Positions 1 to 64,000 of a DNA stretch of 64,000 nt are shown here, piece after piece (the stretch's first letter is position 1; each line of letters opens with the position of its first letter). This DNA is from Halichondria panicea (Eukaryota; Porifera; Demospongiae; Suberitida; Halichondriidae): contig NC_087384.1 of assembly GCF_963675165.1 (NCBI RefSeq), positions 6,007,182-6,071,181 of the forward strand, given 5' to 3'. The notes beneath the pieces are model-generated. The model ran no database searches, had not been told where the DNA came from, and saw only the letters and a program-made list of their open reading frames with translations. The position numbers and the translations under genes were made by a program.

Positions 1-14
1 ACTGCAAGCTTAAC

Positions 15-530
15 ATGGAAACTATGGTTGGCATAGCAATAGCAATAGTAGTAATAATAATTATAGCACTATTGCTATTAGTATACTATAAACCTCGGGA
101 GACAAAGACAGACACTACAACCAAGAAAAGCAGTTTTGACAAGTTAAACGAACGTATAGATGCTGCACAGAAGAAGATTCTTGAAGGGAAAGACCCACAA
201 GTTAAGCAGGGTAACACTATAAGCTACGATCACACTAATGTAATAATGGGACAAGAAAGAACACACGTCATGCAAGCTCTGGATAACGCTATCGGAAAGT
301 TCCTACAGAATATGACATGGGAAACTGAACAAACGCAAAGATCGATCCGGAACTCAGTTCAAGACGCAAGAACACAGTTTGAGATGAGACAGAATGAGAG
401 CCGCAACGCTGTGGCTGAATGCTCTGGTGAAGTTGTCGAGAAGGTTGCCACAGGAGAAGTCGAAGATGATATTTCGAGCGTGAAAGTACGAGTGTGCAAG
501 TGGTTCATCAGCTGTGACAGTCGTACATAA
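15..530 (+). CDS. Small single-pass membrane protein, copy A
   Basis: This is a single-exon reading frame of 171 residues. I do not recognise the family. Residues 5-25 form one strongly hydrophobic segment rich in Ile, Val and Leu, followed by a basic stretch, which suggests a type III or signal-anchor protein with a mostly hydrophilic body. The body (about 35-150) is polar and rich in Gln, Glu, Arg and Lys, with a helical or coiled-coil look, and there are a few Cys near the C-terminus. Its near-identical copy at 25185-25700 sits in the intron between exons 12 and 13 of the BCAS3-like gene on the opposite strand, so it is a nested gene. The two copies differ at only a handful of bases and keep the frame, which supports real coding. 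Function is unknown. Confidence 0.6.
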   Translation: METMVGIAIAIVVIIIIALLLLVYYKPRETKTDTTTKKSSFDKLNERIDAAQKKILEGKDPQVKQGNTISYDHTNVIMGQERTHVMQALDNAIGKFLQNMTWETEQTQRSIRNSVQDARTQFEMRQNESRNAVAECSGEVVEKVATGEVEDDISSVKVRVCKWFISCDSRT

Positions 531-988
531 CCATAACTTAATTAAAGACTTACATAATAATTAAGGATTAATATACATGTACTGTTTTAACTACATGTAT
601 AGTACGTACAAGTACAGCGTGTGTTACGTAATAGATATAGTATGAAACAAGTGTTTTATGGAAATAATTATCCAGACACAAGCACGAGAGTGAGCTGCCT
701 GTACATTTATAGTGCATAAAAACAATACGAGGATTCTCATACTATCGCGACGACCCCTTACTGTATTATGCCTCGAAGCTACATGACCGTGTATAAGACA
801 CGGAAGGGACTGTATGATTTTTACTACACGCTTGTAACCTTGACAACGTAGTATACACGTACTCATGTAATGTGTGCTTGCAGTACATGCATTAGGTGTA
901 AATGCAACCATCAAAGGATTAATGGCAGGGTATAGATTATACAAGTATACCAAAAGAGTCAAATACCGGTACATGTAATAGTACGTAC
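531..988. other. BCAS3-A intron 12 remainder, no gene seen
   Basis: AT-rich intronic DNA downstream of the nested gene, matching 25701-26254 of copy B apart from small indels. Open frames here lack any recognisable domain. The copy B counterpart has two extra 51 bp tandem units at the exon 12 edge that copy A lacks. Confidence 0.5.
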
Positions 989-3900
989 CACTCCGCTGGT
1001 TGCCCCCCGGTAGAGGGTGTAGATATGGTGTATGGCAGTCTCGGAGGAGAGCCAGGGGTGGGGCAGGATGTGGAACACATGGAAACTGTTGCCCTCGGTA
1101 CTAGCCGAGACCAGGAGGGTACCACTGGAGGGAGGAGGGGGGGCAGCTTTGAAGTGATGTAAATATGATTATAATTATTGCTGTAACAGTAAACTTAATG
1201 TACATTATAAGCTTCCATCATCGCCTCTCCCATTATTTGGTGGTGTTTGTTTTAGACATGTTAGTAGTTCACTCCTTTGATCCTAACCGTCAACACAAAA
1301 GTAATCTCACTCGTAAGTATGACACACAAAAACATCCAAGGAAGCATCAGAGAGATGCTTTAATAAGTCAAAAATCCATAATCGCATTTTTTTACACTAG
1401 AAATACCAGAGGGACCTACAATAACATAGTACAGTGGTGTAATGTTGATTAAAGGAATACCTTGAGTTGAATACCAGAGGACCTACATTGTATGGTGTAA
1501 TGTTGATACCTTGAGTTGAATACCAGAGGAACTACATTGTACATGTACAGTGGTGTAATGTTGATACCTTGAGTTGAATGCCAGAGCAGCTATGTGTACA
1601 CAAGGTCCAGTGTGGGCCACAAAATGAGCTATCACTCCACCACTCTCACGATCCAGCTCCTGAACTTTGAACTGGAGGCAACAAAAATAGAGTGTAACGT
1701 GTAAAACAAAGTATCGATCGACCTGTAAACCATATATGGCTGTATTGTAGAACTCCCTATGATTAATTGGGGCCTCAAACTTAAGTATTGAAACACATAC
1801 TCCATTCTCCTTTCAGAGGAGTAAGGGCAAGGCTACACTGTACCAGAGTACTCACCTCTTGTGTGTGTGTCTTGATAGTGTCCAGTACTGTGATGATGTT
1901 GGCACTGGTGGAGTCAGTGGTCTATGGTGTATTGTTAGTCAGTTGGATAGTTACTTGTACACATGCACACACGCACGCATAAACTCAACTGTACGCACAG
2001 CACATGTGTATAGAGTGTACACTAGTGGTGTGTGCCGTTGCTATAGTGATCTAGTCACCTGTTGATGAGTGTGCTCTGGAGACTCAGTGGAGCTTGGCTG
2101 AGTCTTTCCAGTCAGTCCAGAGATAGTATCAGCTGAGAGAGAGATACAACAATGGATTAGCTATGTAGCAATAGCTAGCACTCTAACCCCCTTCTCCCAC
2201 ACTCTCTCTGGCTATTTTTCCCTTCCCCACTATCTCCCTGTACTGTGATGAAATGAATCTCACACGAACTGGATTGGTCTCAATAGCCCCTCCCCCTCCT
2301 CTTGATGTTTGCAATGACCCCTACACTGTACATGTAGTGTGCACTCACTGAGAGCTGAGATGCCCTTCTTGACGTTCTTGAGCACGGTGGTGGCCACGGA
2401 GGGGGGCGTGGCATCTGACATACCCCCCACACTCTGGTGCTTAGACGACAGCTGTATAAAACGTAGAAAACATTGAATTTGGTTACTTGGCGTTTATTAA
2501 AATGTAGCCATGTGTAATAATATTGTTGTACGGGTGTACCTTGGTTTCTGAGAAGGCCAACCATCTGGTTCCCAGGGCAACAGGGTTGCACGGATACCCC
2601 ACGGAAGGGTAGCTGTCTACAAATAGAGAGAGTGTGATCGTATGCGATAGGTGTTTTGAAGGACTTACTTCGTATGACGTATTTGTTGTCTAGTGAACCA
2701 GCGTCCAACACAACCATCCTCTTCTGGAACACAATCACCACCACTCTGGGGAAAGAGCAAGCATTAGTCTTAGGATATTGAAGCATCTGGCTATACTGTA
2801 TTGAGGCCTGTACAGTTAGTCTCAATAGACAGGTGGTCTCTTTAGGGAGGTCATTATGTGAGCATTGTAGGGACAGTACTGAGTGGTCTCAATAGAGAGG
2901 TGGTCTCAATGGTGTGAGCATTGTAGTCATGTGCTGATTCTATGGTACCTCACCTTCTGTTGCAGTGCACATCAACAATGGGTCTAGTCTTAAAGACAAA
3001 CTTCTTGACAGTGTTGTCTCCTCCATTGATCCTCAAAGAGAGCAGCTGCAGTGTGGAGTAGGCCACCGTACTACCACTGTTGTGTCTGCATGGAGGGTGT
3101 GTGTGTGTGAATAACATTAGCTCTATTTTCAAGAATTCAATCCTCTCACCTCCCCTTCTTGACAACGGCCATGATGGGTCTTGCCTCAGGGAACTTGTCT
3201 GGTGTGACGCCCTCGTAGCTCTGGGGGGTGGGCAGTAGCTTGGCAACTCTCGTAGTCTCCCCCTCACCACACACACAGTACACTTCACGAGCATCGCCAC
3301 CGGGCTGTGAGGGAGGTAACAGAAATTATTATTCTAAGAATTCACATGATTTAGTGGCAAGCAATGATTTTGTAGATGACTTGTGGTTCCATAATCTTCA
3401 AGGAAGTATCAAATTTACGTAATTATGATACATGGGCAGAGTAAAATGGAGAGGGATAAAACTGTATGCCAATAACCACATACTAACCATCTGGTGCGTC
3501 TATTACTTCACCCACCGTGACCGTCCATACTGCGAACCCGTTGGCCAAGCCCAGTATCAGCAGTAGGGGATTCCCCCTCACACCGTCACCTAGCGACGCG
3601 TCATTAATGTCACATGACTCAAACCGCACCCACAGCACACGCTCTCTCTTATCATCTTTAGGTCCAGATACTGCCTGTGAGGGTACAGAAAGATAGGTAT
3701 AATACCCCAAAAATTGTCAACCTATCGTAACAATAACGATTTATAACTTACTTGTTAATGTAATCATCAGTCATAGTCATACACAGTCATTTACAAGGTG
3801 CGTGCGTGTGACTTACCTGCGGTACATAGTCTTGTAGAAAACCAATCACATTTTTCATTGTGCTTTGATCACTGTGTATACGAAGAAAAAGGTTGAACTC

Positions 3901-4014
3901 ACACAATTTTAATATGAACCACTCTCCCAGTGACCCTCACCTGGCTGGCTCTGGACTGACTACATTTCCACGTCTGTAGGAATTCTTCTTTCCTCTCTCT
4001 GACTCGGAAGACAT
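989..4014 (-). CDS. BCAS3: BCAS3-like protein, copy A, exons 1-12 (3' part off window)
   Basis: Minus-strand exons, all with GT-AG junctions and continuous phase: 4014-3941, 3871-3817, 3674-3507, 3304-3150, 3085-2954, 2745-2669, 2616-2540, 2451-2349, 2132-2059, 1921-1856, 1671-1568 and 1124-989. The product resembles animal BCAS3, a WD40-like (PROPPIN-like) beta-propeller protein linked to microtubules, cell migration and phagophore sites. Conserved segments are VIGFLQDYVPQ, LLLILGLANGFAVWT, FKTRPIVDVHCN, NPVALGTRWLAF, VIAHFVAHTGP and FHVFHILPHPWLSS, in the same order as in human BCAS3. Exon 3 is taken to end at GAA followed by GTAATA, because this restores phase 0 and the alignment to the family; a later GT would break the frame. 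The remaining exons lie beyond position 1. The start ATG is in a short exon facing the Death/GTPase gene across a shared promoter region. Confidence 0.85.
1395..1595. repeat. Tandem copies of the BCAS3 exon 11 splice-donor region, copy A
   Basis: Units of about 60-75 bp repeat the end of exon 11 and its donor (plus-strand motif GATACCTTGAGTTGAATNCC, then CAGAG and a TACATTGTA stretch). About three to four units are visible here and about three in copy B (26690-26805). The extra units carry a copy of the GTATC donor. Confidence 0.65.
2820..2945. repeat. Minisatellite in BCAS3-A intron 5, about 2 units
   Basis: Two units of the motif GGTCTCAATAGAGAGGTGGT followed by a GTGAGCATTGTAGGGACAG block. 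The same repeat has about 13 units in copy B (28290-29120) and about 2 in the pseudogene copy (21005-21120). Confidence 0.75.
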
Positions 4015-4175
4015 GGTGGCTTTTCTATTCTCTCTCTTGATAAAGCTCCCAAGGGGTTTCACCTTCTTCATACATGTATGCTGAGTCAGCGATTTCTTCA
4101 TAATTATGGGCCACGCCCAACTAGACGTAATTTAACCCGTAATTTTTTATTTATAAACAAACGTCAAGGTACAAG
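4015..4175. promoter_or_regulatory. Shared divergent promoter region, copy A
   Basis: 161 bp separate the start codon of BCAS3-A (minus) from that of the Death/GTPase gene (plus), so both 5' UTRs and any core promoters must lie here. The stretch contains GGGCCACGCCCAAC, which resembles a GC/Sp-KLF box, and TTATTTATAAA about 25 bp before the plus-strand ATG, which resembles a TATA element. The copy B equivalent is almost identical. Promoter function is inferred from layout only. Confidence 0.5.
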
Positions 4176-7100
4176 ATGGCTACAACGAATTTTGATACTC
4201 TGAAACAGAAGACTGGGGTAACAGACACCCAGCTAGACCAAAGAATTGAAGAAGATAAATTGTGGAGCCTGGCTGGTCTACTTGGCAGCTATGAAAAGTT
4301 TGTTAGAAGCCCAGTGTTTGGTCTCAATAATGCAGATGTAGAGGATCTGAAGGATTGTGCCTCCAAGCATGGAAATCAACAAGCCATGTATGAAGCTTTA
4401 AGGAAATGGGAAAACGTCATCCGTGACTTCACTTATCGGTCGTTGTTGAAGATTTTGATTAGTCTTCGTGAAGGAGCTTTGGCTGACCAAGTTTGTAGAA
4501 TTTGTGAGTTTAATATTTAATATCTACTTTCTGTGTTTCATCATTTCTTGTACTCCAGTCATCCAGACACAAGCCAGTGAGCCGAATAAAGAAGACGCTG
4601 TGTCCTTGTCATCTGCACCAGGTTAGTATAGCTCAGTATGAAGTTAAAGTTCTCATGCATATAAAAGGCGAAACTGTTTCTGTTCACCATTTTAAGATTC
4701 TAGCCATACTTTTAGGCTTTGCTAAGCTTTATTGGAGCTTATAAACCCAGCTCAGGAGCAACAACCTTAGAATCTGGGATATAGCAGCTTCAGTGCCGGA
4801 TGGGGGTGCTAAATCTGGGACAGTCCCGGCCATTCCGGGACAGTTGCCTTGGCACCTATGTATTAATCAGTTATAATTATATGCCAGTTGCAACAATGTG
4901 ATGTTCTTATACAGCACTGGCTACTGGGCACACTGTAGGATCATCTTCTCATCCAGTGAGTGCAGTTCTTCAACGACAGATGGACAAATATCAGCTCACT
5001 ACAGCCCAAGTCGACCATGAAATCCAGCAAAAAGACATACCATATTTGGCTGCTTACTGTGACAATGTGGAGATCTATGACGATGAGATGGAATTACGAC
5101 GTAGCAAGCAAGATAATCACCTAGCCATGATCAAGTACTTGAAAATCTGGAAAAGTAAGAAACTCTCACAAGCAACATTCAGGGCCCTTCTGGAGATGCT
5201 AATAAAGCTGGAGAAAGAGGCGATTACTGACGAAGTCTGTCAGTATATAAAGGTGAGTGTTTGTGTGTACGTCAAGCTATTTTGAATGGCACCAAACCTT
5301 ATCAATTGTATGGATGCATTGTACGTATGTCTGTCTAGCCCGTACTACACCAGAGAATCTGCCAGGGTCAAAAGACTGTTTCGCATTTGACATTAAAGTA
5401 AACAAAATATAGCTAGTATGAAATTTTAAAAATCAATGATTACCCTCGACAAACAAGCTGTAAGCGCGGGTATGTTATGATCTTTGAGACGCTTTTGAAA
5501 CGCATTACTTCAAGCTATTGATGTGCTTTCAGGCAATTCTTAGAGTTAGCATTACGTGTGTTAATTACTAATGCATTTGAGTCGAAGAACCTCTGCTACT
5601 ACACACTGCAATCAACATTGAGGGTAGTCGGCATAAAGTATGGGCGTGGTTGAGCATTCCTTATAATTGGTTGACAATAGATATATGCAAAGCAGGAGCA
5701 CATTACAGAAGCAGCGTCTTACCTCGGGAATCGCATCTCGTGCAAGTTTGCAAAGTAATTGGATATGCTCCTCTTTTAGAATTTTCTGTAACTCACCAAT
5801 GACTGTCTCTTCCATGATGTACCAACATTCATCAAAGATCTAGCTATTCATTTTAACTCTTTCTGGCTCACCCTAGCTCTCCTGCTGCTGCAGTACATAT
5901 AAAATCCATTCATAATGATATTCACAGGCTGACCGCGGTCTGTAATATGTACACAGTACTTACACACTTTTCTTATAAGGCAATGCGGCGTTTAGGAAAA
6001 CACACGAGATGCAATTTCCGAACCCATGCGGAGTTAGATGCTCCTTCTGTAATGTGCTCCTGGAAAAGCATGCATATACCATAATGTAGGAAACACTCAT
6101 GCAACCCCTCAACGTTCTTTGTTGATTAGTTTAATTGTGACTGAAGTTTCATTCAATACAGGAAATTCCCACCACATTTGTTGGAGAGGGATCACTTCGA
6201 GAGATGTCCGTGGCACGAGGGCAGGAACACATTACTGAACAAGCAGTTCTGTCACCTACCACAGAAGTAGATGCCCTACTATCAAGCAATGGATTGATGT
6301 ACAAAGACGTGAATAGGGAGTGCAGGGATGACCATATATTAGAGATTTCACAGCAGCTGGAACAATGGGAGCTAGTAGCAACACGGCTGGGATTAACCCT
6401 AGCTGAGATTGGAGCCATCAAATATAACAATCGGAGTATAGACATGATGAGATATAACACTCTTAAGAAATGGAAATCTAAGGCTCTACTCAGTGGAACA
6501 GCTACGTATCGAGTTCTACTACAAGCTTTGTTGGCTCTTAGCTGCAATGACTTAGCAAACCAAGTGTGCTCACTACTCAAGGAATCACTACGGGAATCAC
6601 TACTCAAACAAAGGCAACAGAGGAGGATATTCGACGATGCTCTAAGAGATGGCGCAGTCACTGTGAAAATAACTAATGCTCTAATTCAAGGAGAAGCGGG
6701 TGTTGGAAAAACATGCACCAAGCGCATTCTTTGTGATCAGGGCCGTCCGAGCTCTAGAGATAGCACTCCTCTCGCCGATATTTCTGTTCATGTTAGAGAT
6801 GTAACTGATGTCAAAATCCATTCTCAAAACAACAAATGGACAGAAGTGAATGAGGAAAAACTGCAAGACATTGTTGGAACTATGATTTCGATAGTTTGTA
6901 AAAATCGTTCGTTAAAGACATCAATCGATCAACAGTGGCAACACCGGAAAAAAGTACATTTCATTCCAGCTGATGATCTAGCTGGCAAACAACTACCACA
7001 GCCACTACCGGAACGAACAGTACCGAACCTATCTCTGAATGATGATGAACCAGAAACATTGCCACGGGCTGAATTTGAGTCACTGATTGATAATCTTCGG

Positions 7101-10100
7101 GATAAAGTAGCTGATTCACACCATCCAGGATCACAAGATGCACGAGAAATTCTAGGCTCCAACTGGATCTATTTAATCGACAGTGGAGGCCAGCCTCACT
7201 TCCACAATCTTCTACCTCATTTTGTGCATGGCATTAGCATTGCTTTGTTTACTCTGAAGCTTTCAGAACGATTGGACTCTCATTCTATGGTTGAGTATTA
7301 CGAACATGGCAAACTGATTTCGACTCCATACCGATCACCTCTTACAACTATTGATACCCTCAAGTGTCTCGTCCGCTCAATGCAGTCTCATACTATCGAT
7401 GGCGAAAAACCTACTCTTGTCATTGTAGGTACCTTTTTGGACGAGATCGAGAAATGTTCTGAAACTGTACAGGAAAAGAATGAGCGACTACTTAAAATTC
7501 TTTCACTAGAATTTACAGACCAGCTTTTCTTTTATAATGAAGCTGAAAACAATTTAATATTTGCTCTGAATGGAAAGGATCCAGGTCCTCATGAAGAAAC
7601 AATCGCTAAATTGATAAGATCTGTCATCGAAACTTCTCCTTCTAAAGTTATCAAAATGCCTATTTGGTGGTACGTGCTGGAGATATCGTTAAAAGAAATG
7701 TCAAGTCGTCTGAACAGAAAAGTGTTGAGCAAGCAAGAGTGTCTGGAAGTCGCAAAGCAAATACATATCGAAGAAGATGCACTTGTAGAGGCTTTGAAAT
7801 TCTTTCATGAACAACACATTTTTCACTACTATGTAGACATATTGCCTAATGTTGTCTTCACTAGCCCTCAAGTTCTCCTGGACAAGCTGACAGAGTTGGT
7901 CAAGGAAGCATACGATAAAAGGATTAAATCAACAACCACTACTGAACAGGCTCAAGTTGCGAAAGGAAAATGGCAGAAATTTCAAAATAATGGAATCATA
8001 ACACTGGAGTTTGTTGAATACTTTTCAAAGCACTACGTGGAAGGATTGTTTTCTCCACCCGACCTCCTCAAAATATTCATGAATCTTCTCATTCTAACAC
8101 CATTTTCGCCTACTGATTTCGAAATAGATTTCACATCACGTACAGCTCAGTACTTCATGCCTTCACTTTTGGATATGCTTCCACAAGACAAATTAATGGA
8201 ATATCGTGTTGTGTCTGTTTTAGCGAGTCCGTTGTTACTTAGATTCCCTAATGGTTGGCCACGTGCAGGAGTGTTTTGTTGCCTTCAAGTTTATCTGATT
8301 CGTCAGTTGGGTTGGAAGCTTCTGCTTATTAGGGGAAAGCCGAAACTAATTGCTCAGAATTGTGTGATGTTGTCTCCTCCAGGCAGTAGTTGCCGGGTTA
8401 CTCTGATCGACTCTTTTTCGATTGTTGAAGTACATGTCGAGGGAGACAAAGATGTTTGTTCTGCAATGTGTCCGACAATTCGAAATCAAATTGATACCGG
8501 AATACGTGCTTCTTGTCAATTACTTCGATACAGTGAGGAGCAACTACAGTTAGCTTTCTTTTGTCCTTGTACACTTTCTTCTTCACCACATTCTGAGGAA
8601 GTTCCTCATTTCCATGCTGCAATACTCTTGGAGGACGGCAATCAAAGATGCACTTTTGATGAGAGTATCACATCGAGGGTCCAGTCTGAAGAAATGATCT
8701 GGCTCCAAAATACAGGTGTGTAAGCATTATAATTGTATCTGCATAATTATAACACATCGTCTATGCTAATTATACAACAATGTGTATTTATTTCATCTTC
8801 CTATACAGCACCGGCTACTGGGCACACTGTAGGATCATCTTCTCAACCAGCGGGGACAGTTTTTCAACAGCTGATGGACAAATATCAGCTCAGTACTACT
8901 GCCCAAGCCAGTGAGCCGAAAAAAGAAGATCCTTCGTCTTCGTCACCTCCACCAGGTGTAGTAAATCAGCGTTTCTGTTCAGTATTCTAGCCGTAGTTCC
9001 AGGCTTGCTAAGCTTTATTTGGAGCTTATAGTAACCAGCTCAACCTTAGAATTCGGGATATGGAAAGCAGCTTCAGTGCTGGACGGGGATGCTAAATTGG
9101 GACGTACGGTCCCAGCTACATGTACAGTATAATTATAGCCTATTATATACATGTGTATATGCCAGTTGCAACAATGTCATGTTCTTATACAGCACCGGCT
9201 ACTGGGCACACTGTAGGATCATCTGCCCAACCAGTGAGTGCACGGCTGATGGACAAATATCAGCTCAGTACTACTGCCCAAGCCAGTGAGCCGAAAAAAG
9301 AAGATCCTTTGTCTTCCTTGCCTCCACCAGTACCAGGTGTAGTAAATCAGCATGGATGCATAAAGCTTTTCTGTTTAACGTTTTAATATTCTAGCCATAG
9401 TTCCAAGCTTCCTAAGAGGAGCTTATAGTAACCCAGCTACATATATGAAAGGTGAATAGCAGTTTCAGTGCCATACGGGGGTGCTAAATTGGGACAGTCC
9501 CGGCTACATGTATGTATTAAATATCGTATAGCGTGAAATTTTCAAGGGGCTTAATTTTCGTTGTTTTCGTGGGTTAACAATCCTACATGAAAATGAATTC
9601 CACAAAAATTCACTATAAAATTATTGTGAAGGCATGGCTTTCGGTAAGCTGTCCAACCCACAAGAGTGCCTCGAAAATTTCGCGCTATACGGTATAGGGC
9701 CTATTGTATATATGCCAGTTGTAACAATGTCATGTTCTCATACAGCATTGGCTACTGGGCACACTTCTGCTCAACCAGTGAGTACAGTTCTTCAACAGCT
9801 GATGGACAAATATCAGCTCACTAATTCACAAGTCAACCATGAAATCCAGCAAAAAGATGTATCATATTTGGCTGCTTACTTTGATAATGTGGAGCTCTAT
9901 GTCGATGCGATGGAATTATCATCTAGCGAGCAAAGTGATGTTTTGTTAAAAAGATTGGACGGTAACCACCTAGCCATGATCAAGTGCTTGAAAATCTGGA
10001 AAAGTAAGAAGCTCTCACAAGCGACATTCAGGGCCCTTCTTGAGATGTTAGTAAAGCTGAAGAAAGGGGAGATTGCTGACAACGTCTGTCATTACATAAA

Positions 10101-12116
10101 GGTGAGTGTTTGTGTGTGCCTAAATTTGTGCTTCGAGCTATTTTTACATCAATTGTGTGAGTGCACTGTATGTATGTCTAGCCCCTAGACTGCTTCGTGT
10201 TCGACATAGCTAGACTCGTAATTAGGCCTTACAACTGTAAAAATGTAGTTAACTAGTATGAAATTTAAAAATCAATGATACTCCTCGACGAACAAGCTGT
10301 AGGTGAGGGTATGAAAAATGTTGTGATCTTTGACCTTTTGGACTAAGTTAACGCTTTCGAAACGCATTACTTACAAGCATTTAATAACTTTAGTGCTGAT
10401 CACATGATCTCCAGCCAATCAGCTTATCTGAAAGTAGTCAGGTGACCATGGATTAAATAACTTAATCCACACTTAAGTGTGCTTTAAGTTGGTTTGTTAA
10501 TGCACACTTTTATCAAACAATCATAATACAAGCAGATTGAATCTGAATGTCATCATAATTATAATAATAATACAAGCAGATTGAATACGTACACAAGCAA
10601 AGCTGAAAAGTATTAGAAAGTTGAATGTTATTGTTTTGACTTGTTTCATGTGTACCGAATTGCTGACTTGACCATAGCATCACTTTTTCGTCTGGAGAAA
10701 TAGGCTCAGCTTGCTTCGAAGATGTACGTACCTGTACCTAAGCCAGATCCATATAATCGGTTCATCAAAGGTGCTTCGAATATCATAGCGTTCCAAAAGA
10801 GCAAACCAGATACTCATTGCCATATAGTTTGCGCACAAAGTTTCCCATCCAGTAAGCCAGATCAACTGGAGGCCTATCCAGTATATAGTGGGATCGGGAC
10901 TGTTGGTCAGCAGGAGAAATAAGTCGAGAACATGCCCAGTCAGTCCAGATAGCTTTAGATCGTATCTCCTTCTCCTTTGCATCAGTTACTGGATCTACAA
11001 ACCTACTAAAACTTGCTATTACGTCTAGCTAGCTAGCTAGCCACCAGCAACTGATTTAAAATGTAGCTAGATCTAGCTGCCACGAGGCTAGAGCTCACGT
11101 GACAGCACTAAATCCTTTAGAACATACCTAGCCAAGTCACGTGTTTTAATCTGATGCACTCGGATGGCCTCTCGGTTACGTAATGCACTCGGCTGCACCT
11201 CGAGCACCACGTTAACCTCGAGGCCATCCTCAGCACGCAGATTAATCTTGGCTAGGTGTGTTCTAAATAATACTTAAACTATTGATGTATTTTCAGGAAA
11301 TTCTTAGAGTTAGCATTGTGTGTGTTACGCATTTGAGTCGCAGAACCTCTGCTACTACACACACTACAAGAATCTTTGCAAAATCAAAGTTGAGGGTAGT
11401 CGGTAATATGGGCATAGTTAAGCATTCCGATTGATCACAGATAACACTAAGTAATGTTGCGATTCTATGCAAAGCGTATACACACTATAATGTATAATTT
11501 AGGGAACACTCATGCAACACCTCTGTTCTTTGTTCATTAGTGCTCAGCGAGATTGTGTATTTTGACTGATTCAATACAGGAAATTTCCACCACATCTGTT
11601 GGAGAGGGATCACTTCGAGAGATGTCTGTGGCACGAGGACATCATCACACTACTGAACAAGCAGTTCTGTCACCTACCACCGGCACCGAAGTAGTACGCC
11701 TCTCGAGAAAGCGATTAGTAAGAAGCGGAAGTGGGCGTGGGGACGAGGCTACAGAAATAGATGCCCTACTATCAAGCAATGGATTGACTTGCACAGACGG
11801 GAATAAGGAGTGCAAAGATGACCATATATTAAATGTTTCACTGAAGCTGGAACAATGGGAGCTAGTAGCAACGCGGCTGGGATTAACGTCAGCTGAGATT
11901 GAAGCCATCAAGGGTAACAATCAGACTGTAGAAATGATGAGATATAAAGCTCTGAAGAAATGGAAATCTAAGGCTCTATTCAGTGGAACAGCTACGTATC
12001 AAGTTCTACTGCAAGCTTTGTTGGCTCTTAGCTGCAATGACCAAGCCAAGCAAGTATGCTTACTACTCAAGAAATCACTAGAATGTCAACATAAAGTTCT
12101 TAAAATAGATAATTAG
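4176..12116 (+). CDS. Multi-Death-domain Roc/COR-like GTPase, copy A (intact)
   Basis: Eight exons keep one open frame of 1488 residues: 4176-4503, 4559-4621, 4915-5252, 6162-8715, 8809-8955, 9193-9336, 9746-10101 and 11580-12116. Order of parts: Death domain 1 (about 8-108), Ser/Pro linker, Death domain 2 (about 150-240), Death domain 3 (about 279-385), P-loop GTPase with GEAGVGKT at 420-427, DSGGQPH near 583 and VGTFLDE near 665, then a helical COR-like region (about 745-1010), two short linker exons, Death domain 4 (exon 7) and Death domain 5 (exon 8, C-terminal). Death domains act as homotypic adaptors in apoptosis and innate immunity; Roc-COR units are GTP-dependent dimerising switches. 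A cytosolic signalling scaffold is inferred. The ATG follows the shared promoter region. The call is from motifs; a STAND-type NTPase is the main alternative. Confidence 0.8.
5725..5815 (-). other. Possible minus-strand first exon inside the Death/GTPase gene (intron 3)
   Basis: An ATG at 5815 (minus) opens a helical, charged stretch starting MEETVIGELQKILKEE and running to a good GTAAGA donor at about 5724. The reading frame and donor are kept in copy B (ATG at 32074). No downstream exon was identified and no family was recognised, so this could be chance. Copy C lacks the region. Confidence 0.25.
8809..9745 (+). repeat. Duplicated exon-plus-intron modules in Death/GTPase A
   Basis: Exons 5 and 6 are chimeras: they start like a Death-domain exon (ATGHTVGSS...LMDKYQL) and jump into the exon 2 linker (QASEPKKEDP). 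Each is followed by an intron that resembles intron 2 (4622-4914), including shared blocks around GCTTTATTGGAGCTTATA and TGCCAGTTGCAACAATGT before the acceptor. The module has thus been copied within the gene, with the Death-domain core deleted. The arrangement is shared by copies B and C. Confidence 0.7.
9522..9696. mobile_element. Short inverted-repeat element (MITE) in intron 6, copy A
   Basis: The ends are inverted: ATATCGTATAGCGTGAAATT at the left and AATTTCGCGCTATACGGTAT at the right, with inner pieces resembling CGTTTTCGTGGGTTAAC. No coding capacity. The same insertion is at about 35794-35975 (B) and 45830-46012 (C), so it predates the duplications. It belongs to the same family as 27192-27400 and 22350-22555. 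Confidence 0.65.
10385..11275. mobile_element. Insertion unique to copy A, intron 7, with terminal hairpin
   Basis: About 890 bp present here has no counterpart in intron 7 of copies B and C, where the flanks join directly. Its right end holds a long hairpin: about 11118-11180 (AGAACATACCTAGCCAAG, GATGGCCTCTCGGTTAC) pairs with about 11210-11272 (GTTAACCTCGAGGCCATCC, CTTGGCTAGGTGTGTTCT). No transposase is visible. A short frame at 10722-10922 has no recognisable domain. Confidence 0.6.
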
Positions 12117-12296
12117 ACCCCAAAAAGTTATATTGTGTGTAATGTGTGTTTGTTTGTTTTGCTTAAATGTATTTTTATCATAAGCCAATATTCAATAAGG
12201 AAACGGTCAGCTATTGTAAAAGTCAAAAACTGTAAAACAAAAAGCATTGCAAATAGTGGGAGGGGCTACCTTGCACATCCATTCCCAGATCAGAGA

Positions 12297-19620
<7,324 letters not shown>

Positions 19621-20423
19621 TGAGGACAGACTCAATCTACCTAGATTTCAACAAAACTAGTTGTTTGCCTATCTGATAAAAGCGGAGCAATTTTCTTTTC
19701 TTTTAACATCAATCTACGATCAAATTTTTTGTACATTAATGTTTGTAGATCAGTACAATATGGTAACGATGGCATATTGAATTCTTATAAATAATAGTTC
19801 CTGCTTCCTCCGAATTTTCCCCAGTCTCTGTATATGTACGTGTTTTAGCCATAATTATATGCATGCAATCTATACCCGATGCAATTCTATAGCATTTATG
19901 ACAGTCTAAATTCCTATCGAGCCAACATGACTGCATGCCGGTATTTCCTACCTACTATATATAGCTAACCATGCATAGATGGTTACTCTTTACCGGTATA
20001 CCTATATATAGCTTTAGAAGATGTCCCTTATCAGCTCATACCTCATCAGCTGAGTGGGTGATAAAACTCCCCAGGTATATTTTACCAATAAATCACTAAC
20101 TTTCAGGGAAATTCCCTGGGTATTTTTAACAACAAGCTGTGTTATAAATAATATTAACCACCCTAATACATGAACAAAGATTAATAGTGATGCTGTATAA
20201 TGTACAGCATATACAATATTATGCACAGAAATTAACGACTTATACTTTTTTGTGGGGGTCTTGGTATACTTTGCATGCATATGCGGTATTATCACACACT
20301 CTTCTTGAACGGCTAAAACGTTGACAGACAGAAAACTTTAAATAGTACAATAAAAAGTTTATGTTGATAGACACACACAAATTATTCAATCCGTATCGGT
20401 CCAACACTGATAGCTAGTGAAGT
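19621..20423. other. Intergenic, no gene seen
   Basis: AT-rich spacer between the SANBR-A stop and the convergent minus-strand zinc-finger exon. Around 20030-20130 there is a block (AAACTCCCCAGGTATATTTT, CCCTGGGTATTTTTAACA) resembling pieces at 52130-52290 and 54465-54540, probably a dispersed repeat. Nothing else was supported. Confidence 0.4.
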
Positions 20424-20676
20424 CTATTCATCTCCACAAGTGCTGGCATGCACCTCAATGGCATACTGCGGCAGCTTCACACCACACACAGGGCACTCCA
20501 CATCCCTCACATTCATCACATCCCTCACACTCGTCACATCCCTCACTTGTCACAGCTTCTACACATTCCTCAACATCGCTGCCGTGGTAGCTTTCAGTTG
20601 CATCTAAGTCCAACTCTTCTGTGCCGGCTAACTTTTTCTCGATATTCGATTGGACGTTTTCACCAGCCAGGTCCAT
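20424..20676 (-). CDS. C-terminal exon with UBZ4-type zinc finger (partial gene)
   Basis: Read on the minus strand, a frame ending at the TAG at 20424 encodes ECPVCGVKLPQYAIEVHAS followed by TCGDE. The spacing C-x2-C-x11-H-x3-C is that of the Rad18-type UBZ4 ubiquitin-binding finger. Upstream, after a plausible CAG acceptor at about 20677, another frame opens with MDLAGENVQ and is acidic (TEELDLDATESYHGSDVEE). It enters three short repeats of TGTGAGGGATG, where the two frames part. Joining the acidic part to the finger therefore needs a frame change in these repeats, by an indel or by use of the repeated GTGAGG motifs. Known BCAS3 proteins have no UBZ finger, so this may belong to another gene or be a fusion. 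The finger is clear; the gene is not. Confidence 0.45.
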
Positions 20677-20881
20677 CTGCGATTGTGATGTATAAATCAT
20701 AAGACAGGTGACATCATTGTAAGAATAACACATTACATGCCTATTGGCATTTTAAACAATAATGAGCTCCAGAAAACGTAGAAAACATTGCACTTGGGAG
20801 GTCATAAAATGTAGCCATGACAATGTCATGAAGGTACTAGACGTACAATACAACAATATTGTTATACATGTACGGGTGTAC

Positions 20882-21829
20882 CTCGGTTTCCGAGAAGGCC
20901 AACCATCTAGTTCCCAAGGCAACGGGGTTACACGGGATACCCGACGGAAGAGTAGCTGTCTACAATGCATAGAGAGAGTGTGATCGTATGCGATAGCTGT
21001 ACAGTTAGTCTCAATAGAGAGGTGGTCTCTTTAGGGAGGTCAATAGTGTGAGCATTGTAGGGACAGTACTAAGTGGTCTCAATAGAGAGGTGGTCTCAAT
21101 GGTGTGAGCATTGTAGTCATGTGCTGATTCTATGGTACCTCACCTTCTGTTGCAGTGCACGTCGACAATGGGTCTAGTCTTGAAGACAAACTTCTTGACA
21201 GTGTTGTCCCCTCCATTGGTCCTCAGAGAGAGCAGCTGCAGTGTGAAGTAGGCCACCGTACTACCACTGTTGTGTCTGCATGGAGGGTATGTGTGTGTGA
21301 ATAACATTAGTTCTATTTTCAAGAATTCAATCCTCACCTCCCCTTCTTGACAACGGCCATGATGGGTCTTGCCTCGGGGAACTTGTCCGGTGTGACGCCC
21401 TTGTAGCTCTGGGGGGTTGGCAGTAGCTTGGCAACTCTCGTAGTCTCCCCCTCACCACACAAACAGTACACTTCACGAGCATCGCCACCGGGCTGTGAGA
21501 AAGGTAACATAAATTATTATTCTAAGAATTCACACGATTTTAGTGGCAAGCAATGATTTTTGCAGATGACTTAGTCTTGTGGTCCCATAATCTTCAAGGA
21601 AGTATCTAATTTAGAGGGACAAAACTGTATACCAATAATCACAATTTGATGTGTCTAATACTTCACCCACCATGGCTGTCCATACTGCAAACCCATTGGC
21701 CAAGCCCAGTATCAGCAGTAGGGGATTTCCCCTCACACCGTCACCTAGCGACGCATCATTAATGTCACATGACTCAAACTGCACCCACAACACACGCTCC
21801 CTCTTATCGCCTTTAGGTCCAGATACTGT
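20882..21829 (-). pseudogene. BCAS3: Partial BCAS3 pseudogene (exons 3, 4, 5, 7)
   Basis: Exon-like blocks on the minus strand correspond to BCAS3 exon 3 (21829-21662), exon 4 (21492-21338), exon 5 (21275-21144) and exon 7 (20959-20882). Exons 1 and 2 are absent, exon 6 is deleted with its flanks, and exon 7 is 78 instead of 77 bases because of one extra C, which shifts the frame and leads to a stop. Introns align with those of the two full copies, including the two-unit minisatellite. It lies just 3' of the last recognisable BCAS3-B exon in the same orientation, so it is probably debris of another tandem copy and not part of the BCAS3-B message. Confidence 0.75.
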
Positions 21830-21869
21830 CTGTGAGGGTACAGAAAGCTAGGTGTAATACACCAAAAAT

Positions 21870-22152
21870 GTTATGGGAGGTGATTACCGCCAAAATTAGC
21901 AGTTAAAAAAATGATGCTGTTTTTTAAAATGGTGCTGTTTTTTTTACAGAGGGTTTTAAAAAAATAGTGCTGTTTTTTTAACAGAGGTGTGTTTTAAAAA
22001 ATGTTTTTTTAGAGGGTTTTAAAAAAATGGTGCTGTTTTTTTTTACAGAGGTGTGTTTTATAAAATGATGCTGTTTTTTTTACAGAGGGTTTTTTAAAAA
22101 AATGGTGCTGTTTCTTTACAGAGGTGTGTTTTAAAAAATGATGCTGTTTTTT
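21870..22152. repeat. T-rich tandem repeat (units about 40-45 bp)
   Basis: Five to six degenerate units of the form ATGATGCTGTTTTTTT-ACAGAGGTGTGTTTTAAAAA follow one another. On the minus strand the repeat comes directly after a possible BCAS3 exon (about 22192-22155; DNPLSDLLSEP), and reading on into the repeat meets stops. Confidence 0.75.
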
Positions 22153-22245
22153 TGGCTCAGACAGCAAGTCAGAGAGAGGATTGTCTGAAACAGATTTGTC
22201 AAAATCAACATTACATTATTATTAAGACGCTGTGTGCTCGCTCAC

Positions 22246-30217
<7,972 letters not shown>

Positions 30218-30378
30218 GGTGGCTTTTCTATTCTCTCTCTTGATAAAGCTCCCAAGGGGTTTCACCTTCTTCATACATGTATGCTGAGTCAGCGATTTCT
30301 TCATAATTATGGGCCACGCCCAACTAGACATAATTTAACCAGTAATTTTTTATTTATAAACAAACGTCAAGGTACAAG
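30218..30378. promoter_or_regulatory. Shared divergent promoter region, copy B
   Basis: 161 bp between the two divergent start codons, nearly identical to 4015-4175, with the same GGGCCACGCCCAAC box and TTATTTATAAA motif. Function is inferred from position and from conservation between the copies. Confidence 0.5.
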
Positions 30379-33300
30379 ATGGCTACAACGAATTTTGATA
30401 CTCTGAAACAGAAGACTGGGGTAACAGACACCCAGCTAGACCAAAGAATTGAAGAAGATAAATTGTGGAGCCTGGCTGGTCTACTTGGCAGCTATAAAAA
30501 GTTTGTTAGAAGCTCAGGGTTTGATCTCAATAATGCAGATGTAGAGGATCTGAAGGATTGTGCCTCCAAGCATGGCAATCAACAAGCCATGTATGAAGCT
30601 TTAAGGAAATGGGAAAACGTCATCCGTGACTTCACTTATCGGTCATTGTTGGAGATTTTGATTAGTCTTCGTGAAGGAGCTTTGGCTGACCAAGTTTGTA
30701 GAATTTGTGAGTTTAATATTTAATATCTATTTTCTGTGTTTCATCATTTCTTGTACTCCAGTCATCCAGACACAAGCCAGTGAGCCGAATAAAGAAGACG
30801 CTGTGTCCTTGTCACCTGCACCAGGTTAGTATAGCTCAGTATGAAGTTAAAGTTCTCATGCATATAAAAGGCGAAACGGTTTCTGTTCACCATTTTAAGA
30901 TTCTAGCCATACTTTTAGGCTTTGCTAAGCTTTATTGGAGCTTATAAACCCAGCTCAGGAGCAGCAACCTTAGAATCTGGGATATAGCAGCTTCAGTGCC
31001 AGATAGGGGTGCTAAATCTGGGACAGTCCCGGCCATTCCGGGACAGTTGCCTTGGCACCTATGTATTAATCAGTTATAATTATATGCCAGTTGCAACAAT
31101 GTTATGTTCTTATACACAGCATTGGCTACTGGGCACACTGTAGGATTATCTTCTAAACCAGTGAGGGCAGTTCTTCAACAGCTGATGGACAAATATCAGC
31201 TCACTACAGCCCAAGTCGACCATGAAATCCAGCGAACGGACTTACCAATTTTGGCTGCGTGCTTTGATGATGTGGAGCTCTATGTCGATGCTATGGAATT
31301 AACACCTGGCGAGCAAAGTGATGTTTTGTTAAAAAGATTGGAAAGTAACCACCTAGCCACGATCATGTGCTTGAAGATCTGGAAAATAAATAAGCGCTTA
31401 CAAGCAACATTCAGGGCCCTTCTGGAGATGCTAATAAAGCTGAAGAAATGGGCGATTGCTGAAAAAGTCTGCATAGTGAGTGTTTGTGTGTACGTCAAGC
31501 TATTTTGAATGGCACCAAACCTTATCAATTGTATGGATGCATTGTACGTATGGATGCATTGTATGTATGTCTGTCTAGCCCGTACTACACCAGAGGATCT
31601 GCCAGGGTCAAAAGACTGTTTCGCATTTGACATTAAAGTAAACAAAATATAGCTAGTATGAAATTTTAAAAATCAATGATTACCCTCGACAAACAAGCTG
31701 TAAGCGCGGGTATGAAAAAATGTTATGATCTTTGACACGCTTTTGTAACGCATTACTTACAAGCATTAATAATTATTGATGTGTTTTCAGGCAATTCTTA
31801 GAGTTAGCATTATGTGTGCTAATTAACTAACGCATTTGAGTCGAAGAACCTCTGCTACTACACACTGCAATCAACATTGAGGGTAGTCGGCATAAAGTAT
31901 GGGCGTGGTTGAGCATTCCTTATAATTGGTTGACAATAGATATATGCAAAGCAGGAGCACATTACAGAAGGAGCGTCTTACCTCGGGAATCGCATCTCGT
32001 GCAAGTTTGCAAAGTAATTGGATATGCTCCTCTTTTAGAATTTTCTGTAACTCACCAATGACTGTCTCTTCCATGATGTACCAACATTCATCAAAGATCT
32101 AGCTATTCATTTTAACTCTTTCTGGCTCACCCTAGCTCTCCTGCTGCTGCAGTACATATAAAATCCATTCATAATGATATTCACAGGCTGACCGCGGTCT
32201 GTAATATGTACACAGTACTTACACACTTTTCTTATAAGGCAATGCGGCGTTTAGGAAAACACACGAGATGCAATTTCCGAACCCATGCGGAGTTAGATGC
32301 TCCTTCTGTAATGTGCTCCTGGAAAAGCATGCATATACCATAATGTAGGAAACACTCATGCAACCCCTCAACGTTCTTTGTTGATTAGTTTAATTGTGAC
32401 TGAAGTTTCATTCAATACAGGAAATTCCCACCACATTTGTTGGAGAGGGATCACTTCGAGAGATGTCCGTGGCACGAGGGCAGGAACACATTACTGAACA
32501 AGCAGTTCTGTCACCTACCACAGAAGTAGATGCCCTACTATCAAGCAATGGATTGATGTACAAAGACGTGAATAGGGAGTGCAGGGATGACCATATATTA
32601 GAGATTTCACAGCAGCTGGAACAATGGGAGCTAGTAGCAACACGGCTGGGATTAACCCTAGCTGAGATTGAAGCCATCAAATATAACAATCGGAGTATAG
32701 ACATGAGGAGATATAACACTCTTAAGAAATGGAAATCTAAGGCTCTACTCGGAACAGCTACGTATCGAGTTCTACTACAAGCTTTGTTGGCTCTTAGCTG
32801 CAATGACTTAGCAAACCAAGTGTGCTCACTACTCAAGGAATCACTACGGGAATCACTACTCAAACAATGGCAACAGAGGAAGATATTCGACGATGCTCTA
32901 AGAGATGGCGCAGTCACTGTGAAAATAACTAATGCTCTAATTCAAGGAGAAGCGGGTGTTGGAAAAACATGCACCAAGCGCATTCTTTGTGATCAGGACC
33001 GTCTGAGCTCTAGAGATAGCACTCCTCTCGCCGATATTTCTGTTCATGTTAGAGATGTAACTGATGTCAAAATCCATTCTCAAAACAACAAATGGACAGA
33101 GGTGAATGAGGAAAAACTGCAAGACATTGTTGGAACTATGATTTCGATAGTTTGTAAAAATCGTTCGTTAAAGACATCAATCGATCAACAGTGGCAACAC
33201 CAGAAAAAAGTACATTTCATTCCAGCTGATGATCTAGCTGGCAAACAACTACCACAGCCACTACCGGAACGAACAGTACCGAACCTATCTCTGAATGATG

Positions 33301-36300
33301 ATGAACCAGAAACATTGCCACGGGCTGAACTTGAGTCACTGATTGATAATCTTCGGGATAAAGTAGCTGATTCACACCATCCAGGATCACAAGATGCACG
33401 AGAAATTCTAGGCTCCAACTGGATCTATTTAATCGACAGTGGAGGCCAGCCTCACTTCCACAATCTTCTACCTCATTTTGTGCATGGCATTAGCATTGCT
33501 TTGTTTACTCTGAAGCTTTCAGAACGATTGGACTCTCATTCTATAGTTGAGTATTACGAACATGGCAAACTGATTTCGACTCCATACCGATCACCTCTTA
33601 CAACTATTGATACCCTCAAGTGTCTCGTCCGCTCAATGCAGTCTCATACTATCGATGGCGAAAAACCTACTGTTGTCATTGTAGGTACCTTTCTGGACGA
33701 GATCGAGAAATGTTCTGAAACTGTACAGGAAAAGAATGAGCGACTACTTAAAATTCTTTCACTAGAATTTACAGACCAGCTTTTCTTTTATAATGAAGCA
33801 GAAAACAATTTAATATTTGCTCTAAATGGAAAGGATCCAGGTCCTCATGAAGAAACAATCGCTAAATTGATAAGATCTGTCATCGAAACTTCTCCTTCTA
33901 AAGTTATCAAAATGCCTATTTGGTGGTACGTGCTGGAGATATCGTTAAAAGAAATGTCAAGTCGTCTGAACATAAAAGTGTTGAGCAAGCAAGAGTGTCT
34001 GGAAGTCGCAAAGCAAATACATATCGAAGAAGATGCACTTGTGGAGGCTTTGAAATTCTTTCACGAACAACATATTTTTCACTACTATGTAGACATCTTG
34101 CCTAACGTTGTCTTCACTAGCCCTCAAGTTCTCCTGGACAAGCTGACAGAATTGGTCAAAGAAGCGTATGATAAAAGGATTAAATCTACCACTACTGGAC
34201 AGGCTCAAGTTGCGAAAGGAAAATTGCAGAAATTTCAAAATAAGGGGATTATAATGCTAGAGTTTGTTGAACATTTTACTAAGCACTACGTGAAAGAATT
34301 GTTTTCTCCACCCGACCTCCTCAAATTATTTATGAGTCATCTCATTCTAACACCATTTTCGCCTACAGATTCTGAAATAGATTTCACATCACGTACGGCT
34401 CAATACTTCATGCCCTCACTTTTGGATATGCTTCCACAAGACAAATTAATGGAATATCGTGTTGTGTCTGTTTTAGCGAGTCCGTTGTTAATTAGATTCC
34501 CTAATGGTTGGCCACGTGCAGGAGTGTTTTGTTGCCTTCAAGTTTATCCTGATTCATCAGTTGGGTTGGAAGCTTCTGCTTTTTAGGGGAAATCCGAAAC
34601 TAATTGCTCAGAATTGTGTACTGTTGTCTCCTCCAGGCAGTAGTTGCCGGGTTACTCTGATCGACTCTTTTTCGATTGTTGAAATACACGTGAATGGAGG
34701 CAAAGATGTTTGTTCTGCAATGTGTCCAATAATTCGCAATCAAATTGATATCGGAATACGTGCTTCTTGTCAATTACTTCGATACAGTGAGGAGCAACTG
34801 CAGTTAGCTTTCTTTTGTCCTTGTACACTTTCTTCTTTATCACATTCTGAGGAGGTTCCTCATTTCCATGCTGCAATACTCTTGGAGGACGGCAATCAAA
34901 GATGCACTTTTGATGAGAGTATCATATCGGAGGTCCAGTCTGAAGAAATGATCTGGCTCCAAAATACAGGTGTGTAAGCATTATAATTGCACCTGCATAT
35001 AACACATCGTCTATGCTAATTATACAACAATGTGTATTTATTTCATGTTCTCATACGTGCAGCACCGGCTACTGGGCACACTGTAGGATCATCTTCTCAA
35101 CCAGTGGGGACAGTTTTTCAACAGCTGATGGGCAAATATCAGCTCAGTACTACTGCCCAAGCCAGTGAGCCGAAAAAAGAAGATCCTTCGTCTTCGTCAC
35201 CTCTACCAGGTGTAGTAAATCAGTATAGATGCGTTTCTGTTCAGTATTCTAGCCGTAGTTCCAGGCTTGCTAAGCTTTATTTGGAGCTTATAGTAACCAG
35301 CTCAACCTTAGAATTCGGGATATAGAAAGCAGCTTCAGTGCTGGACGGGGATGCTAAATTGGGACATACGTCCCAGCTACATGTACAGTATAATTATAGC
35401 CTATTATATACATGTATATGCCAGTTGCAACAATGTCATGTTCTTATACAGCACCGGCTACTGGGCACACGTAGGATCATCTGCCCAACCAGTGGGCACA
35501 CGGCTGATGGACACATGTCAGCTCAGTACTACTGCCCAAGCCAGTGAGCCGAAAAAAGAAGATCCTTTGTCTTCCTTGCCTCCACCAGTACCAGGTGTAG
35601 TAAATCAGCATTGATGCATAAAGCTTTTCTGTTTAACGTTTTAATATTCTAGCCATAGTTCCAATTTAAAGCTTCCTAACTTTATTGGAGCTTATAGTAA
35701 CCCAGCTACATATATGGAAGGTGAATAGCAGTTTCAGTGTCAGACGGGGGTGCTAAATTGGGACAGTCCCGGCTACATGTATGTATTAAATATCGTATAG
35801 CGTGAAATTTTCAAGGGGCTTAATTTTCGCTGTTTTTGTGGGTTAACAATCCTACATGAAAATGAATTCCACAAAAATTCGCTATAATGTGAAAAGATTA
35901 AAGGCGTGGCTTTCGGTAAGCTGTCCAACCCACAAGAGTGCCTCGAAAATTTCGCGCTATATATACGGTATAGGGCCTATTGTATATATGCCAGTTGTAA
36001 CAATGTCATGTTCTCATACAGCATTGGCTACTGGGCACACTTCTGCTCAACCAGCGAATGCAGTTCTTCAACAGTTGATGGACAAATATCAGCTCACTAC
36101 TTTCCAAATCGACCGTGAAATCCAGCAAAAAGACATATCATATTTGGCTGCCTGGTTTGACAATGTGGAGTACTATGTCGATGCGATGGAATTATCACCT
36201 GGTGAACAAAGCAATGCCCGGAAAACAGAAAGTAACCACCTAGCCATGATCATGTGTTTGAAAATCTGGAAAAGAAAGAAGCTCTCACAAGCGACATTCA

Positions 36301-37535
36301 GGGCCCTTCTCGAGATGTTGGTAAAGCTGAAGAAAGGGGAGATTGCTGACAACGTCTGTCATTACATAAAGGTGAGTGTTTGTGTGCATGTGCCTAAATT
36401 TGTACTTCGAGCCAAACCTTACATCAATTGTGTGAGTGCACTGTATGTATGTCTAGCCCCTAGACTGTTTCGTGTTCGACATAGCTAGACTCGTAATTAG
36501 GCCTTACAACTGTAAAAATGTAGTTAACTAGTATGAAATTTAAAAATCAATAATACCCCTCGACGAACAAGCTGTAGGTGAGGGTATGAAAAATGTTGTG
36601 ATCTTTGACCTTTTGGACTAAGTTAACGCTTTCAAACGCATTACTTACAAGCTTAATTACTATTGATGTGTTTTCAGGCAATTCTTAGAGTTAGCATTGT
36701 GTGTGTTTATTAACTAACGCATTATTTTTGAGTCGAGGAACCTCTGCTACTACACACACTACAAGAATCTTTGCAAAATCAAAAATCAAAGTTGAGGGTA
36801 GTTGGCATAAAATTTATGGGCATAGTTAAGCATTCCTTATAATTGATTGACCACAGATAACACTGTGAGTAATGTTGCGATTCCATGTAAAGCGTACACA
36901 CCATAATGTATAATTTAGGGAACACTCATGCAACACCTCTGTTCTTTGTTCATTAGTGCTCAGCGAGATTGTGTATTTTGACTGTATTATCTAATTCAAT
37001 ACAGGAAATTCCCACCACATCTGTTGAAGAGGGATCACTTCGAGGGATTTCTGTGACACGAGGGCAGCAACACATTACTGAACAAGCAGTTCTGTCACCT
37101 ACCACCGAAGTAGTAGGCCTCTCGAGAAAGCGATTAGTAAGAAGCGGAAGTGGGCGTGGGGACGAGGCTACAGAAGTAGATGCCCTACTATCAAGCAATG
37201 GATTGACCTGCACAGACGGGAATAAGGAGTGCAAAGATGACCATATATTAAATATTTCAGAGCAGCTGGAAAAGTGTGAGCTAGTAGCAACGCGGCTGGG
37301 ATTAACGCCAGCTGAGATTGAAGCCATCGAATATAATAATCGGACCATAGAAATGATGAGATATAAAACTCTTAAGAAATGGAAATGTAAGGCTCTACTC
37401 AGTGGAACAGCTACATATCGAGTTCTACTACAAGCTTTGTTGGATTGTGGCTGCAATGACCAAGCAAAGCAAGTGTGCTCACTGCTCAAGGAATCACTAG
37501 AATGTCAACATAAAGTTATTAAAATAGATAATTAG
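30379..37535 (+). pseudogene. Multi-Death-domain Roc/COR-like GTPase, copy B (frameshifted)
   Basis: The exon layout matches copy A: 30379-30706, 30762-30824, 31120-31475, 32421-34969, 35063-35209, about 35454-35596, 36022-36371 and 37005-37535. Exons 1-3 are intact; exon 3 lost 9 bases at its end but kept its phase. Exon 4 is open through the P-loop (GEAGVGKT), DSGGQPH and COR-like region until an extra C at about 34549 (TATCCTGATTC against TATCTGATTC in A and C) shifts the frame and gives a stop at 34584-34586, about 707 residues after MSVARG. Exon 6 has a 1-base loss (CACACGTAGG) that also makes a stop, but it is phase-symmetric and could be skipped. The result is either a truncated Death-Death-Death-GTPase-COR protein without the two C-terminal Death domains, or a pseudogene; a sequencing error at 34549 is possible. 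Confidence 0.75.
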
Positions 37536-37731
37536 ACTCCAAAACGTTATATTGTGTGTTGTGTGTGTTTGTTTGTTTTGCTTAAAATTAATGTTGTAAG
37601 CCAATATTCAATAAGGAAAAGGTCAGCTATTGTAAAAGTCAAAAACTGTAAAAAAAAATCGTAAACAAAAAAGCATTGCAAATAGTGGGAGGGGCTACCT
37701 TGCAAAAATAATACCATTCCCAGATCAGAGA

Positions 37732-40487
<2,756 letters not shown>

Positions 40488-40499
40488 GTCAGTACAGCT

Positions 40500-41539
40500 G
40501 CATGCAGTGTGTAGGACTATGAATGTAATAATAGGTAAACCATCCTTGGCCTCAGGTTTCGCCCTCGGCCTCGGAGGTTTACTGCCATAAATTTTAATGT
40601 ATAGTGGACAATAAGTATAACTTATAAACACACTGTTTTGGAGGTGTCTTAGTATGGGATTTAGAAGCCCAAAGGCACCACTGCTTTAGTATCCCGAGCA
40701 TAGTGAGGGTACTACAAGTGCCTGAGAGCTTCTAAATCACATTATAGACAGCGAAAACAGTGTCTATTAACCCACGCATCAAACGCTCTCAGTGCATGAA
40801 TATAACTCTTTTGTGCATTTTGTACCGAGTGAAGAATCACAAAAGCTAGCCGAAATATCCCTCTCGGCAAGTTTAGGCCAGGAAATGTTGAACTGAAGCT
40901 TCTATCTATTTATACGAATGAATGGGCAGGGCGACACAAAGAAAAATATTGACTACAGTCAAGTGAGTTGCAGCTAGCCGTCACTTTGTAGAGAGATCGA
41001 GCGAGTTTGTAGGTACTTATTGTCTCTTGAGTTTTAGCTTTCTTCTGTTTTATGAAGTTTTACAAGCTTAGCTATATCTCTTCGTGTCGCCCTCTGGAAG
41101 GTATTTATCTACATCTACAAGCCTTGAATGAAAGCTGCACTGAAGTACTTACTGCTCATACAAAATGCTGACTAAAATAGTGTTATACTAGCAGCTTTGA
41201 TTTTATCTTGTCTCTCATGCATATTTATAAATTATTCATACAAATATATACAGCAGACTTCTTTTGTCCTGCAAGGAGAGAAAAAAGCTAGCCAAAAAAA
41301 CTCATGAATATTCATGAGCAATCACTTGGTGATGACGCCTTCCTGTACAAATTGCAATGTAAAACGCTGATGTCAGCACTTTACTAAACAATCACATGAT
41401 CATTCACATTTAAATGGCCCAAATGAGTAGTGATACAGACAGAGCTAGAGCTAGAGGGTACCCGTATGTGAAGTAAGTTGATCAGTCAATCACAAAGTGC
41501 TCCAGCATTTAAAGCATAATTATTGTTATTTCTCTATAG
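40500..41539. other. Junction spacer, repeat-like, no gene seen
   Basis: DNA with no counterpart in copy A begins here. It contains small inverted pairs (GATTTAGAAGC at about 40659 against GCTTCTAAATC at about 40727) and a GCCCTCGGCCTCGG block, suggesting an old transposable element. It should hold the unseen first exon and promoter of Death/GTPase copy C, but no start could be assigned. Confidence 0.4.
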
Positions 41540-44500
41540 CCCAAACTCTCTTAAAAATGTGTACACAGCTCTATTTAAAGTAGCTGATCAATGGTTTAAT
41601 CTTGGCCTTCAACTTGACGTTGACTCAAATGACCTAAAAAGGATTCACAGCACGCTCCAAAACAATACAGAGAAACTGCGTGAGATGCTCACTGTGAGGT
41701 TAGCCCAAGGAGATTTGACTTGGGATCAAATTACAGAGGCTCTAGAAAATCGTACTATTGGCCAACAAGTTATTGCCAATGAAATAAGAAGTAAACATAT
41801 CACACCAGTAGAGAGAGGTAAATAGTGCAACTATACTACAATGTATATATACAAATCAATGGTGCAAGCTGCGCTGTGCTAATGTGCCTCTTGGGAAGAG
41901 GTCATTGTATTTTGTATAATTATCACGAATCACGAAATAAATGTTTGCATTTGCAATAATTAAACCACAATTTAGAGCAACAAGTAACGTAGCTTAATGA
42001 TAAAAGTTAAATAGTGCAAACAGATGATGCTATAAAAGATTCTGAAAAGACTAGAGCAGCCTTCAGTTTGCAAATCCACGAATTAAAATCCAAGAGAGCT
42101 AGAAAGAAGCCTGCATGTAGAATAATTACATGCATGTTAGTTTTAGTTCATAGGGTTATATCTCACAGAGGGTACATACATAGTGATGAATTATGTGATC
42201 TCAAATTAACGGACAGTCCCGGGACAGTTGCCTTTGCACCTATGTATATATACAAGAGTTCATTATATCAGATAGCTATTCGTTACAACAATGTCATGAT
42301 CTTATACAGCACCGGCTACTGGGCACACTGTAGGATCATCGGCTCAATTTTTTCAGCAGCTGATGGATAAATATCAGCTCACTACTGCCCAAATCGATCG
42401 TGAAATCCAACAGGAAGATGTACCAATTTTGGCTGCTTACTTTGATAATGTGGATCACTATATTGATGCGATGGAATTATCACGTAGCGAGCGAAGTGAT
42501 GTTCGGTTGAAAGGTAACCACCACCTAGCTATGATCGAGTGTTTGAAAATCTGGAGAAGTAAGAACCCCTCACAAGCGACATTCAGGGCCCTTCTGGATA
42601 TGCTAGTTAAGCTGAAGAAATGGGCGATTGCTGCCCGAGTCTGTCAGTACTTAAAGGTGGGGGTTTTGTGTGTACCATAATTTGTGTACGTCAAGCTATT
42701 TTGAATTAGCACCAATTAAACCTTACTAACGTTGTGATTTATAATTAATGCCCATAGTCTTATCGTGTATGTGTGAGTGCACTCTGTGTGTTGACACATT
42801 ATTGTGCACTCGATTGCATATTGGGAACTGATAAGCACTCACTTAGTAACCAACAGTTCAGGTTTGCTTCATTCCATGATGTTTTTCCTCATAATAATTT
42901 ATTATAGGAAGCACAGCTGCAGGAAACGCTAAACCAGCAATTACAAAATAAGAAAACATTCGACGATGCTCTAAGAGATGGAATAGTAACTGTGAAAATA
43001 ACTAATGCTCTAATTCAAGGAGAAGCAGGTGTTGGAAAAACATGTACCAAGCGCATTCTTTGTAATCAGGGCCCTGCCAGCTCTAGAGATAGCACTCCTC
43101 TTGCTGATATTTCTGTTCATGTTAGAGATGTAACTGATGTCAAGGTCCATTCTCAAAACAAAAAATGGAAGGAAGTAAATGAGGAAAAACTACAAGACAT
43201 TGTTCAAGCTATGATTTCAGGCGTAATTAGAGAAATGCAAAGAAAAAATCCCCCAATACACGAAAATGTAGCAACAATAATTGAAGATCCAGCTGGTACT
43301 AGCGAACCGAGTCAAAATCCAACTCTACCAGAATTGTTAGAGAATACTGAAAAATCTACCACAGCATTGCCACAGGCTGAACTGGAGTCACTGATTGATA
43401 ATCTTCGTGATAAAGTAGTTGATTCACGTCATCCAAGCTCACAAGATGCACAGGAAATTCTAGGCTCCAACTGGATCTATTTTATCGACAGTGGTGGCCA
43501 GCCTCACTTTCACAATCTTTTACCACATTTTGTACATGGCATTAGCATTGCTTTGTTTACTCTGAAGCTTTCTGAACGATTGGACTCTCATTCTATAGTT
43601 GAGTATTACGAAAACGACAAACTGATTTCAACTCCATACCAATCACCTCTTACAACTATTGATACCCTCAAGTGTCTCGTCCGCTCAATGCAATCTCATA
43701 CTATCAATGGCGAAAAACCTACTCTTGTCATTGTAGGTACCTTTCTGGACGAAACAAAGAAAAGTTCTGAAACTGTACAAGAAAAGAATGAACGTCTACT
43801 TAAAAATTTTTCGCTAGAATTTACAGACCAGCTTGTCTTCTATAATGAAGCTGAGAACAAATTAATATTTTCTCTGAATGGAAAGGATCCAGGTGCTCAT
43901 GAAGAAAGAATTGCTGAAATGATCAGATCTGTCGTCGAAGATTCTCCTTCTAAAGTTATTGAAATGCCAATTCGATGGTACGTGCTGGAGATATCGTTAA
44001 AAGAAATGTCAAGTCGTCTGAACAGAAAAGTGTTGAGCAAGCAACAGTGTCTGGAAGTTGCAAAGAAAATACATATCGAAGAAGATGCACTTGTGGAGGC
44101 TTTGAAATTCTTTCACGAACAACATATTTTTCACTACTATGTAGATATCTTGCCTAACGTTGTCTTCACTAGCCCTCAAGTTCTCCTGGACAAGCTGACA
44201 GAATTGGTCAAGGAAGCATACGATAAAAGGATTAAATCAACCACTACTGGACAGGCTCAAGTTTCCAAAGGAAAATGGCAGAAATTTCAAAATAAGGGAA
44301 TTATAACGCTAGAGTTTGTTAAATACTTTTCAAAGCACTACGTGGAAGGGTTGTTTTCTCCACCCGACCTCCTCAAAATATTCATGAGTCATCTCATTCT
44401 AACACCATTTTCGCCTACATATTCTGAAATAGATTTCACATCACGTACGGCTCAGTACTTCATGCCCTCACTTTTGGATATGCTTCCACAAGACAAATTA

Positions 44501-47500
44501 ATGGAATATCGTGTTGTGTCTGTTTTAGCGAGTCCGTTGTTAATTAGATTCCCTAATGGTTGGCCACGTGCAGGAGTGTTTTGTTGCCTTCAAGTTTATC
44601 TGATTCATCAGTTGGGTTGGAAGCTTCTGCTTTTTAGGGGAAATCCGAAACTAATTGCTCAGAATTGTGTAATGTTGTCTCCTCCAGGCAGTAGTTGCCG
44701 GGTTACTCTGATCGACTCTTTTTCGATTGTTGAAGTACACGTGAATGGAGGCAAAGATGTTTGTTCTGCAATGTGTCCAATAATTTGCAATCAAATTGAA
44801 ACCGGAATACGTGCTTCTTGTCGAACACTTCGATACAGTGAGGATCAGCTGCAGTTAGCTTTTTTCTGTCCTTGTACACTTTCTTCTTTACCACATTCTG
44901 CGGAGGTTTCTCGTTTCCATGCCGCAGTACTCTTGAAGGACGGCAATCTAAGATGCACTTTTGATGAGAGTATCATATCGGAGGTCCAGTCTGAAGAAAT
45001 GATCTGGCTCCAAAATACAGGTGTGTAAGCATTATAATTGTATCTGCATATAACACATCGTCTATGCTAATTATACAACAATGTGTATTTATTTCATGTT
45101 CTTATACATGCAGCACCGGCTACTGGGCACACTGTAGGATCATCTTCTCAACCAGTGGGCACAGTTTTTCAACAGCTGATGGACAAATATCAGCTCAGTA
45201 CTACTGCCCAAGCCAGTGAGCCGAAAAAAGAAGATCCTTCGTCTTCGTCACCTCCACCAGGTGTAGTAAATCAGTATGGATGCGTTTCTGTTCAGTATTC
45301 TAGCCGCAGGCTTGCTAAGCTTTATTTGGAGCTTATAGTAACCAGCTCAACCTTAGAATTCGGGATATGGAAGGCAGCTTCAGTGCTGGGCGGGGATGCT
45401 AAATTGGGACGTACGGTCCCAGCTACATGTACAGTATAATTATAGCCTATTATATACATGTGTGTATGCCAGTTGCAACAATGTCCTGTTCTTATACAGC
45501 ACCGGCTACTGGGCACACTGTAGGATCATCTGCCCAACCAGTGAGTGCACGGCTGATGGACAAATATCAGCTCAGTACTACTGCCCAAGCCAGTGAGCCG
45601 AAAAAAGAAGATCCTTTGTCTTCCTTGCCTCCACCAGGTGTAGTAAATCAGCATGGATGCATAAAGCTTTTCTGTTTAACGTTTTAATATTCTAGCCGTA
45701 GTTCCAAGCTTCCTAACTTTATTGGAGCTTATAGTAACCCAGCTACATATATGAAAGGTGAATAGCAGTTTCAGTGCCATACGGGGGTGCTAAATTGGGA
45801 CAGTCCCGGCTACATGTATGTATTAAATATCGTATAGCGTGAAATTTTCAAGGGGCTTAATTTTCGCTGTTTTCGTGGGTTAACAATCCTACATAAAAAA
45901 TGAATTCCACAAAAATTCGCTATAATGTGAAAAGATTAAAGGCGTGGCTTTCGGTAAGCTGTCCAACCCACAAGAGTGCCTTGAAAATTTCGCGCTATAT
46001 ATACGGTATAGGGCCTATTGTATATATGCCAGTTGTAACAATGTCATGTTCTCATACAGCATTGGCTACTGGGCACACTTCTGCTCAATCAGCGAATGCA
46101 GTTCTTCAACAGCTGATGGACAAATATCAGCTCACTAATTCACAAGTCAACCATGAAATCCTGCAAAAAGACGTGCCATATTTGGCTGCCTGGTTTGATA
46201 ATGTGGAGCTCTATGTCGATGCGATGGAATTATCACCTAGCGAGCAAAGTGATGTTTTGATGAAAAAATTGGACAGTAACCACCTAGCCATGATCAAGTG
46301 CTTGAATATCTGGAAAAGAAGGAAGCTTTCACAAGCGACATTCAGGGCCCTTCTGGAGATGTTAGTAAAGCTGAAGAAAGAGGCGATTGCTGACGACATC
46401 TGTCAGTATATAAAGGTGAGTGTTTGCGTGTGCCTGAATTTGTACGTCGAGCTATTTTACCAAACCTTACATTAATTGTGTGAGTGCACTGTATGTCTGT
46501 CTAGCCCCTAGACTGTTTCGTGTTCGACTCGTAATTATGTTTAGTGATACGCGAGGTAGTTCTCAACTGTGCCCTTGATGGCCTTACAACTGGTAGCTTA
46601 GTATGAACCCTAAAACTCAGTGATACCCCTCGACAAACAAGCTGTAAGTGAGGGTATGAAAAATGTTGTGATCTTTGGACTAAGTTAACGCTTTTGAAAC
46701 GCATACTTACAAGCATTAATAACCTTCAATGGTGTTTTCAGGCAATTCTTGAGGTTAGCATTGTGTGAGTAACTAACGCATTTGAGTCGAAGAACCTCTG
46801 CTACTAGCTATACACACTACAAGAATCTTTGCAAAATCAAAAAGTTAAGGGCTGTGAGTAATGTTGCGATTCCACGCGTACACACCATAATGTACACACC
46901 ATAATGTATAATTTAGGGTACACTCATGCAACACCAGTTCATTAGTGCTCAGAGATTGTGTATTTTGACTGTATTATCTGAACTTTCATTCAATACAGGA
47001 AATTCCCACCACATCTGTTGAAGAGGGAGAGATGCAATCACTTCGAGGGATATCCATGCCGCGAGGGCAGGAACACACTACTGAACAAGCAGTTCCGTCA
47101 CATACCACCGAAGTAGCAGGCCTCTCGAGAAAGCGATTAGTAAGGAGCGGAAGTGGGCGTGGGGACGAGGCTACAAAAGTAGATGCCCTACTATCAAGCA
47201 ATGGATTGACTTGCACAGACGGGAATAAGGAGTGCAAAGATGACCATATATTAAATATTTCAATGCAGCTGGAACAATGGGAGCTAGTAGCAACGTGGCT
47301 AGGATTAACGGCAGCTGAGAGAGAAGCCATCAAGGGTAACAATCAGACCATAGAAATGATGAGATATAACACTCTTAAGAAATGGAAATCTAAGGCTCTA
47401 CTCAGTGGAACAGCTACGTATCGAGTTCTACTACAAGCTTTGTTGGATTGTGGCTGCAATGACCAAGCTAAGCGAGCGTGCTCACTACTCAAGAAATCAC

Positions 47501-47538
47501 TAGAATGTCAACATAAAATTATTAAAATAGAGAATTAG
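41540..47538 (+). CDS. Multi-Death-domain Roc/COR-like GTPase, copy C (rearranged 5' end)
   Basis: Exons 41540-41817, 42310-42656, 42908-45020, 45114-45260, 45500-45637, 46060-46415 and 46999-47538 have continuous phases. The first encodes a Death domain (VYTALFKVADQWFNLGLQLD...) not close to exon 1 of copies A and B; its upstream exon was not found. The second is the usual MDKYQLTTAQ Death domain. The large exon starts with EAQLQETLNQQLQNKK and lacks Death domain 3; it then carries GEAGVGKT, DSGGQPH, VGTFLDE and the COR-like region, all open. The linker exons and the two C-terminal Death domains follow as in copy A. The region between GTPase motifs G1 and G3 differs most from copies A and B. 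Same inferred role as copy A; it looks functional. Confidence 0.75.
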
Positions 47539-47689
47539 ACCCCAACATTATTATGTGCGTGTTTATTAATTTTCATTAACCCATATTCAATAAGGAAAAG
47601 GTCAGCTATTGTAAAAGTCAAAAACTGTAAAAAAGTACATTGCAAATAGTGGGAGGGGCTACCTTGCAAATTAATTCCCAGATTGGAGA

Positions 47690-49981
<2,292 letters not shown>

Positions 49982-50216
49982 ACTGCTGCAGTGTGTACAT
50001 GTAGTACCACCTGACTGAATTAATATTTGCCGATTCTATATACCAGTGGCGGATCCAGGAATGTTGTGAAGGGTTACAAAAATGAAAACAGTTAAAATGT
50101 TACTAAAAAAAAGGTCATCACTTTTCCTAAGCAATAAGCATGCACTGCATGTAGGCACATTTACCATTACCATATTAAATCACTATACTGTTTTCTCCCC
50201 TCCACCCCATGCACAG

Positions 50217-50356
50217 ATGAGAGACATCTGACTGACCCTCTCCAACAAGATCGGAGAGGCTGGTATGGCCGGGGGGATGTTCTCACGGCTAGAGGCTCAG
50301 TTCAGAGCTCAGCAGGTGGCAAGGACTCTACAGCAGGGACAGCACTCCAGAAACAT
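50217..50356 (+). pseudogene. SANBR: SANBR exon 15 remnant, copy C
   Basis: Corresponds to exon 15 of copy A (18069-18237) with acceptor and donor kept, but 29 bases are missing near its start (140 against 169 bases), which shifts the frame. Confidence 0.75.
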
Positions 50357-51062
50357 GTGAGTATACTAGTGTACAGAGGAGTAGGAAAATGTTTTTGTAA
50401 GGGGGTGCTGGAAATTTTGGCATTCTACATTCCCGGAGATTAAATCTGAGCAAATTTGGTATAAAATTATCAGTATTAAAATTTAATTCTACGTGAGTTC
50501 TGCTATATACTATAGAATCTGTTAAGTATACAATAAAAAAAGATTGCATTGTGTCATTGTACTTTGGAGGAATGTTTCAGTGAAGAAAACGAACGTTCGG
50601 CAGTTAGACAGCATGTCTATTTTAGGATCCAATTACACTTGATCTATAGTCTAGCTACCCTCTTTAGTAGCTGTTCATGGAAACTTAAAATGAGAGAAGA
50701 CTTGCTTGTTTACTTGCCATTGCAGATTTGCAATATGCTTGCTCTTTATAAGAGATATCTACGATGTGGTTCATCTAGCTGACCTTTGTACTGTGTACGT
50801 AACTATGCTAGTATAGCTAGCTCAGTAACTAATATATACTGAGCTAGCTAGCTACTATAGCTCGACTTCTAGGTAGCTGCTATATCAAGCTAGCTAGCTT
50901 CATGGAGCAAGTAGGTAAGGTAGCTTGAGATAAGGGGGTGCTCCAGCACTTTGAGCACCCGTGCTTCCTACGCCACTGGTGTAGCAAGTATTCCATCGCA
51001 TACTATACATGTTCTGTTTGTTAATTAACCTGAGGCCGCGTCGACTCAGATTATAGTAGTGC

Positions 51063-51065
51063 ATG

Positions 51066-51105
<40 letters not shown>

Positions 51106-51240
51106 GTTCTGAGCCTGCGCTCACCTGGATGCAATAGCGCTGTGTTTGTACCATGGCTAGCCTCAACACAACAAGGTAGATCACGTTTTTTTTGTTAAAG
51201 CTTCGTTGTCGAATAAAAATGAGCAAAAGCTAAGAACTTG
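51063..51240. repeat. (TGTC)n plus dispersed repeat
   Basis: About ten TGTC units followed by CACCTGGATGCAATAGCGCT...AAAGCTTCGTTGTCGAATAAAA, the same family as 16890-17160 in SANBR-A. Confidence 0.65.
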
Positions 51241-51500
51241 AACCTGCACGTTGGGCTTATACATGTACACGCGGCTTTGACTCGAAGCGGTAGACTAAAA
51301 TTAACGACTAGACTTGACAAGTATAATATAGAGTGCAGTCACTTGCAGACCACACGTAATAAGTAAATGTCACACTGACATCGCACCCACGGAAAATGAC
51401 GTCAAAAGGGCCATAGGTTTTTTTAGGGAAGGCTCCTTGCCTTGCTCAGCACCTATACCTACTACCACTTTTTAGATCCGCCACCGATCTCTTTCTCCAG

Positions 51501-51531
51501 GCCTCAGGGGTCCGGTAGAAGACACTTTTAA
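51501..51531 (+). pseudogene. SANBR: SANBR exon 16 remnant, copy C
   Basis: The last exon is recognisable (CAGGGGTCCGGTAGAAGACA then CTTTTAA) after a CTCCAG acceptor, as in copy A at 19590-19620. It marks the right end of copy C. Confidence 0.7.
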
Positions 51532-51787
51532 TAAGACAGACTTGATCTATGAACAATTTTTTTGTGTGTGTTCGCAAATGCATGCATATGAATGATTGAC
51601 ACAAGGAACGATTAATTATACAAGAGAGGTCACACTGGTGTTGATTCATTTGCTGACTGCATGGGTACATAATATGTAAATTATACTTTAGTGCATGCAT
51701 GTATAGGGGATCGATCGATTACTTCAACATGGTACAACAATTAATATAGGTGTGTGTGTTGCGGGTGGATTTACCATTAGGATATTA

Positions 51788-52062
51788 CAGTAGAACCTCG
51801 ATTATCCGGCTTGGCAGTTTTCTTTTTAAGATTAAATAATTCAGAAAATGGGCGTGTCCCTCAAATGCGCACGCGCGTTGCAGCTGTTACCATGGAGATA
51901 TGCATGCTTATTTTCTGCGCATGCGCAGAAAACCATGTGGCACTGCTGTTTATCAATAAAGTGGGTGGATCAAGGCGTGGTTTATCTATTCGATTATCCG
52001 GCATATTCACTTATCTGGCCTGCTTCTGGAACCAAGGTGTCCGGATAATCGATGTTCTACTG
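51788..52062. mobile_element. Pogo/Tigger-type MITE
   Basis: Inverted ends CAGTAGAACCTCGATTATCC at 51788 and CCGGATAATCGATGTTCTACTG ending at 52062, flanked by TA on both sides. 275 bp with no transposase. This is the classical pogo/Tigger terminal sequence. Confidence 0.85.
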
Positions 52063-52549
52063 TATTACTGCATGCGTGCATCTCCTTATGAGCTAAATTA
52101 TATTATGTCACACCATTTGATGGTCAGCAGATGATAAACTCGGGAGACTACCTAGAGTCTCCCCATGCATGCAAATATAAAAGCCCCATGTAGACTCACT
52201 GATGAATTAAATTAATTTAAAGTTGTGCACTGTCAACACAAACGCTGCTACCTGGAAATCCCCAGGGTATTTCCAGGGGTATTTCATGTGCTCCTACATG
52301 AATTTCGTTGACACTCTGAAAGTGCTGCTTTAGGCGCATGCTTGTCATATACCTCCTCTGCAAGGTGGTCTATCAAGAGTCAGTATCATGAATAATTTTA
52401 TTAAAACTTGGAATGTGGAATTAATGAATAACCTCAGCTTTTTGCTGACACCCCGCACGCACAGTTATGGTGCACGGCACGCTGCGTCCCATGATAGTAT
52501 CATGAATGCACTCCTGCTGAATCCTGCATGAATCAGCCGCCCTTCCCGT

Positions 52550-52935
52550 CTGAGCAAGTCTGAACTTTTTGGCTAGGTCGAAATTCCCACCTAATCAATT
52601 AGATTAAGGATTGACAAGGAAATAACAAGAAGCGTATGCGTTCTATGCAGTGGGACGCACTAGCGCTAGTCGGCCTAACTATATAGCCTCAAATCCAGGC
52701 CGATTAAAATAGGTATATTTTAATCAATCAACATGGATTCAAGGCTAGCCTATCGCTAGTCAGTCGATTGACCTGGAGATAACTAGTGAGTCTAAAACAC
52801 TTCCTTTGACTCGCGGATGTCGTACCTCCTGTAGTCTCAGGTCCAGGCTGCGCTTACGTATGCGGTATTCATGGCCGATCGTGGGCGTGCACCTCCTGTG
52901 CGATTAATTACTGGTCTAAGAAATTCCTGGACTTC
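52550..52935. repeat. Dispersed repeat, member 1
   Basis: Starts GTCTGAGCAAGTCTGAACTT, continues TTTGGCTAGGTCGAAATTCC and ends near ATTCATGGCCGATC. A second member of the family is at 55900-56110. Probably a small DNA element; no coding capacity. Confidence 0.45.
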
Positions 52936-53004
52936 TAACACGAGTTTCAGATTTCTAAAAAAGTTATATATCACGTAACCCTAATTTACGGTGTCCTAGA
53001 ACTG

Positions 53005-53560
53005 AAGGGTCACCCGCCTCCGCCTACCGCCACAATTATTAAACGCTTGCGGTAGGCACGCGCAGTTATTCCTAATGCCCACGCATTAAATATTAAATGC
53101 ACACGGTTAAACAAAAACTGCCAACAAAGTTAATGTTCAGGTCAGTCTGCACAAGGTCAAAGGTCAATGAATCATGTCTGCATTCTAATTAACGCACGTA
53201 TTACTTCTGTTGAAATGGCCATTTGATGCAGGTGAGTTGGATTTGGTCTCACTATATATTATGCTAGTGATTCCTTTACACCCTTCAAGGTAGCTCTAAG
53301 ACCGAATATAACTCATTGCAGCGATATATAGTGGGCCAAGGAATACTTAGAATGCGGACATAATTCATTGACCTTTGACCTTGTGCACACTGACCTGAAC
53401 ATTTGTTGGCGGTTCTTTGTTTAACCGTGTGCATTTAATGTGCCTACCGCGAGCGCTTAGATTTAAGCACGCACGGTTAACAAAACTCTTGCGAGTGCTA
53501 AGAATTTAAGCCTGTGCGATTAATTGTGGCGGTAGGCAGAGGCGGGTGACCTTCTCGTCC
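53005..53560. mobile_element. Fold-back element with long inverted arms
   Basis: Left arm about 53005-53200 (GGGTCACCCGCCTCCGCCTA, GGTCAGTCTGCACAAGGTCA, AAGGTCAATGAATCATGTC) pairs with right arm about 53350-53560 (GACATAATTCATTGACCTTT, TTGTGCACACTGACCTGAAC, GGTAGGCAGAGGCGGGTGACC). About 150 bp of loop lies between. No frame of note; a non-autonomous fold-back transposon is likely. Confidence 0.75.
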
Positions 53561-56240
53561 ACTGTACAATTTACTAAAAAAAGATGAGCTTGTATGTTTT
53601 GCCGTTATGTCATGAATACATAATTATTGCACTTCCAGGAAATTGCATGGTGATGTGTTTCAAGTAAAATATATATGTATTAGTTATTATGTCATCCAGT
53701 GCAATATATGGCATGTTGCACGAGGGCGCCTGCAATAACTAACTTGTTGCCCAATGACGTTAAACTCGTCTGACTGGTCATATAAATCGTAATAAAAGAC
53801 ATGTGTTTTGAAGGAATTTAGTGTATTCATTAGTTTTGAATTCCATAGTAAATTTTTAGGTGTTCTTCCCACTAGTAGTAGCCTATAAAACGGACCAAAT
53901 GAGTTATTGGGTGGGATGGGGCATAAGTCCCAAATGGATATCTCTTTTTTACAGTGCAAGTGCATATAATCCAGTGCATTATGCCATTAATGCAGTGCAA
54001 TATATGGTAGCCATGGCAGTGATGCAACATGCCATATACTGAGCACTGGATTGCTTTGATCTGCCCACTCACTGGGCAACAAGAATTAAAACATATGAAT
54101 ACCGAATCCTTAATATTTATCATTACCTCATTCTGCTTGCAGGTATGGAATGATAGCCTTGGAAACTGGAGACTCTATAAAAGAATAAAAGTTTACAATA
54201 TAGACTGCATGGTCACATCCGATGAAAAACAGTTTTGTATCATTAAACCAACAATTTCCACCACAATTATCACCACAACAGAAAACATATCACCACTGAC
54301 CACCTTGCCTAAGAGACTAAAACATGGAAGACTATAAAATTGCTCGCAATAATTATGGTACATAAGTTGGATCTTTTTGGACAAGTATAGTTTGCCCTCA
54401 CCTCTGCAAAGATGCTGTACAGTCAGTGTTGTAGAAATTATAATTATGTCACCATTGATGTCGTCAGATGATAAACTTTACCCAGGGTTCTCCCCGCAAT
54501 TTTAACGGGAAATCCCTGGGTATTACCTAGCCTCATGAATTATCATGTCACCATTGAGGTCAGCAGAGGAAGACTTATAATAATTATACCCAGATTGCCA
54601 GCTATCTGATTGAACAGCTTCCCCAGCTAACCGGTAGGTTCGTCTGTGATGCATAAGATAGCAACATTTACATGCCTCAAGAGTATTCATTTGCCAAAAT
54701 AGCAATATGTATATACATGTACATACATACAGCAATCCCCTGTACGTTGCAGTAACAAAAAAATTGTCAAAATTATTACGGCAGTGTTGTAAATTCACTG
54801 AGAAAGGTAAGCCAACGACCAGGTTGTCTATAATGACAGAAATAGATCATTGACCTAGGAGACCTTAAATTACTACTTGATTTTTAATCATATGGAGGCA
54901 AAGATCTAGAATTTCAAATTGGTAAATTCAAGGGATATATATATTGATTACCCAAGCGTTTTCGTGACAAAACTATTTAGATCTATGTCTTTTTTGGCAC
55001 AAAATTTAAGAAAAAGAAAATTCACACTTTTTTCAACACTTACCGATTGTACACTTATCACATGTATTGGATCATAATAGACCCGTGTATGACGTTCGGG
55101 ACGGTATGGCTCTCCCCCGTTGCTTGTTTCAAGGTGTTTTCCCAGGCTAATCCCATGGGGTGTCAGCGAAAAACGTCTCAGCATGCAAAAGCATGCCCAA
55201 AGCATGCGATTATAATTAGATTCATTCATTCCGCATTCCTAAGTAACCAAATTTACCGTGATACCGCAATGCACAATAGTTGAGAATACACGTCATGCAT
55301 ATGGTGCTTTAGGTAACAGCAAAGAGAGAGAGAGCGGAGTGTGTCTAGTTGGATAGTGTGCTGGGTTTGTGCATGAGGTATAAGCCCCCTGTTTTTCCTT
55401 TAATCAGGGTTGGAATCCGATTAAGGCGTATACCTCGCTTGTGCATGCATGCGTAACAATTAAACCTATCCTCGTTTGTGTAAACGGGCCTAATCCGGGT
55501 TCTAATCCGAATTAGCCAACCCACCTCTGGAGTTAGTCGGGATACGCCCTCGGCATTGGTTGGTTATAAGTCATAATTACTAGTCAACCAGTCAATAATA
55601 TAACTATAACATACATAGACTCTAGTTAATAAAGATTTACATGGAAAGTATATGGGGAAAAGTGCCTCAGAGGAGGTATACTATACTATGGGACAAGTAA
55701 TTGTATTGTAGTCAAGCCTCGAGGGCGAGGTACGTTTGCGCATGCGCATTAGTATATAAGTCTAACTATTATAATGTCATAGCTTATTCATTCACCTACA
55801 CAAGTCAATGGTATCAGTATACAATTATTTTCTTACATAGGAAACACATGCATGATTGTGTATTCTACTCTCTAGACTGGATGCGCTGTAGGCCGGGAGA
55901 GACTGTCTGAGCAGTATGAACTTTTTTGGCCAGGTCAGAATTCCGACCTGGCCAAACATAATATCATAGATTGAATCTATGATCAGATCAAGGATTGAGA
56001 TTGACAAAATTAAGGCTTTTTGAATGTCACTGTGCTGTCGTGCTTACAATTGGTCATGAATATAATTATTGATACACGATCATTATAATATATTCATGGC
56101 CAATCTTGGCATGGGGTTGACGTGGGATTGGAATTCTTCAAATTAGGCTCAGAATACAGTTCTTTTGAAGGTAAAGGGGGAGGAGTGTTACGCATGGGCG
56201 GTTGTTTATAAAAGTCGAAAAACAGTCATTAGATCTACCA
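53561..56240. other. Long non-coding stretch, dispersed repeats only
   Basis: No frame here shows a recognisable domain. A block of about 100 bp at 54250-54350 (TTTCCACCACAATTATCACC ... GGAAGACTATAAAATTGCT) recurs at 56245-56350 just before the lone Death-domain exon. 54420-54545 contains inverted CCAGGG / CCCTGG pieces, and 55900-56110 is a second member of the 52550 repeat. Confidence 0.45.
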
Positions 56241-56485
56241 GCCAATTTCCACCACAATTATCACCACAACAGAAAACATATCACCACAACTGACAACATT
56301 ATCACCACCAGTTGCCCAAGGGACAGATATATACATGGAAGGCTATAAAATTGCTGAAAACAGAATGACAGAGAAAGCGTATGAAGATAGAGACTGTCGA
56401 TCATCATGTGTAGATATACTGCATGTGTGTCTAAGTGTATATATATATTTTGAACAAACTCTGTCACATACTACACATTTTAAAG

Positions 56486-56811
56486 TAGATGCCCTACCAT
56501 TAAGTAATAGATTGACGTGCAAAAACGTGAATATAGAGTGCAGCGATGACCATATATTAAAGATTTCACAGCAGCTGGAAAAATGGGAGCTAGTAGCAAC
56601 GCGGCTGGGATTAACGGCAGCTGAGATTGAAGCTATCGAATATAATAATCGGAATATAGAAATGATGAGATTGAACTGTCTTAAGAAATGGAAATCTAAG
56701 GCTCTACTCAGTGGAACAGCTACGTATCAAGTTCTACTACAAGCTTTGTTAGATTGTGGCTGCAATGACCAAGCCAAGCAAGTGTGCTCACTACTCAACA
56801 CTACTGAATAG
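56486..56811 (+). pseudogene. Orphan last Death-domain exon of the GTPase family (copy D)
   Basis: From about 56486 the frame matches the final exon of the Death/GTPase genes: VDALPLSNRLTC, DDHILKISQQLEKWELVATR, LGLTAAEIEAIEYNN, ALLSGTATYQVLLQALLDC, CNDQAKQVCSLL, then NTTE and a TAG at 56809-56811. The open frame extends upstream to about 56335 through unrelated sequence. There is no GTPase or other family exon nearby, nor the usual GAAATTCCCACC acceptor, so it is a stranded fragment, or the end of an unknown short gene. The Death domain itself is intact. Confidence 0.65.
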
Positions 56812-57400
56812 AAAATTAGACTATTATTGTGTGTATTTTTTTACTTTACTTCTTGTATATTAATTAATGATCTTTTATTGCAATAATTATGGAAAAGGGT
56901 CAATTGGACCTCTGTCTTTTGCAAAATAATAGTGGGAGGGGCTACTTTGTGCAAAGGAGGTATTACACTTTCCAGAATGTGGCAATGGACTCTGATAAAT
57001 GGACCAACGGTAGATTACGTCATAGAGGCTTGAGAGCTTGCATGGTGGGTGGGGCTCACACAACAAGCTGATACCACACAACAAGCTGATACCACACACA
57101 GCTAGCTAGAGATATATAGATTAGTTATATCATAGATAATAGAGCACAGAAATATGGTTATATAAAGTACCCCCTGCAGCATGTACTATGTCTTGAAGCA
57201 AAAGGATATGGAAGGCTGCATGCACATTTTAATTTTTAATGCATGTCTGGTTCTACCGAGTTGCCCTACAGTTTGCCAGTTTCTTTATCCGTTTCATTGC
57301 AAACTTCTGTTCACAGGATCTACAGCAAACAGTGTTGCATGTTACACTTGCTTGATTGCTCCAGGCATCATTAAAACCTGCTGGTTGGTCCATTAAGGGG
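56812..57400. other. Spacer after copy D, nothing recognised
   Basis: AT-rich DNA. The piece AATAGTGGGAGGGGCTAC at 56928 matches the segment just before the SANBR start in copies A-C (for example 12252-12270), so a remnant of the SANBR promoter side remains, but no SANBR exon follows. Confidence 0.5.
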
Positions 57401-58320
57401 CCTATTAAAATTAGGTGCATGGACCAACTGCCTGGACGACTGGTAAAAGAATTCACCCAGCTTGCATAAAGTGTTCTAGGTGGGCAGCTCATTTCAAAGC
57501 TTGCAGGGGTTCGTTGGCATCAGAAAAACCTGCTTGTTGGTCCATAGGAGGCTGTTTCTGGAAACTAGGTGGACCAACGACCTGGACGGCAAGTAAGAAA
57601 ATAGTCGCGCAGCTTGAATAATGTGTTCCAGGCTGGTGTCACAGCTCATTTTTCAAAGTTTAGTGTCTCCATTGGCATCAATTAAAAGAAAACTTGCTTG
57701 TTGGTCCATAAGGTTTCCTTTTTCTGGAAATTAGGTGGACCAACGGCCTGGACGACAAGTAAGAAAATAGTTCACGCAGCTTGAATGCATAATTTAATGT
57801 GTTCCATGTTGGTATCAGATTGGTGTCAGCTCGTTTCAAAGCTTAGTATCTCCGTTGGCATCAAAACCTGCTTGTTGGTCCATAAGGTTTCCTATTTCTG
57901 GAAACTATAGGTGGACCAACGACCTGAACGACAAGTGAGAAAATAGTTCACGCAGCTTGAATGCATAATTTAATGTGTTTGAGCTCATTTCAAAGCTTGG
58001 TGTCTCCTTTGGCATCATTAAACTGGAAAACCTGCTCGTTGGTCCATAAGGTTACCTGTTTATGGAAACTGGATGGACCAACGTCCTTGGACGACAAGCA
58101 AGAAATAGTTCATGCAGCTTGATTTCATGTATACTCATTTCAATGTTTGGTGGCTCCTTTAGCATTGAAAACCTGCTTGTTGATCTATTAAAGTTTCCAG
58201 TTTCTAGAAATTGGGTAAACCAACAGACAACAGGGGTAAGAAAAGAGTTTTTATGCAGCTTGCATTTATTGTGTTGGTTTCAACTTTCCAAGTTTGGTGG
58301 CTCCATTGGCATCAATTAAA
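57400..58320. repeat. Degenerate tandem repeat, units about 150-175 bp
   Basis: About five to six units, each with a GGTGGACCAACGACCTGGAC-type block, a GTAAGAAAATAGTTCACGCA-type block, a TCATTTCAAAGCTT...TGGCATCA block and CCTGCTTGTTGGTCCATAAG. Units start near 57405, 57570, 57733, 57910, 58070 and 58205 and become more diverged to the right. Short open frames here are by-products. Confidence 0.85.
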
Positions 58321-59874
58321 CGAGATAACTGCATGGGGCCCCATCGTATAAGTATATCATAAAAATTATTCCTGGAAATTCGATGGACCAATCCATGCAG
58401 GTAAGAAAATAATTATGTTTCTCCAGTTATTGACTACTATTACATACAGTGCATGCTGCCTCAGTGTGGGACCTGACATCCTGTGGTTAGACACCATTCA
58501 AAATGTTGAACAGCTCCATCTTTTGAATATGTGTGTGTGGGTGTTGTTGCATAAACTTTGCTATTTGATGTGGTTGATTTAAACCTGGCTGCGGTGCTGA
58601 TTATGACATCTAATGAACTCTGATCTTTCTGGCTTAATTCTATAGATCTAGACTTAGGCTGTATAATGACTGATTCTAATGAAGAGCAGGCTGCCACAGG
58701 CAATGAACAAGATGACTTTGAATTCTCGGTGAGCAACAGTGATACTGAGCCTCAGTCTAGATCTATATATAAAAAATAGTGATACCATACACAAGTGAAT
58801 TATGCACCGATCCATGTCAGTCCCCACTGCCCTCCCCCTGTAGGACATAGTGGGGTTTTGGTAACCCTGAGGTGCGGAATATAGGGTGAGAATTTGAGTT
58901 CCTTAGTATACAAACTTACAACAGCAATATCCATGGAGAGAAGTGTATAGCACATGCACGCGTGTATAGTCAAATCCCGAGGTTATGAAGTGGGGGTATA
59001 TGGGAGGGAAAGAGGCGATTTGATTTCACCCAGGCTCCCAGGATATTGATCATGCAAATCCACACTAAACCCCGACATACGTACACGGGGCGTAGTGGGG
59101 CTGAAATTGATACTTCTCCTATCTATATAATTATATTGCTATTTTTGGGTGAACAATAAATATAATTATCCTGGACCTCTATAACATCCATCAATCATAT
59201 CGTCATCATTATAGAAGGCCTATGATCCTGAATCGGTTTTCTTAATCTAGCAACATTGACCATGACGATATTTGCCGTGCATGGGTATATTATATATACC
59301 CATGTATATCTATATATATATATATATTGTATCCAATGACATGTATATGAGTAATCAGTATAATTGGTTGGGTATCACTGCATGGGTGATTCCTATTCAT
59401 TCATGCAACATCTGCAACACTGATGTAGTGAGTCGCTATAATAATGTATAGCTATCATTGTGCATGTGCTATGTACAAATGCACTAGCTCGTGGCAATAA
59501 AACACGTCATCAATTATAGAAGGCCTATATGATCCAGTTATAAGCCACTCATGGAAACAGATTCGAGAGGCTAACGAAGATAAATATTCATTTTGCTCAA
59601 ACAAGTTAAAGAAGAAGAGGAAACACTACCCTATAGTAAAAGAATTAAAGCATAATTAGCTATATGGGTATGAATGCCGGGTATTCGATATTGATGTACA
59701 AGCCTGATTGCTTGCGAAATGCATGCGCATGCTCTTTCGATTGCGAATTATGCATTCGCAGTTTGCAATAGAAAGAACTATCCTCTAATATACGGTACCA
59801 TCCACAACCTATTGCTAAGTGATCACGAAGAAGTAAATTAATCCCAAGTGTGTATTATATCGTTCAATTTGTAG
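58321..59874. other. Spacer before the transposase-like gene
   Basis: Contains a short acidic frame at 58665-58736 (MTDSNEEQAATGNEQDDFEF) with a GTGAGC donor, which could be a first exon of the gene that follows, though it lies inside a small inverted repeat (TAGATCTAGACTTAGGCT / AGCCTCAGTCTAGATCTA). A TA-rich palindromic tract is at 59285-59330. CATCATTATAGAAGGCCTAT recurs, slightly changed, at about 59209 and 59507. No other gene was seen. Confidence 0.35.
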
Positions 59875-62800
59875 GTCAGATCAAGAAAATGCACCGAGTT
59901 ATTCAGGGAAAGGGAATCGTGTCAACTCAATTCAGGAGTGACCAAGAGGGCCATAATGAGCCTTTTGATAAGATAAGTCAAGCCGGATACAAAGTACAGG
60001 TAATCGTACAAACTCAAACATTAGATCTCTACAATCATGCCATTGCAGGATAATGTTTCAAAGTCAGAAACAAAGCCGTCTGGAATTCCAGTGCCATTGC
60101 TGTCTGCATATCTCATCAGTGTACATGAACAGCGTGCTTTCAACTCATTGGACAACTCTCTCCGGTCGTTTGTTATACAGGGAATCAATAGAATCGATTC
60201 CTCTTTGAATGTAAGTATATTATCTTTTTCGTGCGTATAATTGCATGCATATAATATTATAAAAATTATAGAGAGATGAAGTATAATTATATTCATGTAG
60301 GTTGGTTTGTTGATCTATTAACTTCACTGAGCATGGAGTTTCTTTTCGTCTCACGCTGTGGGTTGCACTTCAGTGATGGTATACAGTGGGTATACTGGTG
60401 CAGTTGTGATAGTGCACGTGGCAACTTACTAAATAGCTGCTCCACTTCGGTTGATTCCACATATGATGCATTCACAAGCATTGTTGGCTCTGAATGTATC
60501 CACATCGAACCAACTAGACTGATTATCCAAGAGACTGACAATATTCACAACATTACATCAGCTCAAGAATTATCAGGTACATGTCTTCTAAAAGTGCATG
60601 CACAGCTAATATTTATGAATTATCCTCATACCCATTCAGATCATTCGTATACTTTGAATATCGAACCTCACAAGGAGGACACCTCCTACAGTATAAATGT
60701 TGGCACAGAGGTAAGTTGGACACTATTGTGCATGCATGTACGTCTCCAATCACAACTATATAATTATAATGATTTACAGGTTGTATGCTCTATTGGGCAG
60801 GCGGTATGTACAAGAGCTGATATAGTGGCCATGGTGTTGTACAAGTTCGTATTGATGATAAACAATTAAGGGGTCTGTACTGTTGTACATGCATGCAAGT
60901 ACAATAAACAGCACAGTTCACATGTGGACATTGTCGAGAAAGCATTGAATAGCCCGGATGAGGATAAACATGACTGCCTCAATAAAATTGCAAAAGATCT
61001 GTCTAGTGTGCAGCAGAATAGACAAGTGCATGTGCATCAGTATCGGTCCCTTAATTTCATCAAGCAGTATATACCGTTCAATTTATCAAGTGAATTGTCT
61101 CAACAACTGGCATGTACTGTAGCTGATCGCTTCAACATTGTAAACAACACTTCTATTTTGGGCTCAGTTGACACATATTGTAAAGTGTGCAGTACGCTTA
61201 CACGAGATGAAGAAGACAAGCAGGAATCTGTACGGATCAAAATTATACTGCTCAATACAGTTATCAATGCGAATGGTAGGTGGCTTTAGAAGTATAAATC
61301 CATAACAATTATTATATTGACCAAACAGTGCATGTTAGGTATTGCTCAGGATGTAAGAAATGTAAAGAATTTGATGGCCAACTAGTAGGATTAGTGACTA
61401 TGGGCAAGTTCCTGGTATCCTATGAAGTTCTGTGAGGTTTTATGCATCAATTCCTTTTGGGAAGGTAATTAATGTTGCATGTGTGTGCACTTTGACTATT
61501 AACGATACATTTCCTCTTCAGAACAACTATATATACCCAGTATTGTGTGTTGGTTAAAAACCATGAAGATGCAGGATTCGGCGATCAGTTTAATAAGTAT
61601 ATGTTTACATACAATCACTATCGGTTGTCGTGGTATGCCTTTCTTGACCGGTTAGACATTGATTATCAAGTAGGATTTCAGTGCACTGCGTGTGGAGATT
61701 GTCCACCCATTGTTGTCATGGATGCTACTTGTTTAGCATTCAGAAAAGACCTTATGCCCTGGAAGTCCCAACTCAACGGTTCTGGAGTTCATAAAACCTC
61801 ATCCCCTATCAGCTGTACTGGAAGATAAGTGCAAATTTTCCCATGTAATCAACCACTGTATATAATGATTATATATATAATGATAGTCCTCCCTGAGCTA
61901 AGACAAAATAAATACCTTGCCAAGCATGCATGCACAGATTTATTCAAAACTTGAATCCATTTGTAGAAGGTGCCTCTCATCATAGTAATCATATACAGTG
62001 TGGCGAAAGCTGTTTTACTTATTCAGCAATTATTGTTGTGATAAGTTTAGGATCATGCAGACAGCTGAAAAGTTACTGTATTTATTTTCTTTCAACACTA
62101 GTTTCCATGATCGGATATACATCAACAACAAGACAACACGCACGCAGCTGAAGATGTTTACTACAAAGAAGTGTATAAGCCAGCATGAATTCACTTCTCT
62201 TCTAGAATTACTACATTTGCACGCACCAAGTTTGGTCAAACTTATCACCACAATAGCTAAAGAAGTCAACGAGGCTGATACAGCTGTCTCCTGTTGCAAG
62301 CACTGGATTAATTTACTGCAAGCTCTCAGTTCAGCATCACCTGTGTGTGCTTTGGTACCACCTACAGAAGAAGTGCACAAAATGCTAAAGGAAATGGAGT
62401 CTTCTGGCTCCTTGAAGTCAAATGCAAAAAAGACGGCCTTTCTACAAAAGGAAGCTCCAGTACTATTCACTTTAATTGAATGTCTTCCTTCTTACCCCAC
62501 TGAAGCATTGCAGCCTATACTAAAAAGGCTTGTGGAATTATCATTAGCCCCATTTACGCAAGACTTCACAGAGTCTAGTACTGGTGACCACACTGACATT
62601 AATGATGATGATATGATATCGTACTTTCCAAAGCTTCCTTCACTAAGAAAACGAAAGATTTATAAGGCTGACAGTTCTAAATCCTCTGTATGTACAAAAA
62701 AAAGCTCAAGACATCCATCACTGCTACCGGGGATATTTACTCTGTATTGTCAGCATGGTAATGCTGACAATACATGATAATTATAATTATTACGCCTCTA

Positions 62801-63538
62801 TACCGTATTACTAGAATATTTTGCAGATGAAAAACCTTTGCGAATGAGCCAAATCAGCAGAAAATTTGACCCTTTGCGATCTAACTATTGTGTTCTGGCA
62901 AGTATTTACTAGTAATAATTTAGGTTTTGCGGATTTTATTGATCAACCCTCGCAAAATTCGCAAATGTTTGATGCTCGCAAAACATTCTAGTAATAATTA
63001 TGGTACATTAATTTGCATCAATATTGTATAGGAATTTGCTATGGATTCCAACTGATGGAAGTTCAGGAATCCCCCAACATTCCTTTCACTATCTTATATG
63101 AACGATTCTCATCAGGTATAAATGCTATATATATCGGGATGATTATTTTTGAACTCTTCCGGCATGCAATTGCATAATATAATTATATGCCCTTGTATCT
63201 GCAGCACCTGAAGTCATCATATACGACAATAGTTGCAACCTGCACCAATACTGCTTGAATAGAGAGCCCCCCTTTTTCAGGCACAGTCGGTTTCTAGGTC
63301 TAGTAGATCGTTTCCATTGGCCAAATCATTCAGGTATATAATAATTGTATGTTAAGTATAATTATATGATTTTAATTACCATGCACTTATATATCATACA
63401 GGATGCAGTGTTGCTTACAAAATGAGCACCTATTCATGCTTGAAGAGAATCAAATCGTCACTGTCGTATATGAATAAAAGAAATTTCCTCACACATTGTG
63501 GATTTTATTTATGGTATCACAATCAGAAAAAACTATAA
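59875..63538 (+). pseudogene. Transposase-like gene, probably KDZ type, with one in-frame stop
   Basis: Exons that join in phase include 59875-59999, 60049-60210, one from about 60387, one ending at 61276, 61328-61454, 61522 to about 61790, one from about 62110 to 62757, 63032-63115, 63205-63333 and 63402-63538. The order CSGCKKCKEFDG, VKNHEDAGFGDQF, CGDCPPIVVMDATCLAFRKD, LPGIFTLYCQHG, GICYGFQLMEV, VIIYDNSCNLHQYCLNREPP, GLVDRFHWPNH, KRIKSSLSYMNKRNF matches, by memory, large transposase-derived proteins of aquatic animals that I place with the Kyakuja-Dileera-Zisupton group. A TGA at 61433-61435 interrupts SYEVL/GFMHQF while both flanking splice phases fit. In the last exon the link from CSVAYKMSTY to SCLKRIK appears to lack a segment that usually carries an acidic residue. 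Likely a dead or decaying copy. Family name is uncertain. Confidence 0.55.
62808..62994. mobile_element. MITE in an intron of the transposase-like gene
   Basis: Inverted ends TTACTAGAATATTTTGCAG at 62808 and TGCTCGCAAAACATTCTAGT near 62994 enclose 187 bp with TTTGCGA/TCGCAAA pieces. No coding capacity. Confidence 0.75.
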
Positions 63539-64000
63539 GTATAATGTACTCACATGCATGATGGTCTTGTCATGCACTTTTTGTTTTTACAACCATGAAT
63601 TTAAAATTGTGGCGTCACTTGTTCTGACTTATCATGCATGCATTACAATAAGGGGTGACTGAAGAAATTACACACAACACAATCATATTATATGCATGGG
63701 GAATAACAGATGAGAAACTATATGAGGGAAACTAGTAACTATATTATTGCACATAATTATATACAATAAAAAATAAACATTCTGAGCTATACTACAAGCT
63801 ATACAATTAATGTTAAGTAAAAATAGCAGTTAAGGCTTCGATTTTGCTGTCTTCTTAACAGATATACACTGGCATCATCATCAGTCTATTGCATAGTAGA
63901 CAATGTCGGTATAGTTTATATACCAGCATGCATTGAAGCATGCTCATATACACATTATACAAGTACATAGCAATCAACGTTTGTGAATGCATGAACACAA
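63539..64000. other. Right edge, nothing recognised
   Basis: AT-rich DNA downstream of the transposase-like gene; no domain, repeat or RNA gene could be supported. Confidence 0.4.

Follow-up and report, generated by a model that had tools for sequence, protein, structure and literature searches.

Predicted five Death domain exons flanking a divergent Roc/COR-like GTPase in a tandem gene cluster of the sponge Halichondria panicea

Roco proteins attract research interest through Parkinson's disease (LRRK2) and cell death (DAPK1, which carries ankyrin repeats), and it is still unsettled how the GTP switch controls the partner domains in these proteins. The published systems closest to the locus described here are cited from excerpts of the respective papers. 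DAPK1 belongs to Roco group 3 and combines an N-terminal kinase with one Death domain (PMC6337361). Trichoplax is reported to have at least 17 ROCO genes, and the domains found around ROC-COR include CARD and death domains (PMC4104024). In the sea anemone, NG3 transcripts encode a kinase-Roc/COR-Death-TIR arrangement (PMC5094078), and Aplysia has MyD88/TLR-like proteins carrying ROCO domains (PMC9334734). The premise of the initial annotation that known Roco proteins with Death domains carry a single one was drawn too narrowly in view of the excerpted Trichoplax and sea anemone cases (PMC4104024, PMC5094078). In brown algae, LRR-ROCO genes (9–47 per species) are candidate immune receptors, and COR is often missed there, a COR profile finding it in 18 of 111 genes (PMC11378527).

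The window, a stretch of 64,000 nucleotides of the H. panicea genome, carries a predicted gene with the domain order Death ×3 – Roc/COR-like – Death ×2 and further copies of it (Table 1). The seven exons of copy 1, joined in phase, give an open reading frame of 1467 amino acids that has no internal stop and ends in TAG. All six introns are GT-AG and the exon phases are compatible, which bears out the gene boundaries that had been proposed earlier. A continuous frame, exon 3 with its 851 amino acids, joins only Death domain 3, the GTPase and COR. The four remaining Death exons were joined by splice sites, phase and the arrangement in relatives, so that Death domains on both sides of the GTPase, three N-terminal and two C-terminal, are supported as a prediction.

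Table 1. Positions of the predicted features in the window.
Feature	Position	Strand	Basis
Copy 1, predicted seven-exon gene	4176-12116	+	splice-site and phase logic
Exon 1, start codon and Death domain 1	4176-4503	+	Pfam Death E=6.4e-4
Exon 2, Death domain 2 (A-type, like exon 6)	4915-5252	+	Pfam Death E=8.3e-4
Exon 3, Death domain 3, GTPase and COR-like region, single open frame	6162-8715	+	
Death domain 3 within exon 3	about 6333-6560	+	Pfam Death E=9e-6
G1 / P-loop GEAGVGKT	6690-6713	+	30-member alignment
G3 DSGGQ	7179-7193	+	30-member alignment; genome pattern search
G4 GTFLD	7428-7442	+	30-member alignment
COR-A-like region, approximate	7659-8165	+	hhalign onto Pfam COR-A stretch (225-369) of L044
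COR-B-like region and conserved Cys/His/Trp tail, approximate	8166-8715	+	alignment, hhalign
Exon 4, linker, like start of exon 2-type unit; Pro/Ser-rich end	8809-8955	+	
Exon 5, second linker, same kind as exon 4	9193-9336	+	
Exon 6, Death domain 4, A-type	9746-10101	+	Pfam Death E=3.4e-3, whole ORF
Exon 7, Death domain 5 and stop; B-type, same type as exon 3 head	11580-12116	+	Pfam Death
Copy 2, all seven exons found	30379-37535	+	
Copy 3, exon 1 not found	42310-47538	+	
Lone B-type Death domain exon, part of possible fourth copy	56440-56796	+	

Death (PF00531) was the top Pfam match for exons 1, 2, 3, 6 and 7, with E values from 3.4e-3 to 5.4e-8. Exons 3 and 7 (the latter with 33.3 bits at E=5.4e-8) passed the curated cut-off, and the other three stayed below it, exon 1 with 20.2 bits against 22.6. 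Trimming of exon 6 improved its value to 8.5e-4. The exons are also related to each other: in tblastn searches exon 1 found exons 2, 3 and 6 (exon 6 at E=2.3e-9), and exon 7 found exon 1. Exons 2 and 6 share 68% amino acid identity, and exon 7 and the head of exon 3 share 67%. Of these two types, the B-type was matched by Pfam Death in all nine members and hit the RIPK1 Death domain in the PDB (E=7.5e-6), and the A-type was matched in eight of nine members (best E=4.3e-4). Exon by exon, the Pfam check of the earlier proposal gave Death as the top match in five exons, two of them over the cut-off, and no significant direct match for Roc or COR.

The identity of the GTPase was examined with an alignment of 30 family members that includes the window copies. 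The G1, G3 and G4 positions are conserved, G1 being absent from one partial ORF (L015). Roc domains have a G4 motif of the THxD type; the window sequence reads GTFLD, GTHKD occurs in ten of the 30 members and GTHSD in one, and GTHLD was seen in L039. By alignment, the window GTPase carries G1, a DxGGQ G3 and a G4 at the conserved position, as in Roc, with TFLD in place of TH(K/S)D. Pfam Roc scored 15.5 bits on the window protein (cut-off 27), and no COR-A or COR-B match was reported for it by Pfam. Across the 30 members Roc was the commonest weak match (10 of 30, best 8.4e-4), and COR-A was matched in one (E=0.044). A direct hhalign comparison of the family with LRR-Roc-COR-kinase ORFs was weak (E=0.057, probability under 1%). 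Homology was found through intermediates instead. The window ORF matched the COR-A-positive ORF L044 in blastp (E=8.3e-23), the family alignment matched the COR-A-positive ORFs in hhalign (E=8.7e-47), and these matched the LRR-Roc-COR-kinase ORFs (E=4.2e-20); of seven members of this intermediate set rescanned as whole ORFs, four lie over the COR-A cut-off and three under it. The chain spans 484 columns that include G3, G4 and the COR regions, and a COR region after Roc is indicated by this chained profile homology. The proposed Roc/COR assignment stayed below significance in direct Pfam searches; chained profiles support homology of the family to COR-bearing Roco ORFs. It seems very improbable that the GTPase falls outside Roc-COR, in another P-loop family (such as STAND or AAA-like) that acquired its DxGGQ motif by convergence. 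The Pfam matches are weak and mixed, AAA and nSTAND3 among them, and the PDB profile search gave no significant match (best Rab-like 3, E=0.037; HslU, an AAA protein, among the weak ones), but the chain and the predominance of Roc among the weak matches argue against such an origin. A PDB search with the single protein gave no match, and nothing in the plasmid collection matched in a protein search.

Genome-wide, two queries found 65 and 55 non-overlapping GTPase loci, 120 in all. A DNA pattern search for D-x-GGQP-(H/Q)-FH returned 86 sites, and none with the reversed pattern as control. With our own Death profile and a range of about 1.5 kb, Death was found downstream of the GTPase exon in 10 of 27 family loci outside the window and upstream in none of them. 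It is therefore likely that the C-terminal exons are part of the gene; the N-terminal ones appear to have been gained locally. In a paralogue at 5.78 Mb of contig C8 the GTPase is followed by an A-type and then a B-type Death domain, and a search of the 3.76 kb upstream found no Death domain. At least three other Roc/COR loci have a Death match within 5 kb upstream, so N-terminal Death is not unique to the cluster. We consider it quite unlikely that two genes are present, the first (Death ×3-Roc-COR) stopping near exons 3–5 and exons 6–7 forming a separate two-Death adaptor. All three copies have in-frame ATG codons shortly 5′ of exon 6 (MPVVTMSCSHTAL), and the parts are joined by prediction. 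On the other hand, exon 3 has a phase 1 donor and exons 4, 5 and 6 are in phase, the stop following exon 3 falls within an intron, and the Death exons downstream in the ten relatives are on the same strand. Additionally, opposite-strand Death was absent within 5 kb (start to start) in three locus lists, among the 148 Death matches listed of 503 candidates.

The copies in the window differ in their integrity. In copy 2 the frame of exon 3 is broken near 34580 and exon 5 is off by one base, which may be real or an assembly error. Copy 3 retains Death exons at 42310-42656, 46060-46415 and 46999-47538 as well as linker exons, and its GTPase exon is open from 42908 but lacks its Death domain. When copies 1 and 2 are compared, the three 80-base windows of lowest identity (76–80%) lie in exons 2 and 6, whose synonymous divergence is 0.18 and 0.23, respectively, whereas the differences in introns 1, 2 and 5 amount to 1.7%, 1.3% and 4.2%. 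Intron 6 aligns at only 77% because the copy lengths differ by 845 bases; its individual windows show 91–99% identity. Positive selection alone was set aside as the cause of the Death-exon divergence, given that exons 2 and 6 are divergent at synonymous sites next to near-identical introns. These sequence comparisons agree better with cassettes, imported or retained from long ago, that lie among homogenised flanks. A general claim that Death exons form divergent islands is contradicted by exon 6 of copies 1 and 3, where identity (91–95%) is not below that of its downstream flank (69–90%).

Across copies, dN/dS was 0.29–0.41 for the GTPase exon and 0.41–1.18, where defined, for the Death exons, with the exon 3/7 type near 1. 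This indicates little constraint on the Death exons, some of which may therefore be decaying. In the three copy pairs, 6 of 8, 7 of 9 and 7 of 11 exon indels were multiples of three, compared with 3 of 23, 5 of 21 and 9 of 25 intron indels. The exceptions in exons comprise single-base indels in copy 2 and indels of 14 and 4 bases in exon 3 of copy 3. These data bear on the reading that the locus belongs, as an ordinary member, to an expanded Roc-COR-Death family and that tandem duplication recently left it with additional N-terminal Death exons as a selectively neutral by-product. The dN/dS near 1 of the exon 3/7 type, the likeness of copies 1–3, the broken copy 2 and the lack of upstream Death in the 27 relatives are consistent with it. 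However, the Death exons are kept open, every between-copy indel in exons 2, 6 and 7 is a multiple of three, and copies 1 and 2 both have Death domain 3 fused in frame with the GTPase. We regard this reading as possible but somewhat unlikely.

Our preferred reading, to which we assign a probability of roughly 60%, is a divergent Roco protein (Roc-COR, i.e. AP-GTPase) in which Death domains flank the switch and which acts as a GTP-switched Death platform; the architecture is most naturally read as a putative nucleotide-gated Death-domain scaffold. The Roc-COR unit of such a cytosolic switch would govern how the Death domains pair and become exposed; in the switched-on state these might nucleate a signalling platform to which adaptors, kinases or caspase-linked partners are recruited. 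Ancestrally, the clade probably had the order Roc-COR-Death(A)-Death(B). Death exons of both types now also precede the GTPase in the window cluster, and exon duplication would be the simplest route. The direction of copying is read from the gene order in relatives, since the Death trees are largely unresolved (none of five inner branches supported for the A-type; one of five for the B-type, joining exon 3 of copies 1 and 2 at 99/99). The gain of N-terminal Death domains may have raised valency, or matching N- and C-terminal Death domains may clamp each other until the switch turns.

The genome carries at least 102 NACHT matches (102 scored of 265 candidates, all over the cut-off), so the earlier suggestion that the protein replaces NLR-type logic is not supported. 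NACHT and LRR were not matched in the window ORFs scanned. Clustering of the 86 GTPase motif sites with NACHT genes was not shown: 1, 6 and 16 sites lie within 10, 20 and 50 kb (2.05, 3.3 and 6.4 expected; p=0.057 at 50 kb), with these 102 of 265 candidates as the NACHT list and some sequence lengths estimated. Given the size of the family and the divergence of its Death exons, a role in immunity, cell death or self/non-self signalling is suggested, and an apparently intact gene with more than 100 relatives points to a form of immune or cell-death signalling that has been little explored. A bolder and, in our estimate, unlikely extension sees Roc-COR with Death exons as a second large intracellular signalling system beside NLRs and the cluster, which would have put copies of its own signalling Death domains on the opposite side of the switch, as a self-clamped, GTP-released five-Death scaffold; diverging Death exons between near-identical introns would then mean that the output interface, and not a ligand-binding repeat, was diversified. 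The family would place GTPase-based platforms next to NLRs within the early animal immune repertoire. With more than 100 loci in one genome, some with Death on one side and the cluster with Death on both, it would also offer a comparative test of switch control.

Compared with known systems, the locus shares a GTPase switch-COR core with effector modules with the bacterial AP-GTPase-COR conflict systems, which are, in the excerpt cited, prokaryotic and LRR-bearing with diverse effectors (PMC8195603). Like the brown algal LRR-ROCO genes, the family is expanded and diversified at the exon level, but LRR exons vary there, whereas here Death exons differ and no LRR was matched (excerpt of PMC11378527). 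Roc/COR is coupled with Death or TIR domains in sea anemone NG3 and Aplysia as well, with other partner domains and no mention of Death arrays in these excerpts (PMC5094078, PMC9334734). The Trichoplax ROCO genes are likewise an animal multi-gene family with death-fold domains around ROC-COR; the excerpt reports at least 17 genes, compared with the 120 loci here, and mentions no five Death domains (PMC4104024). Kinase and ankyrin domains, as in DAPK1, were not matched in the seven scanned ORFs (exons 1–4, 6 and 7). The order of DAPK1, Roc-COR followed by a C-terminal Death domain, is matched by exons 6–7 of copy 1 as a predicted structure; DAPK1 has one Death domain, whereas copy 1 has a predicted five, on both sides of the GTPase.

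All exon borders of copy 1 are GT-AG and the phases are compatible, resulting in a predicted protein of 1467 residues with a TAG stop at 12116. The phase-matched seven-exon model thereby retains the order of the initial annotation, with three Death domains, a GTPase/COR-like region and two further Death domains predicted in one gene. A Death domain, the GTPase and the COR-like region are joined in one open frame by exon 3 only; the other Death exons would be tied to the gene by splice logic. The claimed number of five Death domains was also recovered: Death was the best Pfam match for exons 1, 2, 3, 6 and 7 (E = 6.4e-4, 8.3e-4, 9e-6, 3.4e-3 and 5.4e-8, respectively), and two of the five passed the curated cut-off. 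One Death type is common to exons 2 and 6 and another to the head of exon 3 and exon 7, while exons 4 and 5 are short exon 2-type pieces lacking a Death domain. Pfam Death matched 9/9 B-type members (exon 3 head, exon 7 and relatives) and 8/9 A-type members (exons 1, 2, 6 and relatives). Against the PDB, the B-type profile found the death domains of RIPK1 (E = 7.5e-6), CRADD, TNFRSF25 and FADD; two designed pentatricopeptide proteins ranked above RIPK1 (E = 1.2e-9 and 4.8e-8), with no single stretch passing. The sole A-type match was CRADD (E = 0.075).

The GTPase motifs GEAGVGKT, DSGGQ and GTFLD occur in this order and are kept across the 30-member family alignment. The proposed Roc/COR identity held in part. 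In the window exon, Pfam gave Roc at 15.5 bits, below the cut-off, and no COR match, and the stronger evidence of homology comes from chained comparison. Across the 30 family members, Roc was matched in 10 (best E = 8.4e-4) and COR-A in one (E = 0.044). By blastp, the window ORF matches the locus L044, which carries COR-A above the Pfam cut-off, with E = 8.3e-23. In profile comparisons, the family matches 12 COR-A ORFs (E = 8.7e-47, 484 columns), and these match two LRR-Roc-COR-kinase ORFs (E = 4.2e-20). The 12 ORFs were picked for COR-A over the cut-off in the genome scan; when seven were rescanned as whole ORFs, four passed. We file the window protein as a putative divergent Roco member, with the caveat that the support is transitive and that both chain ends compared directly give E = 0.057 and a probability below 1%. 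In both the family alignment (C-terminal columns) and the COR-A-positive ORFs, the tail that follows COR has conserved Cys and His residues and ends in a conserved Trp; this tail could be a small metal-binding module.

The genome searched comprises 131.5 Mb in 39 contigs, with the window at C8:6007182-6071181. Its genes contain introns and Pfam places SANBR BTB and BCAS3 WD40 matches close by, as expected of an animal, probably a sponge. With 65 of 314 candidates scored, the first query gave at least 80 matches, namely 65 main places, 64 of them free of internal stops, and 15 short side matches. The second query, made from the COR-positive side (57 of 341 candidates scored), gave at least 58 rows, eight with internal stops, which merged into 55 places, none overlapping the first set. 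The pattern D-x-GGQP-(H/Q)-FH occurs at 86 genome sites and its reversed control at none; COR-A has 70 matches, 25 above the cut-off. Part of the GTPase loci may be pseudogenes.

DNA adjoining the SANBR BTB exon recurs after copies 2 and 3 as well, which means that the duplication took in more than the Death/GTPase gene. Two Death matches about 60-70 kb beyond the window end suggest that the cluster runs on.

Features in the window and on the surrounding contig C8 (window positions unless marked C8)
Feature	Position	Strand	Remarks
Copy 2	30379-37535		7/7 exons found; frame break in exon 3 near 34580 and exon 5 one base out of frame (each real or assembly error)
Copy 3	42310-47538		GTPase exon lacks its Death domain, frame open from 42908; exon 1 looked for, not found
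SANBR BTB exon	13448-13696		downstream of copy 1; Pfam E = 3.5e-17
Repeat of adjoining DNA	39031-39223		downstream of copy 2; 92%
Repeat of adjoining DNA	48911-49103		downstream of copy 3; 88%
BCAS3 WD40 exon	24249-24794	-	Pfam E = 2e-28
Duplicated ORF pair	3-530; 25158-25700		hydrophobic stretch near N-terminus; no Pfam match (one copy scanned)
Repeat array	28251-29107		spacing mainly 68 bases
Death matches	C8:6129683-6129886; C8:6138883-6139083		
Closest outside paralogue	C8:5784239-5786203	-	
NACHT match	C8:5790507-5790971	+	~4 kb from this paralogue, divergent orientation

By a Death profile built here, 10 of the 27 non-window loci (L012-L038) carry Death downstream of the GTPase exon within about 1.5 kb, and none carries it upstream within that distance. 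The paralogue at C8:5.78 Mb has the order GTPase, A-type, B-type, and no Death domain was found in the 3.76 kb searched upstream. A Pfam-only test used the best 148 of 503 Death candidates and three lists (first query, second query, COR-A over cut-off; the last two share three loci). Among the matches listed, Death lies within 5 kb downstream at no fewer than 5/65, 3/55 and 7/25 loci and upstream at no fewer than 2/65, 1/55 and 3/25, and none lies on the opposite strand within 5 kb in any list. Both upstream cases in the first list belong to window copies 1 and 2. Death domains C-terminal to the GTPase thus appear to be a family trait, and those N-terminal to it in the window seem to have been gained locally, for which copying of the C-terminal pair is the simplest account. 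Upstream Death matches also occur at other Roc/COR loci (one on contig C1, two on C4), so N-terminal Death domains exist or arose elsewhere too. In Death trees, the exon 3 domains of copies 1 and 2 group together in a single clade (support 99/99), and no other branching was resolved. At C12:1.04-2.08 Mb, 31 Death matches are listed, and three of these follow second-family GTPase ORFs at a distance of about 2 kb.

Between copies, dN/dS is 0.29-0.41 for the GTPase part and 0.41-1.18 for Death exon pairs, where defined. When copies 1 and 2 are compared in 80-base windows, the three with the least identity fall in exon 2 (79%, 80%) and exon 6 (76%), where flanking introns are mostly at 98-100%. 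Identity is also lowered in the COR region (86-94%), exon 7 (88-98%), a few introns and the 3′ flank (89-91%), and not in exon 1 (95-100%) or the exon 3 Death domain (98-100%). Because exons 2 and 6 have diverged at synonymous sites as well, we read their divergence as the probable outcome of cassette exchange, or of flank homogenisation, and not of positive selection alone. Between copies 1 and 3, exon 6 identity is not below that of its own downstream flank, and the picture is less clean.

Judged by its anatomy, the copy 1 protein would be a GTP-switched Death-domain platform; it may bind partners, hydrolyse GTP and act in immunity, cell death or allorecognition. The idea that the protein replaces NLR-type logic was not borne out, because the same genome contains at least 102 NACHT matches. 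One report describes a sponge with 128 DEATH and 230 NACHT genes (PMC12909245). No Roc-COR protein flanked on each side by Death domains, or carrying five of them, appears in the open-licence text examined, figures aside, which leaves such an absence unproven. Trichoplax (PMC4104024) and sea anemones (PMC5094078) are described as having Roc-COR linked to Death or CARD domains, in Aplysia (PMC9334734) its partners are MyD88-like death-like domains, and ROCOs with N-terminal death domains are mentioned (PMC11378527).
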